Below are positions 1 through 64,000 of a stretch of 64,000 nucleotides of DNA, piece after piece. Origin of the DNA: Streptomyces sp. KMM 9044 (GTDB taxonomy: Bacteria; Actinomycetota; Actinomycetes; Streptomycetales; Streptomycetaceae); the NCBI RefSeq assembly GCF_024701375.2, contig NZ_CP113910.1:186001-250000 (forward strand). The letters are read 5' to 3'. The position numbers and the translations under genes were made by a program. Within the stretch, counting starts at the first letter, position 1. Every line of letters starts with the position of its first letter. The notes under the pieces were generated by a model, which ran no database searches, was not told the DNA's origin, and saw only the letters and a program-made list of their open reading frames with translations.

Positions 1-1982
1 GTACGGGCCAGTTGGTGGCAGCCTGCGCGCAGCTCGGCGTAGGCCAGGTACTCCAGGGCTCGCGGTTCCAGGGACGCGGCGCCCAGCGTGCGTGCCGCCG
101 CCAGGGCCCGTGCTCCGGCCCGGCGGGCGGCGGCGACGTCGCCGAGCATGAGGGCTGCTGCGGCCGACCGCAGCAGCCGTTCGGGCTCGGTGGCGGGACG
201 GCCCCGGTCCACCACGCGGGTCAGCGGGTCGGCAGCGAGGTCGAACCGCCCCAGCAGCACGGCGCGCATGCCGTCCCGGTGGTCGCGGAGCAGGGCGGGC
301 AGGGAAGCGGAGGGCCGCGCCGGGACGGTGCCGTGGCGGGCAGGGCCGCCCCGGGATGCCTCCCGTGCCGGCGTCTCCTGCGGACCCGTCGTGGTCGCAG
401 CCGCGGCACGGGGATCGAGCGCCCCCGCGACGGCGGGACAGGCGGAGGCGTCATCGTGGGTGAGAGCCCGGAGACAGGCCTGCCGGTCGCCGGCGGCCCA
501 GGCCGCGTCCGCCGCGCCGAGGACCGCCGCGTCGGCCTCCGCCGGGCTCGGGCCCGCCAGGATGCGGGCTGCGAGCAGGAAGGACTCGCGGGCGTCGTCG
601 ACCGGGCCGTCGGCCAGGAGCACTCTGCCCCGGAGCAGTTCGGCGCGGCCACGTACCGGTGCCGGTGCCGGCCGGCTTCCGGCGGCGTCGAGCAGGCGCA
701 GTGCCCCGCGCGGATACCCGGCGAGGAGAGCCTGTTGGGCGGCGGCTGTGTACCGCAGTGCCCGCTGCGCGTCGTCCGGCGTCAGTTCGGCGGCCCGCAC
801 CTGCGCCGTACGACGCAGGGAGGACGGTATGCCGGAGGTCAGGTCGGTGACCGCGCGCTCAAGTCGGGTGGCCAGGGCCGCGTCGGGGCCGAGGACGGTC
901 CATGAGAGGTGCAGCAGTGCGGGCACGCCATGCGGGTCGGGGTGCGCCGCGGCCAGCGCGCGGTGCGCGGCGCGGCGGCGTTCGGACGGCGCACCGGCGT
1001 ACACCGCCCTGCCGAGCAACGGGCTGCGGAACCGGAGCCGGCCCTCGGAGACCGTGACCAGCTCGGGCTCCTTCGGCGGCTCGGACGGTTCGGGCGGTCC
1101 GTCGTCCTCCCGGCCGCCGTAGCCGCTCGTCGCCCGCCGTACGAGTGCGGCCTCGGCATCCTCCTCCCCCGTGGCACGCATCGCCGCGGCGACGGCCAGC
1201 AACAGGCCAGCCCGATCGGGCTGTCGGCCGCTCAGGCATCCGCCCGCGACAGCGGTCAGCGTCACGGCGTCGGCCAGAGGGCGGGGCAACGCGTGGTCGC
1301 CTCGGAGCTGGGCCGGCGAGAGGCGGTGGGCCAGGGCCAGCAGCAGCGCGGGATTGCCCTGCGCCTCGGTCACCAACTCGTCGCGGACGACCGGGTCGAC
1401 CGCGCCGTCCGTCAGATCGTGCAGCAGACCCGCCGCGTCCCCGGGCGTGAGCGGGGCGAGCTCCAGTACCGGAAGCCCCTCCAGTTCCTTTCCCACGGGC
1501 TGGTGTCCGGGCACGCTGACGAGCAGACCCACCCGGTGGACGCCGTCCGCCGCGTGCACGCACGCCGCCGCCCGGCCCAGCGCCGCGCGCGAGGCGGTGT
1601 CCCACAGGTGCGCGTCGTCCACGCACACCAACAGGGGCGATCGGGCGGACGCCGCCCGCATGATGTCCAGGAGCACCTCCCCGCCCGCCGTGCCCTCGCC
1701 AAGGACGCGCCCGGCGTGACCGGCGGCGCGCAGCAGGGTGCGCAGACCACTGTGGGGCTGCGGAGACCAGGTCGGTTCGGTGCGGACGTGCCACACCGGT
1801 CCGGCGTGGAAGGAGCGTGCCGCGAACTCCAGGAAGGCCGTACGACCGCCGCCGGGTTCGCCGGTCACGACGCGGGCACCGCCGTCGGTGCGCAGTCCGT
1901 CCAGCAGCGCGGCGAGCGCCTGCCGGCGAGGTCCCGCGCGGTACCGGAGCGGAGCGGGTCCACGGATCGTCTGTCCGGTCAT
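1..1982 (-). CDS. LAL-type (large ATP-binding LuxR-family) transcriptional regulator, 3' end off the window
   Basis: The minus-strand frame is open from an ATG at 1982 to the window edge, about 660 residues. It starts with a P-loop ATPase: Walker A reads GEPGGGRT at about residues 39-46 and Walker B reads LLVCVDDAHLWD near residue 120. A long alpha-helical, Ala/Leu-rich region typical of the TPR-like middle of LAL regulators follows. The LuxR helix-turn-helix expected at the C-terminus would lie beyond position 1. LAL proteins are STAND-class activators that commonly sit in or near secondary-metabolite or sugar-use loci. The Walker A lysine is replaced by arginine, which may weaken ATP binding. 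In-frame GTG codons at 1988 and 2000 are alternative starts, and none of the three has a strong ribosome binding site. Family is seen in the sequence; target genes are unknown. Confidence 0.8.
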   Translation of the reverse strand, partial: MTGQTIRGPAPLRYRAGPRRQALAALLDGLRTDGGARVVTGEPGGGRTAFLEFAARSFHAGPVWHVRTEPTWSPQPHSGLRTLLRAAGHAGRVLGEGTAGGEVLLDIMRAASARSPLLVCVDDAHLWDTASRAALGRAAACVHAADGVHRVGLLVSVPGHQPVGKELEGLPVLELAPLTPGDAAGLLHDLTDGAVDPVVRDELVTEAQGNPALLLALAHRLSPAQLRGDHALPRPLADAVTLTAVAGGCLSGRQPDRAGLLLAVAAAMRATGEEDAEAALVRRATSGYGGREDDGPPEPSEPPKEPELVTVSEGRLRFRSPLLGRAVYAGAPSERRRAAHRALAAAHPDPHGVPALLHLSWTVLGPDAALATRLERAVTDLTSGIPSSLRRTAQVRAAELTPDDAQRALRYTAAAQQALLAGYPRGALRLLDAAGSRPAPAPVRGRAELLRGRVLLADGPVDDARESFLLAARILAGPSPAEADAAVLGAADAAWAAGDRQACLRALTHDDASACPAVAGALDPRAAAATTTGPQETPAREASRGGPARHGTVPARPSASLPALLRDHRDGMRAVLLGRFDLAADPLTRVVDRGRPATEPERLLRSAAAALMLGDVAAARRAGARALAAARTLGAASLEPRALEYLAYAELRAGCHQLAR

Positions 1983-2205
1983 TTCCACGACGTTACTCAC
2001 GCGTAAGAACTGGTGGAAGGTGTCCGTCCGGGTGCCGGAGGCAGCTCATCCGCCGTTCCACCAGCGGATTCTCGTGGCGTGTCCGGTGGACTTCGTGTGC
2101 CGCCGCCCAACTGGGAAGCCTCTCGGTGGTGCACGCGCACAACGCCGGTGGCGGCCCGCACCGTACGCGGGCCGCCACCGGAGCCTGCCGGTGTCCGACG
2201 GGACG

Positions 2206-3144
2206 TCAGGAGGTGTGCGGACAGTTGCCCCGCGCCTCCTCGATCGTGAGACTCCGCTGCGGCAGCGGGCACAGGAACTGCTCATAGCGGGTGTCGTTGT
2301 CGATGAACCGCTTCAGCCACGAAATGCTGTACTTCGCGATCGTCGTGTTGCTGGAGGTGGGCGTGGAGTGGGAGGCGTTGTTCAGCTCCAGGTAGGCCCG
2401 GTCGAGGGAGGACGGCAGGCCGGTGTAGAGCGGTTCGGCATGGCTGGAGACCGGGGCGACCGTGTCACCGTCGGCCCCGAAGATCAGGGTGGGGGTCCTG
2501 ACCTCGGGCCATGTCTTGTCGAGGTTCCAGGGCGTCAGCGGAATCGACGCCTGGAGCGAGGGCCGGTCCTTCGTGGCCTCGAGGCTGCCGCCCCCGCCCA
2601 TCGAGTGGCCCATGACGCCGAGGCGGCTGCTGTCGACACGGCTGCGGACCGAGCTGCGTCCGGTCAGGTAGTCGAGCGCGGCGAGCAGCTGGTCGCCGCG
2701 GGAGGCGGGCTGGTCGAGGGTGGTGTTCGTGTCGATGGTGAACACGACGAACCCCTGGGAGGCCAGGCGGGGGCCCAGCCAGGCGATGGAGGACTTGTAG
2801 GCGGTGAAGCCGGGCGAGACGGCGATCGCGCCGAACGTGCCGTCGGCGGTGCTGCTCGGGTAGTAGACGGTGCCCCCGCCGAAGCCGGTGACGGAGAGCG
2901 AGGAGACCGAGGTCTCGGAGACGGCGTACGGGCCGCGCGACGCCTCGATGCTGGACTCGGTCGGCGCCGGACCGCGCTCGTAGGGGTTGTCCGCGGCGTG
3001 TGCGCCGGGACCGGTGAGGGTGCTCAGGCCGACGACGGCCGCGACGGCCGCGGCCAGTCCGGCGAACCGTCCGGTCCTGCCGCGCCGGGTCCGGGAGGGG
3101 CGTGCGGTCGGGCCTGCGGTGCCGGTGTGGGGGTGCTGCTGCAC
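2206..3144 (-). CDS. Secreted polyester hydrolase (cutinase / PET-hydrolase-like, dienelactone-hydrolase fold)
   Basis: This 312-residue alpha/beta hydrolase resembles the Streptomyces exfoliatus lipase and Thermobifida cutinases that hydrolyse polyesters and short-chain triglycerides outside the cell. An N-terminal signal (Arg-rich n-region, hydrophobic 27-42, AHA-AD cleavage near 50) leads into the mature enzyme. The nucleophile motif GHSMGGG places Ser181; Asp227 (GADGDTVAP) and His259 (NNASHSTP) complete the triad; PGFTAY (111-116) and TPW (204-206) form the aromatic substrate clamp. Two C-terminal cysteines (292, 308) probably form the conserved disulfide. The GTG at 3144 is chosen because AGAGAGGA lies upstream and the signal peptide follows; an upstream ATG at 3456 would add about 104 low-complexity residues. 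Ser260 follows the catalytic His, as in IsPETase, whereas Thermobifida enzymes have Phe. Confidence 0.9.
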
Positions 3145-3181
3145 GGCGGGTGGTCCTCTCTGTCGCGGCGGTCCGCCCGGT

Positions 3182-3227
3182 GGCCGGTGCACGGGAGTAC
3201 GGCGTGGGAAGTGACCGTGCACCGGCC
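3182..3227. promoter_or_regulatory. 13-bp inverted repeat upstream of the polyesterase gene (candidate operator)
   Basis: The arms GGCCGGTGCACGG (3182-3194) and CCGTGCACCGGCC (3215-3227) are perfect inverted repeats separated by 20 bp. They lie 38-83 bp upstream of the GTG start of the polyesterase, where an operator or transcript-start region would be expected. No regulator family is recognised from the motif, so a regulatory role is inferred from position only. Confidence 0.3.
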
Positions 3228-3553
3228 GTGGGCGCCGCCGAGGGACTGGGGGTTGCCACTGTCGGAGAGGAGGGCGCCCGCGCGGACCGGCAATCTCACC
3301 GGTCTCATCGGCCCGCCGGGCGAGCGGCAGGGCAGCGGTGACCGACCGGGGGTCCTCGGTGTCCGGCACCGTAGGCGCCGGCAGGGCCGGGGTGGACGAG
3401 GAGACGCGGTCACCCGCGGAGTCGGCGCCGGCGGTGGCCGCCGTACGGAAACGCACCCGCCCCGCACATCACCCGCATGGCCCTCCCCGGACGCCACATC
3501 GGCCCGCGCCGTGCTCGTATGGAAGCGGCCTGCCTACCCGGAGGGAGCTGGGA
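3228..3553. other. Intergenic region between divergent genes, no gene seen
   Basis: Apart from the inverted repeat next to it, no reading frame with a ribosome binding site or recognisable protein similarity was found here on either strand. It presumably holds the promoters of the divergent polyesterase and small Cys-rich protein genes. Confidence 0.5.
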
Positions 3554-3736
3554 ATGCACGAGATGTGGTGCGGTGCGGACACTTCGGGGGAGCCTGTGTG
3601 GCATGTTCTGACCGTCGACAGAACGACCACGCTGTGCGGGGTCGAGAAGGAGGACGAGCCCCGTCGCCGGGACACGACGGACCGCCACTGCTTCCCCTGC
3701 ATGGAGTCGTTCCAGGAGGTCGTGGAAGCCCGCTGA
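3554..3736 (+). CDS. Small Cys/His-containing conserved hypothetical protein
   Basis: A 60-residue protein begins at ATG 3554 behind GGGAGCTGGGA. It contains WCG near the N-terminus, LCG in the middle and HCFPC near the C-terminus. The arrangement of Cys and His (about four Cys and two His) suggests a metal-binding or redox-active small domain, but no family is named with confidence. The longer frame from 3338 lacks protein-like composition upstream. It converges on the TPR gene, with a tandem-repeat tract between the stop codons. Confidence 0.6.
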   Translation: MHEMWCGADTSGEPVWHVLTVDRTTTLCGVEKEDEPRRRDTTDRHCFPCMESFQEVVEAR

Positions 3737-3750
3737 GGACCCCGGCACGC

Positions 3751-3931
3751 CGTTCGCCCCGTTCGCCCCGTTCGCCCCGGACGCCCCGGCGCCGGGGCGC
3801 CGGGGCGCCGGGGCGCCGGGGCGCCGGGGCGTCCGGGGCGTCCGGGGCGTCCGGGGCGTCCGGGGCGTCCGGGGCGTCCGGGGTCTTCGGGGCGTCCGGG
3901 GTCTTCGGGGTCTTCGGGGTCTTCGGGCTCA
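3751..3931. repeat. GC-rich minisatellite between convergent genes
   Basis: About 180 bp consist of runs of short G/C-rich units: three copies of CGTTCGCCC, several of GGCGCCGGG, about seven of GTCCGGGGC and about five of GTCTTCGGG. Neighbouring units differ by single substitutions, as expected for replication-slippage expansion. The tract runs up to the stop codon of the TPR gene and could act as a structured bidirectional termination region. Confidence 0.8.
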
Positions 3932-5641
3932 GGCGCAGTGGCAACCGTCCCCGGTGGCGCCCGCGTCCGCGCCGGAGGCCGCCGGCCGGGTGTCCAGCCG
4001 GCAGAAGCAGGACGCTTCGATCGGCACGTCCGCCAACGCGGCCGCGGCCTTCAGCTGCTGGGCCACGATCGCGGCCTCCCCCGTCCTGCCGGTGCGCGTC
4101 AGACACTCGTGGAACCCGTGCAACGCCCAGACGTTCCCCGGGTGTTGCAGTGGCCGGGGCAGGGTGGGATCGAGGCCGAGGTCGGCCCGGTAGACCACCT
4201 CCGCCTCGTCCACGCGACCCTGTTCCAGCAGCAGGGCCCCGTACGCGTGCCGGGTGGGCTGCATCCAGCCCCAGGGCTCGTCGTAGGGGAGGTTGTCGTC
4301 CAGCTCGATGGACCGCTCCAGTGCGGCGAACGCCTCGTCGTGATCGCCCTTGCGGTAGGCGAGTTCGCCGTCCAGCATCGCGGCGGCGATGGCGAGGATG
4401 TCCTGGCAGGTGTTGTTGAACAGCATCCGCGTGTCCGGCACCCGGTCCACCGCGGCGCGAAAGCTCTCCCGCTCCGCCTCGGCCCGGTCGGTCTCGCCGG
4501 TCGCCGAGAGGGCGACGCCACGGGCGTAGTGGAGCATCGCCGTGGTCACGCGGTACAGCGTCGGGTCGACGGGGAACGGCAGCGCCAGGATGTCGTCCCA
4601 GCGGCCGAAGCGGATGAGGACGTGGAAACGCATCGCCATGAAGCCCTCGAGCCAGTCGGCCATCGGCGGGCTCTGCACCCTGAGCAGTTCCTCGGGGACG
4701 GCGGCTTCGAGCTGCGCGGTGGCGTCCAGGGCCACCTCCGAGAGGCCCGCGAACAAGGCGCCGTAGATCCTGAAGTGGTGGTTGTGGGCGCGGTAGAGGG
4801 TGTAGAAGTTCATGGCGCCGGACCGCGCGAGGTACTTCTCGTCGGCGGCGATCGCGAGGGTGTTGTCGGACACGACGCGTCGGTAGTCGCCGCACAGCAC
4901 CTCGAGGTGCGAGGGCATGTGGCGCAGGTGCCCGGCGTCCGGCACGGCGCCGCGCAGCCGGTCGGCGACCATGAGGGCCGCTTCCGGAGTGGGGGACATC
5001 TCCATCAGGTGGATGTACAGGTGCAGGATGCCGGGATGCCGGGCGCCGCTGTCACCGGCGAGCGCCCGGTCGAGTACGGCCTTGGCCTCCAGGGTGCGGG
5101 CACCCGCGGCGGGGCGGCCGGTCCTCAGGTCCCACAGCTGCCAGGGGGTGAGGTTCATCAGGGCGTCCGCGCAGAGCACGGCGACGTCCGGGTCGTCGGG
5201 GGCGCTCTCGTACACCGCGAGCATGCGGTCCGCGTAGGGCTCGTTCCACACCGAGCAGTCCTCGACTGCCCTCTCCTGGGGGTAGCGGGCGCGCAGGGCT
5301 CCGATGAGGGCCCGTTCCACGGGCGTGGCTCCCGCGGCCCTCTCGTGCGCCGATTCGACAGCGGTATGGGTGCGTTCGACGCTGCGGACGAGGTCGTCGC
5401 TGTCGAAGGCCTCCCAGGGCTTGTTGTAGTTCGGGCCGAGGGCGTAGGCGATGCCCCAATAAGCCATGGCACAGTCGGGGTCGGCCGCGGCCGCCCTCCC
5501 GAAGCAGGCGACCGCTTCCTCGTGGTTGAACGCGTAGGTCCACAACAGTCCACGGTCGAACCAGAGTTGAGCCTTGGCCACGGCAGTCGTCACGGGGCGG
5601 CGATAGCTGCCCAGGTCGTAGTAGTCGTCCATGGCGTCCAT
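3929..5641 (-). CDS. Tetratricopeptide-repeat protein (570 aa)
   Basis: This soluble protein is made of helix-turn-helix TPR-like repeats from end to end. Recognisable units include WTYAFNHEEAVACFGRAAAA at about residues 35-54 and several A/L-rich pairs further on. It matches a family of bacterial TPR proteins of unknown function that carry conserved YWGIAYALGPNYN and GHLRHMPSHLEV motifs, both present. The ATG at 5641 is chosen because GGGAGG lies 8 bases upstream; the frame is open to 5749 but that extension is not protein-like. The C-terminus has two Cys-containing motifs (CFCRLD and a terminal CHCA), possibly metal binding. The gene is transcribed away from the DUF574 methyltransferase. 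Function is unknown. Confidence 0.8.
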   Translation of the reverse strand: MDAMDDYYDLGSYRRPVTTAVAKAQLWFDRGLLWTYAFNHEEAVACFGRAAAADPDCAMAYWGIAYALGPNYNKPWEAFDSDDLVRSVERTHTAVESAHERAAGATPVERALIGALRARYPQERAVEDCSVWNEPYADRMLAVYESAPDDPDVAVLCADALMNLTPWQLWDLRTGRPAAGARTLEAKAVLDRALAGDSGARHPGILHLYIHLMEMSPTPEAALMVADRLRGAVPDAGHLRHMPSHLEVLCGDYRRVVSDNTLAIAADEKYLARSGAMNFYTLYRAHNHHFRIYGALFAGLSEVALDATAQLEAAVPEELLRVQSPPMADWLEGFMAMRFHVLIRFGRWDDILALPFPVDPTLYRVTTAMLHYARGVALSATGETDRAEAERESFRAAVDRVPDTRMLFNNTCQDILAIAAAMLDGELAYRKGDHDEAFAALERSIELDDNLPYDEPWGWMQPTRHAYGALLLEQGRVDEAEVVYRADLGLDPTLPRPLQHPGNVWALHGFHECLTRTGRTGEAAIVAQQLKAAAALADVPIEASCFCRLDTRPAASGADAGATGDGCHCA

Positions 5642-5912
5642 GACTGCCTCCCGGGAAAACGACTGAATCGGCCGGCCTGCCTCGCCCGCCGCACGCGCCG
5701 ACGGGGATGAAAGAGACGATACCGGCACATCAATGCCGATACAGATCATCGCTCAGTGCGGTCACCCGGTGACAACCGGTGCCGACAACGATGGCCCCGT
5801 CATTCCCGCGGGGCCTTGTGCACCGATGCGCTGGCCCCACACGCGCAGCGCCACCTAGGATGTATTTCCTTTCCAGCCAGCCCAGTTGGCGCGGCACTCC
5901 GCAGGGGGAACG

Positions 5913-6734
5913 ATGCACACCGGCAATCAGCTGTCCACCGAGATCGACGCAACCGTGCCGACAGCCGCACGCATGTACGACTACTACCTGGGCGGCAAGG
6001 ACAACTACGCGGCCGACCGCGCCGCCGTGGAAGAGCTCGACAAGGTGGTACCCAGCACGCGCCGCCTGGCTCTGAACAACCGGCGCTTCCTCCAGCGGGC
6101 GGTCCGGGTCCTCACGCAGGAGTACGGGATCCGGCAGTACCTCGACCACGGCTCCGGCCTGCCCACCCGGGACAACGTCCACCAGGTCGCCCAGCGCATC
6201 GACCCGACCACCCACGTGGTCTACGTCGACAACGACCCGATGGTGCTGGTGCACGGACGCGCACTGCTGGAGCAGGACGAGCGCACGGTGGTCATCCAGG
6301 CCGACATGCGGGAGACCGGATCGATCTTCGACCACGCCGAGACGCAGCGCCTGATCGACTTCTCGCAGCCGGCCTGCGTGCTGTTCAACTCCGTGTTCCA
6401 CTGCATCCCGGACAGCGACACCGACGGCCCGGTCGCCGTGGCCCGCCGGGTCCGGGAACGGCTCGCGCCGGGCAGCTTCCTGGTGATGTGCCAGCTGGTC
6501 AGCGAGGACCCCGAAGTCCGCAGATCCGTCACGGAGTTCATGGACCAGGCGACCCAGGGGAACTGGGGCCGGGTGCGTACGGAGCGCGACGTCGCGTCGT
6601 ACTTCGAGGGTCTGGAGGTCCTGGAGCCGGGCCTGGTGGAGGTGTCCACCTGGCGTCCGGACACCGAAGTGGCGCCCCGTCAGCTCACCCAGGAGTGGAT
6701 CGAGTTCGGCGGCGTGGGCCGGATCCCGCTGTAG
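5913..6734 (+). CDS. S-adenosylmethionine-dependent methyltransferase, DUF574 family
   Basis: The 273-residue protein carries the family hallmarks ARMYDYYLGGKDNY near the N-terminus, DHGSGLPTRDNVHQVAQ (SAM-site region), VYVDNDPMVL and RLIDFSQPACVLF. DUF574 proteins (PF04672) are abundant in actinomycetes, adopt the class I methyltransferase fold and mostly lack assigned substrates. The start at 5913 is supported by AGGGGGAA just upstream; an in-frame start at 5886 is less likely. It stands alone, divergent from the TPR gene, so no substrate can be inferred from neighbours. Confidence 0.9.
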   Translation: MHTGNQLSTEIDATVPTAARMYDYYLGGKDNYAADRAAVEELDKVVPSTRRLALNNRRFLQRAVRVLTQEYGIRQYLDHGSGLPTRDNVHQVAQRIDPTTHVVYVDNDPMVLVHGRALLEQDERTVVIQADMRETGSIFDHAETQRLIDFSQPACVLFNSVFHCIPDSDTDGPVAVARRVRERLAPGSFLVMCQLVSEDPEVRRSVTEFMDQATQGNWGRVRTERDVASYFEGLEVLEPGLVEVSTWRPDTEVAPRQLTQEWIEFGGVGRIPL

Positions 6735-6751
6735 GTTCCCGCGGGCGTATG

Positions 6752-6801
6752 CCCCTTCCGCGCGGCCCCGCCGAATCCCCTTCCGCGCGGCCCCGCCGAA
6801 T
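6752..6801. repeat. 25-bp perfect tandem duplication
   Basis: The unit running from CCCCTTCC to CCGAAT occurs twice head to tail, at 6752-6776 and 6777-6801, just downstream of the methyltransferase stop codon. With only two copies and no spacer it is a slippage duplication, not a CRISPR. Confidence 0.85.
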
Positions 6802-6875
6802 CCCCTTGTGCGACCCCGGTGATCCGGAGCGGGCAGGGGGCGTTCGCGTCGCGTTCCGGCTCGAGGTGCCGGGTG

Positions 6876-7808
6876 TTACGAACCGGACTGCGGCTCCGGG
6901 TAGCGGTCCCGCATGGTGGCACGCAGCAGGTCAAGGGATTCGCGGGGGCGCAGGGACTCGTCGGCGAGGCGGTCCAGCGCGATCCGGTACTCCTCCGTCT
7001 CGTCGAGGTCCTCGAGGAAGTTGGCGCTCTTGATGTGTTCCAGATAGACCACGTCGGGAAGATCGAGACCGCCGAAGCGCAGATACGTCACCGGGATGGC
7101 GGGAGCCGACGCGTTCGTCACGCCCAGCGGCACGATCTGCACGGTGACATTGGGGCGCTCGGCCATCCGCACCAGGTGGGCGAGTTGTTCCCGCATCACC
7201 TCGGCACTGCCCAGCACACGCAGCAGAATCGACTCGTCGATGACCGCCCACAGCTGCGGGGCACCCTCGCGCATCAGCAACTCGGCCCGCCGCATTCGGA
7301 GTTCGACACGACGCTGCACCTCGCTCACCGGCGCGTTGGGCAGGCCGCGCTTCACCACCGCTCGGGTGTAGGCGGCGGTCTGCAGCAGACCGGGGACGTA
7401 CTGGATCTCAAAGGTGCGGATGGTGGCGGCGGCCTCCTGCAACCCGACCAGCCGGTCGAACCACTCGGGCATCAGCCGCTTGTCGTACCGCTGCCACCAG
7501 CCCGGCTCACCGGCCCGCCGGAGCAGTTTGACCAGGACGGAGACCGCGTAGTCGTCAGTGCCGTACAGCTCCAGCAGGGCCCGGACGTCGCTCTCCGTCG
7601 GTGGGCGGCGGCCCTTGCCGGACTCGATGCGGGACAGCTTCGCCGCACTGAAGCCGACGGAGCGCGCGGCCTGGTCCTGGGCCAGCCCGGCGTCCTCACG
7701 GAAGCCGGCCAACTGCACACCCACCAGCATCTTCAGCAGGGTCGGAGCCGGTTCGGGCCGGTCCAGATAGGGCTCCAGGCGGGAGATACGATGCGACGCG
7801 GCGGACAT
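6876..7808 (-). CDS. XRE-family regulator with DUF5753 domain
   Basis: This 310-residue protein has an N-terminal helix-turn-helix (about residues 20-75, containing AGLAQDQAARSVGFS and SRIESGK) followed by a DUF5753 domain (about 105-290, with YVPGLLQTAAYTRAV and the downstream ERPNVTVQIVPL block). In Streptomyces these proteins are encoded next to a DUF397 protein and act with it as a regulator pair, as in the WhiJ-like and AbaA systems. The start at 7808 follows GGGAGTCAGG; the track-length extension to 7922 is not needed. The DUF397 partner lies 171 bp upstream on the same strand, which fits a shared or linked transcript. Confidence 0.93.
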   Translation of the reverse strand: MSAASHRISRLEPYLDRPEPAPTLLKMLVGVQLAGFREDAGLAQDQAARSVGFSAAKLSRIESGKGRRPPTESDVRALLELYGTDDYAVSVLVKLLRRAGEPGWWQRYDKRLMPEWFDRLVGLQEAAATIRTFEIQYVPGLLQTAAYTRAVVKRGLPNAPVSEVQRRVELRMRRAELLMREGAPQLWAVIDESILLRVLGSAEVMREQLAHLVRMAERPNVTVQIVPLGVTNASAPAIPVTYLRFGGLDLPDVVYLEHIKSANFLEDLDETEEYRIALDRLADESLRPRESLDLLRATMRDRYPEPQSGS

Positions 7809-7979
7809 CCTGACTCCCAGCAGGCCGGCACAAGGGCGGTTTACACTATCGCACCTCGCTGTGCCGCAGCGCATGCGTCTCGCGGAAGCCTTACGCGAGT
7901 GGCCAGTTGAACTCCACTTCACCGCTCCGGCAGGACGGGCGGCGCGGACCGGGCCGCCCCACCGGGCCGGCCGACCGCA

Positions 7980-8210
7980 TCAGACCAGATGGTCGAACTC
8001 GCCGTCCTTCACCCCGGCCAGGAACGCCGCCAGTTCCGCCGGCGTGTAGACCAGCGCGGGCCCGTCGGGGTCGCGGGAGTTGCGCATCGCCACATCCCCG
8101 CCGTCCAGCGGGGCCACCTCGACGCAGTTGCCCTCGGCGTTGCTGCGCCGGCTCTTGGTCCAGCAGGCGTCCAAGGAACTCGCCCGCACCCCGTTCCGCA
8201 CTCCTGGCAC
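7980..8210 (-). CDS. DUF397 domain protein, partner of the DUF5753 regulator
   Basis: A 76-residue protein starts with GTG at 8210, directly behind AAGGAGG with a 4-base gap. It shows the DUF397 pattern W-T-K-S-x-R-S then EGNCVEVA then VAMRNSRDPDGPAL then a C-terminal helix ending near KDGEFDHLV. Small DUF397 proteins pair with DUF5753-type XRE regulators in actinomycetes, sometimes described as toxin-antitoxin-like or developmental modules. Here it precedes its partner on the same strand. The family call is from visible motifs; the process it controls is unknown. Confidence 0.9.
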   Translation of the reverse strand: MPGVRNGVRASSLDACWTKSRRSNAEGNCVEVAPLDGGDVAMRNSRDPDGPALVYTPAELAAFLAGVKDGEFDHLV

Positions 8211-8347
8211 CGAAGCCTCCTTGCTGTTCCTGTGCGCTGCCGGGCGGTGCCCGGCCGTTCGCCGGGACGGGCCGAGCCGGATCGCACTCGGTCCACCCCG
8301 GCCCGTTCCTGTCCACCCCAAAAAACTTCACGCAATTTCTCATGCAA

Positions 8348-8377
8348 TTGCACGCGAGCGTTCTCGGTGTGGATAAT
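8348..8377 (+). promoter_or_regulatory. Sigma-70-like promoter
   Basis: TTGCAC (8348-8353) and GATAAT (8372-8377) are separated by 18 bp inside an unusually A/T-rich stretch. The promoter points rightward toward the small ORF at 8438 and the gene at 8616. Both hexamers are close to consensus for vegetative HrdB-type promoters. Confidence 0.5.
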
Positions 8378-8437
8378 AGCTGGGGCGTCAACCCCCTTTT
8401 TTGGCGCCTTGTCCTGACGCCGCATCGAGGAGATGGC

Positions 8438-8572
8438 ATGCCCTCACCTGCGCACCAAGTGATCCGGTCGACCGCCGGAGCCGATGCCCCGTCCGAGGCG
8501 TGGGGCCGGCCCCCGGCACCTCCGGCGCACAGGACGGTCCGGGCCCGGCTGTCGGCCCGGCCGCCCGCCTGA
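8438..8572 (+). CDS. Possible small protein or leader ORF (44 aa)
   Basis: A short frame begins at ATG 8438 six bases after GAGGAG and ends 43 bp before the next gene start. It begins MPSPAHQVIRSTAGADAPSE and becomes Pro/Arg/Ala-rich. It sits about 55 bp downstream of a good promoter match, so it is likely transcribed. No homologous family is recognised and the composition could also arise by chance in high-GC DNA. Confidence 0.3.
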   Translation: MPSPAHQVIRSTAGADAPSEAWGRPPAPPAHRTVRARLSARPPA

Positions 8573-8615
8573 CCGTCCCCCCATCCGACACGACCGCCGC
8601 GAAAGGCCCCACGCG

Positions 8616-9161
8616 ATGCGCAGCGCTTCTACGGAACAGTCGAGCAGCGAGCGCCCTGTGCGCCACACGTCCCCGACCGGAATGGCCCGTACGACACCGC
8701 TCACGTCACTGTCCCGCGTGCCGTGGCGCGTCCTCCAGGACTCCACCGGATCGGCGGCGGCCGTTCCCCTGCTGCTCAACGCCATCGCCTGGGGAGACGC
8801 CGACACCGCGCGGTCCGCCCTGGAGGACCTGCGGAAACGGATCTGCCAGTACGGCTTCGTGGTGGAGCAGGCGACGGCCGCCACCGTCCCCTTCCTCTGG
8901 GAGCTGGCGCAACTGCCGCGCGTGACCTGCCGTGCCGAGATCATCCGGCTGCTCAAGGCCATCGCCGACGCCCGGCAGTGGGAGAGCACCGCCGCCGCGT
9001 ATCCCAAGCTGCTCAATCACCGTGAGAACCCGGTCGTCTGGGAGCGGGCTGCCCGGCAGGCCGTGCGCGCCCGGCGGAGCGACCTGCGCCGCCTGATGGA
9101 CGACCAGGACACCACGATCGCCCGTGCCACGACGGAGCTGGCCCACGCGCTGGCCGAATGA
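8616..9161 (+). CDS. Hypothetical helical protein (181 aa)
   Basis: The protein is largely alpha-helical by composition, with HEAT-like paired helices between about residues 30 and 175, for example AAVPLLLNAIAWGDADTAR, ATAATVPFLWELAQLPRV and AARQAVRARRSDLRRLMDDQ. This resembles Streptomyces proteins of unknown function with scaffold-type helical repeats. The ATG at 8616 follows GAAAGG; the longer track frame from 8484 starts in Arg/Pro-rich sequence. No catalytic motif, signal peptide or membrane segment is visible. Confidence 0.65.
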   Translation: MRSASTEQSSSERPVRHTSPTGMARTTPLTSLSRVPWRVLQDSTGSAAAVPLLLNAIAWGDADTARSALEDLRKRICQYGFVVEQATAATVPFLWELAQLPRVTCRAEIIRLLKAIADARQWESTAAAYPKLLNHRENPVVWERAARQAVRARRSDLRRLMDDQDTTIARATTELAHALAE

Positions 9162-9289
9162 GCCCCGCTCGAGCGCCGTTGGGGGACGAGCGCCGGGGGG
9201 CCAGTGGCACGGGGAGCGGGCCGCGCGACCGGTAACGCACCACCGGTCGCGCGGTCCGTGGGGGGCCGGCCGATCCCCGGCCCCCCGCA

Positions 9290-9866
9290 CCGAGGAGTAA
9301 CGCGCTCCGGGCCGCCTCTTCGGCCTGCTTCACGAAGCGGTGCTTCAGGTAAACGGCGACGGGCGAGTCGACCACCCGGACCGCCTCGGGGGTCCGCCGT
9401 TTTGCACCGGACTCCTCGAAGAGCCGCAGTCCCGCTCCGAGGAACGCGGGCACCACGTGCGACGGCAGCCCGTCGATGAGCCCCTTCCCGGGGTACTGCC
9501 GCACTGTGCTCGCCCTGCCCTTGAGGCCCGCGTTCCCGCCCCCGGCAACGAACTTCGCCCGGTCGAGGCGCTGTGGATGCCGTCGGTGACGAAGGTGAAA
9601 GCGGTTCCGCCCTCCTTGGCCGGGATCGGCCGGGGCCGGTGGGTGAGCACGAAGACCGGGGTGTAAAACGGCGGGTCGTCACCCCCGGAACTCCTCGCCC
9701 AGGTCATACGCCGTCCGGCCCATGACCATCGCTCCGGTGGCATCGAACCACTCGCGCACGCTCTCAAAGCCGCGGTTCCCCTCGGCGCCGGCGCCTTCCG
9801 GGTTGTCAGGGCGACACCGGTGCCGGCCACGTGGCCGTGGAGGGAGACGGCCGTTCCTGCGGCCAT
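9290..9866 (-). pseudogene. Decayed dihydrofolate-reductase/RibD-C family gene
   Basis: Fragments of one protein lie in three minus-strand frames. The start (VSLHGHVAGTGVAL) runs from about 9866; the middle WFDATGAMVMGRTAYDLGEE lies near 9700-9755 in another frame; FYTPVFVLTHRPRP and AFTFVTDGIHSA return to the first frame near 9580-9665; GLIDGLPSHVVPAFLGAGLR then continues from about 9490 in a further frame. Together these match the ordered blocks of the RibD C-terminal/DHFR-like reductases common in actinomycetes. At least three indels separate them, so no functional product is expected unless they are sequencing errors. Confidence 0.75.
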
Positions 9867-10047
9867 GGTCACTGTCACGGTGGATTCTCCCGGAGCGGTG
9901 GGAACGTACTGCTTCCACTCCCACCTCGACCGTGAACCAGCGCTTCCGGCATACTCCGGCGGTTCCTCCGCCTGCTGCTCGGTCCCCGGCTCCACGTCCC
10001 CGTCCTGCCGAAAGCGCGCGTTTCCGGGCTGTGGGTAAGCTCGGCAC

Positions 10048-12786
10048 ATGGTCCGACTGATGGGTCGATCTCCGGCCCGGTCGCCCCAGCGGCCCAGCAC
10101 CACGGTCTCCTCCGTACGTCGGCAGCGACAGGACGGCGGTGGCTCGCGGTGGCGCCCACCGAAGTGGCTGCGGTCCTTGCTGAGCGCCCGCAGCGTCGCC
10201 GGACAGGTCTTCATCCTGCACGTCGTGATCGTGCTGCTGCTGGTCGTGTCCGCCGTGTTCGCGCTGGTGCTGCAAGTACGGCACGACAGCACACTGGAGG
10301 CCCGCAACCGCTCCCTCGCCGTGGCTGAGGCCCTGGCCCACTCGCCGGGCATCGTCGAGGCACTCGAGTCCCCCGATCCCACCCTCCTGCTCCAGCCGCG
10401 GGCGGAGGCCATCCGCAAACAGGCCGGGGTCGACTTCGTCGTCGTCATGGACACCGACGGCATCCGCTACACGCATCCGAAGACGGACCGGATCGGCAAG
10501 AAGTTCGTCGGCGCCCTCCAGCCCGCGCTGGCCGGACGGCCGATGACCGAGGAGATCACCGGTACGATCGGCCCGCTGGTCCAGGCCGTGGTGCCGGTGA
10601 ACGACCCCGACGGCGTCGTCGTGGGTCTCGTGTCGGCCGGCATCACGACCGAGAACGTCGGCGGCGTCGCCGAGGAGCAGCTGCCGCTGGTGCTGGCCGC
10701 GGGGGTCGTCGCGCTCGTGCTGGCCACCACCGGCGCGGCGCTGGTCAGCAGGCGTCTGCTGCGGCAGACCCACGGGCTGGGTCCGCACGAGATGACCCGT
10801 ATGTATGAGCATCACGACGCGGTGCTGCACGCGGTACGGGAAGGCGTGGTCATCGTCGACGACGGCACCCTGCTGCTCGCCAACGACGAGGCGCACCGGC
10901 TGCTCGGCCTGCCCGAGGACGCGGAGGGCCGTGACGTGCTCGACCTCTCCCTCGACCCCGGCACCGCCGACCTGCTGTCCTCGGGACGGATCGCCACGGA
11001 CGAGGTGCACCGCGTCGGCGACCGGCTGCTGGCGGTCAACCAGCGGTCCACCGACCGCGTGGGGGGCCCGGCCGGCAGCGTCGCCACGGTCCGCGACTCC
11101 ACCGAGCTGCGCGCCCTGTCCGGCCGGGCCGAGACCGCGCGGGAGCGGCTCGACATGCTCTACGACGCCGGTGTGGGCATCGGGACCAGCCTGGACATGA
11201 CGCGCACGGCCGAGGAGCTGACGGAACTGGCCGTACCGCGGTTCGCGGACTTCGCCACGGTGGACCTGTTCGAGACGGTGCTGGCCGGCGGTGAGCCGGA
11301 CGTGACGGGGTCGGTGCGCCGCACGGCGATGACCGGCATCCGCGAGGGCACCCCGTTGTACCCGGTGGGTACCCAGAACCGGTTCGTCGCATCGTCCCCA
11401 CAGGGCCGCAGCCTGGCCTCCGGCCGGTCGTTCATCGAGCCCCGGCTGGGCGACGCCCCGGGATGGCGGGCGCAGGACACGGAGCGCTCCGGGCAGATCG
11501 TGGCGTACGGGATCCACTCGCTGATCACCGTGCCCCTGCGGGCCGGTTCCCTGGTGCTGGGCGTGGTCAGCTTCTGGCGTTCCGAGAAGCCCGAGCCGTT
11601 CGACGAGGAGGAGAGGGCCCTGGCGGAGGAGCTGGTCGCGCGGGCCGCGGTGTCCATCGACAACGCACGCCGGTACACGCGCGAGCACAGCATGGCGGTG
11701 ACGCTCCAGCGCAGCCTGCTGCCGCGCACCCTGCCCGAGCAGAGCGCGCTGGAGATCGCCTACCGCTATCTGCCCGCGCAGGCCGGGGTGGGCGGCGACT
11801 GGTTCGACGTTCTGCCACTGTCCGGTGCGCGGGTCGCGCTGGTGGTCGGCGACGTCGTCGGGCACGGGCTGCTCGCGGCGGCCACCATGGGCCGGCTGCG
11901 CACGGCGGTGCACAACTTCTCGGCGCTCGACCTGCCGCCCGACGAACTGCTGGGCCTGCTGGACGAGCTGGTCGGCCGCATCGACCAGGACGAGACGGAG
12001 GAGGAGCACAGCGCCCCGGTGACCGGGGCGACCTGCCTGTACGCCGTCTACGACCCGGTCACCCGGCGCTGCACCGTCGCCCGCGCGGGACATCCGCCGC
12101 CCGCGCTGATCCGTCCGGACGGCACCGTGCAGTACGCGGACGTGCCCGCCGGCCCGCCCCTGGGCCTGGGCGGGCTGCCGTTCGAGACGGCCGAACTGGA
12201 GCTGGCGGAGGGCAGCCGGCTGGTCCTGTACACGGACGGTCTCGTCGAGGACCGGGCCCATGACATCGACGTCGGTCTGGAGCTGCTGCGCGAAGCGCTG
12301 TCCCGGGCCGGGGACTCCCCCGAGGACACCTGCCGGGCCGTGCTGCAGGCCCGGCGCCCGGTCAGGGCGCGGGACGACATCGCCCTGCTCGTGGCGCGTA
12401 CGCAGGCGCTCACAGAGGACCGGATCGCCCGGTGGCCGGTGCCGTCCGACCCGGCGGCGGTCGCCGAGATGCGTGCCACGATCGCGCGGAAACTGTCCGA
12501 GTGGGGCCTGGACGAGCTGGTCTTCACCACGGAGCTGATCCTGAGTGAGCTGGTCACCAACGCGATCCGCCACGGCGGCGGCCCCATCGAGGTACGGATG
12601 CTGCGCGACCGCAATCTGATCGTCGAGGTCTTCGACAACAGCAGCACGTCTCCGCATCTGCGGTACGCGACCATGAACGACGAGGGCGGGCGCGGCCTGT
12701 TCCTGGTGGCGCAGATGTCGGAGCGGTGGGGCACCCGCTACCTGCCGGCCGGTAAGATCATCTGGGCCGAGCAGCCCATCCCCTGA
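10048..12786 (+). CDS. Multidomain membrane sensor: sCache-PAS-GAF-SpoIIE phosphatase-HATPase
   Basis: This 912-residue protein has two membrane segments (about 53-77 and 212-233) flanking a periplasmic-type sensor domain of the CitA/DcuS class (motif IRYTHPKTDRIGKKFVG). A PAS-like region (about 255-365) and a GAF domain (about 375-560) follow. A PP2C-type SpoIIE phosphatase domain contains VGGDWFDV near residue 581, VVGDVVGHG and the late metal-site DGLVED. An RsbW-like ATPase domain ends the protein (LSELVTNAIRHGGG, GGRGLFLVAQMSERWG). Such proteins act in partner-switching control of sigma factors. ATG 10048 has no strong ribosome binding site; ATG 10060 is an alternative. The ligand and cognate anti-anti-sigma factor are unknown. 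Confidence 0.9.
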   Translation: MVRLMGRSPARSPQRPSTTVSSVRRQRQDGGGSRWRPPKWLRSLLSARSVAGQVFILHVVIVLLLVVSAVFALVLQVRHDSTLEARNRSLAVAEALAHSPGIVEALESPDPTLLLQPRAEAIRKQAGVDFVVVMDTDGIRYTHPKTDRIGKKFVGALQPALAGRPMTEEITGTIGPLVQAVVPVNDPDGVVVGLVSAGITTENVGGVAEEQLPLVLAAGVVALVLATTGAALVSRRLLRQTHGLGPHEMTRMYEHHDAVLHAVREGVVIVDDGTLLLANDEAHRLLGLPEDAEGRDVLDLSLDPGTADLLSSGRIATDEVHRVGDRLLAVNQRSTDRVGGPAGSVATVRDSTELRALSGRAETARERLDMLYDAGVGIGTSLDMTRTAEELTELAVPRFADFATVDLFETVLAGGEPDVTGSVRRTAMTGIREGTPLYPVGTQNRFVASSPQGRSLASGRSFIEPRLGDAPGWRAQDTERSGQIVAYGIHSLITVPLRAGSLVLGVVSFWRSEKPEPFDEEERALAEELVARAAVSIDNARRYTREHSMAVTLQRSLLPRTLPEQSALEIAYRYLPAQAGVGGDWFDVLPLSGARVALVVGDVVGHGLLAAATMGRLRTAVHNFSALDLPPDELLGLLDELVGRIDQDETEEEHSAPVTGATCLYAVYDPVTRRCTVARAGHPPPALIRPDGTVQYADVPAGPPLGLGGLPFETAELELAEGSRLVLYTDGLVEDRAHDIDVGLELLREALSRAGDSPEDTCRAVLQARRPVRARDDIALLVARTQALTEDRIARWPVPSDPAAVAEMRATIARKLSEWGLDELVFTTELILSELVTNAIRHGGGPIEVRMLRDRNLIVEVFDNSSTSPHLRYATMNDEGGRGLFLVAQMSERWGTRYLPAGKIIWAEQPIP

Positions 12787-12862
12787 TCCGCGGAGGGCCG
12801 CCCGGAGATCCACAAGGGCAGTCATAAGGTCCGCTTATGAGCCCATAGACCGGACCCGCGTA

Positions 12863-12881
12863 CCAGGTTAGGCATGCCTTA
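12863..12881 (+). promoter_or_regulatory. Iron box (DmdR1/IdeR-type operator) upstream of fprA
   Basis: The 19-bp site CCAGGTTAGGCATGCCTTA matches about 14 positions of the DtxR/IdeR consensus TTAGGTTAGGCTAACCTAA and has a palindromic AGGCATGCCT core. A further TTTAGG follows. It lies about 50-70 bp before the fprA start, suitable for iron-dependent repression. Binding is inferred from sequence match and target identity. Confidence 0.65.
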
Positions 12882-12931
12882 GTTTAGGATTTCCGGCGAG
12901 GCTCTTGTCACCGCTCGAAGGGAACCTGACC

Positions 12932-14299
12932 ATGCCCCGCCCCCTGCGGGTAGCCGTCGTGGGATCCGGCCCCGCCGGGATCTACGCCGCCGACGCCCTG
13001 CTCAAGTCCGACGTCTCCGCCGATCCGGGTGTCTCGATCGACATCTTCGAGCGCATGCCGGCACCGTTCGGTCTGATCCGTTACGGCGTCGCTCCCGACC
13101 ACCCGCGGATCAAGGGCATCATCACGGCCCTGCACCAGGTGCTCGACAAGCCGCAGATCAGACTGTTCGGCAACGTGGACTACGGCACCGACATTCACCT
13201 CGACGATCTGCGCGCGTTCTACGACGGTGTGGTCTTCGCCACCGGCGCGACCGCCGACCGGGCCATGCCCTCCCTCCCGGGCATCGGCCTCCACGGCTCG
13301 TACGGTGCCGCAGACTTCGTCTCCTGGTACGACGGACACCCCGACGTGCCGCGCACCTGGCCGCTGGACGCGGAGAAGGTCGCCGTACTCGGCGTCGGCA
13401 ATGTCGCCCTGGACGTCGCGCGCATCCTCGCCAAGACGGCGGAGGAACTGCTGCCGACGGAGATCCCGCCGAACGTCCACGAGGGACTGCAGGCCAACAA
13501 GGCGCGGGAGATCCACGTCTTCGGCCGCCGTGGCCCCGCGCAGGCGAAGTTCAGCCCGATGGAGCTGCGCGAGCTGGACCACTCCCCCAGCATCGAGGTC
13601 GTCGTCGACCCCGAGGACATCGACTACGACGAGGGGTCGATCACCACCCGGCGGGGCAACAAGCAGGCCGACATGGTCGCGAAGACGCTGGAGAAGTGGG
13701 CGATCCGTGATGTCGGCGACCGCCCTCACAAACTGTTCCTGCACTTCTTCGAGTCGCCGTCGGAGATCCTTGGCGAGGACGGCAAGGTGACCGGCCTGCG
13801 CACCGAGCGCACCGAGCTCGACGGCACCGGCAACGTCAAGGGCACCGGTGAGTTCAAGGACTGGGACGTCACTGCTGTCTACCGCGCGGTGGGCTATCTG
13901 TCCGACAAACTCCCCAAGCTGCCCTGGGACATCGACTCCGGCACCGTTCCGGACAAGGGCGGCCGGGTCATCCAGGAGAACGGCGAGCACCTGGCGTCGA
14001 CGTACGTCACCGGCTGGATCCGGCGCGGCCCCATCGGCCTGATCGGTCACACCAAGGGCGACGCCAACGAGACGGTCTCGAACCTGCTGGACGACTTCGC
14101 GAACGGGCGGCTGCAGACGCCCGCGACGCCCGAGCCCGAGGCCGTGGACGCGTTCCTCGCCGAGCACTCCGTCCGCTACACCACCTGGGACGGCTGGTAC
14201 AGGCTGGACGCCGCGGAGAAGGCACTGGGCGAGCCGCAGGGGCGCGAGCGCGTGAAGTTCGTCGAGCGCGAGGACATGCTGCGGGAGAGCGGCGCGTGA
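12932..14299 (+). CDS. fprA: Ferredoxin/adrenodoxin-type NADP+ reductase FprA
   Basis: The 455-residue flavoprotein transfers electrons between NADPH and ferredoxins, supplying cytochromes P450 and iron metabolism. The FAD site VVGSGPAGIYAADAL is at residues 8-22, IRYGVAPDHPRIK follows, and the NADP-binding AVLGVGNVALDVARIL lies near 152-167. The GWIRRGPIGLIGHTKGDANET block near the C-terminus is diagnostic of the adrenodoxin-reductase/FprA family. ATG 12932 follows GAAGGGAACC; a start at 12905 is possible but has no ribosome binding site. An iron box upstream suggests derepression in low iron. A strong hairpin terminates the transcript. Confidence 0.95.
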   Translation: MPRPLRVAVVGSGPAGIYAADALLKSDVSADPGVSIDIFERMPAPFGLIRYGVAPDHPRIKGIITALHQVLDKPQIRLFGNVDYGTDIHLDDLRAFYDGVVFATGATADRAMPSLPGIGLHGSYGAADFVSWYDGHPDVPRTWPLDAEKVAVLGVGNVALDVARILAKTAEELLPTEIPPNVHEGLQANKAREIHVFGRRGPAQAKFSPMELRELDHSPSIEVVVDPEDIDYDEGSITTRRGNKQADMVAKTLEKWAIRDVGDRPHKLFLHFFESPSEILGEDGKVTGLRTERTELDGTGNVKGTGEFKDWDVTAVYRAVGYLSDKLPKLPWDIDSGTVPDKGGRVIQENGEHLASTYVTGWIRRGPIGLIGHTKGDANETVSNLLDDFANGRLQTPATPEPEAVDAFLAEHSVRYTTWDGWYRLDAAEKALGEPQGRERVKFVEREDMLRESGA

Positions 14300-14320
14300 C
14301 CTGATCCCGGTCGTGACGGC

Positions 14321-14378
14321 GCGCACGACGGAGCGCCCGCCCGGTCCTGACGGACCGGGCGGGCGCTCCGTCGTGCGC
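14321..14378 (+). terminator. Strong hairpin after fprA
   Basis: A near-perfect 26-bp stem (GCGCACGACGGAGCGCCCGC pairing with its complement ending at 14378) has a short TGA-type loop. It starts 22 bp after the fprA stop codon. As usual in Streptomyces there is no long U tract. Confidence 0.8.
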
Positions 14379-14526
14379 GGGGAGGGCTCGGCCGGGCCCA
14401 TGGGGCGGCCCCACCGAGGCTGCGAGACCCGCTCGGTGGAGGCGGGATCAGAATTGCGCACCATCCGACCCTTCACCGAATCACCACACGATCCTCACGC
14501 AAGGGCCATGCAGGGGGGATGAGTTC

Positions 14527-15036
<510 letters not shown>

Positions 15037-15068
15037 CCTTCACCTGATGGCCTGTTGCCGCCGGACCG

Positions 15069-17438
15069 TCAGTCCGTGAGGGGCAGGTGGCCCGTCTCCC
15101 CCGGCTGGAGGCGGGCCGTACGGTCCGGGAGACGCACGTCCACGGGCCCGGGCCCGGACGAGGGTACGGCGATCTCCACACGCCCGCGTTCCAGCCGCAG
15201 CCGGACGCCCCAATGGCCGTGGTAGCGCAGGGTGAAGCCGTAGGAGGACAGCTCCGGCAGGGGCACGGGGTCCAGCCGCAGGTCGCCGTTGCGCGTCTCC
15301 AGACCGGGCAGTCCGCGCTGGACCAGGTCGAGGGTGCCTGCCATGGCACCGAGATGGATGCCCTCGCCGGTGGTGCCGCCCTGGATGTCGGCGATGTCCC
15401 CGCGCAGGGCCTCCTGGCAGAAGGTCCAGGCCTCGGCGCGCCGGTCCCGGGCAAGCACCCATCCGTGGACGAGACCGCTCAGGGTGGACCCGTGACTGGT
15501 GCGGTGCAGGTAGTGGTCCACCGTGAGGCGCCAGGTCGCCTCGTCCATCCCGTACCCCAGCCGGCGGAAGAGGCCTCGCAGTTCGGCCGGGGAGAACAGA
15601 TACCCGAGCATCAGGACGTCCGCCTGTTTCGAGGCCCGGTAGCGGTTGACGGTGTCGCCCTCGGCCTCCAGGATCCGGTCCAGTCGCCGGATGTCCTCGT
15701 AACGCCGCCGGTAGTCCCGCCAGTCGAGTTCGGCGAGCTTTCCGTACCCCTCGAACTGGCTGACGACACCGTCGTGGAAGGGCACGTGCAGAGCTCGGGA
15801 GACCTCCTCCCACCTCTCTAGTTCGCTCCGTTCGAGGCCCGTGTGTTCGTCGAGTTCCCGTCGGCGCGGCTCGGGCAGGTTGCGCAGCACGTCCAGGGTG
15901 TGGGCGAGCACCCAGGCCGCGGTGACGTTCGTGTAGGCGTTGTCGTCGACTCCGGGCCCGGAGGCGTCGGGGTAGGCGTCGTGGTACTCGTCGGGACCCA
16001 TCACCCCCTTGATGCGGTAGCGGCCCAGGAGCGGGTCGTAGACGGCGGCGTCCGACCAGAAGCGGGAGATCTGCAGCAGCAGTTCGGCGCCCTTGGTGTG
16101 CAGGAACTCGGTGTCGCAGGTGGCCTCGCAGTACTGCCACACGTTGTACGCGATCGCCGATCCCACATGGTGCTGGAGGCGGGAGTGATCGGGCACCCAG
16201 TGACCCGACCGCGGGTTGAGGTGGACCTGTTGGGCCTCCTCCCGGCCGTCGCTGCCGCTCTGCCAGGGGTACATGGCCCCTCGCCGTCCGGCGTCCCGGG
16301 CTGCGGTGCAGGACCGGTCGAGACGTCGGTGGCGGTAGAGCAGCAGGGCCCGGGAGACCTCGGGGAAGTGCAGGTTGAGGTAGGGCAGCACGAACAGCTC
16401 GTCCCAGAAGACGTGTCCGCGGTACGCCTCTCCGTGCAGGCCCCGGGCCGGTACGCCGACGTCCAGGTCGGCGGTGTGCGGGGAGAGGGTCTGCAGCACG
16501 TGGAAGAGGTGCAGGCGCAGGATGGTGCCGGCCTCCCCCGGCACGTCCAGCTCGCCCCGGCGCCACAGCCGGCCCCAGGCCGTCCGGTGGGACTCCACCA
16601 GCTCCGCGAAGCCGGCGACGCGGCCCACCCGGTCGATGGCAGCGTGCAGGGGGTCGCTGATCGCCGGGTCACGTGAGGTGTACAGCGCGACGATCTTGTC
16701 CACGGTCTCCGTACGGCCCGCGGTCAGGTGCAGCCACGTCAGCTGGACGGCCCGCGGGTTCTCCTTGTGGAGAGTGACGGGCGCCTCGGAGAGCAGCCGG
16801 GACGCCTGCGCGATCCGGAGGTCGGAGGTGCGGGTACGGCAGCGCAGCCACACGGTGTCCGGTGTCGTGCTGCCGCTGTGCACACGGGTCAGGTGACGGC
16901 CGTCCAGGTCCCGGTAGCGGGCCACCCCGGCGTTGGTGACGCCGCCGTCGAGGGCCGCCTCGACCTCGAGTGGGCCGGAGTGCCGCTCGGGCGTGAACTC
17001 GGTGCGCAGCGCGGCCAGATGAGGGTCGGCCATGTGCACCAGGCGTTCCTGGCGCACCCTCAGTACCCGGCCCTCCCCCAGGTCGTACCGGGTCAGGCGC
17101 TCCAGCAGCCCCGCGGAGAGCAGGAGGATCTCACGGTGGTCGAGCACGGTCGTCGTGTCGGGGGTGAGCCACGGCCCCCCGGGCAGCCGGAACCGCAGGG
17201 ACAGCCAGTTGGGCAGGTTGACCAGGTCCTCGTTCTCGATGCGCCGTCCGGCCACCTCGGAGGTGAGCCGGTCGTAGCAGCCGGCCGCGTACGTTCCCGG
17301 GTAGTGCACGTCGTCGCCGGCGCATTCCGGCAGCGCACCCCGGGTGGCGAAGAAGCCGTTGCCGAGCGTGCACAGCGACTCCCGCAGGCGTACCTCAGCG
17401 GGGTCGTATCCCTCGTACTCCCAGGTCCAGCCGACCAC
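15069..17438 (-). CDS. Glycoside hydrolase family 65 protein (disaccharide phosphorylase type)
   Basis: This 789-residue protein belongs to GH65, which includes maltose, trehalose, kojibiose and nigerose phosphorylases. The N-terminal beta-sandwich begins with GWTWEYEGYDPAEV and SLCTLGNGFFATRGA. The catalytic (alpha/alpha)6 barrel includes GHVFWDELFVLPYLNL, and the general acid is Glu484 in KGVMGPDEYHD. Phosphate-site motifs NRYRASKQADVLML and RTSHGSTLS follow. GTG 17438 is selected because GGAAGGAG lies 6 bases upstream; the open frame to 17540 lacks that support. Phosphorylase rather than hydrolase activity is inferred from the family. A beta-phosphoglucomutase-like HAD, the usual neighbour, lies 21 kb away. 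Confidence 0.9.
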   Translation of the reverse strand: MVGWTWEYEGYDPAEVRLRESLCTLGNGFFATRGALPECAGDDVHYPGTYAAGCYDRLTSEVAGRRIENEDLVNLPNWLSLRFRLPGGPWLTPDTTTVLDHREILLLSAGLLERLTRYDLGEGRVLRVRQERLVHMADPHLAALRTEFTPERHSGPLEVEAALDGGVTNAGVARYRDLDGRHLTRVHSGSTTPDTVWLRCRTRTSDLRIAQASRLLSEAPVTLHKENPRAVQLTWLHLTAGRTETVDKIVALYTSRDPAISDPLHAAIDRVGRVAGFAELVESHRTAWGRLWRRGELDVPGEAGTILRLHLFHVLQTLSPHTADLDVGVPARGLHGEAYRGHVFWDELFVLPYLNLHFPEVSRALLLYRHRRLDRSCTAARDAGRRGAMYPWQSGSDGREEAQQVHLNPRSGHWVPDHSRLQHHVGSAIAYNVWQYCEATCDTEFLHTKGAELLLQISRFWSDAAVYDPLLGRYRIKGVMGPDEYHDAYPDASGPGVDDNAYTNVTAAWVLAHTLDVLRNLPEPRRRELDEHTGLERSELERWEEVSRALHVPFHDGVVSQFEGYGKLAELDWRDYRRRYEDIRRLDRILEAEGDTVNRYRASKQADVLMLGYLFSPAELRGLFRRLGYGMDEATWRLTVDHYLHRTSHGSTLSGLVHGWVLARDRRAEAWTFCQEALRGDIADIQGGTTGEGIHLGAMAGTLDLVQRGLPGLETRNGDLRLDPVPLPELSSYGFTLRYHGHWGVRLRLERGRVEIAVPSSGPGPVDVRLPDRTARLQPGETGHLPLTD

Positions 17439-17733
17439 GTCGACTCCTTCCCCCACCAGGCCCAGCGGGCTCCGGTGGTTGCGCACGGGGTACCCGCGCG
17501 GGACAGGAACACACACCGGCCGAACCCGCCTACGGACCACCGGCGCAAAGCGCGTACGGGGCGGCTAGCTCCGTCCTCCGCAGGTCACCCGTTCGGGAAG
17601 ATCAACTGATCACAGCTGGTCAGCCACCGATCAGCGCAGCGGTCCGCGGTGCAGAACCCGCCGAAGCACGACCGCTTCGGGACCGTGATCAAGCCCGGAG
17701 ACTGTGCAGAGGAGTGACCCGCGGAGGACGCAT

Positions 17734-19458
17734 CTAGCCCTCCCGCACAGGCACGCGCCACACCAGGGTGGTGCCACGGCCGGGGGCGCTGTCGATCTCC
17801 AGATCGCCGCCCAGCTGCGCGGCGCGTTCGGCCATGTTGCGCAGGCCACTGCGGCGGCCGTCCTCCGGGATACCCGCACCGTTGTCGGCGACGGTCAGCC
17901 GCACCTCGCGGCCGTCGGTCTCGAGGGCCACCTCCACCCGATCGGCACGCGCGTGCCGGGCGATGTTGGCCAGGGCCTCGGACAGGACGGCCACCAGATG
18001 GTCGACGGCCCCCATCGGCACAAGGGTGTCGACCAGGCCCTCCATCCGCACGCTGGGCGCGAAACCCAGCACGGGGGCCGCCTCGCCGACCACCCGTACG
18101 GCGCGGGCCCGCAGTCCGGCCCCGGATGCGGCGGCGTGGGCGCGCAGGCCGAAAATGGTCGATCTGATGATCTTGATGGTCTCGTCCAGGTCGTCCACCG
18201 CCCGGGAGACCCGCTCCGAGGCCTCCTTGTGCTCGATGAAACGGCCGGCGCTCTGCAGCGTCATCCCGGTGGCGAACAGCCGCTGAATGGCCAGGTCGTG
18301 CAGGTCCCGGGCGATCCGGTCGCGATCCTCGAGCACCGCGATCTGCTCGGCGTCGCGGCGACGCTCCGCCAGTTCCATCGCCACCGCCGCCTGCGCGGCG
18401 AAGCCCTGCAGCGGCTCGATCTCCTTGTCGGAGAACTCGCCGCGGCCGGCGGCGCGCACCAGCAGGAGGATGCCCCGTACCCCGTCCTCCGACCCGACGG
18501 GCACGGCCACCGCCGGGCCGAGGCCGGCGAAGCTCGGTGGTCCGGACGACACCCGCTCGTCGCAGGAGACATCCGGACTGGTGACGGGGGCGGCGCTGGT
18601 GAACGCCCGGCCCAGCAGGTTGTCGTCGACGGGGACGACGAGCCCCCGCTGGGCCTCGGCCTCCTGGCCCATGGCGAGTTCCACGGTCAGCGACGCGGTG
18701 CCCTCCATCGGCACCGCCACCTCGGCGAGCGCCGCACCGGTGATCTCCATGGCTCGTTCGGCGATCAGCAGGAGAGCCTCACTGCCGCCGCTGCCGGACA
18801 TCAGGGCGTGGGTGATCTCCGTGTTCGCCTGCAGCCACCGCTCCCGCAGCCGGGACTCCTCGTACAGCCGGGCGTTGTCGATGGCGACGCCGGCGGCGAC
18901 GGCCAGGGTCGACAGGACCGACTCGTCCTCCTCGTCGAACTGTGCCCCGGCGCGCTTCTCGGTGAGGTACAGATTGCCGAAGATCTGGTCGCGGACCCGG
19001 ATGGGGACTCCGAGGAAGCTGTTCATCGGTGGATGGTGGGCCGGGAAACCGAAGGACGCGGAGTGCTCGGACAGCTTCGCCAGCCGCAGCGGCTGAGGGT
19101 GCCGGATCAGCTCCCCGAGGATGCCGTGGCCCTCGGGGTAGTGGCCGATGCGGGCGATCTCCTGGTCGCTGACGCCGACCGTGTGGAAGGCCGACAGCCG
19201 CCTGCCGTCGGGGCCGATCACGCCGAGAGCGGCGTACTCGGCGTCCACCAGTACGGCTGCGGCGTCGACGATGCTGTGCAGGACCTGTTTCAGGTCCAGT
19301 TCGCGGCCCACCTCGAGGACGGCCTCCAGCAGGCTGTGTACCCGGTCGCGCGTGCCGCGGGCCGCGTCGATCCTCGCCTGGAGCTCCTCCAGCAAGTCGT
19401 CCAGCCGCAGCTGCGGCAGCAGCGGACGGGGGGCCCCGTCCCGCTCGGAGCTCTCCAC
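17734..19458 (-). CDS. DevS/DosS-like GAF-GAF sensor histidine kinase (probable haem sensor)
   Basis: This soluble 574-residue kinase has two GAF domains (about 40-200 and 215-365), a HisKA_3 dimerisation domain and an HATPase domain. The phosphoacceptor is His387 in DRIARDLHDLAIQRLF, and the ATP lid includes VADNGAGIPEDGRRSGLRNM. GAF1 closely follows mycobacterial DevS/DosS, including SFGFPAHHPPMNSFLGVPI; His142 aligns with the DevS haem ligand His149. That family senses O2, NO, CO or redox state. The response regulator is encoded 104 bp upstream on the same strand. Homology with the Streptomyces OsdK group is likely. The sensed ligand is inferred. Confidence 0.9.
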   Translation of the reverse strand: MESSERDGAPRPLLPQLRLDDLLEELQARIDAARGTRDRVHSLLEAVLEVGRELDLKQVLHSIVDAAAVLVDAEYAALGVIGPDGRRLSAFHTVGVSDQEIARIGHYPEGHGILGELIRHPQPLRLAKLSEHSASFGFPAHHPPMNSFLGVPIRVRDQIFGNLYLTEKRAGAQFDEEDESVLSTLAVAAGVAIDNARLYEESRLRERWLQANTEITHALMSGSGGSEALLLIAERAMEITGAALAEVAVPMEGTASLTVELAMGQEAEAQRGLVVPVDDNLLGRAFTSAAPVTSPDVSCDERVSSGPPSFAGLGPAVAVPVGSEDGVRGILLLVRAAGRGEFSDKEIEPLQGFAAQAAVAMELAERRRDAEQIAVLEDRDRIARDLHDLAIQRLFATGMTLQSAGRFIEHKEASERVSRAVDDLDETIKIIRSTIFGLRAHAAASGAGLRARAVRVVGEAAPVLGFAPSVRMEGLVDTLVPMGAVDHLVAVLSEALANIARHARADRVEVALETDGREVRLTVADNGAGIPEDGRRSGLRNMAERAAQLGGDLEIDSAPGRGTTLVWRVPVREG

Positions 19459-19562
19459 CCGTGATCCTCCCGTTCGCTCGCTCTACCGGCAGCCTGCCCC
19501 CGGCAGGTGCCACGCTAACGGGCGAGGCCCGGGCGTATCCGGCCGGTCGGCGAACCCGCGCG

Positions 19563-20255
19563 TCAGCGATCCGTGCGCCGCAGCCGGTCCTGTGCCTGGG
19601 TGGCGATCACGGCGGCCTGGATACGGCGCTCCACGCCGAGCTTCGCCAGCAGCCGGGAGATGTGGTTCTTCACCGTCTTCTCCGCCAGATAGAGCCGCTG
19701 GCCGATCTGACGGTTGGTCAGCCCCTCGCCGATCAGGGCGAGGATCTCCCGTTCGCGTTCGGTCAGTCCGGGCAGGACTTCCTGCTCCTTCTCCGGCTCC
19801 TTCTCCTGCCGCAGCCGGGCCATCAGGCGGGTGGTGGCGCTCGGGTCGAGCAGGGACTGTCCGGAGGCGACCGTCCGCACGGCCGTGACCAGGTCCGAGC
19901 CCTGGATCTGCTTCAGCACATAGCCGGAGGCACCCGCCATGATCGAGTCCAGCAGGGCCTCCTCCTCGTCGAACGAAGTGAGCATCAGGCAGGCCAGGTC
20001 CGGCAACGTCGAGCGCAGCTCACGGCACACGGTCACACCGTCGCCGTCGGGCAGGCGGACGTCGAGGACCGCCACGTCGGGGCGGAGCGCGGGGACGCGG
20101 GCCAGTGCCTGCTCTACGGTGGCGGCCTCGCCCACGACGGTGATGTCCGGTTCGTCGTTCAGCAGGTCGTGCACTCCGCGGCGGACCACCTCATGGTCGT
20201 CCAGCAGGAAGACCTGGACGGGCCGGTCGGATCCCGGCCGTTCGCTGTCCGCCAT
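19563..20255 (-). CDS. NarL/LuxR-family response regulator (DevR/DosR-like)
   Basis: A 230-residue regulator has a receiver domain (about 12-130; phosphoacceptor Asp65 in [13 protein letters not shown]) and a C-terminal LuxR helix-turn-helix (about 163-225; [20 protein letters not shown], then [20 protein letters not shown]). The tripartite layout and neighbouring GAF kinase match DevR/DosR/OsdR regulators of hypoxia, NO and dormancy genes. ATG 20255 has AAGGAGCGTCAG upstream. The kinase follows downstream in the same direction, consistent with one operon. Confidence 0.93.
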
Positions 20256-20369
20256 CTGACGCTCCTTGTCCTCATGTGCCGGACCCTCGTGTACCGGGCC
20301 GTACACCGTGTCCCGGTGCCCCGGCCGGCTGTTGCCGGAAAGTCCCTCACCGGGATCCTTCTCGATTCC

Positions 20370-20382
20370 GGGCCGAACGGCC
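20370..20382 (-). promoter_or_regulatory. DevR/OsdR-box-like palindrome
   Basis: GGGCCGAACGGCC lies about 115 bp before the response-regulator start. It resembles the GGGxC-n-GxCCC symmetry bound by DosR/OsdR regulators, which often control themselves. Such motifs arise readily in G/C-rich DNA, so support is weak. Confidence 0.22.
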
Positions 20383-20701
20383 AGGGCCGGTCGGCCTTGA
20401 TTCCTGTCGGCCACCCGTTCTCCGCGGAGGGCCCGCGCCCTCCCGCCGGCCGGATCCCCGCGCTCCCGACGCGCCGCGGACCGTACGGGCGTGAGCGGGC
20501 CGGACGGCCGGAGTGCCGGGGCCCTCGGCACCTGGAAGGTGACCGGCGGATGGACCATCCTCGGAGACAGGAGCGGCACCGATCCCCCGCGGCCTCGCTC
20601 CGTCCACGGTACCCGGGCGGCGAACCACTGGACCGCCGGACAACTCCCGACGCCCGTAAGACACCCGCGCAACGCCTGTCCGGTGCCCGTCCGCAGGTCC
20701 C

Positions 20702-20715
20702 CTACCGATCGGTAG
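20702..20715. repeat. 14-bp perfect palindrome
   Basis: CTACCGATCGGTAG is perfectly self-complementary. The same GGTAG/CTACC half-motif recurs in the hairpin 22 bp downstream, so the two may form one operator or alternative RNA structures. Confidence 0.45.
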
Positions 20716-20736
20716 CGCCATTCGGCTCCGGCGATC

Positions 20737-20770
20737 CCGGCCGGTAGGGCCGGGCGGCCCTACCGGCCGG
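20737..20770. terminator. 15-bp-stem hairpin before the STAS gene
   Basis: CCGGCCGGTAGGGCC pairs perfectly with GGCCCTACCGGCCGG across a GGGC loop. It lies 28 bp upstream of the STAS start, where it could be an attenuator or operator rather than a terminator of any visible gene. Confidence 0.5.
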
Positions 20771-20797
20771 CCCGCCGCTGCGGGTTGGCTGACCTGC

Positions 20798-21214
20798 ATG
20801 TCCGAAAACCATGGCAGTTCCGCGGCGGAGCCGACCGAGCGGGTCGCCGCCGGAACGACGGTCGTCGCACCGCGGGGAGTAATCGACCTGCTGACCCTGA
20901 CCGCGCCGGTCCTGGCGCGGCGCCTGGACGTGTTGGCCACCGGCACCTTTCCGACCTGGTGCTCGATCTGCGCGACGTGTCGTTCATCGGCTGCTCGGGC
21001 CTGCGCGTGCTGTGCCGTGCGCGCAGGCTGGCCCTGTCCCGTGGGGGGGTGGCTGCGGCTGATCACGCGCAGCCCCGGTCTGCTGCGGCTCCTCCGCCAC
21101 GCCCGGCTCGCCGGCGCGTTCGAACTCCTCCCCCGCCTGCCGGCGGAACTCGACGCAGCCGCCGTCCGTCCCGGAGTGCGCAACGGGGCCTGCTCCCCGA
21201 ACAGCGCGCCATGA
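20798..21214 (+). pseudogene. STAS-domain anti-sigma factor antagonist with two compensating frameshifts
   Basis: The frame opens MSENHGSSAAEPTERVAAGT and reaches the start of a STAS domain (VVAPRGVIDLL, VLARRLDVLATGTF). The conserved core DLVLDLRDVSFIGCSGL then continues one frame over, from about 20957 to 21040. After a run of seven G at 21042-21048 the original frame resumes with WLRLITRSPGLLRLLRHARL to the stop. One base missing near TTTCC and one extra G in the run explain the pattern exactly. STAS proteins of this type switch anti-sigma factors through a phosphorylated Ser; here FIGCSGL contains that Ser. If the indels are sequencing errors, the gene is an intact anti-anti-sigma factor of about 138 residues. 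Confidence 0.75.
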
Positions 21215-21358
21215 GTCCCCGGGGCCGAGCCGACCGGCCCCGTTCTCCGGGCTCCGCCCGGGACGGAAGGTTCTCCTCTGCCGGGCCGATGGACCCGCAG
21301 CACCCCCTCGAACGGGGGTTACCACCAAAAACACGCTCGTCGGATTGCTCTACAGAAG

Positions 21359-21490
21359 TGCCGCCGGCCCGGGCCGGACAGTACGTGAGCGTGCGGCTGC
21401 CCGACGGGGTGCACCGGCTGCGCAGGTACGGCCTGCCCTCGGACCCGGGCGGCGATCTCCGCCGTATCACCGTCAAGCGGGTCACCGGGG
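21359..21490 (+). pseudogene. Flavohaemoglobin FAD-domain remnant
   Basis: A short stretch reads PPARAGQYVSVRLPDG, RLRRYGLPSDPGG and LRRITVKRV. This follows the start of the ferredoxin-reductase FAD domain of flavohaemoproteins (PGQYVSV, R-x-Y-S-L, ISVKR). The globin domain and the rest of the reductase are missing; the similarity ends at the hairpin beginning at 21497. Flavohaemoglobins detoxify nitric oxide, so the location near a DevS-like kinase may be meaningful. Confidence 0.55.
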
Positions 21491-21496
21491 CCCGGG

Positions 21497-21547
21497 GACG
21501 GGCGTGGGCCCTTCGCGCCTGCTGTGCGCGAAGGGCCCACGCCCGTC
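21497..21547. terminator. Bidirectional 22-bp-stem hairpin
   Basis: GACGGGCGTGGGCCCTTCGC through 21518 pairs perfectly with 21526-21547 around a CTGCTGT loop. It lies 47 bp after the stop of the Roadblock gene on the minus strand and serves as its terminator. Confidence 0.85.
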
Positions 21548-21593
21548 CTGCGTCCTGACCGGACCGGCCTGGTCCCTCCCGGGCGGGCCCGGC

Positions 21594-21968
21594 TCAGACC
21601 TCCAGATCGTTCTCGATCCGGCGCAGTTGATGGCGGGCCATCGCCATGTTGGCACGGCTCGCGTCCAGCACGAGGTACAGGAACAGACCGTTGCCACCGC
21701 GCCCCTTGATCAGGCGGATCAGGTGGTACTGGCTGCCCAGGGTGATCAGGATGTCCTCGATCTCCTCCTTCAGCCCCAGGAGTTCCATGGTCCGCAGTTT
21801 CGAGCGCACGATGTCGGTGTTGCCCGCGGCGGCGACCTCCAGGTTGAAGTCCTTGCTGCCGCCGATCGTGCCGAGCGCCATGCCGCTGGTGTAGTCGACG
21901 AGTGCGGCGGCCGTGGCACCGTCGATGGAGCTGAGGCAGTCCTTGAGCGAGGTCTCGGTGTTGGCCAT
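21594..21968 (-). CDS. Roadblock/LC7-like protein (124 aa)
   Basis: The protein MANTETSLKDCLSSIDGATA continues with ALVDYTSGMALGTIG, DIVRSKLRTMELLG, DILITLGSQYHLIRLIKG and LFLYLVLDASRANMAMARHQ. This is the Roadblock/LC7 fold pattern: alternating beta-strands and helices with the LVDYTSGMALG turn. Bacterial relatives include MglB and conservon CvnB, which act on small Ras-like GTPases. ATG 21968 follows GAAAGGACACC. It is the last gene of a four-gene minus-strand cluster with two further Roadblock-like proteins and no GTPase. It may therefore act as a scaffold or on a GTPase encoded elsewhere. Confidence 0.8.
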   Translation of the reverse strand: MANTETSLKDCLSSIDGATAAALVDYTSGMALGTIGGSKDFNLEVAAAGNTDIVRSKLRTMELLGLKEEIEDILITLGSQYHLIRLIKGRGGNGLFLYLVLDASRANMAMARHQLRRIENDLEV

Positions 21969-22054
21969 GAGAGGTGTCCTTTCGATCGTGGTGGTTGGTC
22001 CGGCCGGTCGCCAGGTCGTGTCACGGCGGCCGACCGAGGGGAGAAAGCCGGTGT

Positions 22055-22573
22055 TCAGCCGCCGTGCTGGGGCCGGGGCTGGTGTACGGGCCGCTGCGGG
22101 GTGCGCACCGGGAGGGTGCCGATCCGGCGGTCGGCGTCCGGAAGCGGCGGGGCGTGCGCGTCGAGCGCCGCACGCTCCGCGTGCCTGCCCCCGCCCGGAC
22201 CGACGCGGGTGTCGATCAGCTCCGCGATCCGGGCACCGCTGCGCCTGCCCTCCAGATGCAGCCGGCCCACGTTGACCCGGTCGTCGGCGAGCAGGGTGAG
22301 CACGGCGGTGCTTCCGGCGGCGTAGGTCGCCACGTATCCCCCGGTGCCGCGCACCAGCAGCTCGCGGAACTCGCCGCGGGCGGCCGCATCCGTCATGCGG
22401 TACGCGACCCCGAGCGCGGCGGCGGTGAGCGCGGCCAGTCCCTCCGGCTCGGTGTCGGGCACCTCGTGGGCGAGGACGAGTCCGTCGACGGTGGCCGCGA
22501 GCGATCCCGCCAGCCGGGGGACTCGGGTACGGAGCCGACGCAGTTCGTCCAGCACGTCGGTCTCGACGGCCAT
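22055..22573 (-). CDS. Roadblock/LC7-like protein with extended C-terminus (172 aa)
   Basis: After an N-terminal helix (VLDELRRLRTRVPRLAGSLA) come VDGLVLAHEVPDTEPEGLA, ALTAAALGVAYRMTDAA, ELLVRGTGGYVATYAAGSTA and VLTLLADDRVNVGRLHLEGR. This is the MglB/CvnB-type Roadblock order, with the glycine-containing hairpin that precedes the long central strand. About 40 residues after the domain are Pro/Gly/Arg-rich and probably disordered. ATG 22573 is preceded by GAAAGGAGACTGCTC. It lies between the DUF4388-like gene (38 bp upstream) and another Roadblock gene (86 bp downstream), consistent with one transcript. Confidence 0.8.
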   Translation of the reverse strand: MAVETDVLDELRRLRTRVPRLAGSLAATVDGLVLAHEVPDTEPEGLAALTAAALGVAYRMTDAAARGEFRELLVRGTGGYVATYAAGSTAVLTLLADDRVNVGRLHLEGRRSGARIAELIDTRVGPGGGRHAERAALDAHAPPLPDADRRIGTLPVRTPQRPVHQPRPQHGG

Positions 22574-22611
22574 GAGCAGTCTCCTTTCGGCACGCTGTCG
22601 ACGCGCGCGGA

Positions 22612-23391
22612 TCACAGGGCCTCCAAGGCGTCCAGGAGCCGTCGCAGCAGTGCTGTGTCGGGCTCGTCCCACGCGCCGCCGGGTGCGCCGGTGCCCGGAC
22701 GGACGGAGACGACCGGCGGGGGCGGCGCGGGGGTGATCAGTCCGTCGGCGGCCAGGCGGCGCAGCTCGACGAGGGTGTGGAAGGTGCGGCACGCGAGGGC
22801 CGAGGCGATCTGCGCGGCGGTGCTGGCGCCGTCGACCCGGGCGAGGGTCCGGCTTCGGCGGGGCGGCAGGTCCGCCTGGCCGACGCCGGGAGCGCGGGTG
22901 AGCGGGGCGGTGTCGACGGCGGGGTCGGGCCAGATGCGGTCCAGCAGGTCACGGCGGCGCCGCGACTCGCGCAGCACGCTTGTCACCGGGACGGGGCGGA
23001 CCGCCCCGAGCCAGTGGGCGGCCTCGGGTCTGAAGCGGAGCGCGACGGTGTCCCGGGCGAGCGCGAAGTACGCGGCGTCGAAGAGCGCGCCCAGATGGCA
23101 CAGCTCCAGCGCGCCGGCGGTGAGCCGGCCGCTGTCCACGAGCTGGCGGCCGACGCGGTGGCGGGCGCCGGCCCGCTCGACCGCCTCCCACCAGCCGTCG
23201 GCGGGGAGCGCGCCGCTGCGGGTGAGCAGATCGCCGAGGTCTGGGCTGTACGCGGATTCGACGTGGACGACGTGTCCCGCAGCCAGGTAGAAGACCCCGG
23301 ACCCGGTGGAGAGGGCGCCGGTGGCGCGGTCGGCCGCGAGGCTGCCGAGCATGGCGGGCGCCGGTCCGTCGGTGGCTGCCGCGGTGGTCAT
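22612..23391 (-). CDS. DUF4388-like protein (PatA N-terminal type), 259 aa
   Basis: The first half carries the DUF4388 pattern: MLGSLAADRATGALSTGSG, VFYLAAGHVVHVESAYSPDL, GDLLTRSGALPADGWWEAVE, VGRQLVDSGRLTAGALELCH and ALFDAAYFALARDTVALRF. The second half (from about 125) includes SVLRESRRRRDLLDRIWPDP and a winged-helix-like segment SRTLARVDGASTAAQIASAL plus TFHTLVELRRLAADGLITPA. DUF4388 domains occur in PatA-like regulators next to receiver or Roadblock proteins. The start at 23391 overlaps the stop of the upstream Roadblock gene by 4 nt (ATGA), so the two are translationally coupled. Confidence 0.7.
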   Translation of the reverse strand: MTTAAATDGPAPAMLGSLAADRATGALSTGSGVFYLAAGHVVHVESAYSPDLGDLLTRSGALPADGWWEAVERAGARHRVGRQLVDSGRLTAGALELCHLGALFDAAYFALARDTVALRFRPEAAHWLGAVRPVPVTSVLRESRRRRDLLDRIWPDPAVDTAPLTRAPGVGQADLPPRRSRTLARVDGASTAAQIASALACRTFHTLVELRRLAADGLITPAPPPPVVSVRPGTGAPGGAWDEPDTALLRRLLDALEAL

Positions 23392-23792
23392 CCGAGCACC
23401 AGCCGGTCCGCCATCTCGGCCAGCCGGATGCGCGCCAGGGCCAGGTTGCCTTCGCTGCGGTCGAGCCACAGATACAGGAACACGGTGCTGTCGAAGGTCG
23501 TGATCACGAACCGGAGCAGGTGGTAGGCGTCGACGGTGGTGAGGATCAGGTCCTGGACCGGTGCTTCCTTTCCCGACAGGACGGACGCCCCTCCGTCGGC
23601 CGGTGCGAGCGTGCCGCTCTCCATGGCGAGGCGGGCGAGTTCGGCGGTCTCCGCCGCCGTGGCCTCCGAGTCGTCGCCCGGCGCCTCGCCCACCACGCCC
23701 AGCGCGAGTCCACTGATCCAGTCGACCACCAGCGCTCCTCGCGCACCGGGCAGTCGCATGGCTTCCAGCAGACTCTCGTCGATTCCGGGCAC
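23388..23792 (-). CDS. Roadblock/LC7-like protein (134 aa), first gene of the cluster
   Basis: GTG 23792 (GGGAGGGGGATCCGGC upstream) opens VPGIDESLLEAMRLPGARGA, then LVVDWISGLALGVVGEAPGD, a short linker, VQDLILTTVDAYHLLRFVIT and FDSTVFLYLWLDRSEGNLAL. It aligns block for block with the 124-residue paralogue at the end of the cluster (xVDYTSGMALGTIG; ILITLGSQYHLIRLI; LFLYLVLDASRANMAMAR). The two are diverged duplicates. Its stop codon overlaps the DUF4388-like start. Function is inferred only as a GTPase- or scaffold-linked signalling component. Confidence 0.8.
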   Translation of the reverse strand: MPGIDESLLEAMRLPGARGALVVDWISGLALGVVGEAPGDDSEATAAETAELARLAMESGTLAPADGGASVLSGKEAPVQDLILTTVDAYHLLRFVITTFDSTVFLYLWLDRSEGNLALARIRLAEMADRLVLG

Positions 23793-24243
23793 GCCGGATC
23801 CCCCTCCCTCGCACGGCTGTACCGCGAACGTGACGTCGAAGCTACGCTGCGTGCTCGACCGAGGTGAGGGCTTTGGCGTTTTCCCTTGGAATATGCGACA
23901 CGGTCCCTTCGGCGCTGGTAAGGTCGGCGCTTTTCGAGGTCCGGCACGATCACCGGGAAGGGCCCGCGGCCCCGCCGGGAGGGGTTCCGACGACGGGGGC
24001 AGGGTGCGGGCAGGGCCTTCCCCTGGCGGATGGCGGGCCGGCCCTGCTCGCGGGAACCCATTGCGGTCACGGGGTACCGTCGCGACCACGAGTGACGGCC
24101 CTCCACCACGTGTGCGCTCCGCACACCCCGTGCGCGGCACACACCCGCGCGCAGAACATCGAAGGACGACACGTACGGGCTGACACGTGAGGGCCCCGCC
24201 ACACGGGTGACGGGGACGAGAAACGCCGCCCGGCGGACCACCC
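23793..24243. other. Intergenic region between divergent units, no gene supported
   Basis: About 450 bp lie between the Roadblock cluster and the plus-strand unknown gene. No frame here combines a ribosome binding site with protein-like composition. A relatively A/T-rich patch around 23870-23900 (GGCGTTTTCCCTTGGAATAT) is a plausible promoter area. Confidence 0.4.
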
Positions 24244-25509
24244 GTGTCGGTTCCGCCGTCCGACAGCGACGACAATGGCAGGACGCACGTGCCCCCGTTT
24301 CCCCCTGGACCCATGCCGACCTCACGCACAGCCCGCCCCGTGACCCCGCCCTCCGTCTGGCTGACCGCCGGCCGGCACGCCGGGGGTTCCGCCCACGACG
24401 TACTCCGGCGCACCCTGCGCCGGCTGGAGGGCGGCGGGGGCATCGACTCGTTCCTGGAACTGCCCGAAGAACCGCCCGAGGCAGGGCCGGAGCCGCGGGG
24501 TGACGCGCCGGACCTGGTGTTCCAGGCCCGTGTCCGGGTCGCCGGCGCGGTGACCGTGCGCGCCCGGCTGAGTGTCGGACCCGGTACCGGCGAGGGGCAG
24601 CCGTGGATCCTGGTCGCCGAGGCCGAACAGCGGTGGGACCACATGTGGCCCTCTCCCACCGGCATGTTCTGGCCCGTGGACGAACCGGACACGGGCTGGA
24701 ACCACGACGCGGCCACGGGACTGCGGCTGGGAGAGATCAGTTCGCTCCCCGAGGACAACAAGGCCGTACGACGGCTGATGCGCGACTGCGCGCGGAGCGC
24801 GAGCGGGTGGAACATCCACGTCGTCGTCCACGAGGCGATGACCACGGACGACCGTGGCCGGGTGCCGCTCTCGCACTGGCTGCCGCCCGGCCTGCAGCAC
24901 CGCGTGGTGGAGCACCGCGCCGCGCCGCACCAGCTGCGGGTCGTGAACTGGGCGCTGCGCGACTGTGGCGTCGAGGTGCCGCGCGGTGGTGCGGTGGTCC
25001 TGCCCGGCAGCCCAGTCCCGGAGGGCTACGACGCCGGGGATTTCTCGGTGCGAGCGGTCTTCCTGGACGGCACCCGGCCGGCCGGCCTCGTCGATGCGGT
25101 GACCCGGTTCGCGGCCCTGCCCCGTGCACTGCCGGACGGCGCCGAGGCGGCGCTGACCGCGCTGCGGGAGGACTGGCGTCTGCTGAACCTGGAGGAGGAG
25201 CTCGCCCGGGAGCGCCGGCTGGTCGCCCTGTACACCGACGCGCTGGAGGCCATGACCAAGTCCCGCGACCTGTACCAGGAGGCCGCCGAGAGCGCCCACG
25301 AGGCGCTGGCCGCGTACCGGGAGGCCGCCGGGGGCCCGGGCGTCCGGGCTCTGCCGTCCGGTATCCCCGCTGCGTCCCCGATGCGGCAGCTGACCCGCAC
25401 GTTCGAGCGCCTGAGGTTCGGTCCCAGGGGACGCCGTCCGTCACCCTCCGGGGAGGAGCACCAGGCCCCGCCCGCCGCCGGCGCGCAGTCGACGCCTTCC
25501 GGTCCGTAG
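24244..25509 (+). CDS. Hypothetical protein with C-terminal coiled coil (421 aa)
   Basis: I do not recognise a family. The central part (about 90-300) is compact and protein-like, with WILVAEAEQRWDHMWPSPTG, GWNIHVVVHEAMTTDD and VRAVFLDGTRPAGLVDAVTR. Residues about 315-365 form a heptad-rich, charged helix (NLEEELARERRLVALYTDAL) predicted to be a coiled coil. The last 50 residues are Pro/Arg-rich and probably disordered. The start is uncertain: GTG 24244 and ATG 24313 are both possible and neither has a strong ribosome binding site. No signal peptide or membrane segment is seen. Confidence 0.6.
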   Translation: MSVPPSDSDDNGRTHVPPFPPGPMPTSRTARPVTPPSVWLTAGRHAGGSAHDVLRRTLRRLEGGGGIDSFLELPEEPPEAGPEPRGDAPDLVFQARVRVAGAVTVRARLSVGPGTGEGQPWILVAEAEQRWDHMWPSPTGMFWPVDEPDTGWNHDAATGLRLGEISSLPEDNKAVRRLMRDCARSASGWNIHVVVHEAMTTDDRGRVPLSHWLPPGLQHRVVEHRAAPHQLRVVNWALRDCGVEVPRGGAVVLPGSPVPEGYDAGDFSVRAVFLDGTRPAGLVDAVTRFAALPRALPDGAEAALTALREDWRLLNLEEELARERRLVALYTDALEAMTKSRDLYQEAAESAHEALAAYREAAGGPGVRALPSGIPAASPMRQLTRTFERLRFGPRGRRPSPSGEEHQAPPAAGAQSTPSGP

Positions 25510-25603
25510 GGCGGCCTGTCCGGCGCACCGTGCCGGACGGCCGAGAGCCGGACAGCTGGGAGCAGGCCGCGCGCCGGGGCAATGCGCCCGGACCGTACGG
25601 CGG

Positions 25604-26908
25604 TCAGTCCGGCATCCGGGGGGTGCCGGGTTCCGGCCACACCGCCCAGTGTCTGCCGGGGAACGGGGAGGCCACCCGGACGACCAGGGCCGTCAGCGCC
25701 AGGAGCGCGGCGACGACGGCCGCCGCGCCGGCGAGCCACTGCGGGGCGAGCGCGAGGCCGACGGCCCGGGACAGGGCTGCGGACGGGAAGGAATCACCGT
25801 AGGCATGGGCTCCGGCCAGGGCGGCCGGCAGTACGACCGCCGCCGCCAGGACGAGTGCGCCGGGGCGTACGACCAGGATCAGGGCCAGCACCGTGCAGAG
25901 CACCGGCAGGCCGACCGCGAGTGCGTGTGGGACCAGGGAGGAACCGTCACCGCGGAGCGGGAAGTGGACCACCGCGCACACGGCGAGTGCCACCACGGCG
26001 GACCAGCTCGACCAGGTCACGGACCGGACGGCCTGCGCGTGCGCCCGGCGGCCGGGGCGCCGGGCCCTTCGCCGCGAATGCAGGGCCGCCGCGCCCCGTG
26101 CGCCGCGGCGCACGGGCGGGAGGCCCGCCCCCGGTCGCTCCCGGCGCTCGTCGTCCCGGACGCACCCGCGTTCCTCCCCGCGCCGGTCCCCGTCGGCGTT
26201 CCCGGTCCCGTACCCGCCGTCCGGGTCCCCTCGCTCACCCTCGTACCGGAACGGTTCCGGCGTGGGGCGGCCGGTGGGGTCCGGTGAGGGCTGCGCGGCC
26301 AGACGGTCTATCAGCTCGATCAGTTCCTCGACGGAGCGGCCGGAGGCGGCGGCCCGCAGTGCCTCCTCACGGCAGTGGGGGGCCAGTTGTTCACTGTGCA
26401 GCAGTGCCACCAGCCGGGTCACGTCCTCCACCGGACGGTGCGCCGCCGCGGCCCGGATCACCTCGTCCGCGCTGTCGGCGTCGCGGGGCGGCCGGGTCAG
26501 CAGGACGACCAGACGGGCCACGTCCTCCACGGAGCGGCTCACCCCGATGGCCCGCAGGACGTCGACCACGGCCCGCGTGTGTTCGGGTGAACGGGCCAGC
26601 GACGTGATGAGGTCGGCAACCTCGTCCAGGGGGCGGTCCGACACCGCCGCGTACACCAGGTTGCCCACGGGGTCTCCGTACTCCTGCCGGCGCTGCCCCT
26701 CGCCGGGGCGCAGCGGCTGGGCCGGATCCCTGTCCGCACGCAGTCCGCCGATACCGTGAACCGTCCCGGCGGTCGGAGGGGGCGTCGGTGGTGGTTCCGG
26801 CGGGAGGACCACGTTCGTTCCGCCGGGTATCTCGGAGGCAGTCGAGACGGTCGAGTTGTTCGAGGGACTCGAAGCACTCGACGGAGGTGTCGATGAGCAG
26901 GTGGTCAT
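25604..26908 (-). CDS. Helical-repeat protein with C-terminal membrane domain (434 aa)
   Basis: Residues about 85-200 contain at least four 33-residue repeats built on RxVEDVxRLVxLL: RPLDEVADLITSLAR, RSVEDVARLVVLLTR, RPVEDVTRLVALLHS and RSVEELIELIDRLA. A long Arg/Gly-rich, probably disordered, linker follows. Three to four membrane segments occupy the last 130 residues, for example SWSAVVALAVCAVVHFPL and LPVLCTVLALILVVRPGALV. ATG 26908 is preferred over 26920 because GGAG lies 6 bases before it. Repeats of this kind suggest a cytoplasmic protein-binding surface tethered to the membrane. Function is unknown. Confidence 0.65.
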   Translation of the reverse strand: MTTCSSTPPSSASSPSNNSTVSTASEIPGGTNVVLPPEPPPTPPPTAGTVHGIGGLRADRDPAQPLRPGEGQRRQEYGDPVGNLVYAAVSDRPLDEVADLITSLARSPEHTRAVVDVLRAIGVSRSVEDVARLVVLLTRPPRDADSADEVIRAAAAHRPVEDVTRLVALLHSEQLAPHCREEALRAAASGRSVEELIELIDRLAAQPSPDPTGRPTPEPFRYEGERGDPDGGYGTGNADGDRRGEERGCVRDDERRERPGAGLPPVRRGARGAAALHSRRRARRPGRRAHAQAVRSVTWSSWSAVVALAVCAVVHFPLRGDGSSLVPHALAVGLPVLCTVLALILVVRPGALVLAAAVVLPAALAGAHAYGDSFPSAALSRAVGLALAPQWLAGAAAVVAALLALTALVVRVASPFPGRHWAVWPEPGTPRMPD

Positions 26909-27133
26909 GCTCGGCTCCATGAAGAAGGCTCAGGCCGCTCCCCGCCCCCGAGCGTACGAAGAGCGACGTTACGTGGACCATTACTAGGCGCCCGCGCCCG
27001 CCACGGCCACTCGGCTGGGCCACCGGTATGACCTGCGCCACTTTGCCGGCTCCCGCGGGGGCCATACCGAAGCCGTTCCCGGGCATCCAGAGGGAGAGAC
27101 CCGTCTCCCGCCGCACCCTGAGGAGGACAGCCC

Positions 27134-27460
27134 GTGGACGCCACCACCGTGGCACTCGTCGTGGCCGCCGTCGCCGCGGCCGCCGTGCTGGCCTGCGCCG
27201 TGGCCGTCACGGTGCGGCTGATGCGCACCCGGCGCGAGCTGCGGCGCGCCGGTCTGCCCACGGGCCCGCGCTGGGTGTTCTGGGGCGCGCTCCTCTACCT
27301 CGTCCTGCCGGCCGACCTGTTGCCCGACCCGGTGTACCTGGACGACATCGGCGTACTGCTGCTCGCATTGCGCTCGATGCGCGGTTCCCTCGGCGCGGGT
27401 TCGCCCGGGGCGGCGTCCCGGCGACCGGATCGCGAACCCGCCGATGACTACGCTCCGTGA
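27134..27460 (+). CDS. DUF1232/YkvA-type small membrane protein (108 aa)
   Basis: GTG 27134 follows GAGGAGGACAGCCC. The protein has an N-terminal membrane segment (about 6-28) and a second hydrophobic region containing the DUF1232 signature LYLVLPADLLPDPVYLDDIG then LLLALRSMR. DUF1232 proteins are small membrane proteins of unknown role. It is followed 120 bp later by the graspetide precursor on the same strand; there is no evidence that it belongs to that pathway. Confidence 0.7.
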   Translation: MDATTVALVVAAVAAAAVLACAVAVTVRLMRTRRELRRAGLPTGPRWVFWGALLYLVLPADLLPDPVYLDDIGVLLLALRSMRGSLGAGSPGAASRRPDREPADDYAP

Positions 27461-27580
27461 GGAAACCAACCACCCGTTCGATTCGTATAAGTCTCTGGAA
27501 GCCAAAACAAGTCGGCGGACCAAGCGGCTGCGCGCAGTGGGCCGTCGCCTGGTCGGCGTAGCACCGACGAGGGAGAGACG

Positions 27581-27772
27581 ATGCAACCGTTCGCGCTCAA
27601 CTACGCACGTCCGGCAATGGAGTTGGCTGTAAATACTCCGTATGTGTACGACTCCGGAATGCAGTTGAACGTTCTCGCCGACGGACGGGTGGCGGCCTGC
27701 GATCACGCACTGTTGCGAGAGGTGGGCACCACGACGTCCACAGCGGGCTCCAAAACCCACTTCGACGACTGA
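27581..27772 (+). CDS. tgmA: Graspetide (ATP-grasp-modified RiPP) precursor peptide
   Basis: This 63-residue peptide matches the actinobacterial ATP-grasp target family. The leader holds MQPFALNYARP, the YVYDSGMQL region and ADGRVAACDH. The C-terminal core is GTTTSTAGSKTHFDD, with hydroxyl donors Thr50-52, Ser53, Thr54 and Thr59 and acid acceptors Asp62 and Asp63. In this class an ATP-grasp enzyme forms side-chain omega-ester (or amide) links between such residues, giving a multicyclic peptide. GAGGGAGAGACG precedes the ATG. The ligase gene begins 16 bp downstream. Base composition is less G/C-rich than the surroundings, as often seen for RiPP precursors. The ring pattern cannot be read from sequence. 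Confidence 0.88.
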   Translation: MQPFALNYARPAMELAVNTPYVYDSGMQLNVLADGRVAACDHALLREVGTTTSTAGSKTHFDD

Positions 27773-27788
27773 CCGTGGGCCACAGACG

Positions 27789-28772
27789 ATGACCATACTG
27801 ATCCTCACCTGCGAGGAGGACGTGACCGCCGACATGGTGGTCGTGCACCTGCACGACTCCGGGGTTCCGGTGGTACGCCTCGACCCTGCCGATCTGACCG
27901 GCGGCGTCTCGCTCTCGGGTGAATACGTCCACGGCCGCTTTCGCGGCCATCTCTCCGCCGGTGGGCGGCTGGTGAGCATCGGCGGGCTGCGGTCCGTGTG
28001 GGTGCGCAGGCCGGGCACCCCGGCCGGGCGGGCGGCCCGGCCGTCGCCCTGGCTGACCGAGGAGGCCACTCAGGCCCTCTACGGGATGCTGCGCAGCTCG
28101 GACGCCCGCTGGATGAACCACCCGGACGCGGCTCGGCAGGCACGCCACAAGCCGTGGCAGCTCCGTCTGGCGCAGCGCTGCGGCCTGCCCGTGCCGGCCA
28201 CGGTGATCACGACCTTCCCGCGCGCCGCCCGGGAGTTCGCGGAGCGGTTCCCGGACCTGGTGGTCAAACCGGTCTCCGGAGCGCATCCGCAGGATCCGCC
28301 GCGGGCCGTGCCGACCAGCAGAGTGGCACCGGACACCGACTTCGCCTCGGTGGCGCTCGGACCGACGCTGCTCCAGCGGAGGATCGCCAAGCGCGCCGAC
28401 ATCCGGCTCACCGCCGTGGGCGAGCGGCTGATGGCCGCCCGCAAGGCCGCCGACCCAGGAGCCGACCCGGCGGAGGTGGATGTGCGTTTCGCGCCGCCCG
28501 GGGCGCCCTGGGAGCCGACCGACGTACCGCCGCGCGTCGCCGACTCCGTCCGCGCCTACCTACGCAAGGCCGAACTGACCTACGGCGCCTTCGACTTCGC
28601 AGAAGATGCCGACGGGACGTGGTGGTTCCTGGAGTGCAACCAGTCGGGACAGTTCGGATTCGTCGAGGTGGAGACGGGACAACCGATCGCGCGCACCGTC
28701 GCCGAGTGGCTGGCCCGGCCCGTTCCCGAGGAGACGGCGAAGGCCGACAAGACGCGCACCACGGCAGGATGA
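27789..28772 (+). CDS. tgmB: ATP-grasp ribosomal peptide maturase (graspetide synthetase)
   Basis: The 327-residue enzyme has a preATP-grasp N-terminus (MTILILTCEEDVTADMVVVH), the partner motif WMNHPDAARQARHKPWQLRL, and an ATP-grasp core with LVVKPVSG, LLQRRIAKRADIRLTAVG, ADPAEVDVRF and the metal-site segment WWFLECNQSGQFGFVE. These are the blocks of the SAV_5884-type (TgmB) family that esterifies Thr/Ser hydroxyls to Asp/Glu of its precursor. It lies 16 bp after tgmA and probably shares its transcript. A hairpin follows directly. No protein-L-isoaspartyl methyltransferase homologue, which sometimes completes such loci, is adjacent. Confidence 0.92.
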   Translation: MTILILTCEEDVTADMVVVHLHDSGVPVVRLDPADLTGGVSLSGEYVHGRFRGHLSAGGRLVSIGGLRSVWVRRPGTPAGRAARPSPWLTEEATQALYGMLRSSDARWMNHPDAARQARHKPWQLRLAQRCGLPVPATVITTFPRAAREFAERFPDLVVKPVSGAHPQDPPRAVPTSRVAPDTDFASVALGPTLLQRRIAKRADIRLTAVGERLMAARKAADPGADPAEVDVRFAPPGAPWEPTDVPPRVADSVRAYLRKAELTYGAFDFAEDADGTWWFLECNQSGQFGFVEVETGQPIARTVAEWLARPVPEETAKADKTRTTAG

Positions 28773-28778
28773 GGGCCC

Positions 28779-28802
28779 GTCACCACGCGGAGGCGTGGTG
28801 AC
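28779..28802 (+). terminator. Hairpin after tgmB
   Basis: GTCACCACGC and GCGTGGTGAC pair perfectly around GGAG, and flanking CCC/GGG extends the stem. It begins 7 bp after the tgmB stop codon and closes the graspetide unit. Confidence 0.75.
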
Positions 28803-28832
28803 GCGGGCACGTCCTCCGGTCGGGTGCCCGGA

Positions 28833-29054
28833 TCAGCGCGGCCTGGGGCCGGGCAGCAGGGCCGCGGTGCGCTGCCAGCCGTTGCCCGGGGACTGCGGCC
28901 GGTCGAGGCCGCCCTGGGAGTACCCGGGGGACTGCAGGGGACGCATGGCCTGCTCCAGTTCCCTGCTCACTCGTTCGGCTTCGCTGCGGACCTGTGCGGG
29001 CACATCACCGCGCTCCGTGACAAGTCGGTCGTAGATGGGGGATTCCTTGAACAC
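28833..29054 (-). CDS. Conserved hypothetical protein (73 aa)
   Basis: Starting at GTG 29054 the protein reads VFKESPIYDRLVTERGDVPA followed by a charged helix (VRSEAERVSRELEQAM) and a disordered Gly/Pro-rich tail. It resembles short Streptomyces proteins of the F-K-x-S-P-x-Y-x-R-L-V type, for which no function is known to me. The ribosome binding site (GAGAGG, 12 bases upstream) is only fair; the longer frame to 29129 is less protein-like. It is convergent with tgmB. Confidence 0.55.
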   Translation of the reverse strand: MFKESPIYDRLVTERGDVPAQVRSEAERVSRELEQAMRPLQSPGYSQGGLDRPQSPGNGWQRTAALLPGPRPR

Positions 29055-29228
29055 CCGGCAACGTGCCTCTCTGTCTCGTCGGCCCCGGGGCGGGGACGCG
29101 ACTGACGAGTGTAAGCGCCCGGACATCATTCAGGGGGAATTCACCCATACGGCTTGACGCAGACCTGCACACGAAGGACAGCCGCCGCGTCCCGGGGCGG
29201 GGCGCACGCGCACCGGCACCGGCTTCGG

Positions 29229-29702
29229 TCAGGCGCCCGTGGTCGAACCGGGACGGACGATCATGAGGACCGTGACGGTCGCCCACAGCAGGTTGAACAC
29301 GCCGGTGAACATGGCCAGTCGCACTGTCTTTTGCCGGTCGACGGACCGGTGCCGGACCAGCTGCTCGACGAGTTCGTCCTGGCGGGGCAGTACGAACCCG
29401 ATCAGGACGGCCGCGGCCGCCGCCGTCAGGCCGATGGAGGTGACGAGCCAGCCGTCACCCAGGACGCCCATGGCGAGCGCCGTGGCCAGCCCCAGCACGG
29501 GCACCACGATGCCGACGCGGGCGTAGACCCCGCAGATGCGGTGCAGCACCTCGACGGTGGTCCCCGCCGTCGCGACGGGCCCGTCGCCCCCGGCGGGGAC
29601 GGCACGGCGCGCGGCCGGCGGGAACATGCTCGCCGCGACGGTCACGGGGCCGACGGCAAGGATGGCGGCAAGGACGTGGAGGGACAGCAGGAACTTGGTC
29701 AC
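29229..29702 (-). CDS. DUF2269-type integral membrane protein (157 aa)
   Basis: Four hydrophobic segments are visible: 4-25 (LLSLHVLAAILAVGPVTVAA), about 58-78, about 84-103 and about 128-148. The start MTKFLLSLHVLAAILAVGP, with its conserved His, and the end LWATVTVLMIVRPG match DUF2269 membrane proteins. These are common in actinomycetes and uncharacterised. GAAAGAGCCCC precedes the ATG. It is divergent from the GlxA-type regulator 189 bp away. Confidence 0.75.
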   Translation of the reverse strand: MTKFLLSLHVLAAILAVGPVTVAASMFPPAARRAVPAGGDGPVATAGTTVEVLHRICGVYARVGIVVPVLGLATALAMGVLGDGWLVTSIGLTAAAAAVLIGFVLPRQDELVEQLVRHRSVDRQKTVRLAMFTGVFNLLWATVTVLMIVRPGSTTGA

Positions 29703-29891
29703 CGGGGCTCTTTCCTTGGCGTGATCAGCGGCGAGGGCTCACGCTAAGGGTCTTCCGGACCTCCCCCCAGGGGCTGGATCGACAGCTTCCGACGGGTTCC
29801 CGCCAACCTCGGCCATCCGCTCTCCCTCGGGCCGCCGTACCGCAGTGCCTCCGCCACCCCGGTTTTCACGAGTGGCGGGAATCCGATTACC

Positions 29892-30875
29892 GTGGCGTTC
29901 ATGCACTCCGTGGCGATTCTGCTGCTCGACAAGGTCATCCCCTTCGACATGGCCGCCCCCATGCAGACCTTCGACTGGACGCTGCTGCCCGACGGCCGGC
30001 CCGCCTACCGGGTGCGGCCGTGTGCCGAGACGCCCGAGGTGGCCGCGGACGGCGGGCTGATCCTGCGCGTCGACCGCGGGCTGGAGGCGCTGGCGGACGC
30101 CGACACGATCATCGTCCCGGGCCGCGCCGAGGGCGCCGCTCCGCCCTCCCCCGCCGTCGTCGCGGCGCTGCGCCGGGCGGCCGGGGCGGGCACGCGGATC
30201 GCGTCGGTGTGCGTGGGCGCGTTCGTGCTGGCGGAGGCGGGGCTGCTGGACGGGCTGCGCGCCACCACGCACTGGGCGGCCGCGGACCAGCTGGCCCGCG
30301 CCTTTCCGCACGTCGAGGTAGAACCTGACGTGCTCTACGCCGACAACGGGCAGATCCTCACCTCGGCCGGTGCGGCAGCCGCGCTGGACATGTGTCTTCA
30401 CATGATCCGTCGGGACCTCGGCTCGGCCGTGGCCGCGAACGCGGCCCGGATGTCCGTCATGCCGCTGGAACGGGAGGGCGGGCAGGCCCAGTTCATCGTG
30501 CACAAACAGCCGCCCGTGCCCCGCGGGTCAGCTTTCGAATCCCTGTTCGAATGGCTCGAGGACAACCTGGCCCACGAGGTCACCCTCGGGACAATGGCCG
30601 CGCGTGCCGGGATGAGCGAGCGCACCTTCGGCCGCCGTTTCCGCGAGCAGACGGGCACCACACCGGTGCAGTGGCTGTTGCGGACTCGGGTGCGACGCGC
30701 CCAGTACCTGCTGGAGAACAGCGACTACACGGTCGAGCGCATCGCCCAGCAGTCCGGGTTCGGCTCGCCCACGGCGTTCCGCGAGCGGTTCCGCAAAGTG
30801 GTGGGCACTACACCCCACGCCTACCGGTCGGCGTTCCACGGGCGCCGGGCCGTCGCGGACACCGGCGGCTCGTAG
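29892..30875 (+). CDS. GlxA-family transcriptional regulator (DJ-1/PfpI plus AraC HTH)
   Basis: A DJ-1/PfpI-like domain fills about residues 1-185; its nucleophile-elbow position is RIASVCVGAFVLAEAGLLDG, and the motif TTHWAAADQLARAFP follows. The C-terminal AraC double helix-turn-helix (about 215-315) contains VTLGTMAARAGMSERTFGRR and TVERIAQQSGFGSPTAFRER. Members of this family control genes for nitrogen compounds, sugars or stress. GTG 29892 or ATG 29901 could start translation. A bidirectional hairpin lies immediately downstream, shared with the convergent DUF5133 gene. Confidence 0.9.
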   Translation: MAFMHSVAILLLDKVIPFDMAAPMQTFDWTLLPDGRPAYRVRPCAETPEVAADGGLILRVDRGLEALADADTIIVPGRAEGAAPPSPAVVAALRRAAGAGTRIASVCVGAFVLAEAGLLDGLRATTHWAAADQLARAFPHVEVEPDVLYADNGQILTSAGAAAALDMCLHMIRRDLGSAVAANAARMSVMPLEREGGQAQFIVHKQPPVPRGSAFESLFEWLEDNLAHEVTLGTMAARAGMSERTFGRRFREQTGTTPVQWLLRTRVRRAQYLLENSDYTVERIAQQSGFGSPTAFRERFRKVVGTTPHAYRSAFHGRRAVADTGGS

Positions 30876-30878
30876 CGG

Positions 30879-30904
30879 ACCGTGTGACCGGCCGGTCACA
30901 CGGT
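30879..30904. terminator. 26-bp perfect palindrome between convergent genes
   Basis: ACCGTGTGACCGG is followed directly by its complement CCGGTCACACGGT. It lies 3 bp after the GlxA-type stop and overlaps the last codons of the DUF5133 gene, so it can terminate both transcripts. Confidence 0.7.
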
Positions 30905-31156
30905 CAGGCAGCGGCCGTTCTCGCCGTCCGGGTCCGCGGTCCGGCCGTCGGCCACGGTCCGCTCCCGGGCGAGCAGCGCGTCCGCGTGGGTGACGGCCTC
31001 GCGGATACCGGGCGTTCCCGTCATCACGCAGAGCGTGTACGTGACATCCTCCAGCTCACGCGACGCGACGGGCGAGGGCCGCTCCGCCTGCGCGATCTGC
31101 AGCGTCGCGTAACGCGTCAACAGTTGCCTCAGGGTCTTCGGATCCGGTACCAGCAC
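30896..31156 (-). CDS. DUF5133 protein (86 aa)
   Basis: From GTG 31156 (AGAGAGGCG upstream) the protein reads VLVPDPKTLRQLLTRYATLQ, IAQAERPSPVASRELEDVTY, then TLCVMTGTPGIREAVTHADA. DUF5133 is an actinomycete family marked by PDPKTLR near the start and YTLCVMTGT in the middle, both present. Function is unknown. The frame is open to 31207 but that extension lacks a ribosome binding site. Just upstream lies the truncated ABC transporter stub. Confidence 0.8.
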   Translation of the reverse strand: MLVPDPKTLRQLLTRYATLQIAQAERPSPVASRELEDVTYTLCVMTGTPGIREAVTHADALLARERTVADGRTADPDGENGRCLTV

Positions 31157-31215
31157 GAAGGCGCCTCTCTCTGGGTGTGTGGCTGCGCCTACCCGCACCG
31201 CGTGCAAACATTCCG

Positions 31216-31333
31216 TCAGGCCGCCTGCCCACTGTGCAGCGCGGTGTACGCCCCTCCCCGGCGCACCAGTTCGTCGTGGGTGCCGATCTCCTGGATCCGG
31301 CCGTCCGCCATCACCACGATCCGGTCAGCACCC
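31216..31333 (-). pseudogene. 3' stub of an ABC transporter ATPase gene
   Basis: The minus-strand frame reads ADRIVVMADGRIQEIGTHDE, LVRRGGAYTALHSGQAA and a stop. This is the conserved end of an ABC exporter ATPase (switch-His region to C-terminus). Sequence upstream of about 31333 no longer matches the family, so the rest was deleted when the mobile elements to the right arrived. Confidence 0.75.
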
Positions 31334-31445
31334 CACGACATTTCGGCCGGCGCCGGTACTCCAGTCGCACTTCGTGATGTGACGAGGTGCCTGGTCGGTT
31401 GGGGGCGCCGGGGCGTGGGCGAGGCCACCTGTTGATCATGGTGTT

Positions 31446-31640
31446 GTGACGCAACATGAAGATCAGGCGGCCTCTGCCGCCAGCATGGATGCGCTGCTGT
31501 TCCAGGAGAAGTTCGACGAGCTCTCCGCCGGGTTGGCCCCGCTGTCCGCCCGCCGCGAGCCGCGGGCCCACGCCGCGGACTACCTGCGCGGCCTGCTGGC
31601 CGGCCTGCCGCGCAAGAAGGCCCTGTTCTCGTATGGCTTC
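31446..31640 (+). pseudogene. N-terminal fragment of an IS701-like transposase
   Basis: The frame starts MTQHEDQAASAASMDALLFQ and continues EKFDELSAGLAPLSARREPR, AHAADYLRGLLAGLPRKK. The E-P-R-x-x-A-x-x-Y-L-x-G-L-L-A-G-L-x-R-K pattern is the N-terminus of IS701-family DDE transposases. After RKK the similarity stops and the frame ends at 31667; the catalytic domain is absent. Confidence 0.6.
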
Positions 31641-31746
31641 GGCGAACGGACATGTAGCGCTGCGTGACCGGTGTAGTCGTCGTTTCCCCTCGTTGGGCGT
31701 CTCATTGAGCTGAACGAGTGATCTCGGGTGGAGTAGAGGAGCACGG

Positions 31747-32766
31747 GTGCGGCAGGACTGGGAACCGGAGGACCTGATCGAGGTCTGGACGCTGCTCGAA
31801 GACGACATGAAGAAGGTGCGGAACAAGTCCGGGACGACCAGGCTCGGGTTCGCGCTGTTGCTGAAGTTCTTCGAGGTGGAGGCCCGGTTCCCGGAGTCGG
31901 CCAAGGAGGTGCCGGCCGCCGCAGTGGAGTACGTGGCCCAGCAGGTGAAGGTACCTGCGGAGGCGTGGATGGACTACGGCTGGCAGAGCAAGGCGATCCA
32001 GCGACACCGGGGGCGATTCAGGATCATCTCCCCGGCGCTGATGAACGTGGCCTTGCACGGGATGGAAGAGGCTGCCGGAGTCCGCTGCCGGCTCACCGGC
32101 CCACGGGCTGGTGAACCGGCAGTCGGCTCGCCGACTCTGATCAGGTACGCCGACGACCTGGTGGTTCTCTGTCACAGCCATGACGAGGCCCAGCAGGTCA
32201 AGGAACGGCTCGCCCGGTGGCTCGAGCCCCGAGGTCTGGCGTTCAACGAGGACAAGACGCGCATCGCGCACCTCGATGAGGGCTGTGACTTTCTGGGCTT
32301 CACCGTCCGCCGCTACCACGGCATGCTGCTGATCAAGCCGAGCAAGGCATCCGTGCGACGGATCCGGGCACGGCGCACCGCCGAAGTGCTGGCCCTTCGG
32401 GGACAGAACGCGGCGGCGGGGAGCGCCAGGCTCAACCCGATCATCCGGGGGTGGGCTGCCTACTTTCGGGGAGTGGTCTCCAGCGGGGTGTTCACCTCGC
32501 TGGACAACCACGTGTGGAGGCTGGTCTACAAGTGGGCCCGGCACACACACCCGAACAAGCCGAACGGCTGGGTGACCTCCCGGTACTTCGGCCGGTTCAA
32601 CGAGTCCCGGCAGGACCGGCGGGTGTTCGGCGACCGCGAGGGCGGCCGCTGTCTCACCAGGTTCGCCTGGACCAGGGTCGTCGGACATCAACTCGTCATC
32701 AACCGGACGACCACGGGGTGGAGCGCTCTCCGCACGTTCCGTCTCCTGCCGCCCGACCGGACTTAA
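31747..32766 (+). pseudogene. Chimeric ORF: Tn3 transposase N-terminus fused in frame to a group II intron reverse transcriptase fragment
   Basis: Residues 1-88 (start DWEPEDLIEVWTLLEDDMKK, then NKSGTTRLGFALLLKFFEVE) are the DUF4158 N-terminal domain of Tn3-family TnpA, complete with its natural GTG start and GAGGAG ribosome binding site. From about residue 92 the sequence becomes a group II intron-encoded protein: IISPALMNVALHGMEEAAGV, the catalytic RYADDLVVLC, then the thumb/X region with GWAAYFRGVV and HVWRLVYKWARHTHPNKPNG. The similarity fades after FAWTRVV. Neither the N-terminal RT motifs nor an intron domain V was found, so both elements are truncated. The single 339-residue frame is intact but unlikely to be active. 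Confidence 0.8.
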
Positions 32767-33053
32767 GCGACCCTTAAAAAGCACTTAAGCACTCGTGTGG
32801 CCCCCTCGAGAAATTCAGGAAACCGCTGTTCAGAGCGGAGTGAGGGACAAGTCGGACCCGTTGGCGGAAGTAGTTCCGGTCCGTACCATCAGGGCCACGC
32901 GCCGGCGCCGATGTACGACAGGAGAGCGCTCTCACCACATGAGTGAGGGAGCACTCGAGACCTCGGCCCCGCACCCGGCCGGCGCGTTACCAGCCGCCGC
33001 TCACCAGGAACGGCTCGTCAGGAACCGCTCGATCACTCCAGGAAATCCCCCAC

Positions 33054-34259
33054 ATGCCCCCCCGTCACCAGCGCTCCCTCGGCCGCCGGAAAGTTCTTTT
33101 CGCCCTCGGCGGGGCGGCCGTGGCTGTGCCCGCCGCCGCCGCGCTCGCCCCCCACGCCCTCGCGGAGGTCTCCCCGGACACGCAGCCCGCGGCGGCTGCC
33201 GCGGGCCCGCTCCCGCTGACGATCGTCAACAACAGCGGCTCCTTCGGCAACGCGAACGTGCACCTCTACATCGTGGGCAACCAGGACGGCCGTCAGGTCC
33301 GGGTCGCTCCGGACGGCAGCCTGGCCCCGGTCTCCCTGTCGGACAACGGTGCCGACGGCTTCACCGACTACGCGATCGGCCTGGCCGGCGGTGGCGAGAC
33401 CCGGCTGTCCCTGCCGTACATGTCCGGCCGCATCTACGTGGCCCTCGGCCAGAAGCTCAAGTTCAAGGCCGTCGCGGACGGCAACGGCAACGCGGCGTTG
33501 CAGTACCCGGCAGGCTGGGTCACCTCGGACCCCAACTACGGCGTGTTGCACGACTGTGCGGAGTTCACCTATAACCCCGCCGGCATGTTCTGCAACACCA
33601 CGATGGTCGACATGTTCAGCGTGCCGATGAACATCCGGCTCACCGGTTCCAAGGACCAGTCCGTCGGCGTGTTCCGGGACGGGGGCCGCGGTGCCGCGTT
33701 CGACGCGCTCAGGCAGGTGGAGGCGTTCTCCCGGCTCGTCGTGGACGACACCCGGATCATCGCGCCGGGACACGGCCTGGATGCGGGCCTGTTCGCCGCG
33801 GACTACCTCGCCCCGTACATCGACGAGGTGTGGAGCACCTACACCGGACGTGACCTCAAGGTGACCACGAACGCCGGTACCTTCACCGGCCGGGTGCGCG
33901 GCGACCGGTTCACCTTCGACGGGCCCGCCCAGGTCTCCTTCGCCAGGCCGTCCACCCGGGACGTCCTCTTCTGCGACGGGGCGCTCGCTGCCCCGAACGA
34001 CGGCACGACCGGTCCGGTAGCCGCCGTGCTCGGTGCCGGCTTCAACCGTTCGACGCTGCTCAGCCACCCCGACCAGCCGACCACCGACGCCTCGGCCTTC
34101 TACCGGACCGAGCTCACCAACCACTACTCCAAGGCCGTGCACACGGCCACGGAGGACGGCAGGGCGTACGGCTTCGCCTTCGACGACGTCGCCGACTTCG
34201 CCTCGTACATCCAGGAGACGGCTCCCACGGGCATCCGCCTGACGCTGTCGCCCTTCTAG
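33054..34259 (+). CDS. Secreted GH64 endo-beta-1,3-glucanase (laminaripentaose-producing type)
   Basis: This 401-residue protein has a Tat signal (SLGRRKVLFALGGAAVAVPA, cleavage near AHALA-E at 37-38). The GH64 domain contains LPLTIVNNSGSFGNANVHLY, the catalytic segment HDCAEFTYNPAGMFCNTTMV and TGRDLKVTTNAGTFTGRV. Glu170 and Asp186 are 16 residues apart, exactly as the acid/base pair Glu154/Asp170 of the Streptomyces matensis enzyme. GH64 enzymes release laminaripentaose from fungal-wall or storage beta-1,3-glucan. ATG 33054 is chosen because AGGAAA lies about 10 bases upstream and the twin-arginine signal follows; the open frame extends to 32943. Confidence 0.93.
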   Translation: MPPRHQRSLGRRKVLFALGGAAVAVPAAAALAPHALAEVSPDTQPAAAAAGPLPLTIVNNSGSFGNANVHLYIVGNQDGRQVRVAPDGSLAPVSLSDNGADGFTDYAIGLAGGGETRLSLPYMSGRIYVALGQKLKFKAVADGNGNAALQYPAGWVTSDPNYGVLHDCAEFTYNPAGMFCNTTMVDMFSVPMNIRLTGSKDQSVGVFRDGGRGAAFDALRQVEAFSRLVVDDTRIIAPGHGLDAGLFAADYLAPYIDEVWSTYTGRDLKVTTNAGTFTGRVRGDRFTFDGPAQVSFARPSTRDVLFCDGALAAPNDGTTGPVAAVLGAGFNRSTLLSHPDQPTTDASAFYRTELTNHYSKAVHTATEDGRAYGFAFDDVADFASYIQETAPTGIRLTLSPF

Positions 34260-34519
34260 TCCGAGAGGCCGAAGCACTGAAGGACCGGAAGACGGGCGGC
34301 GCCCTGCCTGGCGTCTGCGGTGGCCCGAACGGCGTGCGCCGCCGACGCGGGCAGGTTTTCCGCGGGCCGGGGAAGGTACCCCTGCACATGAGGAGCGGCC
34401 CCTTCGAGGCGGCGCCCCCCGTGTTCCGGATGCACAGCGGGCTCCCGCGTTGAATGGTGATACCGGACCCGAGGACCGCACCGGGGCCGCCACGTCCATC
34501 CGGACCCGAGGAGTCAGAG

Positions 34520-34726
34520 ATGTCGACGTCCCAGCCCGAGGAGTCCCGGCCGCCCGAGGACCGCACCACCCCGGACGGCCTGCTCCACGCCCGAACCGGT
34601 ACCGATGTGTCGCCGGAGGACCTCGTCCTTGCCTCCGGCAAGGATCTCACCCCGCACAATCTCGAATGGGCCAGGCGCAAGCTTGAGGAGGAAGGGCCCG
34701 CCGCGCTGGACAAGATCCTCCCCTGA
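34520..34726 (+). CDS. Small conserved hypothetical protein (68 aa)
   Basis: ATG 34520 follows GAGGAGTCAGAG. The disordered N-terminus (MSTSQPEESRPPEDRTTPDG) leads to a conserved C-terminus: SPEDLVLASGKDLTPHNLEW, ARRKLEEEGPAALDKILP. This tail is typical of a Streptomyces family of small soluble proteins of unknown function. It converges on the membrane protein gene downstream. Confidence 0.7.
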   Translation: MSTSQPEESRPPEDRTTPDGLLHARTGTDVSPEDLVLASGKDLTPHNLEWARRKLEEEGPAALDKILP

Positions 34727-34768
34727 CCCCGGGCCGGTCCTTCCTCGTCCGTCACCCCGGCCCGTCCG

Positions 34769-36317
34769 TCACCCCGGCCCGTCCGTGGCCGCGGCCCCTG
34801 GGGCGGCCTGCCCCGGCGTCGGCGCGATCCTGACCTGGAGGTCGCCGACCGTGTGCGCGGGCCAGTCGCGGACATGGCCGGGCGGGGTTCTGCCGGGGGC
34901 GGTGGGCGCGGCGACGGGCACGCGGTTCGCGGCGCTCAGGATCTCCGCCACCGTGATGTTCTCGTTGTTCCCGCCCGTCCCGCCGGAGGAGCAGCCGGTG
35001 GAGCAGCCGGTGGAGCAGCCGGTGGAGCAGCCGGTGGAGCAGGCCACCGGGATGGCTTCGTGGCCGGTGATCAGGCAGGGCGGGCGGACGCCGAGCCGGT
35101 GCAGTTCCCCGGCGGTGCGGGCCCCGTCCCGGCGGCTGTCGGTGTTGCGGTCCACGGTGTGCACCAGGACGGTCAGATGCCCGGCCAGCGCGAGCGCGAC
35201 CAGTGACGTCACGACCGACCGCCATGCCCCGGCCGATGTTCTGACCAGATGCCACAGCACGTCGGCGACGGGGATCTCGAGCAGGGCGTAGGCGGTCTGG
35301 AGGAAACGGGGCGCCGCATACCCGATCATGAAGAGATACGGGAGGGCGGCTGTGGCGGCGCAGGCCGGCGGCAGCGCGGTGCGCAGAGCGCGCCGGGCCC
35401 GTACGGCGACGACCGGCGCGAGAACGGCCGGGAGCGGCAGGGCGAACCACCAGAGGGCGATCACCGGAGGGGGCATCGCCCCGGTGCACGGACGGCACAG
35501 ACCGCGCCCGCCCAGGCTGCGCAGTGGGTCGTCGCCGGCGAGGTGCAGGCCGAGCCCGCCCTGGACACGGGAGGCCTCGGCCAGCCGCTTCCCCGGGCCG
35601 CCGTACCAGGCGCAGGCCTCGGCCAGCCACTCGGCCGCGCCCGCCCCGAGACCCGCCGCGAGTGCGAGCAGCAGGCGGACGTGCCGGCCGGCCAGGGCGA
35701 GGACCAGCAGCGGAACCGTCACCCATACGGCGTCGGTGGGCCGCATCAGTGCCATCAGCGCGGCCCCCGCCACGATGCCCCGGAGCGCTCCGCGCGCGTA
35801 CCGGTCGGCATGGGGGCGCAGGAAGCAGCCGACGGTGATCAGGGCGCCGAGTGCGACCCACTGGTTGGGCATGGCCTGGGGGCCGTAGAAGAGGGTCACC
35901 CACAAGGATGGGAAGAAGGCGGCGCCTGTGACCAGGACCCGGGTGGGGAACAGGCCGTGCCAGGCACGCAGCGCCAGGTACAGGCCCAGGCCGGACAGGA
36001 CGGCGAGGTAGACGCGCAGCAGTGCGGTGGACTCCGACCAGGAGGCGACGGGTGCCACCAGGAGGGGGACGCCCCGGGAGCCCGGGGCGCTGAAGAAGGC
36101 GGCCGGATGGTGGGAGGTGACCTGGCTGACGTAGACGATCTTGTCCCAGCCGAGTCCCAGCGCGGGGCGGACGAGGGCGAGTTGGGCGACGGTGAAGACG
36201 GCGGCCAGGACCGCGAGCGGTGCGGTGCCGCTCGTGGCACGAAATGCGCGCGGCGAGGACGTACGAATGTGCGCGTCGCCGTCCTCCGGTGAGAAGGCCG
36301 CTCTTGCCGTCGGCCAT
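34769..36317 (-). CDS. Polytopic membrane protein, 5' end disrupted by a probable frameshift
   Basis: From about 36240 to 34769 the frame encodes around ten hydrophobic segments, such as LAVLAAVFTVAQLALV, VYLAVLSGLGLYLAL and LLVLALAGRHVRLLLALAAG. The protein resembles undecaprenyl-linked or ArnT-like glycosyltransferase membrane proteins, but no catalytic motif can be assigned safely. No start codon exists in this frame before GTG 36058, yet similarity-like sequence runs further upstream. A well-placed ATG at 36317 (GAGGGG upstream) begins MADGKSGLLTGGRRRAHSYV in a neighbouring frame, so a one-base indel near 36240-36245 is likely. The C-terminal region carries four tandem CSTG repeats. Confidence 0.6.
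34986..35045. repeat. 12-bp tandem repeat encoding (Cys-Ser-Thr-Gly)n
   Basis: Four to five near-perfect copies of GGAGCAGCCGGT lie in the membrane protein gene and are read on the minus strand as CSTG repeats. The unit is a multiple of three, so copy-number change would keep the frame. Confidence 0.9.
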
Positions 36318-36424
36318 CGTCCGCCCCTCGTCCCGCGCGCCGTCGATCCAGCCGATCATCTGCGTGCAAGCAGGAACGAATTAACCCGTAGGGCGCGCCG
36401 AGGCAGGCGGGGCGGCGGATGCGG

Positions 36425-37198
36425 TCACCGCTCTGCGGGGTCCTTCGGCCCTCCGGGTTCTCCGGTGAGCTCGGCGAGGTCCGTCACGACCCGGTCGGCG
36501 CCATGGGCGTAGAGCGCGTCCGGCCGGCCGACGCGGTCCACACCGACGACGTATCCGAAGCGACCGGCGCGGCCCGCGTCCATGCCGGCCAGCGCGTCCT
36601 CGAACACGGCGGCCCGGCCGGGCGGGACGCCGAGGTCCCGGGCGGCGGCGAGGAAGGTCTCGGGGCGCGGCTTGCCGGGGAGGCCGCGCTCGGCGGCGAC
36701 CACACCGTCCACGCGGGTGTCGAAGAGACACTCGGCGTCGATGGCGTGCAGCACGTCCCGGCAGTTGGCGCTGGCGGAGACGACGGCAGTGCGCAGGCCG
36801 TCGGCACGGGCCGCCCGGATGTAGCGCAGAGTGCCGTCGTAGGCCTCCACTCCGCCGGCGCGGATCCGTTCCAGGAACAGCTCGTTCTTGCGGCGGGCGA
36901 GCCCGTGCACGGTCGTGGCCCCGGGTGGGTCGTCCGGCGCGCCCTCGGGCAGGTCAACGCCGCGGGAGGCGAGGAAGGCGCGTACGCCGTCGGACCGCGG
37001 GCGGCCGTCGACGTACTCGGCGTAGTCGGCGTCGGTGAACGGCCGGAAGTCCGTGCCGTCCCGCTCGCGGAGGAAGGCGTCGAGCGCCTGCCTCCAGGCC
37101 GCCGCGTGAACGGCGGCGGTCCTGGTGATGACACCGTCGAGGTCGAAGAGGCAGGCCAGGATGTTCTCGGGCAGACCCAGATCCGTCATACGGGACAT
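36425..37198 (-). CDS. HAD-family beta-phosphoglucomutase-like hydrolase
   Basis: The 257-residue protein shows the HAD motifs LFDLDGVITRTAAVHA (motif I, nucleophile Asp in DxDG), TAVVSASANC (motif II), GKPRPETFLAAA (motif III Lys) and AVFEDALAGMDAGRAG (motif IV). The R-x-x-A-V-H-A-x-x-W cap sequence and length match beta-phosphoglucomutase, which converts beta-glucose 1-phosphate to glucose 6-phosphate after GH65 phosphorolysis. ATG 37198 follows GGGGGACC; ATG 37189 is an alternative. It is divergent from a kinase gene 78 bp away. Confidence 0.85.
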   Translation of the reverse strand: MSRMTDLGLPENILACLFDLDGVITRTAAVHAAAWRQALDAFLRERDGTDFRPFTDADYAEYVDGRPRSDGVRAFLASRGVDLPEGAPDDPPGATTVHGLARRKNELFLERIRAGGVEAYDGTLRYIRAARADGLRTAVVSASANCRDVLHAIDAECLFDTRVDGVVAAERGLPGKPRPETFLAAARDLGVPPGRAAVFEDALAGMDAGRAGRFGYVVGVDRVGRPDALYAHGADRVVTDLAELTGEPGGPKDPAER

Positions 37199-37276
37199 GG
37201 TCCCCCGTCCCGGTGGACCGTACCCGGCGACGGGCAGGCAGCGGGCGGGGCGGGCAGGGGTGGCACACTCTGCCGT

Positions 37277-37933
37277 ATGGCGCCGACCTTCGACGATCTC
37301 CTCCACCGGGCCCGATCCCTCGGCCGGGACGGCCGGCGCGCGGTACTCGGCATCGCGGGCAGCCCCGGGGCCGGGAAGTCCACGCTCGCCGGGGAGTTGG
37401 TGCGGGCGCTGAACGGCACCGGGGAGCGGTGGGTCGCGCACGTCCCGATGGACGGCTTCCATCTCGCCGACGTCGAACTGGACCGGCTCGGCCGCCGGGA
37501 CCGCAAGGGTGCCCCGGACACCTTCGACGCGGCCGGGTACGCGGCCCTGCTGGGGCGGCTGCGCGGGGAGACGTACGGGGACGTCGTGTACGCGCCCGGT
37601 TTCGAACGGGGGCTGGAGCAGCCGCTCGCGGGGGCCGTTGCGGTACCGCCGACGGCCCGGCTGGTGGTGACGGAGGGGAACTATCTGCTGCTGGAAACCG
37701 GTGCGTGGGCGCGGGTGCGGGCGCAGCTCGACGAGGTGTGGTTCTGCGAGCTGGGCGAAGAGGAGCGGGTCCGGCGGCTGGTGGCCCGGCACGTGGAGTT
37801 CGGCAAGTCCCAGGACGAAGCGGTGGCCTGGGTCGCGCGCTCGGACGGGCCCAACGGCGAGCTGGTGGTGCGGACCCGGCACCGCGCGGACCTCGTGGTT
37901 CCGGCGTCGGCGGTGCCGTGTGTGCGCCGTTGA
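37277..37933 (+). CDS. Nucleoside/nucleotide kinase family protein (P-loop, YggC/uridine-kinase-like)
   Basis: This 218-residue P-loop kinase has Walker A GIAGSPGAGKST near residues 27-38, the substrate motif HVPMDGFHLADVELDRLGRR, and RKGAPDTFDAAGYAALLGRL and TEGNYLLLE (Walker B region). The pattern matches the YggC/FrcK-type subgroup related to uridine kinase and pantothenate kinase, often linked to sugar metabolism. The substrate is not identifiable. It starts 78 bp from the divergent HAD gene and is followed 43 bp later by an RpiR regulator, suggesting a sugar-phosphate locus. Confidence 0.85.
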   Translation: MAPTFDDLLHRARSLGRDGRRAVLGIAGSPGAGKSTLAGELVRALNGTGERWVAHVPMDGFHLADVELDRLGRRDRKGAPDTFDAAGYAALLGRLRGETYGDVVYAPGFERGLEQPLAGAVAVPPTARLVVTEGNYLLLETGAWARVRAQLDEVWFCELGEEERVRRLVARHVEFGKSQDEAVAWVARSDGPNGELVVRTRHRADLVVPASAVPCVRR

Positions 37934-37976
37934 CGAGCTAGATTGAACCGTCGTGGGAGACGAAGGAGGCGCCCCG

Positions 37977-38894
37977 GTGCCATCGCCGCAGCAGGCACGC
38001 GCCCAGGCATCCGCGATCACCTCGGGGAAGGCGGACCAGGACACGGAGGTGTCCCCGACGTCCCAGCTCCGCACGCTGTTCGACCGTCCCCGGCTCTCCC
38101 CCGGGCAACGGCGCATCGCCCAGTATCTGATCGAGCACCTCACGGAGGCCGCGTTCCTGTCGATCACGGACCTCGCCGAGCGCGTCGGGGTGAGCCAGCC
38201 CTCGGTGACCCGGTTCGCCTCGGTGGTCGGCTTCAGCGGCTACCCCGCACTGCGGGAGAAGCTCCAGGCGATCGCCCTCGGCACGCTCCCCGGCGGGCTG
38301 GCGGAGGAGAACCGGGGCAACGAACTGCAGGCGGCGGTGGACGCCGAGATCGAGAATCTCGAGAACCTGCGGCGGGACTTCGCCGATCCCGACCGGGTCA
38401 TCGAGATCGGCCGCATGCTGGCGGCGTCCGTGCCGCTGACCGTCCTCGGGCTGCGCATCTCCGGGTCCCTCGCCGAGCACTTCGGCTACGCCGCCCGCCG
38501 TATCCACCCGGACGTCCGTCTGGTGACCCGGGGCGGCAGCGTCGCCTACGACGCACTGCTGCAGTCACGGGAGGCCGGCGGCTCGTGGGTGCTGGCGTTC
38601 TCCATGCCGCGGCACGCCCAGGAGACCCTGACGGCGGTGCGGGTGGCCCGGGACGCCGGGCTGAAGGTCGCGCTGATCACCGACCTGACGCTGGGCCCTC
38701 TCGCGGACGAGGCCGACGTCGCCTTCGCGACCGGCACCGGGTCACGTCTGGTGTTCGACTCGTACGCCACTGCGGGCGTGATGTGTGCGGCGCTGCTCCA
38801 GGCCATGACGGACGCGGACCCGGAGCGGACGCAGGCACGGCTCGACGCATACGAGCAGGTCGCCGACCAGCGTCAGTTCTTCCTCCGGGACTGA
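37977..38894 (+). CDS. MurR/RpiR-family transcriptional regulator (HTH-SIS)
   Basis: The N-terminal HTH_6 domain (about 25-100) includes RIAQYLIEHLTEAAFLSITD and RVGVSQPSVTRFASVVGFSG. The C-terminal SIS sugar-phosphate isomerase-like domain (about 130-275) includes PLTVLGLRISGSLAEHFGYA and VLAFSMPRHAQET. RpiR regulators respond to phosphorylated sugars. GTG 37977 is preferred because GAAGGAGG sits 8 bases before it; the open frame begins at 37953. The gene lies directly downstream of the nucleoside-kinase-like gene in the same direction. Two MITE copies follow. Confidence 0.92.
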   Translation: MPSPQQARAQASAITSGKADQDTEVSPTSQLRTLFDRPRLSPGQRRIAQYLIEHLTEAAFLSITDLAERVGVSQPSVTRFASVVGFSGYPALREKLQAIALGTLPGGLAEENRGNELQAAVDAEIENLENLRRDFADPDRVIEIGRMLAASVPLTVLGLRISGSLAEHFGYAARRIHPDVRLVTRGGSVAYDALLQSREAGGSWVLAFSMPRHAQETLTAVRVARDAGLKVALITDLTLGPLADEADVAFATGTGSRLVFDSYATAGVMCAALLQAMTDADPERTQARLDAYEQVADQRQFFLRD

Positions 38895-38916
38895 CGGCGC
38901 CGGCGAGTAGACCCTC

Positions 38917-39056
38917 GACTCTGCTGCTCGATTCGAGGGGGGGCACGCACCGCGTCCGGGAGGGGCCGGCCGGGGCCGGACCGCCTCCTCGCGAGGCCCG
39001 TTCCCTGCGCCCCGTCGGCAGGCCGGCGTCACTCTTCGCAATGGAGCAACAGAGTC
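38917..39056 (+). mobile_element. MITE-like element, family A (copy A1)
   Basis: A 140-bp non-coding element is bounded by inverted termini GACTCTGCTGCTCGATTCG and its partner ending CAACAGAGTC. It is about 85-90% identical by eye to copies at 44247-44388 (inverted) and 45639-45781. The interior holds no gene. It lies in tandem with family B copy B1. Direct repeats ACCCTC at 38911-38916 and 39203-39208 flank the A1-B1 pair as a unit. Confidence 0.85.
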
Positions 39057-39062
39057 GACCTG

Positions 39063-39202
39063 GACTCTGCTGCGCCATTCGGCGAGCGATCACGTGCCAT
39101 GCTTTCAGGGCTCGGCCGCGCCCGGCCTGCCTGCATCTGCGACGCGCTCTGAAGGCCGTATCGGCACGGCGTCATCACGCCGGGTAATTGCGCAGCAGAG
39201 TC
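39063..39202 (+). mobile_element. MITE-like element, family B (copy B1)
   Basis: This 140-bp element starts GACTCTGCTGCGCCATTC and ends GCGCAGCAGAGTC. It shares terminal sequence with family A but has an unrelated interior (CATCTGCGACGCGCTCTGAA). The second copy, inverted, is at 45788-45927. Only GACCTG separates it from A1. Confidence 0.85.
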
Positions 39203-39208
39203 ACCCTC

Positions 39209-39389
39209 CACTTCAAAGCGAGCATGAATGTTTTCATACGCCTTGAAAACCGGATGGCATATATAAATACTGCTGGCGGATCACGACATGTCCTGCGCGA
39301 ACGCCCAAGACCGTCGGATCGCCCCCTGGACCGGGGCAGCCCCACCCGTCGCCCACCCCAGCGACGCCGCACACCCGGAAGCGATGATC
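39209..39389 (+). promoter_or_regulatory. A/T-rich leader region before the 122-aa protein
   Basis: The segment around 39225-39275 (GAATGTTTTCATACGCCTTG, then GGCATATATAAATACTGC) is strikingly A/T-rich for this genome and contains TTGAAA and TATAAA-like hexamers. It is a likely promoter, but spacing is not ideal and no precise -10/-35 assignment is made. The MITE B1 end lies just upstream. Confidence 0.35.
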
Positions 39390-39758
39390 ATGACCGTGAC
39401 GTCCACGCGCCTCAGTCCGGACTGGCCCTGCCAGGTCAAGGCACCCGGCAGCTACGACTGGGAGCGCTCGGCGGCCAGGTGGCTGCGCGAGCTGGTGCCG
39501 GCGCGCTACGCGAGCTACCCCGCGTTCATCCGGCACCCCGTCCTGCTGGCGCGGCACGCCCAGATCCAGGTCGAGCACGAGATCCGGGTGGCGCGCACCG
39601 CCCTGCAGACGGCACGGGCCGACCTGCCCCGGCTGGGCCTGCACGAAGGGGTCATCGAGCACACGATCAAGCTGTACGCGGCCGAGGTCATGCAGTTGCA
39701 GCACATCGCCCGCAGCGTGCGCGCGGTCACCCGGGCGCTGGTGGAATCGGGCCGCTGA
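39390..39758 (+). CDS. Conserved hypothetical protein (122 aa)
   Basis: The protein reads MTVTSTRLSPDWPCQVKAPG, SYDWERSAARWLRELVPARY, then helices with HPVLLARHAQIQVEHEIRVA and LGLHEGVIEHTIKLYAAEVM. It is mostly alpha-helical, soluble, and belongs to a Streptomyces group of unknown function as far as I can tell. ATG 39390 fits GGAAG at an 8-base spacing better than ATG 39384. It is convergent with the peptidoglycan-binding protein gene. Confidence 0.65.
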   Translation: MTVTSTRLSPDWPCQVKAPGSYDWERSAARWLRELVPARYASYPAFIRHPVLLARHAQIQVEHEIRVARTALQTARADLPRLGLHEGVIEHTIKLYAAEVMQLQHIARSVRAVTRALVESGR

Positions 39759-39785
39759 CCGGGACGGCGGGCAGCCGCTCGGGCG

Positions 39786-40565
39786 TCATCCCGTACGGGA
39801 CTCCAGCGCGCGGCGGGTGTCGTCGCCGTAGACGCCGGTCTCGTCGCCCTGGACGCCGTACCAGAGCTGGAACCGGGCGACGGCCGCCGACAGGGTGGCG
39901 TCGTAGCGGCCGTTGGCGGCGCCGTCGCGGTAGACGTCCGGAATGCGCAGGAGCCGTTCCTGAAGTTCGGTCACCTCAGGGCCCGAGTCACCCTCGCTGA
40001 GGAACCCGGGGGTGGCCGGAGCCCGCACGGGCGGCGTGGTGGGAGCGGTCGCGGGCGGGCTCGCGGAGGGGCGGGGGCCGGGCGTGGCACGGTCGTCGGA
40101 GTTCTGCCCCAGAAGCAGGACCGCTCCGCCGAAGCCGAGTACCGCCGCCGCGGCCACGGCGATCGCCAGGGCGGCCCGCCGCGTCGCGGGGCTGTGTGTG
40201 GAGGCGTGCGGGGGCCGGCCGGGCGCGGCGCTGTCGTCCGAAGGGCCGCGGGGCGAACGGCGCCGGGGGGCCGTGCGGCCGGATGCGGGAGCGTGACGCG
40301 TGAAGCTCTCGTGCGCCGGGCCGGGCACGGCCGTCGGCGGCCGGGTGGGCGGTTCGGGGGCGAGCGACGGGAACTCCTGTGTCTCGTCCTCCGCACCGGT
40401 CGGGGGCCGGGACAGGGTGACGGACTCGTAGCCCTCGTGCTCCTCCCGTTCGAACTCCTTGAACAGTTCGGCGAGCGCGTCCGTGCGGCGGGGGCGCAGG
40501 ACGCGGACGGGCTCGAGGGGTGGCGGGCCGTCGTGCGGCTGACCGGGGTCGGACGGCGTCGGCAC
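39786..40565 (-). CDS. Membrane-anchored peptidoglycan-binding-domain protein (259 aa)
   Basis: An N-terminal cytoplasmic region contains VRVLRPRRTDALAELFKEFE and a Pro/Arg-rich stretch. One membrane segment (about 133-155, ALAIAVAAAAVLGFGGAVLL) follows, then a Pro/Thr-rich linker and a C-terminal PG_binding_1 domain (GDSGPEVTELQERLLRIPDV, then GRYDATLSAAVARFQLWYGV). The domain would sit outside the membrane and bind cell-wall peptidoglycan. GTG 40565 follows GGAAGGAGAGCAGC. The ATP-grasp gene is immediately upstream on the same strand. Confidence 0.85.
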   Translation of the reverse strand: MPTPSDPGQPHDGPPPLEPVRVLRPRRTDALAELFKEFEREEHEGYESVTLSRPPTGAEDETQEFPSLAPEPPTRPPTAVPGPAHESFTRHAPASGRTAPRRRSPRGPSDDSAAPGRPPHASTHSPATRRAALAIAVAAAAVLGFGGAVLLLGQNSDDRATPGPRPSASPPATAPTTPPVRAPATPGFLSEGDSGPEVTELQERLLRIPDVYRDGAANGRYDATLSAAVARFQLWYGVQGDETGVYGDDTRRALESRTG

Positions 40566-40638
40566 GCTGCTCTCCTTCCGCTGCCCACGAGGGCGGGGCC
40601 GCCCACGGGAGGAGATACGCGCCGGGAGCGGCGGAGGT

Positions 40639-41480
40639 TCAACCGGCGGCACGCAGAAAACGGTGCAGGGAAGCCGTCATGGCGGACACGAAGGACTCCC
40701 GGGACGCCGCGTCCAGGACGTCGAGGGACAGGTACGGGTTCAGGTCCTCCAGCTCGACCAGCAGCAGTTCGCCGTCCGGGGCACGGCAGGCGTCGACCCG
40801 CTGGATGCCGTGGTCGAGGGTGTTCCAGCCGACGAAGCCCCGGGCGAACTCCAGGTCGCGCGGGGTGGCTTCGTACGACTCCAGCTGCCAGCGCCGGCCG
40901 GAGTCCGGGGCGTACAGGGCGCACTGGATGTCGTGGTCGACGAAGGAGAAGGAGACCTCGTACGCGAAGTCGACGTACGGCTGCACCAGCACGCTGCCGC
41001 CGACGAGCTCCCGCACCGCGTCCGCGGCGACGACACGCAGCCCCATCGAGTCGGCGCCGAGCCTGGGTTTGACCACGTACCGGTCCGCCGGGGGCAGCAC
41101 GTGCAGGTCCTCCGCACGGCCGACGGTGGGGATCACCGGCCACCCGGCCGCGCTCAGTTCGAGCAGATACTGCTTGCCGGCCGTGTCGCCCCGGCCGGCA
41201 AGCGGGTTGTAGACCGGTTTCCCGGTCTCCGCGGCCCGCTCGCGGAAGGCGTCGTAGGCGTCCCCGGGTATGTCATGACCGGGCCGCTGTTGCGGACGAT
41301 CACGGCGTCGAACCCGTCCGTCGGCGCGGCGGCGTCCCTCGGACGACAGAGCGTCAGGTCGAAGTCGGCGCGCAGTCGGGAGGCGAGCTGGACGTCCTCG
41401 TCGCCGTAGCGACGCCCGCGGGCCGGATACGCCGGATCGGTGACGTACAGGAGGCGGGGACGGGGGCGGACGGGCGCCAT
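40639..41480 (-). pseudogene. ATP-grasp domain protein interrupted by a frameshift
   Basis: ATG 41480 opens MAPVRPRPRLLYVTDPAYPA, GDEDVQLASRLRADFDLTLC, VIVRNSGPVM, a typical preATP-grasp N-terminus. Near 41265-41275 the protein moves to another frame, continuing DAYDAFRERAAETGKPVYNP, DRYVVKPRLGADSMGLRVV, VLVQPYVDFAYEVSFSFVDH and LLLVELEDLNPYLSLDV to 40639. The latter is a full ATP-grasp core with the VKP Lys and the E-x-N metal-binding site. A single base change in length would rejoin the halves into about 280 residues. The substrate is unknown, and there is no precursor peptide beside it. Confidence 0.8.
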
Positions 41481-41708
41481 ACAGGGCTCCTCGAGGGGAC
41501 GACAGCGACCTGATCATACGAATGATCCATAGGTGCCGAAACGGCGCAGGAACACGGGTGACACAACCGAGGGGTACAGAGTGCCTTTACCGGTGGCACT
41601 GAGTGCCATACCCTGTCGCCGTGCACGGTGGCACAAGACACGCCGGGTGCATGCGTGCCGGGGCACCGTGCACGCGGGATGGCGACCGAGTGCAGGGAGT
41701 TGACCAGC

Positions 41709-42125
41709 GTGCACCACCACTCAGGAAGCGTGGCTCAGCAGACAGCCGGCGCCACGACGGGGCTGCTCGAACCCCGGGGCACGAACAGCGCGGAGGCTTT
41801 GGCCTTCCAGCGGTGCACCTGGTGCGGCACCGCGATGTACCACCGGCTGCTGTGCCCCGTCTGTCAGGGCAGCGACCTGCGCACCGAGCGCAGCGCGGGC
41901 GTCGGCACGGTCCGTCACTCCACGACACTGCACCGCAACACGCCGGCCGCCCGGAACGTGTCCTTGATCGAGATGGCCGAGGGCTTCGTCGTCCGCGGCA
42001 GGGTCATGGGCCCGCCGATCGGCATCCACAGCGGGGACCGGGTGCGGCTGTCCACGGCCAAGGACCCGGTGCGCGGCGAGCCGGTCTTCCAGCTCGTCGA
42101 CGAGCCCTACCGTGCCTGGACCTGA
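41709..42125 (+). CDS. Zn-ribbon/OB-fold (DUF35-type) protein
   Basis: The 138-residue protein has a rubredoxin-like zinc ribbon (QRCTWCGTAMYHRLLCPVCQ, four Cys) followed by an OB-fold: GVGTVRHSTTLHRNTP, SLIEMAEGFVVRGRVMG, GIHSGDRVRLS. DUF35/OB-fold acyl-CoA-associated proteins usually accompany thiolases or acyl-CoA enzymes, yet no such partner is adjacent. GTG 41709 follows CAGGGAGTTGACCAGC; the frame is open from 41628. Cytoplasmic, no signal peptide. Confidence 0.75.
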   Translation: MHHHSGSVAQQTAGATTGLLEPRGTNSAEALAFQRCTWCGTAMYHRLLCPVCQGSDLRTERSAGVGTVRHSTTLHRNTPAARNVSLIEMAEGFVVRGRVMGPPIGIHSGDRVRLSTAKDPVRGEPVFQLVDEPYRAWT

Positions 42126-42173
42126 CCGTCCGCCCGGCATCCTTTGGACAGCGGGAGTCGGGCCGGCCGGAGT

Positions 42174-42560
42174 TCAGCCGTCGAGTGTGACGCGGATGCC
42201 GACGGTGCCGTCCCGGCCCCGGCGCAGCCGACTGCCGAGCAGCGCCAGCCGGCCCGACAGGCCGTACTTGCGGGCGATCAGCTCGCGGTAGCGGGCGGTG
42301 GTGGCCGCATCGCAGAGCGCCGCGGTGGCCGGGACCTGGTCACCGCTCGGACGGCCGCGCACGTCACAGGGGCCGACCAGGACATCGGCACGGGCCCGGA
42401 TCCGCTTCACCTTCCAGGAGCCGGCGGCGGTCCAGACCCCGAGCGCGTCCCCGTCCCGCACCACCCACACCGGGGTGGCCACCGGCGTGCCGTTCCGCCG
42501 GTGGCTGGTGACCAGCAGATACTTTCCCGCTCCCAGCCGTTCGAGCAACGCGTTGTCCAT
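42174..42560 (-). CDS. PPOX-class F420-dependent oxidoreductase-like protein (128 aa)
   Basis: The sequence MDNALLERLGAGKYLLVTSH, NGTPVATPVWVVRDGDALGV, WTAAGSWKVKRIRARADVLV, GPCDVRGRP and RELIARKYGL follows the split-beta-barrel PPOX/F420 binding family block by block. Actinomycete members often use F420 rather than FMN. The physiological substrate cannot be predicted. ATG 42560 has only a weak AGGG upstream. It is divergent from the S1 protease gene. Confidence 0.85.
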   Translation of the reverse strand: MDNALLERLGAGKYLLVTSHRRNGTPVATPVWVVRDGDALGVWTAAGSWKVKRIRARADVLVGPCDVRGRPSGDQVPATAALCDAATTARYRELIARKYGLSGRLALLGSRLRRGRDGTVGIRVTLDG

Positions 42561-42744
42561 ACCCTGCAGTCTAGGCCAGCCGTCGCCTCCTGTGGTCGGT
42601 GCGCGGGCCGGTCGAGACCTCCCGGCACCGGGTCGCTCCGGCGGTGAACACGACGGGGTCCGCATCCGTATGGACTGAGGGCACTCGACTCAGGGGAGGC
42701 CCCGCGGTGTTTCGCACCGCGCTGCTCTGGTTCGGGAGTCATGC

Positions 42745-44103
42745 ATGAGGCACGCACGACGACGGGTCGTTCGGCGAGTGACACGGCTGGCGGCCGTCGG
42801 CGGACTCCTCCTCGGAGCGACGATGGTGACTCGCGCCGTCGCGAGTGAACCCCCGGCGCCGGACCCGGTCCCGTACGCCGCGTCCGAGGAGGACACCGGA
42901 CCCGGCTCCGCACTCGTGTCGCGGCTCGGTTCCTCCCGCACGGCGGGCAGCTGGCTCGGCGAGAACGGGCGGACGGTCGTCGCGGTCACCGACGAGAAGG
43001 CCGCGGCCGAGGTGCGGGAGGCCGGCGCGGACCCGAAGATGGTGCGCCACAGCATGCGCGACCTGAAGTCGGCCACTCGGACGCTGGGGTCGGCGCCACG
43101 CGTGCCGGGGACGGCCTGGGCCATGGACTACCGGTCGAACGAGGTGGTCGTACGCGGCGACAGCACGGTGTCCGCTGACGACTGGTCCGATCTGACCCAA
43201 GTGGCAGAAGGAGCAGGTGGTTTTGTCCGTATGGAACGCACCGAGGGCACCTTCACCACACGGATCAACGGGGCTGAGCCCATTCTGTCGACCGCCGGAC
43301 GCTGTTCCGCGGGCTTCAACGTGACCGACGGCAAGCGTGAGTTCATCCTCACGGCCGGGCACTGCGGGCCGGACGGGTCGGTCTGGTTCGCCGACGACGG
43401 AGGCAGGAAGAAGGTCGGCACCACGGTCGGCGGCAGCTTCCCCGGTGACGACTACTCCCTGATCGAGTACGACGGCGGCCGGGCCGGCGAGGGTGCCGGC
43501 GTCGTCTCGGTCGGCAACGGCCAGGGTGTACGGATCACGGGTGTCGGCGACCCCACCGTCGGCCAGCGGGTGTTCCGCAGCGGCAGCACCAGTGGGCTGC
43601 GCGACGGCGAGGTGACGGCACTCAACGCGACGGTGAACTACCCGGAGGGCACGGTCGGCGGCCTCATCGAGACCAATGTGTGCGCCGAACCCGGTGACAG
43701 CGGCGGCCCGATGTTCTCCGAGGGCATCGCGCTCGGTGTGACGTCGGGCGGCAGCGGCGACTGCCGGCAGGCGAGCGGTACGACGTTCTTCCAGCCGGTC
43801 ACGAAGGCACTGGCGCAGCTGAAGGTGGACCTCCTCGTGGCCCCGACTGGCGGGGGCGACGCGGACACGGCCGCCCCCGCTCCGTCGGGGGAGGGTGCGG
43901 CGGCTCCGGGCGCCGCGTCACCGGGTTCGTCGGCGGGGATCAGCGCGTCGACGCTGCTGCCCCGCCTGGCCGACCCGCGGAACGTGGGGCCCGGGATGCT
44001 GGTCATCGGGGGCAGCCTGATGGCTCTGGTGGCGACCCGCTGGATCCGGTCGGAGCAGGACCGCAAGGCGTACCAGCGGTACTACTCGGCGACATGGGGC
44101 TGA
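42745..44103 (+). CDS. Secreted, C-terminally membrane-anchored S1 (streptogrisin-like) protease
   Basis: A 452-residue exported protease has an N-terminal signal or membrane segment (about 13-33) and a pro-region. The trypsin-like domain has His206 (ILTAGHCG), Asp236 (GDDYSLIEY) and Ser319 (AEPGDSGGPMF). The order and GSTSG, NATVNYPEG motifs match streptogrisin/alpha-lytic-type enzymes. A Pro/Ala/Ser-rich linker (about 366-405) leads to a C-terminal membrane helix (about 416-432, MLVIGGSLMALVA) and a basic tail, which should leave the protease displayed on the cell surface. Most relatives end after the protease domain. A second family member lies at 61.4-62.7 kb. Confidence 0.9.
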   Translation: MRHARRRVVRRVTRLAAVGGLLLGATMVTRAVASEPPAPDPVPYAASEEDTGPGSALVSRLGSSRTAGSWLGENGRTVVAVTDEKAAAEVREAGADPKMVRHSMRDLKSATRTLGSAPRVPGTAWAMDYRSNEVVVRGDSTVSADDWSDLTQVAEGAGGFVRMERTEGTFTTRINGAEPILSTAGRCSAGFNVTDGKREFILTAGHCGPDGSVWFADDGGRKKVGTTVGGSFPGDDYSLIEYDGGRAGEGAGVVSVGNGQGVRITGVGDPTVGQRVFRSGSTSGLRDGEVTALNATVNYPEGTVGGLIETNVCAEPGDSGGPMFSEGIALGVTSGGSGDCRQASGTTFFQPVTKALAQLKVDLLVAPTGGGDADTAAPAPSGEGAAAPGAASPGSSAGISASTLLPRLADPRNVGPGMLVIGGSLMALVATRWIRSEQDRKAYQRYYSATWG

Positions 44104-44246
44104 GCCGGTTGCCGGCCCGAACCTCGGTGAGGAGGCTCACACGTGACCCGGGCAGCTCCAGCCACGAGGACGGCGGACGCGCCCCGGCCAAGGTTGGGGC
44201 GGGCCGGGCGGCAGGGCAGGCGGAAGGAGGAGCGGCGAGAGTGGAA

Positions 44247-44388
44247 GACTCTGTTGCTCCATTGCGGAGAGGGACGTCGGCCTGTCGGCGGGGCACAGGG
44301 AACGGGTCTCGCGAGGAGGCGGTCCGGCCGTCGGCCGGCCCCTCCCGGATGCGGTGCGTGACCCTCCCCCGAATGGAACAGCAGAGTC
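44247..44388 (-). mobile_element. MITE-like element, family A (copy A3, inverted)
   Basis: The 142-bp sequence is the reverse complement of copies A1 and A2, with termini GACTCTGTTGCTCCATTGC and its partner ending AACAGCAGAGTC. Flanks TGGAA (44242-44246) and TGGAA (44391-44395) are similar but offset, so the target duplication is less clear than for the other pair. Confidence 0.8.
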
Positions 44389-44418
44389 GATGGAAGGCGG
44401 CAAAGCCCGTGCGGCGCC

Positions 44419-44592
44419 TCAGGCCGCCTCGGCCCGCTCGGGGAAGGCCTCGGCCCACTCCTGGACGAGGCGCTGGTACTCCGCGCGCTGCTCGCCGCTC
44501 AGTGTCCCGCCCGACCGGAGCCACAGGGCCCGGATCTCCTCGTTGACCTCGGCAGCCGATCGCTCGGGTGACGGTTCAAGAGTGGTGGACAT
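44419..44592 (-). CDS. Small conserved hypothetical protein (57 aa)
   Basis: From ATG 44592 the protein reads MSTTLEPSPERSAAEVNEEI, RALWLRSGGTLSGEQRAEYQ, RLVQEWAEAFPERAEAA. It is helical and acidic, resembling short Streptomyces proteins with an E-I-R-x-L-W-x-R-x-G-G-x-L core. No ribosome binding site is obvious; ATG 44604 could also initiate. MITE A3 lies just downstream of its stop. Confidence 0.5.
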   Translation of the reverse strand: MSTTLEPSPERSAAEVNEEIRALWLRSGGTLSGEQRAEYQRLVQEWAEAFPERAEAA

Positions 44593-45638
44593 GCTGTGAA
44601 GCATAGGGCCGTCGGCGTGAAAGCCGCGCGAGCATTCACGAACCAATCGGACATAACCGACAGTGTCGCTGATCACGTCCATCTACCATGGAACGTGGGC
44701 GAGTTCACATCCCGGGCTCCCGTCCGGAGCCGTTCTGGGCCCTCCCCAGCCTTTTCGACTCCGCCTTCACAGCCAAGGGGCCCACGGGCGAGCGCACGAC
44801 GACGAACCCGACCGGGCCAGCAGCCGGACCAGTCCGATCGTCTCCGGTGAAGGGCACGCGTTCATGACGTTCTCGCTCGGCATCGTCGGCGCCGGCCGGT
44901 TCGCCGCCCTGTTCCAGCCTGTTCCAGGCGTACCCCGGCGTCGGTGACATCCACGTCACCGACCTGTTGCCGCAACGGGCCCGGCAGCTCGCCGCCGCGC
45001 ACGGACTCGCCGGCACCTTCCCGCGCCGTACGAGGCCGTGCTGGGGTCGGCGAGGATCGACGCGGTCGGGGCGACCGGTCCGGCGTACACCATGGGCGAG
45101 ACCGGTCGGCACCACCCCACCCGGCCACGGTCCACGCCCGCAACCGGACCGCCGAAGGCGCCTTCGGGCGGCTGTTCCACGCCGAGGGCGGCTACGTCCA
45201 CGACATGGACCCCGGCTTCTACGAGGCGTACCGGTGCAGCGACGACGACGGGAAGGCCACCGCCGGCTGTCCCCCGCTGCTGTACCCCACGCGCGCGGTG
45301 GGCGGAGTGCCGGGTGTCTGGCGGACGCACGCGACCGGTGTCTCCGCGACCGGTGTCGGGGACGAACGCGGGGATGGCGTCCTCGACAGGGAGATCAGCC
45401 GGTTCGACAACGCCACCGCCCTGTTCGAAGTGGCGGGCGGCGGCGCGTTCCGCACGAACGAGTTCCGGCGGGTCGGTTCCTCGCACCCCGGGGAATCACG
45501 GTTCCGGTTCTTCGGTACGGAGGCGAGCATGGAGCAGCTCGCCACGGTCTCGGTGTGGCAGGACAAGAGCAGCGTCCAGGGGCTCCGCGAGCTGCTGCAG
45601 CCCGCGGAGCCCCTGGACCCGAACGCCCCTCCGCGCAT

Positions 45639-45781
45639 GACTCTGCTGCTCAATTCGGGGGAGGGTCACGCACCGCATCCGGGAGGGGCCGGCCGGGGCG
45701 CCGGACCGCCTCCTCGCGAGACCCGTTCCCTGCGACCCGTCGACAGGCAGGCGTCACTCTCCGCGTTGGAGCAACAGAGTC
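45639..45781 (+). mobile_element. MITE-like element, family A (copy A2)
   Basis: This 143-bp copy has termini GACTCTGCTGCTCAATTCG and CAACAGAGTC. GCGCAT occurs immediately before it, between it and B2, and after B2, as expected of a 6-bp target-site duplication. Confidence 0.88.
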
Positions 45782-45787
45782 GCGCAT

Positions 45788-45927
45788 GACTCTGCTGCGC
45801 AATTACCCGGCGTGATGACGCCGTGCCGATACGGCCTTCAGAGCGCGTCGCAGATGCAGGCAGGCCGGGCGCGGCCGAGCCCTGAAAGCACGGCACGTGA
45901 TCGCTCGCCGAATTGAGCAGCAGAGTC
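45788..45927 (-). mobile_element. MITE-like element, family B (copy B2, inverted)
   Basis: The 140-bp element is the reverse complement of B1 with termini GACTCTGCTGCGCAATTACC and AATTGAGCAGCAGAGTC. It is separated from A2 only by the 6-bp repeat GCGCAT. Confidence 0.88.
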
Positions 45928-46235
45928 GCGCATCGCGCCAAAGCCCCGCTCGGCCCTCGCCTCGGGTTCGGCGGCGCACGACCGCTCCCGGCTCCTCCGC
46001 GAGTTCGGCCTGCTGTCCGACGGGTACGAGAGCAGCCACCACCGTCCCGCGGACGACTTCGTGACCGCCGTGAGCACCTGTGTCCTGCCCTCGGTGAGCG
46101 CCCGGGTGGCCGCCCGTCACACCCTGCCCGGCATCGTGGCCCACCAGCCGGCGCTGCGGGGCGGCACCAGGCTGGAGATCCCGGACTTCGGGGACGCGCC
46201 GCAGGTGTGACCGCGGCACCGCGGAGGTCGGACCG

Positions 46236-47198
46236 TCAGCGGTAGCCCGTGGCGTCCGCCGGTCTGCCCGGGTCCTGGACCTCGACGAGGTAGCGCCAGG
46301 CGTCCGGGCGGCTGCCGTCGAGGTCGGTGAAGCCGTACTCCCGGGCGAGGCCGCCGCTGGAGAGGGAGGCACCGTTGAAGCGGGACACCCGCGGGTCGGC
46401 GGCGAGCGCGGCGACGGCCCGGCCCACGTAGCGCGGGGACTCCGAGATGGCGAAGTGGGGGACGCGGGCCAGGGCGTCCCTCCAGTTGTCCTCCCCCACC
46501 CCGAACTCGTCGAGCATGATCTCCGAGCGGAGCCAGCCGGGGGTGAGCGCGAGGGCCGTGGCGCCGCGCGGGCCGAGTTCGTGGCCGAGGGCGAAGGCCA
46601 TGCGCAGGACGGACGACTTGGCCAGGTCGTAGAAGAAGGAGACGCGGTAGGTGTCGCGGTTGTAGTCCGCGGTGCCGTCGGTGACCTCGACGACCAGGCC
46701 GCCGGGGTGGCGTAGCAGCAGGGGCAGGGCGTGGTGGCTGGTGACGGCGTGGGTGTCCACCGCGAGCCGGAGCAGACGCAGCCCCTTGTCGAGGTCGTGC
46801 TCCCAGACGGGGGTGTCCCATTCGAAGAGCTTCTCGCCGCCCCAGATGTCGTTGACGAGGACGTCGAGGCGGCCCTGCTCGTCGGCGATGCGGTCGACGA
46901 GGGCCTTGACCTGGGCGGGGTCCAGGTGGTCGGCGGGGACGGCGATGCCCCGGCCGCCGGCCTCGGTGACCAGGTCGGCGGTGTCCTCGATGGTCTCCGG
47001 GCGGTCGTACTCGGAGCGCTCGGCGCGGGTGCTGCGTCCGGTGACGTAGACGGTGGCGCCCGCCGCGCCCAGTTCGACGGCGATGCCCCGGCCGGCTCCC
47101 CGGGTCGCTCCCGCGACCAGTGCGACCTTGTGCTGCGACGACCCGTCGTTGTCCGACGAGCCGTCGTTGTCCGACGACCCGGTGGTCGACTCCGGCAT
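46236..47198 (-). CDS. Short-chain dehydrogenase/reductase (320 aa)
   Basis: After a short Ser/Asp/Asn-rich N-terminus (two exact SSDNDG repeats) comes a classical SDR fold: VALVAGATRGAGRGIAVELG (cofactor motif TGxxxGxG variant), GRLDVLVNDIWGGEKLFEWD and the active-site region TYRVSFFYDLAKSSVLRMAF, where Tyr and Lys lie in Y-D-L-A-K. The conserved Asn of NNAG is replaced by ND. The protein resembles uncharacterised actinomycete SDRs of about 300 residues. ATG 47198 follows GGGAGGCCGGATC. It is downstream of and in the same direction as the metallo-hydrolase gene. Confidence 0.88.
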   Translation of the reverse strand: MPESTTGSSDNDGSSDNDGSSQHKVALVAGATRGAGRGIAVELGAAGATVYVTGRSTRAERSEYDRPETIEDTADLVTEAGGRGIAVPADHLDPAQVKALVDRIADEQGRLDVLVNDIWGGEKLFEWDTPVWEHDLDKGLRLLRLAVDTHAVTSHHALPLLLRHPGGLVVEVTDGTADYNRDTYRVSFFYDLAKSSVLRMAFALGHELGPRGATALALTPGWLRSEIMLDEFGVGEDNWRDALARVPHFAISESPRYVGRAVAALAADPRVSRFNGASLSSGGLAREYGFTDLDGSRPDAWRYLVEVQDPGRPADATGYR

Positions 47199-47346
47199 GA
47201 TCCGGCCTCCCGTCACGTGCGACAGCGATCTGCTGTCACCATGAGCGTGACGGGTAAGCCGGACATCCTCTGTCACCTTTTCCCGGGAGCCGCCCGGTCG
47301 GACTCGACCGGGGTGAAGTCACCGGAGCGGGGTCGCCGAAGCGGTC

Positions 47347-47976
47347 TCAGTGGCCGCGGGCGATCCACGCCTCGAGGTGCGGGGTCTCCGCGCCGATGGT
47401 GGTCGGGTCACCGTGGCCGGTGCGGACCGTCGTCCGGGGCGGGAGCGTGAGCAGTCGGCCCCGGATCGAGTCGATGATCGTCGGAAAGTGGGAGAACGAA
47501 CGGCCGGTGGCACCGGGGCCGCCCTGGAACAGGGTGTCGCCGGTGAACACGGTGGCGAGCCCGGGGTCGTACAGGCAGACCGCGCCGGGCGCGTGCCCCG
47601 GCGTGTGCAGCACGGTGAGGTCGGCGCCGGCCGCCTCGATCACCTGGCCGTCGACCAGCCAGGCGTCGGGGTCGCGGTCCGGGTGGGTCTGCCTCCAGAG
47701 AGGCAGGTCGTCGTGGTGCAGCCAGATGGTGGCCCCGGTGCGCTCGGCCAGGGCAGGTGCGGCGTCGATGTGGTCGTTGTGGGCGTGGGTGCACACGATC
47801 GCCTTCAGGCGGCGGTCACCCACGGCCTCGGCGATGGCGTCGGCGTCGTGGGCGGCGTCGATGACGATCACCTCGTGGTCGTCGCCGACGATCCACACGT
47901 TGTTGTCGACGTCCCAGGTGCCGCCGTCGAGGCTGAACTGCCCCGAGGTGACGAGGTGTTCGATGCGGGTGGTCAT
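47347..47976 (-). CDS. MBL-fold metallo-hydrolase coupled to mscR
   Basis: This 209-residue enzyme has the metallo-beta-lactamase motif CTHAHNDHIDAAPAL (HxHxDH), TPGHAPGAVCLY, FTGDTLFQGGPGATGRS and a final HGDPTTIG. It resembles glyoxalase II-type hydrolases. Its start overlaps the mscR stop (TGATG), so the two are translationally coupled. Hydrolysis of S-formylmycothiol to formate and mycothiol is the expected partner reaction to MscR. That assignment is inference from context and published actinomycete gene pairs. Confidence 0.88.
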   Translation of the reverse strand: MTTRIEHLVTSGQFSLDGGTWDVDNNVWIVGDDHEVIVIDAAHDADAIAEAVGDRRLKAIVCTHAHNDHIDAAPALAERTGATIWLHHDDLPLWRQTHPDRDPDAWLVDGQVIEAAGADLTVLHTPGHAPGAVCLYDPGLATVFTGDTLFQGGPGATGRSFSHFPTIIDSIRGRLLTLPPRTTVRTGHGDPTTIGAETPHLEAWIARGH

Positions 47977-49061
47977 CACAGCACCACCACCGAGCGCAGC
48001 ACGTCGCCGTGGTGCATCCGCTCGAAGGCTTTCTCGATCTCGTCGAGCCGGATCGTCTCGGTGACGAACGGCCCGAGGTCCAGGCGTCCTTGCTGGTGCA
48101 GGTCGATCAGCATGGGGAAGTCGCGCGAGGGCAGGCAGTCGCCGTACCAGGACGACTTCAGGGAGCCGCCGCGGCCGAACACGTCGGCGAGCGGCAGTTC
48201 GAGCTTCATCTCCGGGGTGGGCACGCCGACGAGGACGACGGTGCCGGCCAGGTCACGGGCGTAGAAGGCCTGTTCGTACGTCTCGGGGCGACCTACGGCC
48301 TCGATGACGACGTCGGCGCCGAAGCCGCCGGTGAGTTCGCGGATCGCCCCGACCGGTTCGGCCGTACGGGAGTTGACGGTGTGGGTGGCGCCCATGGAGC
48401 GGGCGGTCTCCAGCTTGCGGTCGTCGATGTCGACGGCGATGATCCGCGCCGCTCCGGCGAGCCGGGCTCCGGCGATGGCCGCGTCGCCGACGCCGCCGCA
48501 GCCGATGACGGCGACGGAGTCGCCCCGGCCGACGTTGCCGGTGTTGATCGCGGCGCCGATGCCAGCCATCACGCCGCAGCCCAGCAGTCCGGCGACCTGC
48601 GGGGAGACCGCGGGGTCGACCTTGGTGCACTGTCCGGCGGCGACGAGCGTCTTCTCTGCGAATGCTCCGATGCCGAGCGCCGGGGAGAGTTCGGTGCCGT
48701 CGGTGAGGGTCAGCTTCTGCTTCGCGTTGTGCGTGTCGAAGCAGTACCAGGGGCGTCCGCGCAGACAGGCACGGCACCTGCCGCACACCGCGCGCCAGTT
48801 GAGGACGACGAAGTCACCGGGGGCGACGTCCGTGACGTCGTCGCCCACCGACTCCACGACGCCCGCGGCCTCGTGGCCGAGCAGGAAGGGGAAGTCGTCG
48901 CTGATGCCACCCTGCTTGTAGTGCAGGTCGGTGTGGCACACCCCGCAGGCCTGGATGCGGACGACCGCCTCGCCCGGTCCCGGGTCGGGTACGACGATCG
49001 TCTCGATGCGTACCGGTTCGTCCTTGCCCGATGCGATCACGCCGCGTACTTCCTGCGCCAT
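47976..49061 (-). CDS. mscR: S-(hydroxymethyl)mycothiol dehydrogenase (NAD/factor-dependent formaldehyde dehydrogenase)
   Basis: This 361-residue zinc alcohol dehydrogenase oxidises the formaldehyde-mycothiol adduct, detoxifying formaldehyde (and S-nitrosomycothiol). The catalytic zinc site uses [14 protein letters not shown] and GHEAAGVVE; the structural zinc loop is [15 protein letters not shown]; the cofactor fold includes [20 protein letters not shown]. The [20 protein letters not shown] segment is typical of the mycothiol-specific subgroup. GAAGGAGCCAGCACC precedes the ATG. Mycothiol dependence supports an actinomycete host. Confidence 0.95.
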
Positions 49062-49270
49062 GGTGCTGGCTCCTTCGTCTCCCGGTGGTACGTCCTGCCG
49101 ACCCTACGCGACCTGCCCCGACCCGGCCGGTCGGCTCCACGGCAGGCCGTGACGTCCGTACCGGTATTCCGCGCCCGTGTTCCGTGCCGGACGGACGGAG
49201 GCCCCCGGCGTGTCCCGGGGCCACCACGACGACGTAGCCTGAACTCTCCGCCCGACGTCCAGGGAGTGAC

Positions 49271-51037
49271 GTGACCAGCGCAGCACCGAAGGCAGTGCAC
49301 AAGTCCGGTCCGCCCGCCTGGCGGACGCTCCTCGGTTACGTACGGCCGCACCGGTGGGCCCTGCTGGGCGGCGCCTCGCTGTCCCTGCTGACGGGCGCGA
49401 CCGGTCTGATGCTGCCGCTGGTCGCCCGGGACCTGATCGACGACCTGTCGGACGACCGGGCCGTCACCGGCGCCCTGGTGCTGATGTCCGCCCTCGTCGT
49501 CGCCAACGCCGCGCTGGGCGCGCTGGGTTCGTACGTGCTGCGACGTACCGCCGAATCGGTGGTGCTGGGGGCCCGGCGTTCGCTGTCGTCGTATCTGCTG
49601 CGGCTGCGGATCACGGCCGTGGACCGCAGTGAGCCCGGCGACCTGATGGCTCGCATCACCTCCGACACCACGCTGCTGCGGGAGGTCACCACGGACTCGC
49701 TGGTGGGCCTCGGTACGGGCGGTCTGACGCTGGTCGCGACCGTCGCGCTGATGGGCTTCGTCGACCCGGTGCTGCTGGGGGTCACCCTGGCCGTGATCGT
49801 GGGCGCGGGGACGGTCCTCGCGCTCATCGTGCCGCACATCAGCCGGGCCAGTCGGCAGGCGCAGGACGCGGTCGGCGTGATGGGGGCCTCCCTGGAACGG
49901 GTGCTGGGCGCGCTGCGCACGGTGAAGGCGTCCGGTGCCGAGCCGCGGGAGGAGCGCGCGCTGCACGAGGCGGCCGAGGAGTCGTGGCGGCAGAGCGTGC
50001 GCGCCGCCAAGTGGTCGGCTGCGGCGGGCAACACCGCGGGGCTCGCGATGCAGGTCGCCTTCATCACGGTACTCGCGGTGGGCGGGGCGCGGGTGGCGAC
50101 GGGCGCCATCGACATCGGCACACTGGTGGCGTTCCTGCTGTTGGTCTTCTACCTCATGATGCCGATCCAGAGTGTCGTCGGCGCGATCACGCAGTACCGG
50201 ACGGGCAGCGCCGCCCTGGCCCGTATCCAGGAGGCGCTGCGGCTGCCCGCCGAGCCGGTCGCGGACCCCGTGCCCCTGCCCATGCCGGGTGCCGCGCCCG
50301 CCGCACTCGCCTTCGACGACGTGCGCTTCCGCTACGCGGACGATCTGCCGTACGTGCACCACGGGGTGTCGTTCACCGTGCCCGCGCAGGGCATGACCGC
50401 CTTCGTCGGCCCATCCGGCGCGGGCAAGACCACCGTCTTCTCACTCATCGAGCGCTTCTACGACCCGGACTCCGGGGTGATCACCCTCGACGGGCAGGAT
50501 CTGGCCGACTGGGAGCTGTCGCGGCTGCGGTCCTCGATCGGCTACGTGGAGCAGGACGCGCCCGTCCTGTCGGGTTCCCTGTGGGACAACCTCCTGCTCG
50601 GGAACCGGGAGGCGGACGACGACGCGGTGGCGCGGGTGCTGAAGACGACCAGGCTCGACGGTCTCGTGGCCAGGCTCCCGGACGGGCTCGGCACACTGGT
50701 GGGACATCGCGGCACCAAGCTCTCCGGCGGCGAGCGCCAGCGGGTCGCCATAGCCCGCGCGCTGCTGCGCAGCCCCCGGCTGCTGCTGCTCGACGAGGCC
50801 ACCTCTCAGCTCGACGCGGTGAACGAGGCGGCGCTGCGCGACACCGTCGCCGATGTGGCCCGGACGACGACGGTGCTGGTGGTCGCGCACCGGCTGTCGA
50901 CGGTGACGATGGCCGACCGGATCGTCGTGATGGACGCGGGCCGGGTCCGCGCGGTCGGCACGCACCGGGAACTGGTGACCGCCGACCCGCTGTACGCGGA
51001 GCTGGCGGCGACGCAGTTCCTGGCGACGAGTGGGTGA
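49271..51037 (+). CDS. ABC exporter, fused permease-ATPase (588 aa)
   Basis: An N-terminal transmembrane domain of six helices (about 25-320; [20 protein letters not shown] is one) precedes the ATPase domain. The latter has Walker [14 protein letters not shown], signature [17 protein letters not shown], Walker [13 protein letters not shown] and the switch His in VVAHRLSTV. It is a half-size exporter expected to homodimerise. The GTG at 49271 follows CCAGGGAGTGAC. No substrate is suggested by neighbours (divergent mscR; downstream SnoaL-like protein). A perfect hairpin terminates the unit. Confidence 0.95.
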
Positions 51038-51078
51038 TCCCGCACGGCCGGTCCGGCCCGGACCCGGACAGAGGGTTC

Positions 51079-51100
51079 CGCTCCCCGGCGCCGGGGAGCG
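51079..51100 (+). terminator. 22-bp palindrome after the ABC exporter
   Basis: CGCTCCCCGGC is followed directly by GCCGGGGAGCG, 41 bp beyond the stop codon. It is a probable intrinsic-type terminator without a U tract. Confidence 0.65.
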
Positions 51101-51202
51101 CGCGGGCCGGGCTTGCCGTACTCACCGGGCAGGGGGAGGCTCGTAGGTGAGGCCCGGTGTGGCCCGCTCCGGACCGGGCCAAGGCCCTCGAAGGAGGTCA
51201 TC

Positions 51203-51568
51203 ATGACAACCTCGGCAGAACCCCGCTTCGGTACCGACACACTGCGCCGAGGTCTCGAGGCCCCGACGTCCGCGCCCCTGATGGCGCTCTACGCGGACGG
51301 CGCCGAGCTGCGCGTCGTGGACCGCACCACCCAGCCCAGTCACCCCATGGTCCTGCACGGCCGGGACGAGATCGCCACCATGCTCGACGACGTCTACAGC
51401 CGTGACATGACACACCAGCTGGAGCGGTGCGTCGTCCAGGACGACCAGGCCGCCTTCAGCGAGACCTGCGTCTACCCGGACGGGGTGCGGGTGTACTCGG
51501 AGTCGATGGTCTCGCTGCGCGACGGCAGGATCACCGAGCAGACGATGATCCAGGCCTGGGACGAGTGA
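51203..51568 (+). CDS. SnoaL-like/NTF2-fold protein (121 aa)
   Basis: The sequence MTTSAEPRFGTDTLRRGLEA, LMALYADGAELRVVDRTTQP, VLHGRDEIATMLDDVYSRDM and VYSESMVSLRDGRITEQTMI has the cone-like NTF2/SnoaL pattern (helix, Y-x-x-D-A, G-R-x-x-I, DGRI). Such proteins are small isomerases, hydrolases or ligand binders. ATG 51203 has an ideal AAGGAGG. It appears to be a single-gene unit. Confidence 0.8.
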   Translation: MTTSAEPRFGTDTLRRGLEAPTSAPLMALYADGAELRVVDRTTQPSHPMVLHGRDEIATMLDDVYSRDMTHQLERCVVQDDQAAFSETCVYPDGVRVYSESMVSLRDGRITEQTMIQAWDE

Positions 51569-51689
51569 CCGGTCCGTTCCGTCCGGGCGCGACGTAAGGC
51601 GCGAGGAAGCACAGGACACGGTCGGGCACCCGCCCTCCGGTCGTGGAACGCGGGTGTCTGCGCCGCGGATGTCGGCCGTGAACGGCGGC

Positions 51690-52155
51690 GGCCGTGGCCC
51701 GGATCGGCGGCTTCCCCGGCTACCGTGTCACCTCGTCCGCGACGTCAGCCCGGTGTTCGCCGCGCCCCGGCGTTTCCCGGAGGACGTCGAGGTGCTCGTG
51801 GACCGGCCGCACCGGTATCCGCAGGGCGCGGAGACCGATGAGCGCACGGTGATCCGTGTCCTCACCCGCGGTCCGAAGTTCGATGTGCCGCTGCTCCAGG
51901 AGACGCCGCGCCGGCCCCCGCCCGCGTCGGCGCGACGGGCAACCGCCGCACCCGCACGGAGCGGAGGGACCGGCTGAGGCCGCCACGACCGGCGCGGCGC
52001 AGACCGTCCGGCGTGCCGAGGCCCCGCCGGACGAGCCCCTCGACCCGCTGCGCACCGCCGGTCCGCGGCCGCCGAGCGGGCCGCCGTAGCGCTCGCGGAC
52101 GCGGCCGTGACCGGCCTGCCGGTGGTGCGGCTCTGCAGGCGGCACCGGATCTGAC
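51690..52155 (+). pseudogene. XdhC-family (xanthine dehydrogenase maturation) gene fragment
   Basis: Reading across frames gives ARIGGFPGYRVT, PVFAAPRRFPEDVEVLVDRP, HRYP, ETDERTVIRVLTRGPKFDVP, then GATGNRRTRTERRDRLR. These blocks follow the XdhC Rossmann domain (GYxVTVxDxRPVFAT, P-H-x-Y, ETD-T-x-x-VLTHDPKFDVPLL, GAMGSRRT). At least three frameshifts and the absence of the N-terminal domain make it a remnant. No xanthine dehydrogenase gene is in the window. Confidence 0.65.
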
Positions 52156-52248
52156 ACCGGGATTGACAAATCCACACAAAAGGCGCGTGTGAACCGCGCC
52201 GGGCGGGGTAACCGGCCCCATGACACCTCCGATCGCGGAAGGAGGTCC

Positions 52249-52401
52249 GTGAAGAGCGCATCTGTTCATAGCGTCCGGGCCGCTTCCACCGACACGAAGC
52301 GGTCCGGCCCTCCACGTGTTGGCGCACCGGCCCTTCAAATGCCTGATCAACCATCAAGTGCCCCTCGCCGCAAGCGGATAACCCCTTCGCGCGAGAGCTG
52401 A
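52249..52401 (+). CDS. Possible small ORF (50 aa) upstream of the glycosyltransferase
   Basis: GTG 52249 follows the very strong GGAAGGAGGTCC. The frame reads VKSASVHSVRAASTDTKRSG and ends RKRITPSRES; it is basic and has unusual codon use for this genome (several A/T-ending codons). It ends about 120 bp before the glycosyltransferase start. It could be a leader or small protein; no family is known. Confidence 0.35.
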   Translation: MKSASVHSVRAASTDTKRSGPPRVGAPALQMPDQPSSAPRRKRITPSRES

Positions 52402-52522
52402 TCACGGCACGGTCTCGACGGCGTTTGGAAGGCGGGACCGGGGTGGCCGCGGGGTTACGATCGGGCAACGCGTACCAAGCCGCCCGTTCGACGGCAAGCG
52501 ACCCGAAGGGCCACAAATCCAG

Positions 52523-54460
52523 ATGCCGGTCAAGGTCAGCGTCATCGTCCCCGTGTACAACCCGGGGATCTACATCGAGGACTGCATCTCCTCGCTGCGA
52601 CGGCAGTCCCTGCCCCCCGAAGAGTACGAGGCGATCTTCGTCGACGACGGCTCCACCGACGGGACTCCCGCACTGCTCGGCCGGCTGGCCGCCGAGGACC
52701 CGCGGATGCGGGTGATCCACCAGGAGAACTCCGGCTGGTCGGGCAAACCGCGCAATGTCGGGATCGCCTCCGCCCGCGGCGAGTTCGTGATGTTCGTCGA
52801 CAACGACGACTACCTGGGCGACGAGGCCCTGGAGCGGATGTACGCGTACGGCGTGGCCAACGGCGCGGATGTCGTCGTCGGCAAGATGGCCGGCAAGAAC
52901 CGCGGTGTGCCGGTGGAGTTGTTCCGCCGCAACCATCCGCGGGCCACGGTGGAGAACGCACCACTGATCGACAGCCTCACCCCGCACAAGATGTTCCGCC
53001 GGGCGTTCCTCGACGAGATCGGGTTGCGTTTCCCGGAGGGGAGGCGGCGGCTGGAGGACCACGTCTTCGTCACCGAGGCGTATCTGCGGGCGGCCAACGT
53101 CTCCGTGCTCGGCGACTACGTCTGCTACTACCACGTCCGGCGTGACGACGCCTCCAACGCCGGTTTCCAGCGGTTCGATCCGGTGGGCTACTTCACCAAC
53201 CTCCGCGAGGCACTCGACGTGGTCGAGCGGTACACCGGGCCCGGCCCGGTGCGTGACCGGCTGTTCCGCCGGTGGCTGCGGGTGGAGATGGTGGAACGAC
53301 TGCGTGCCCGGCGGCTGCTGGGGCTCCCGGAGGACTACCGTCAGGAGCTGTTCGTCGAGATCCACAAGGTGGTCGTCGAGCGGTTCGGGCCCGCTGTCGC
53401 GGCCGGGCTGCAGCCGACGCAGCAGGTCGTCGCCTCGCTGACGGCGGCGGACCGGTACGACGACGTGGTGGCCTTCGCCGAGTGGGAGGCCGGCATCGCG
53501 GCGACGGCGACGCCGGCCGGCGTGGAGTGGGAGGGCGGTTCGCTGCGTCTCGGTTTCACCGCCGAATACGCCTCCGCGGGCACACCGATGACCTTCCCCG
53601 CCGGTGCCGTCCGTGCCCCGCTGGCCGACACGCCGAAGAACGTGGAGGAGGCGGTGGCGTGGGTCGGCGCCGAGACCGCGGCCCGCTTCACCGAGGCGAC
53701 CGTCGATCTGCTGCTGCGCGAGCGCTCCAGTTCCGCCCAGTACTTCCAGCCCGTGGAGTTCACCCGGGAGACGGTTGCGGTGGACGGCGGGGAGCAGGTG
53801 CGGCTGGTGCTGCGTGCGACGGCCTCGGTCGACCCCCGCGTGCTGCCGGGTGACGGGGTCTGGGACGCCGTCGTGCGGGTCAAGCTCGGCGGCTGGACCA
53901 AGGAGTGCCGTCTCGGCCCGGCCCCGCACGCCACCCGCCCGGAGCCGTACGCGGGCGTCGCCGCCGGCCGGGCGGTCCTGCCGTACTGGACGGAGCCGCA
54001 CGGCGACCTCTCCCTGGACGTCGCGGTGAGGGGCAGGCGACTCGGCCTCGGCCAGGTGCGGCGGCCGGACGTCACGGTCTCCGGGGCGCGGCTGCGCGCC
54101 CGGATTCCGCTGCACGCGGCGGACGGCACGCCGGTGCGGCTCCGGTTCTCCTCCGCGGGCCGGACCCTGTGCGCGCCGGGCACACTCACCGCCGAGCCCC
54201 GGCGGCCGGGGTCGCGGCTGGAGGCGACGCTGCCCTCGGGACTCCCCCGCGGTGTCTGGCGAGTGGCGCTCGGCCTGGATCCGGACGCCGCCGAACCGCT
54301 TTTCTCCGGGCTGCCGTTCGCGCTCCGCGCCGGCCGGGGCGGGGTACTGGTGGTGCGGGTTCCGCGCCCCGGTACCGGACAGAAACTACTGCGCAGGGCA
54401 CGGCGGATGCTCGGTGTCGCCCGTGCGAGGGTGGCGCCGCTGATCAAGGGAAGGCGGTGA
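52523..54460 (+). CDS. Family 2 glycosyltransferase with C-terminal beta-rich domains (645 aa)
   Basis: The GT-A domain (about 1-240) shows VSVIVPVYNPGIYIEDCISS, IFVDDGSTDGTPALL and the DxD region FVMFVDNDDYL, followed by DHVFVTEAYLR. Residues 330-645 form beta-rich modules similar in style to the C-terminal regions of wall-teichoic-acid glycosyltransferases such as TarS/TarQ, with no membrane segment. It likely transfers a sugar to a wall glycopolymer in the cytoplasm. rmlC starts 3 bp after its stop codon, so a dTDP-L-rhamnose donor is plausible. The start is ATG 52523 (AAGGG upstream). Confidence 0.85.
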   Translation: MPVKVSVIVPVYNPGIYIEDCISSLRRQSLPPEEYEAIFVDDGSTDGTPALLGRLAAEDPRMRVIHQENSGWSGKPRNVGIASARGEFVMFVDNDDYLGDEALERMYAYGVANGADVVVGKMAGKNRGVPVELFRRNHPRATVENAPLIDSLTPHKMFRRAFLDEIGLRFPEGRRRLEDHVFVTEAYLRAANVSVLGDYVCYYHVRRDDASNAGFQRFDPVGYFTNLREALDVVERYTGPGPVRDRLFRRWLRVEMVERLRARRLLGLPEDYRQELFVEIHKVVVERFGPAVAAGLQPTQQVVASLTAADRYDDVVAFAEWEAGIAATATPAGVEWEGGSLRLGFTAEYASAGTPMTFPAGAVRAPLADTPKNVEEAVAWVGAETAARFTEATVDLLLRERSSSAQYFQPVEFTRETVAVDGGEQVRLVLRATASVDPRVLPGDGVWDAVVRVKLGGWTKECRLGPAPHATRPEPYAGVAAGRAVLPYWTEPHGDLSLDVAVRGRRLGLGQVRRPDVTVSGARLRARIPLHAADGTPVRLRFSSAGRTLCAPGTLTAEPRRPGSRLEATLPSGLPRGVWRVALGLDPDAAEPLFSGLPFALRAGRGGVLVVRVPRPGTGQKLLRRARRMLGVARARVAPLIKGRR

Positions 54461-54463
54461 CCG

Positions 54464-55072
54464 GTGCGCGCACTGGACCTGGAGGGTGCCTGGGTGCTGG
54501 AGCCCAAGGTGTTTCCGGACGGCCGGGGCAGTTTCCACGAGTGGTTTCGTGGTGAGGAGTTCCGTGAGACCACGGGCTACGACCTGTCGCTCGCGCAGGC
54601 CAACTGCTCGGTGTCGCGCCGCGGGGTGCTGCGCGGGGTGCACTTCGCGGCCGTGCCGCCCGGCCAGGCCAAGTATGTGACCTGTGTGCACGGCGCGGTC
54701 CTCGACGTGGTGGTGGACCTGCGGATGGGGTCACCGGCGTACGGGAGCTGGGAGGCTGTCCGGCTGGACGACGACAGCCGGCACGCGGTGTTCCTCGCCG
54801 AGGGGCTGGGGCACGCCTTCATGGCGCTCACCGACGACGCGACGGTGGTGTACCTGTGCTCGACGAGCTACACGCCGGGCCGCGAGCACGGGGTGCACCC
54901 GCTCGACCCGGCCCTGGGCATCGGATGGCCGCAGGGCATCGACCCGGTGTTGTCGCCGAGGGACGGGCAGGCGCCGACGCTGGCCGAGGCGGAGCACCTC
55001 GGCCTGCTGCCGTCGTACGAGGCCTGCCGCGCACGCTCGAAGGAGTTGCGCGGCAGAGGGCTCAGCGGCTGA
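54464..55072 (+). CDS. rmlC: dTDP-4-dehydrorhamnose 3,5-epimerase
   Basis: This 202-residue cupin converts dTDP-4-keto-6-deoxyglucose to its L-lyxo isomer. Signature blocks are VFPDGRGSFHEWFRGEEFRE, LAQANCSVSRRGVLRGVHFA, KYVTCVHGAVLDVVVDLRMG and FLAEGLGHAFMALTDDATVV; His63 (RGVHF) and the downstream Tyr are the expected catalytic residues. It begins with GTG 3 bp after the glycosyltransferase stop. Its 3' end overlaps the convergent methyltransferase gene by 11 bp. Confidence 0.95.
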   Translation: MRALDLEGAWVLEPKVFPDGRGSFHEWFRGEEFRETTGYDLSLAQANCSVSRRGVLRGVHFAAVPPGQAKYVTCVHGAVLDVVVDLRMGSPAYGSWEAVRLDDDSRHAVFLAEGLGHAFMALTDDATVVYLCSTSYTPGREHGVHPLDPALGIGWPQGIDPVLSPRDGQAPTLAEAEHLGLLPSYEACRARSKELRGRGLSG

Positions 55073-55865
55073 CGCCGACCTGGTCGAGAGCGCGGCGCAG
55101 GGGCTCCCAGCCCAGGCGCCGCGGCAGGCCGCGGTTGCGGGCCTGGGTGAGCGGGCGCCAGAAGCCGGCCTCGGTCAGTGCCTCGGGCGGCACCGCGCCG
55201 GCCCGCTCCAGGATCGTCTCGGGCACCTTCTGCGGGTCGGGCACCTTGTACTCGGCCATGATCTCGTCGTACTTGTCGTGCAGCACGGTGTTGTCCGGGT
55301 CGGCGCCGAAGATCGCCAGCTGGCCGGTGGGCTGGGTGTCGACGAGAATCGTCACCAGGTCGGGGCGGTGGCGCGCCAGCACCTCGGTGATCTTGTAGAC
55401 GTCGCCGGTCCAGGCCGTGGTGTGGCGGTCCCGGGCCGCCTCGTCGACGCTGCGCGGCAGCATGTCGTCGAGGACGATCACGCTGGCCCAGTCGGAGTAC
55501 TTCTCGACGTTCATGAAGTCGCGCAGGGCGTACTCGAACAGGTGCATGCCGTCGATGAAGGACAGGTCGAGTGTGGTGCGCCGCCAGTGCCCGATGGGGC
55601 TGCGGCCTCGGCGGAGGTTGCGCAGCGGGTGCCGGCCGCCCTTGAGGTGGGCCAGCGGGTTGTCACGGGCGAAGAAGTCGTCGCTGGTGGCCTTGACCAG
55701 GTGGACGTCGCACTTCAGTTCCGAGACGACCTTGAAGGCGGGGTCGACCGCGATGCTGGGGACGCGTGACAGGCGCAGGCTGCGGCCGTCGTTGACGCCG
55801 ATCTCCAGGTAGTTGCGGTTGGCGCAGGTCTTGTGCAGTGCGCGCAGGAACTCATGGCGTTTCAC
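55062..55865 (-). CDS. Class I SAM-dependent methyltransferase (267 aa)
   Basis: Start MKRHEFLRALHKTCANRNYL leads to the SAM motif YLEIGVNDGRSL and then TTLDLSFIDGMHLFEYALRD and VIVLDDMLPR. This is the pattern of Methyltransf_24/cephalosporin hydroxylase-like methyltransferases found in glycan and secondary-metabolite clusters. Its ATG overlaps the rmlD stop by 4 nt (ATGA), so it belongs to the rmlABD operon and may methylate a sugar or polysaccharide. Confidence 0.85.
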   Translation of the reverse strand: MKRHEFLRALHKTCANRNYLEIGVNDGRSLRLSRVPSIAVDPAFKVVSELKCDVHLVKATSDDFFARDNPLAHLKGGRHPLRNLRRGRSPIGHWRRTTLDLSFIDGMHLFEYALRDFMNVEKYSDWASVIVLDDMLPRSVDEAARDRHTTAWTGDVYKITEVLARHRPDLVTILVDTQPTGQLAIFGADPDNTVLHDKYDEIMAEYKVPDPQKVPETILERAGAVPPEALTEAGFWRPLTQARNRGLPRRLGWEPLRRALDQVGVSR

Positions 55866-56740
55866 GAAGGGGGGCTCTCCTTGCGGATCCGGGGCAGTGC
55901 TTCGTACAGGGCGACGCGCCAGTCACGCGGTGTCGGCAGGCCGATCTCCTGCCAGCGGTCGTGCGCGAGGACGCTGTACGCGGGGCGCGGGGCGGGCCGG
56001 GGGAAGGCCGCCGAGGTGGTGGGCCGTACCCGGTCGGGGTCGGCGCCGATCAGCTGGAACACCTCCCGGGCCAGGTCGTACCAGGTGGCCTCGCCGGAGT
56101 TGGTGGCATGCAGGACGCCGCGCACGTCGTCGCCGAGACGGGGGCCGAGGTCGGCCATGCGTGCGGCGACGTCCACGCTCCAGGTGGGCTGCCCGCGCTG
56201 GTCGTCGACGACGTCGACGGTGGGGCGGTGGGCCTCGAGACCGATCATCGTCCGCACGAAGCTGATGCCGTGGACCCCGTACAGCCAGGCGGTGCGCACG
56301 ACGGCGCTCGCGCCGGGCAGTTCCTCCAGCACGGCCCGCTCTCCGGCCAGCTTGGAGCGGCCGTAGGCGGTGCGCGGGGCGGTCGGGTGGTCCTCGGGAT
56401 AGGGGGTGGCGCGGGCGTCGCCGGAGAAGACGTAGTCGGTGGAGACGTGGATCAGCCGGGCGCCGTGCGCGGCGCAGGCGCGGGCGAGCAGGCGGGGTCC
56501 GTCGCCGTTGATCCGGGTGGCCCGGTCCTCGTCGGTCTCGGCGTCGTCGACGGCGGTGTACGCGGCACAGTTGACCACGATGCCGGGGCCGTGCTCGGAC
56601 AGGGCGTGCTCGAGCGCCTCGGCCCGGGTGATGTCGAGGGCGGCCCGGTCGAGGCCGGTCACCTGTTCGCCGCGCCGGGCCAGTTCGTCGACGGTGTCCC
56701 GGCCGAGCATCCCGCCCGCGCCGGTGACCAGCCATCTCAT
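55862..56740 (-). CDS. rmlD: dTDP-4-dehydrorhamnose reductase
   Basis: The 292-residue SDR makes dTDP-L-rhamnose from the RmlC product using NADPH. It has WLVTGAGGMLGRDTVDELAR, VVNCAAYTAVDDAETDEDRA, LIHVSTDYVFSGD and the active-site TAYGRSKLAGERAVLEELPG (YxxxK). The start overlaps the rmlB stop (ATGA), and its stop overlaps the methyltransferase start, indicating a tightly coupled operon. Confidence 0.95.
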   Translation of the reverse strand: MRWLVTGAGGMLGRDTVDELARRGEQVTGLDRAALDITRAEALEHALSEHGPGIVVNCAAYTAVDDAETDEDRATRINGDGPRLLARACAAHGARLIHVSTDYVFSGDARATPYPEDHPTAPRTAYGRSKLAGERAVLEELPGASAVVRTAWLYGVHGISFVRTMIGLEAHRPTVDVVDDQRGQPTWSVDVAARMADLGPRLGDDVRGVLHATNSGEATWYDLAREVFQLIGADPDRVRPTTSAAFPRPAPRPAYSVLAHDRWQEIGLPTPRDWRVALYEALPRIRKESPPS

Positions 56741-57726
56741 GGCTTTCCTCCGGTGACGCGCTGCTTGAGCGGCTCCCACCAGGTGCGGTGGTCCCGGTAC
56801 CACGCGACGGTCTCGGCGAGGCCGGCGGTGAAGTCGTGGCGGGGGCGGTAGCCGAGTTCGTCTCGGGCCTTGGTCCAGTCGACGGAGTAGCGCAGGTCGT
56901 GGCCCTTGCGGTCCTCGACATGCTCGACCCGGTCCCAGCCGGCGCCGCACGCTTCGAGGAGGAGGCCGGTGAGGTCCTTGTTGGTGAGTTCGGTGCCGCC
57001 GCCGACGTTGTAGACCTCGCCGGCCCGGCCCCTGGTCCGCACGAGGTCGATGCCCGCACAGTGGTCGTCGACGTACAGCCAGTCGCGGACGTTGAGGCCG
57101 TCGCCGTAGAGCGGGACCTTCGCACCGTCGAGGAGGTTGGTGACGAAGAGCGGAATGACCTTCTCGGGGAACTGGTGCGGGCCGTAGTTGTTGGAGCAGC
57201 GGGTGACGCGGACGTCCAGGCCGTGGGTGCGGTGGTAGGCGAGGGCGAGCAGGTCGGAGGAGGCCTTGGAGGCGGAGTACGGGGAGCTGGGTTCGAGCGG
57301 GTACGTCTCGGTCGCCGAGCCCGACGCGATCGACCCGTACACCTCGTCGGTGGAGACGTGCACGAAGGTGTTCACGTCGTGGCGCAGGGCTGCGTCGAGG
57401 AGGATCTGGGTGCCGAGCGCATTGGTGAGGACGAAGTCGGAGGCGGTGAGGATGGAGCGGTCGACGTGCGACTCGGCGGCGAAGTGGACCACCTGGTCCG
57501 CCTCGGCGGTGAGTTTGCCGACGAGGTCGGCGTCGCGGATGTCTCCGCGAACGAACTCGAGTCGGGGGTTCTCGAGTGGGAGGTTGTCGAGGGTGCCGGC
57601 GTAGGTGAGCGCGTCCAGCACGGTGATCCTCGGTGCATCGGCGGCGTCGGGCGCATCGGCGGCGAGCAGCCCGCGGACGTAACGGGACCCGATGAAGCCG
57701 GCGGCTCCGGTGACGAGAAGGTTCAT
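56737..57726 (-). CDS. rmlB: dTDP-glucose 4,6-dehydratase
   Basis: This 329-residue extended SDR carries LLVTGAAGFIGSRYVRGLLA, VVHFAAESHVDRSI, HVSTDEVYGSI, the catalytic SPYSASKASSDLLALAYHRT and VTRCSNNYGPHQFPEKVIPL. It converts dTDP-glucose to the 4-keto-6-deoxy intermediate. The central acid pair Asp-Glu sits in STDEVYG. ATGA overlap with the upstream rmlA stop confirms operon order rmlA-rmlB-rmlD. Confidence 0.96.
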   Translation of the reverse strand: MNLLVTGAAGFIGSRYVRGLLAADAPDAADAPRITVLDALTYAGTLDNLPLENPRLEFVRGDIRDADLVGKLTAEADQVVHFAAESHVDRSILTASDFVLTNALGTQILLDAALRHDVNTFVHVSTDEVYGSIASGSATETYPLEPSSPYSASKASSDLLALAYHRTHGLDVRVTRCSNNYGPHQFPEKVIPLFVTNLLDGAKVPLYGDGLNVRDWLYVDDHCAGIDLVRTRGRAGEVYNVGGGTELTNKDLTGLLLEACGAGWDRVEHVEDRKGHDLRYSVDWTKARDELGYRPRHDFTAGLAETVAWYRDHRTWWEPLKQRVTGGKP

Positions 57727-58790
57727 GAGTGGATCTGTACCTTGCTGTGGTCTCCGAGGACGAATCGGTGGGCGCTGGGAACGCTGGGGGCCGGGGTCAC
57801 CTCGACATGGCGGCCGATCAGTGAGGACTCGATGCGGCGGACGCCGTCGATCGAGGAGTCCCGCAGCACGATGGAGAATTCGAGTTCGCTGTCGGTGATC
57901 CGGCAGTTCTCCGCGACGGAGGTGAAGGGACCGACGTAGGAGTCGCTGACGACCGTGCCTGAGGCGATGACAGCGGGGCCGACGACGCGCGAGTTGGTGA
58001 TCCGGGCCCCTTCCTCCACGACCACCCGGCCGATGGTCTCGGAGGCGTCGTCCACTTCGCCGTCGATCCGGCGCTCGACGCCTTCGAGGACGGACCGGTT
58101 GACCTCCAGCATGTCGACCACGTTGCCCGTGTCCTTCCAGTAGCCGTGGACGACCGTGCAGCGCACCTCGGCACGGGAGTCGATCAGGTGCTGGATGGCA
58201 TGGGTGATCTCGAGTTCGCCGCGCCAGGAGGGCTTGACCGCGCGCACCGCGTCGTGGATGGCGGGGGTGAACAGGTAGACGCCGACGAGAGCGAGGTCGC
58301 TCTTGGGACGTTCGGGTTTCTCCTCGAGGCCGATCACCTGTCCGTCCGCGTCGAGTTCGGCGACGCCGTAGGAGCGGGGGTCGGCGACCTGGGTGAGCAG
58401 GATCTGGGCGTCGGGCCGGTGCCGGCGGAACTCGTCGACGAGTCCGGTGATGCCGCCGACGATGAAGTTGTCGCCGAGGTACATCACGAAGTCGTCGTCG
58501 CCGAGCCAGTCGCGGGCGATCAGCACCGCGTGGGCCAGCCCCAGAGGGCGTTCCTGGGGGATGTAGGTGATGCGCAGGCCGAACTTCGATCCGTCGCCCA
58601 CCGCGTTCTCGATCTCCTCGGCCGTGTCGCCGACGATCATTCCGACGTCGGTGATGCCGGCGTCCGCGATCGATTCCAGCCCGTAGAAGAGCACGGGCTT
58701 GTTGGCCACGGGGACCAATTGCTTCGCCGAGGTGTGGGTGATCGGCCTCAGCCGGGTGCCGGCGCCGCCGGACAGCACGAGAGCCTTCAT
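57723..58790 (-). CDS. rmlA: Glucose-1-phosphate thymidylyltransferase (long form)
   Basis: This 355-residue nucleotidyltransferase begins MKALVLSGGAGTRLRPITHT (GGxGxRLxP) and includes LGDNFIVGGI, KPERPKSDLALVGVYLF and a C-terminal left-handed beta-helix of hexapeptide repeats (ITNSRVVGPAVIASGTVVSD). The long form resembles the StrD-type enzymes of actinomycetes. It makes dTDP-glucose, the first step to dTDP-rhamnose. ATG 58790 follows GGTGAGGCAG; the frame is open to 58877. The operon promoter should lie upstream of 58800. Confidence 0.95.
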   Translation of the reverse strand: MKALVLSGGAGTRLRPITHTSAKQLVPVANKPVLFYGLESIADAGITDVGMIVGDTAEEIENAVGDGSKFGLRITYIPQERPLGLAHAVLIARDWLGDDDFVMYLGDNFIVGGITGLVDEFRRHRPDAQILLTQVADPRSYGVAELDADGQVIGLEEKPERPKSDLALVGVYLFTPAIHDAVRAVKPSWRGELEITHAIQHLIDSRAEVRCTVVHGYWKDTGNVVDMLEVNRSVLEGVERRIDGEVDDASETIGRVVVEEGARITNSRVVGPAVIASGTVVSDSYVGPFTSVAENCRITDSELEFSIVLRDSSIDGVRRIESSLIGRHVEVTPAPSVPSAHRFVLGDHSKVQIHS

Positions 58791-58799
58791 CTGCCTCAC

Positions 58800-59035
58800 C
58801 ATAGTGGTGTGCGGCGTACGGAACATCACTTGTTTTAACGCTTCACGACCAAATTCCGACGAGCCCCCTCCCGTCACCGCGCTTCCGGCCGGTGACCGCC
58901 GATTCGCGCCACGCGGGAACGTCCGCCCGGGCTGTCGGGCGCATCGGCCCCCCGGCCCGGTGTGTCAACGCCCTTACGCGGACGAGGGGTTCTCGCGGTG
59001 CGGTTCGGGCAGGTCGGGTGCGGAGGCCTACCGGG
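58800..59035. other. Upstream region of the rml operon, no gene seen
   Basis: No coding frame is supported here. The stretch near 58820-58860 (GGAACATCACTTGTTTTAAC) is A/T-rich and is the likely rmlA promoter. Confidence 0.4.
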
Positions 59036-59073
59036 CCGGTGACGGCGACGCGGGACCGGGTCGCCGTCACCGG
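59036..59073 (-). terminator. 14-bp-stem hairpin after the SpoIIE-type gene
   Basis: CCGGTGACGGCGAC pairs with GTCGCCGTCACCGG across a 10-bp loop, about 67 bp past the minus-strand stop codon at 59140. Confidence 0.7.
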
Positions 59074-59139
59074 CCGCCCGTCACCCGAAGGGATGACACC
59101 GGTGCCGGGAGTGCTGTCGACGCCCGGGACCGTGCCTGC

Positions 59140-61131
59140 TCACCGGTGCGCGCCGAGTTCCGCCCACACCTGTTTGCCGCCGCTGACCGGCAGGGTCCCC
59201 CAGGCCGCCGACAGAGACTCGGCCAGTAGGATGCCTCGGCCGCCGGTGGTCTCCCATCCGATGCTGCTCGGTCTGGCGGAGCTGCGGGGCGAGCCGTCGG
59301 CGACCGCGAGGCGCAGCCGGTCGCCGACAAGGGTGAGGTCGGGGCGGATCTGCCCCTCGGTGTGCACGAGCGCGTTGGTGACCAGCTCGGAGACGACGAG
59401 CAGGACTGCGTCGAGGTCCTCGGTCGGGCCCCAGGAGCGCAGGGTGCGCCGGGTGAAGCGTCGGGCGTGGCCGATGGCCTGCGGCACCCGCCACACCGTC
59501 CAGGTCTCCCGCAGCGGGCGCAGGGTCATGCCCTCGTAGCGCATCAGCAGCAGGACGACGCCGTCGCTGCGCGGGGCCTTGCCGAGCAGGCCGTCGGCGA
59601 CCAGTCCCAGGTCGGCCGGATCGGCGGCGGCCGGCCAGCGGGCGGGCGGGCGAGGTGGTCCATGCCCTCGTCGATGTCGGCCTCGACGGTCCCGACCAGG
59701 CCGTCCGTGGTGAGGGGCGACCACCGTGCCGGGCCCCAGCCTCAGCGGGCTCATCGGGAAGTCGGCCTGGGCCGTGACGCCGAGCGGCGGGCCGCCCTCC
59801 ACCTCCGCGATCTCGGTGGTACCGTCCGGGTGGCGCAGCACCGGCGGCAGATGCCCGGCGCGTACGCACCAGGCTGATCCCTGTTCCAGGTCGACGTCGA
59901 CGTCGCAGCAGGTCGCGAAGAGGTCGCTCTCCATGTCCACGAGCAGCCGGTTGGCGTGCGACACCACCACGTCGGGCGTGTGCTCCTCGACGGCGTAGGC
60001 GCGCAGCGCGGTGCGCATCTGTCCCATGAAGGTGGCGGCGCCGGCACTGTGGCCCTGGACGTCGCCGATGACCAGGGGCACGTGGTTGTCGGGCAGGGGG
60101 ATCACGTCGTACCAGTCGCCGTCGAGCTCGAGGCCGGCGGTGCTGGGCAGGTATCGGGCGACCGCGATCCGGTCGGCCCTGAGCGGCCCGCGCAGGGCCG
60201 CGACCATTGCCTTGCCGACGTCGCGGACGGTGACCGCGGTGGCGAGTGCGCTGCACCCGGGCCACGTCGGTGACATCGGCGCGCAGGGTGGACGCGTCGG
60301 CGACGGAGCCCACCAGGCGGGCCGGACGGCCCTCCCCTCCCGGCAGCAGCCGGCCGCGCGGTCTGAGCCGCTTCGGCGGGCGGGCGGGCCGGCGGGCTGC
60401 ACGACCTGGAGCTCCAGTTCGCGCTCGCCGATGGCCATGTGGTCGGACTCGACGACCGACATCACGGAGGGCAGGTCCTCCGGCACGGTCAGGCCCACGA
60501 GGGTCTCGACACGTCCGTCGAAGTCGTCCGGGCCGAGGCCGAAAAGGTCCAGGATGTCGTCGCCCACCCGGATCCGTCCGGTGTCCATGGCGAGGACGAG
60601 GGCATCAGGTGCGGGGGCCCTGTCGCCGTCGGCCGCGGGCTGCCGCCCGGGAAGGGCGACCGCGTCGGCGACGAGTCCGAGGCAGACGCGGTCGTCGGTG
60701 TCGAAGCCGCCGGGGCGCTCACTGACGGCGAGCAGGCAGCCGCTGAAGGCGTGGCGCACGGGCAGCGCGGCGAGAAAGAAGTCGCGGGCCGCGACGCGCC
60801 GTGCCGGGGCCTGGGCGGCGAGCCCCTCGGGGCCGAGCCACACCGGGTGCCCGCCGCGTACCGCGTCGGCGGCCGGGGAGTGCCCGGCGACGGAATAGCT
60901 GTCCCGCACCCCGCACAGGGTCCGCGGGATCCCGGCCGACTCCACCAGGCGCAGCTGCTCGCCGTCTCCGCTGGGCGTGTACCCGGCGACAATGGCGGTG
61001 CCGTCGAAGACCAGGGCCTGTTCCAGGATCCGGCGCACCCGGTGCGGCGACTTCGGCTCAGCGGTGATCGTCGTGAGGGCGGGCACCTTCCGCACGCAGC
61101 GTTCTCGTGCTGCGTCCCGCAGCGCCCTCAC
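59140..61131 (-). CDS. GAF/PAS-SpoIIE phosphatase-HATPase signalling protein with internal frameshift patches
   Basis: A 663-residue frame carries GAF- and PAS-like N-terminal regions (about 15-170 and 175-250), a SpoIIE PP2C domain (LDGDWYDVIPLPDNHVPLVI, GDVQGHSAGA) and a RsbW-like ATPase domain (LVVSELVTNALVHTEGQ, GGRGILLAESLS). Two stretches are garbled in this frame. Near 60250-60390 the proper sequence (GRLLPGGEGRPARLVGSVAD) is in another frame. Near 59640-59735 LTTDGLVGTVEADIDEGMDH, the second PP2C metal motif, is also displaced. Each patch is closed by compensating indels, so the flanks stay in frame. The product may be inactive unless these are sequence errors. Likely role: partner-switching sigma-factor control. 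Confidence 0.75.
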   Translation of the reverse strand: MRALRDAARERCVRKVPALTTITAEPKSPHRVRRILEQALVFDGTAIVAGYTPSGDGEQLRLVESAGIPRTLCGVRDSYSVAGHSPAADAVRGGHPVWLGPEGLAAQAPARRVAARDFFLAALPVRHAFSGCLLAVSERPGGFDTDDRVCLGLVADAVALPGRQPAADGDRAPAPDALVLAMDTGRIRVGDDILDLFGLGPDDFDGRVETLVGLTVPEDLPSVMSVVESDHMAIGERELELQVVQPAGPPARRSGSDRAAGCCREGRAVRPAWWAPSPTRPPCAPMSPTWPGCSALATAVTVRDVGKAMVAALRGPLRADRIAVARYLPSTAGLELDGDWYDVIPLPDNHVPLVIGDVQGHSAGAATFMGQMRTALRAYAVEEHTPDVVVSHANRLLVDMESDLFATCCDVDVDLEQGSAWCVRAGHLPPVLRHPDGTTEIAEVEGGPPLGVTAQADFPMSPLRLGPGTVVAPHHGRPGRDRRGRHRRGHGPPRPPARWPAAADPADLGLVADGLLGKAPRSDGVVLLLMRYEGMTLRPLRETWTVWRVPQAIGHARRFTRRTLRSWGPTEDLDAVLLVVSELVTNALVHTEGQIRPDLTLVGDRLRLAVADGSPRSSARPSSIGWETTGGRGILLAESLSAAWGTLPVSGGKQVWAELGAHR

Positions 61132-61317
61132 CGACCACGTTGGCCATTACAGCGCTTATACGACACCTGCGCAGCCCCTGCGGCGTTCCCGCCCTTCCGG
61201 TGGGGCGCCGGGACAGGGGCGGACGGCAGACGGCCGGGGCCCGGTCCGCGGGCTGGGCCGGCCTCGGCCCTCGGGCGGGCGGGACGCATGCGGGTCGCCG
61301 CTGCCGGCGTGCCGCCG

Positions 61318-61355
61318 CCCCCGGTCCGCCACGGTGTGTCGTGGCGGACCGGGGG
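61318..61355 (-). terminator. 15-bp-stem hairpin after the S1 protease gene
   Basis: CCCCCGGTCCGCCAC pairs with GTGGCGGACCGGGGG around an 8-bp loop, starting 27 bp past the minus-strand stop codon at 61382. Confidence 0.8.
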
Positions 61356-61381
61356 CTCGGCAACTCTTCGGCGGGTGACCG

Positions 61382-62686
61382 TCAGTGGGTCTCGGTCAGG
61401 CCGTCGTCGGCCGCGCCGTCCTCGGCGCCCTGGCCGGCTCCGCCGTCCTGGCCCGCTTCCTCTCCGCCGACGGCGGCCTCGCCGGCCTGGTCGCCCGCAC
61501 CGGCGTCCTCGCCGCCGACGTCACCGACGTCCCCTTCGCCGCCTGCCTGGTCGCCGGCCACCGCGCCGCCGTCGCCGAGGGTCGCGCCGACCGCCGCCAG
61601 GGCGGTGGTGACCGGCTGGAAGAAGGTCTCGCCGCCGACCGTGCAGTCGCCGCTGCCGCCCGAGGTGAGGCCGATCGCGAGGCCGTCCTGGGTGAACATC
61701 GAGCCGCCGCTGTCGCCGGGCTCGGCGCAGACGTCGGTCTGGATGAGGCCGGTGACCGTGCCCTCGGGGTAGTTCACCGTGGCGTCGAGTCCGAGGACCT
61801 GGCCGTCGGCGAGCCCGGTGGTGCTGCCCATCCGGAACACCTCCTGGCCGACGGCGGCCTCCGCGGCCTCGGTGATCTGGAGCGTCTGGCCGCCCACGTC
61901 GACGTCGCTCGGTGCGTCGGTTGCCGGGTCGTCGTACCGGACGAGTGCGAAGTCGCCCTCACCGGGGAAGACCGCCTGGTCGACGGTGGCGATCGGCTGG
62001 CCGTTCTGCACGTCGGACCACTCCTCGGCCGCGACCGCGCAGTGACCGGCGGTCAGGAAGGCGGGCGCACCGTCGTCCGCGGTGACGTTGAACCCGAGGG
62101 AGCAGCGTGCCCCGCCGGAGAAGATCGCGTCGCCGCCCGAGGCGAAGGTCCTGAACGTGCCCGCGGACTTCTTGATAGTCGCCATGCCGGAGCCGAGGCC
62201 CTGCACGGTGGACTCCAGTCTGTCCCAGTTCTCGCCGGTCACCGTGGAGTCGGCGGTGACCAGGATCTTGTTGGTACGCGGGTCGACGGCCCACGAGGTG
62301 CCGGGGATGGTGGCCTCGGTCTTCAGCGTCCGCTCGCCCGCGGCCAGCTCGGTCATGCTGTTGTCGACCTCGCGGACGGTCGCACCCGCCTTCTTCGCCT
62401 GCACGACCACGTTGTTGTTGTCGCCGGGTACGACGTTGACGACGAGCTGCTGCTTGTCGCCGTCGTAATAGGAGCCGGCGAACGCGTCGCCGAGGAGCCC
62501 GGCGAGCTGTGAGGCGAGGTCCGAGGCGTCCGCCGCCTTGAGGGTCCTCGGCGCGGCTGCCGCGTCGTCCGCCGCGCCGTCCTGCGACGCGTTGGCGCTG
62601 GGGAGCAGGATCGCCGCGGCGCCGAGCGCCACCACACCGCCCACCGCTATCGCGGCCTTGCGCTTCGGAATTCGCTTGTGACTCAA
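61382..62686 (-). CDS. Secreted S1 (streptogrisin/alpha-lytic-like) protease with acidic Gly-rich tail
   Basis: The 434-residue preproprotein has a signal peptide (KRKAAIAVGGVVALGAAAIL, cleavage near ANA-S at 33), a pro-region, and a trypsin-like domain with His215 (FLTAGHC), Asp245 (GEGDFALVRY) and Ser326 (CAEPGDSGGSMF). Disulfide-forming Cys pairs are in the normal places. Residues 371-434 are an acidic, Gly/Ala/Asp/Glu-rich low-complexity tail, not seen in classical streptogrisins. AGGAGGTCGAGAAGTTTGAG precedes the start. An SSI-type inhibitor gene lies less than 1 kb away and may control this or the 42.7-kb protease. Confidence 0.92.
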   Translation of the reverse strand: MSHKRIPKRKAAIAVGGVVALGAAAILLPSANASQDGAADDAAAAPRTLKAADASDLASQLAGLLGDAFAGSYYDGDKQQLVVNVVPGDNNNVVVQAKKAGATVREVDNSMTELAAGERTLKTEATIPGTSWAVDPRTNKILVTADSTVTGENWDRLESTVQGLGSGMATIKKSAGTFRTFASGGDAIFSGGARCSLGFNVTADDGAPAFLTAGHCAVAAEEWSDVQNGQPIATVDQAVFPGEGDFALVRYDDPATDAPSDVDVGGQTLQITEAAEAAVGQEVFRMGSTTGLADGQVLGLDATVNYPEGTVTGLIQTDVCAEPGDSGGSMFTQDGLAIGLTSGGSGDCTVGGETFFQPVTTALAAVGATLGDGGAVAGDQAGGEGDVGDVGGEDAGAGDQAGEAAVGGEEAGQDGGAGQGAEDGAADDGLTETH

Positions 62687-62989
62687 ACTTCTCGACCTCC
62701 TGGGGGACCGGAGTCGTGCCGCCGTTCGACGGCTGTCGGGGCGCCTGGATGGCTGTTGGTACGCACGGGTCCGGCGGAGCGTTCAAATCCCTTTGCGGTC
62801 AGTCGGTTTGCATCACGGAATCGACCGGTCGGCACGTGCAGCACGGCAGCCCGCCAATCCTCGGGACGGAGACACCCACCGCAATCACGCGTGCACGCTC
62901 CGCCCCTTCCCCCGCCCGGGATCCCGGCTTCGGTGAATCTGCACATCGCATGCCCAATCCGGTCACCCCAGCGGGGGGTCACCCACGGG
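62687..62989. other. Intergenic region upstream of the protease, no gene seen
   Basis: No frame with protein-like composition was found. The protease promoter is expected here; the area around 62790-62830 (AATCCCTTTGCGGTCAGTCG) is comparatively A/T-rich. Confidence 0.4.
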
Positions 62990-63359
62990 CCGGCCGCCCC
63001 CCTCATACCTTGCCGATGGGGCTGCACACCATCGTCTCGGGCAGCGGGGCGGTCTCCGGCGGCAGCGGCAGCGGCAGCGGCTGACGATCGCCCAGGCCCT
63101 GATCCGCCGGCCGCGCATCCTCTTCTTCGACGAGGCGACCAGTGCCCTGGACAACGAGACGCGGCGCACGGTGACCGAGAGCACCAAGGCGCTCCGGGCG
63201 ACCCGGGTCGTCATCGCCCACCGGCTGTCCACCGTGCTGGACACGGACCGGGTGGTGGTGATGGAGGACGGCAAGGTGGTGCAGCAGGGCCCGCCGGACC
63301 GGGTGTACGCCGATCCGGGCGGCCGGCTGTACGAACTGGTGCGTCGTCAGCCGGCGTGA
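62990..63359 (+). pseudogene. ABC exporter ATPase remnant (NHLM bacteriocin-export type)
   Basis: A frame begins near 63010 with LPMGLHTIVSGSGAVSGGS, the degraded signature region, and shifts in the GGCAGC repeat (63058-63081). The C-terminus is then clear: RLTIAQALIRRPRILFFDEA (Walker B), TSALDNETRR, RVVIAHRLSTVLDTDRVVVM and LYELVRRQPA to a stop. The style matches peptidase- or NHLM-type bacteriocin exporters. Everything before the signature motif is missing. Confidence 0.7.
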
Positions 63360-63504
63360 CGGGGGCTGGACACCGCGGCCGCGGGTCCCGGACGCCCGCC
63401 CCGGACACGCCGGAGGCCGGCGGGCGGCCCCACTCCGCCCGCCGGCCTCCCTCTACGGGACCGCACGTTCCGCGAGGAGGTCGGCACTCCCCAGTACCCG
63501 ACCG

Positions 63505-63529
63505 CCGCGCGGTCACGGGAACCGCGCGG
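63505..63529 (-). terminator. Short hairpin after the SSI-type gene
   Basis: CCGCGCGGT pairs with ACCGCGCGG around a 7-bp loop, 9 bp beyond the stop codon of the inhibitor gene. Confidence 0.5.
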
Positions 63530-63537
63530 TCCCGGTC

Positions 63538-63972
63538 TCAGAACGCGAGGACGCCCGAACCGTGGGCGTTCATCACGCACTCGTTGGCGAAGGTGCGCTC
63601 GTACGAGAGCCGCTGTCCCTGCCACACCCCGTCGACAGTGACGACGACCGGGTTGTACTGATGGGTGCAGAAGACGCCCTCTCTCGGCGCGAGGGCCTGC
63701 AGATCGCCGTCCACCTCGGCCAGTTCCCCGCACGCGGCGGCCACGGCCGGGTGGGTGCCGGAGGGCCCGGGGGCGCAGGTCAGGGTGACCGCGCGCTCCG
63801 GTGTGACGGCCGTGGCGCTCTCCCCGCGGCCCATGGTGAGCACCAGGGCCGACGGGGCGTAGAGCGCGGACGGTGCGCCGCCCGGCGCGGCCGACGCGGC
63901 CCCGGACTGGGGTGCGCAGACGGCTGCGGCGGTCAGGCCGATGGTGGTGGCCCAGCGCGCGGTGTTCCGCAT
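63538..63972 (-). CDS. Streptomyces subtilisin-inhibitor-like (SSI) protein
   Basis: A 144-residue secreted protein has a signal peptide (about 1-31) and the SSI domain: [55 protein letters not shown] and [15 protein letters not shown]. Four cysteines (66, 81, 102, 132) match the two SSI disulfides. The reactive-site loop reads FCTHQYNP, placing His104 at P1; most relatives have Arg, Lys or Met there. Met at 63972 is preferred because GGAAGG lies 9 bases upstream; ATG 63981 overlaps that site. SSI proteins restrain extracellular serine proteases during development. Confidence 0.93.
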
Positions 63973-64000
63973 TGTGTGCATCCTTCCGCTCGTTTCGACG

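What the first reader, a model, noticed from the sequence alone, without database searches (positions are those of the whole stretch)
38917..45927. Two MITE-like families, A and B, sharing the same termini in five copies
Three copies of a ~140-bp family A element and two of a ~140-bp family B element all begin and end with GACTCTGCTGC-type inverted termini, while the interiors of A and B are unrelated. In both places where B occurs it sits exactly 6 bp from an A copy, in either orientation. This suggests both are mobilised by one transposase that is absent from the window and that they may move or accumulate as pairs.
Basis: seen in the sequence. Interest (0 to 1): 0.82.

Follow-up and report, generated by a model that had tools for sequence, protein, structure and literature searches.

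The report
Mini-transposons stacked by target reuse
Two families of tiny mobile DNA elements in this bacterium land a fixed distance from the short DNA word CTTTG, and because landing leaves that site usable, later elements stack onto earlier ones exactly six bases apart.

Summary
The window holds three A (140-143 bp) and two B (140 bp) elements with GACTCTG-type inverted ends; both B copies lie 6 bp from an A.

The census of the whole genome has 102 complete elements (56 A, 46 B) in 78 arrays, including 22 A/B pairs and one B-A-B. They are MITEs. Eight full-length IS1182-type elements elsewhere share their ends, and six of eight share the target rule.

New here: insertion occurs beside a one-sided tag, YTTTG-N5-[6-bp duplication]; TTTG is present at 64 of 74 unique sites. 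Insertion leaves tag and hexamer intact, so a later element enters the same hexamer, giving X-A-X-B-X. All three hexamers are identical in 17 of 22 pairs. The tag is on the B side in 19 of 19 pairs with old-type A. Diversity and duplication decay both say old A is older than B.

So most pairs formed in place. Four junctions sharing spacer GACCTG remain ambiguous. Pairs are far commoner than random use of tagged sites predicts, so resident elements may attract newcomers.

The parts
38911..38916 (.). outer 6-bp duplication ACCCTC of pair 1
38917..39056 (+). A element of pair 1 (140 bp)
39057..39062 (.). 6-bp spacer GACCTG, unlike the outer hexamers; the same spacer occurs at three other junctions in the genome
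39063..39202 (-). B element of pair 1 (140 bp)
39203..39208 (.). outer 6-bp duplication ACCCTC of pair 1, B side
39214..39218 (-). target tag CTTTG (reads CAAAG on +), 5 bp from the duplication, on the B side
44247..44388 (-). solo A element (142 bp); flanks GTGGAA / GATGGA do not match as cut (3 mismatches)
44401..44405 (-). possible tag CTTTG of the solo A: it is in place only if one extra G (44389) is read as part of the element, when the hexamers become GTGGAA / ATGGAA; counted as a miss in the statistics
   Evidence: read by eye
45633..45638 (.). outer hexamer GCGCAT of pair 2
45639..45781 (+). A element of pair 2 (143 bp)
45782..45787 (.). spacer GCGCAT, identical to both outer hexamers
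45788..45927 (+). B element of pair 2 (140 bp)
45928..45933 (.). outer hexamer GCGCAT of pair 2, B side
45939..45943 (-). target tag CTTTG (reads CAAAG on +), on the B side

Best explanation
A and B are non-autonomous mini-transposons (MITEs) moved by an IS1182-family transposase encoded elsewhere in the genome. The enzyme inserts them beside a one-sided tag: YTTTG, 5 bp, then a 6-bp staggered cut that becomes the duplication. Insertion leaves the tag and the hexamer next to it in place, so the site stays usable. A later element enters the same hexamer, giving YTTTG-N5-X-[new]-X-[old]-X: an exact 6-bp spacer, with the newest element nearest the tag. Shown from sequence: the ends, the duplications, the tag, the spacing, the polarity, the relative ages, and reuse of one site by different elements. 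Inferred: that the IS1182 transposase is the enzyme; that pairs form by two successive insertions; and that something further (a resident end, or hot sites) raises the rate of second insertions.
For: Tag: TTG/CAA at exactly 12-14 nt at 64 of 74 unique sites and six or more at no other offset from 3 to 37; at the 53 tagged sites with perfect duplication the next base out is T in 53 and the one after is C in 46, T in 7, positions not used to select them; 3.3e-4 expected per position. Triple identical hexamers in 17 of 22 pairs. Polarity: tag on the B side in 19 of 19 pairs with old-type A; on the A131 side in 3 of 3 arrays with A131, two of them copies of one locus. Ages: mean divergence old A 7.6%, B 1.4%, A131 1.4% (10 of 13 copies; 2.3% with all); perfect duplication in 11 of 23 solo old A, 21 of 22 solo B, 9 of 10 solo A131. 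Enzyme: IS1182 model NF033551 310 bits, cut-off 270, for the one copy tested; tag at 6 of 8 full-length copies, and at 4 of 4 with perfect duplication. Other genomes: tag at 10 of 14 two-ended elements, 5 of 6 with perfect duplication. Site reuse: one site in a multi-copy repeat is empty in six copies and holds A131 in either orientation, B, or one end of an IS1182 copy in others; an IS1182 copy and B share 40 of 40 left-flank bases up to the same hexamer.
Against: 10 of 74 unique sites lack the exact tag (4 of these have one mismatch), including 4 of 57 with perfect duplication. 17 of 74 sites lack a perfect duplication. Two of 8 own IS copies and 4 of 14 elements in other genomes lack the tag; of six further regions with only one visible end, three show it at that end. 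One spacer is 10 bp. Random use of tagged sites predicts about 1 shared site, not 21, so regeneration alone does not explain the frequency. Target regeneration would also allow B-B and A-A pairs, of which 0 and 1 were seen. The IS copy whose ends match B best (425929) has a broken frame. No transposition was observed.
Confidence: 0.85

Rival explanations
1. The pairs move as units (A-spacer-B) mobilised by the outer ends.
For: Spacer GACCTG recurs at four junctions; at three the outer hexamers match each other but not the spacer, as after insertion of a unit. All four share a B variant close to the junction that 10 of 46 B carry. A at 5871698 and C3:26401 share variants not seen in the other A copies aligned.
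Against: 17 of 22 pairs have spacer equal to both outer hexamers. Different pairs have different spacers and four relative arrangements. A parts of the GACCTG pairs are 94-96% identical at best and usually closer to other A copies; B at 225063 has its own variants.
Confidence: 0.07
2. Insertion is directed only by the ends of resident elements (as IS30 can do next to its inverted repeats), without need of the tag.
For: A/B sharing of sites is far above random use of tagged sites. Ends at the junction are like ends (left-left or right-right) in 15 of 19 old-A/B pairs; three of the 19 share the GACCTG spacer and may not be independent, so this is marginal.
Against: End targeting alone should fill both sides of A; B is on the tag side in 19 of 19. 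Solo elements obey the tag as well.
Confidence: 0.04
3. Regeneration plus a small set of intrinsically hot sites: second insertions are frequent because both families use the same few favourable sites, not because a resident element attracts them.
For: One site in a multi-copy repeat was hit several times independently. It needs no new activity of the transposase.
Against: About 120 usable sites would be needed to make 21 shared sites unsurprising (P 0.21 at N=120, 1.2e-7 at N=300); the window has 21 YTTTG per 64 kb, some 2,400 per genome, of which 16 of 21 look non-coding by a crude test. No flank position outside the tag carries more than 0.35 bit. Hot sites should also give A-A and B-B pairs.
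Confidence: 0.4

Closest known systems
IS1182-family insertion sequences
   Same: Transposase model matched above its cut-off; inverted ends; one member, ISPse1, has a short duplication (4 bp; PMC3281130, passages)
   Different: The IS1182-family member IS1272 targets inverted repeats and replaces them without duplication (PMC5678879, abstract and passages). Here there is a 6-bp duplication and a one-sided YTTTG tag.
IS30 dual targeting (hot spot or next to its own inverted repeats)
   Same: Elements end up next to one another with a fixed short spacer (PMC9333248, passages)
   Different: IS30 end-targeting gives only IRL-IRR junctions by a separate route and 2-bp duplications at hot spots; here the spacer is the 6-bp duplication, the tag is needed on the newcomer's side and like ends tend to meet.
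TIME elements (Tn3-derived MITEs) and TIME-COMP composites
   Same: MITEs of an identifiable transposon family; two MITEs can mobilise what lies between them (PMC4133298, passages)
   Different: TIME-COMP are 2.5-3.9 kb units with DNA between the MITEs; here the MITEs are 6 bp apart and mostly formed in place.

Membership tests
MITE | short element with terminal inverted repeats, many copies | tested here: met
   102 complete copies of 131-144 bp
MITE | target duplication of constant length | tested here: met
   perfect 6-bp duplication at 57 of 74 unique sites; one 10-bp case
MITE | no coding capacity | tested here: met
   for A by length variants that break any frame; for B only by its 140-bp size, no ORF search made
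MITE | autonomous partner with the same ends and duplication | tested here: met
   eight IS1182-type copies, 1.85-1.97 kb; ends similar over about 17-19 bp to the copy compared
IS1182 family (the partner) | transposase matches the family model | tested here: met
   NF033551, 310.4 bits against 270, one of eight copies tested
IS1182 family (A and B as its derivatives) | mobilised by that transposase | not testable with these tools
   inferred from shared ends, duplication and tag
IS1272-type inverted-repeat replacement | no duplication; target inverted repeat removed | tested here: not met
   6-bp duplications; empty paralogues carry one copy of the hexamer
IS30-type end targeting | insertion next to resident ends independent of the hot spot | tested here: not met
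   newcomer on the tag side in 19 of 19
composite MITE unit | inner spacer constant, outer hexamers new at each site | tested here: inconclusive
   17 of 22 pairs contradict it; three of the four GACCTG junctions fit

The most novel reading that the evidence does not exclude
Resident MITEs act as landing platforms: the transposase prefers a tagged hexamer that already abuts a MITE end. Old, decaying MITE families then recruit newer ones in a fixed direction and build time-ordered stacks that can be read from one genome; like pairs are erased by recombination, so mixed pairs are what remains.
Probability: 0.4. Interest if true: 0.75.

Novelty: new variant of a known kind. Interest (0 to 1): 0.62.

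Why it matters
It gives a precise target rule for a branch of the IS1182 family, which I did not find in the papers searched. It turns an odd pairing into a simple mechanism: insertion leaves its own landing site usable. The polarity allows relative ages of insertions to be read from one genome. The excess of mixed pairs makes it directly testable whether a resident transposon end attracts relatives.

Tried and rejected
Rejected: a known RNA (five Rfam matches at E up to 1, all far below their gathering scores and none inside both A and B). A conserved protein in A (length variants). Simple internal deletion of the IS at 425929 (matches of any length only at the outer 17-19 bp). Presence on known plasmids (no match for the 289-bp pair 2 in 72,556 records).

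Led nowhere or little: the N6 junction pattern in genome contigs gave 11 stretches, six of them one Ktedonobacter palindrome with a constant TTGATT centre, none Streptomyces; the own record may be left out there. B by DNA in 199 same-genus genomes (four candidates scored per genome): besides the own genome only four weak partial hits. Relatives found later by their ends: A at 87% and 83% in G316, B at 77% in G272; neither genome was among those. Of about 60 loci compared, one other B match (47 bp at the edge of L133) is probably a neighbouring own B copy, not checked.

Empty site of window pair 2: in the nine relatives aligned the joined site differs by gaps of 3, 6 and 3 bp; the 6-bp gap, as placed, lies 3 nt from the hexamer, so this alignment does not prove the exact hexamer. 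The multi-copy repeat does.
Full report
OBSERVATION. The five elements are real and the coordinates are right. The window is G000:C1:186001-250000 of a 7.43-Mb, three-contig genome. The end pattern GACTCTGYTGCKC occurs 198 times genome-wide against 1 in the reversed control. B core: 46 copies. A core: 62 copies at up to 3 mismatches. Both ends could be placed for 102 of these 108 (56 A, 46 B); six A copies were left out of the census, and a few A copies too diverged for (for example 2848167) are not in it.

SPACING. The census has 78 arrays: 33 solo A, 22 solo B, 22 two-element A/B arrays and one B-A-B. A junction pattern allowing 0-25 bp found 24 junctions, 23 with 6 bp and one with 10 bp. 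Three census junctions have end mismatches that the pattern missed, and three pattern junctions involve elements outside the census, so I count 27, of which 26 have 6 bp.

TARGET RULE. Four arrays whose near flanks repeat those of another were dropped, leaving 74 unique sites. TTG on the left or CAA on the right lies at exactly 12-14 nt at 64 of 74; at no other offset from 3 to 37 do six or more sites share it. Perfect 6-bp duplications: 57 of 74; of these 53 have the tag and 4 do not. At those 53 the next base outward is T in all and the one after is C in 46 and T in 7; these two positions were not used to choose the sites. The rule is YTTTG-N5-[N6]. The chance of the tag on either side of a random window position is 3.3e-4. 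The exact tag is missing at 10 sites, 4 of them with one mismatch. The solo A of the window counts as a miss; with one extra G it would fit (by eye).

THE ENZYME. A search with one IS1182-type transposase gave 17 matches in the own genome, none in the window. Eight belong to elements of 1.85-1.97 kb with GACTCYGNTGC ends. The one tested is IS1182 family (NF033551, 310.4 bits, cut-off 270; Pfam DDE domains). Six of eight have the tag at the exact place, including 4 of 4 with a perfect duplication; four of eight lack the duplication. The copy at 425929, which shares 17 bp with the left end of B, has a frame break. In other same-genus genomes I fetched 20 regions from the list. Fourteen elements with two ends were scored: 10 have the tag, and 5 of the 6 with a perfect duplication. 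Of six further regions with one visible end, three show it there. One search found such ends in 40 of 392 genomes, 220 in the own genome and at most 12 in any other.

STACKING BY TARGET REGENERATION. Insertion at YTTTG-N5-X gives YTTTG-N5-X-[element]-X, with tag and X still side by side. A second insertion there gives YTTTG-N5-X-[new]-X-[old]-X. First prediction, three equal hexamers: 17 of 22 two-element arrays; three more differ by one or two bases; two have a foreign spacer. Second prediction, newcomer on the tag side: in 19 of 19 arrays of old-type A with B the tag is on the B side (by my arithmetic 2e-6 if sides were random). In the three arrays with the short A131 variant it is on the A131 side; two of the three are copies of one locus. 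Third prediction, other clocks: mean divergence of old A 7.6% (43 copies), B 1.4% (43 of 46, duplicates dropped), A131 1.4% (10 of 13; two duplicates and one outlier dropped; 2.3% with all 13); perfect duplication in 11 of 23 solo old A, 21 of 22 solo B and 9 of 10 solo A131. The clocks separate old A from the other two; they do not order B against A131.

NATURAL EXPERIMENTS. A multi-copy repeat (with a transposase-like frame, not classified here) carries CTTTGAGCAG-GGCATT-CGCGCG. Six copies have it empty, five at 100% and one at 99% over 303 bp; more distant copies of about 80% were not examined. Others hold A131(+) (1418752, and 4954723 with a further 1.76-kb insert in its tip), A131(-) plus B (6448905 and 6740266, near-identical surroundings) and, at C3:99570, one end of an IS1182 copy whose other side is rearranged. 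At another repeated sequence an IS1182 copy (L128, no duplication left) and B at 7313606 share 40 of 40 left-flank bases up to the same hexamer. For window pair 2, joining the flanks at one GCGCAT gives one open frame. By my count of the listing, 87 of the 294 other genomes searched align over at least 390 of its 400 bases in one piece; in nine aligned in detail there are gaps of 3, 6 and 3 bp, the 6-bp one close to the hexamer as placed.

WHAT REGENERATION ALONE DOES NOT EXPLAIN. Of 74 unique sites A is at 54, B at 41 and both at 21. The window has 21 YTTTG on both strands, which scales to about 2,400 per genome; held stretches of this genome, a biased sample, suggest up to about 4,900. At N=1700 1.3 shared sites are expected (P 8e-23); about 120 would be needed to make 21 unsurprising. 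By a crude codon-position test 12 of 74 occupied sites, 5 of 21 YTTTG sites in the window and 230 of 400 random window positions look coding, so tolerance alone does not shrink the number enough. Either resident ends attract insertion or an unseen feature makes some sites hot. B-B pairs were not seen and A-A once (5717289; two direct copies, 3 differences in 123 bp, one truncated). That like pairs are lost by recombination or as palindromes is general knowledge, not tested. In 15 of 19 old-A/B arrays like ends face each other, two-sided P about 0.02 by my arithmetic and weaker if the GACCTG arrays are not independent.

THE GACCTG JUNCTIONS. Four junctions share this spacer. At 3551760 it equals both outer hexamers; at 224917 (window pair 1), 5871552 and C3:26401 the outer hexamers equal each other but not the spacer. 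That looks like movement of a unit that formed at 3551760. Against it, the A parts are not sisters and B at 225063 has its own variants. All four B share a variant near the junction that 10 of 46 B carry, which fits either unit movement or conversion of the junction. I leave this open.

LITERATURE. Searches for IS1182 with target, MITE, palindrome, Streptomyces and tandem terms listed no paper whose title or abstract start described this tag or stacking. I saw the abstract and passages of PMC5678879 (IS1272) and passages of PMC3281130, PMC9333248 (IS30), PMC6053426, PMC7188733 and PMC4133298; no whole text; all others only as listings. ISfinder and most subscription papers are outside the library.

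SCORES. The core (MITEs, tag, target reuse) I hold at 0.85. Whether resident elements attract newcomers is open (0.4).

Noticed in passing
G000 C1:7313606, C3:3912 and C3:104810: B copies with identical or near-identical 300-bp flanks lie near the right end of the chromosome contig and near both ends of the 109-kb contig C3, as if the replicons share terminal repeats.
   Followed up: no
G000 C3:26251-26689: B-A-B array with one 10-bp spacer, GCAGACCCGT, that repeats the 10 bp before the first B: a rare 10-bp duplication.
   Followed up: partly
L128 and L131 (C1 about 747 kb and 722 kb): The hexamer GAGATC is right of one IS1182 copy and left of the other, and neither copy has a duplication of its own: perhaps recombination between the two copies.
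   Followed up: no
L163, L164, L165, L168, L169, L171 (Ktedonobacter): A conserved palindrome AAAGCACCAGAGTC-TTGATT-GACTCTGGTGCTTT with constant centre; looks unlike the A/B pairs.
   Followed up: no
window about 45039-46210: Pair 2 sits inside a reading frame that is continuous when the flanks are joined and has homologues across the site in many same-genus genomes.
   Followed up: partly
A alignment, whole genome: A copies look mosaic: the same few variants occur in many combinations, suggesting conversion between copies.
   Followed up: no
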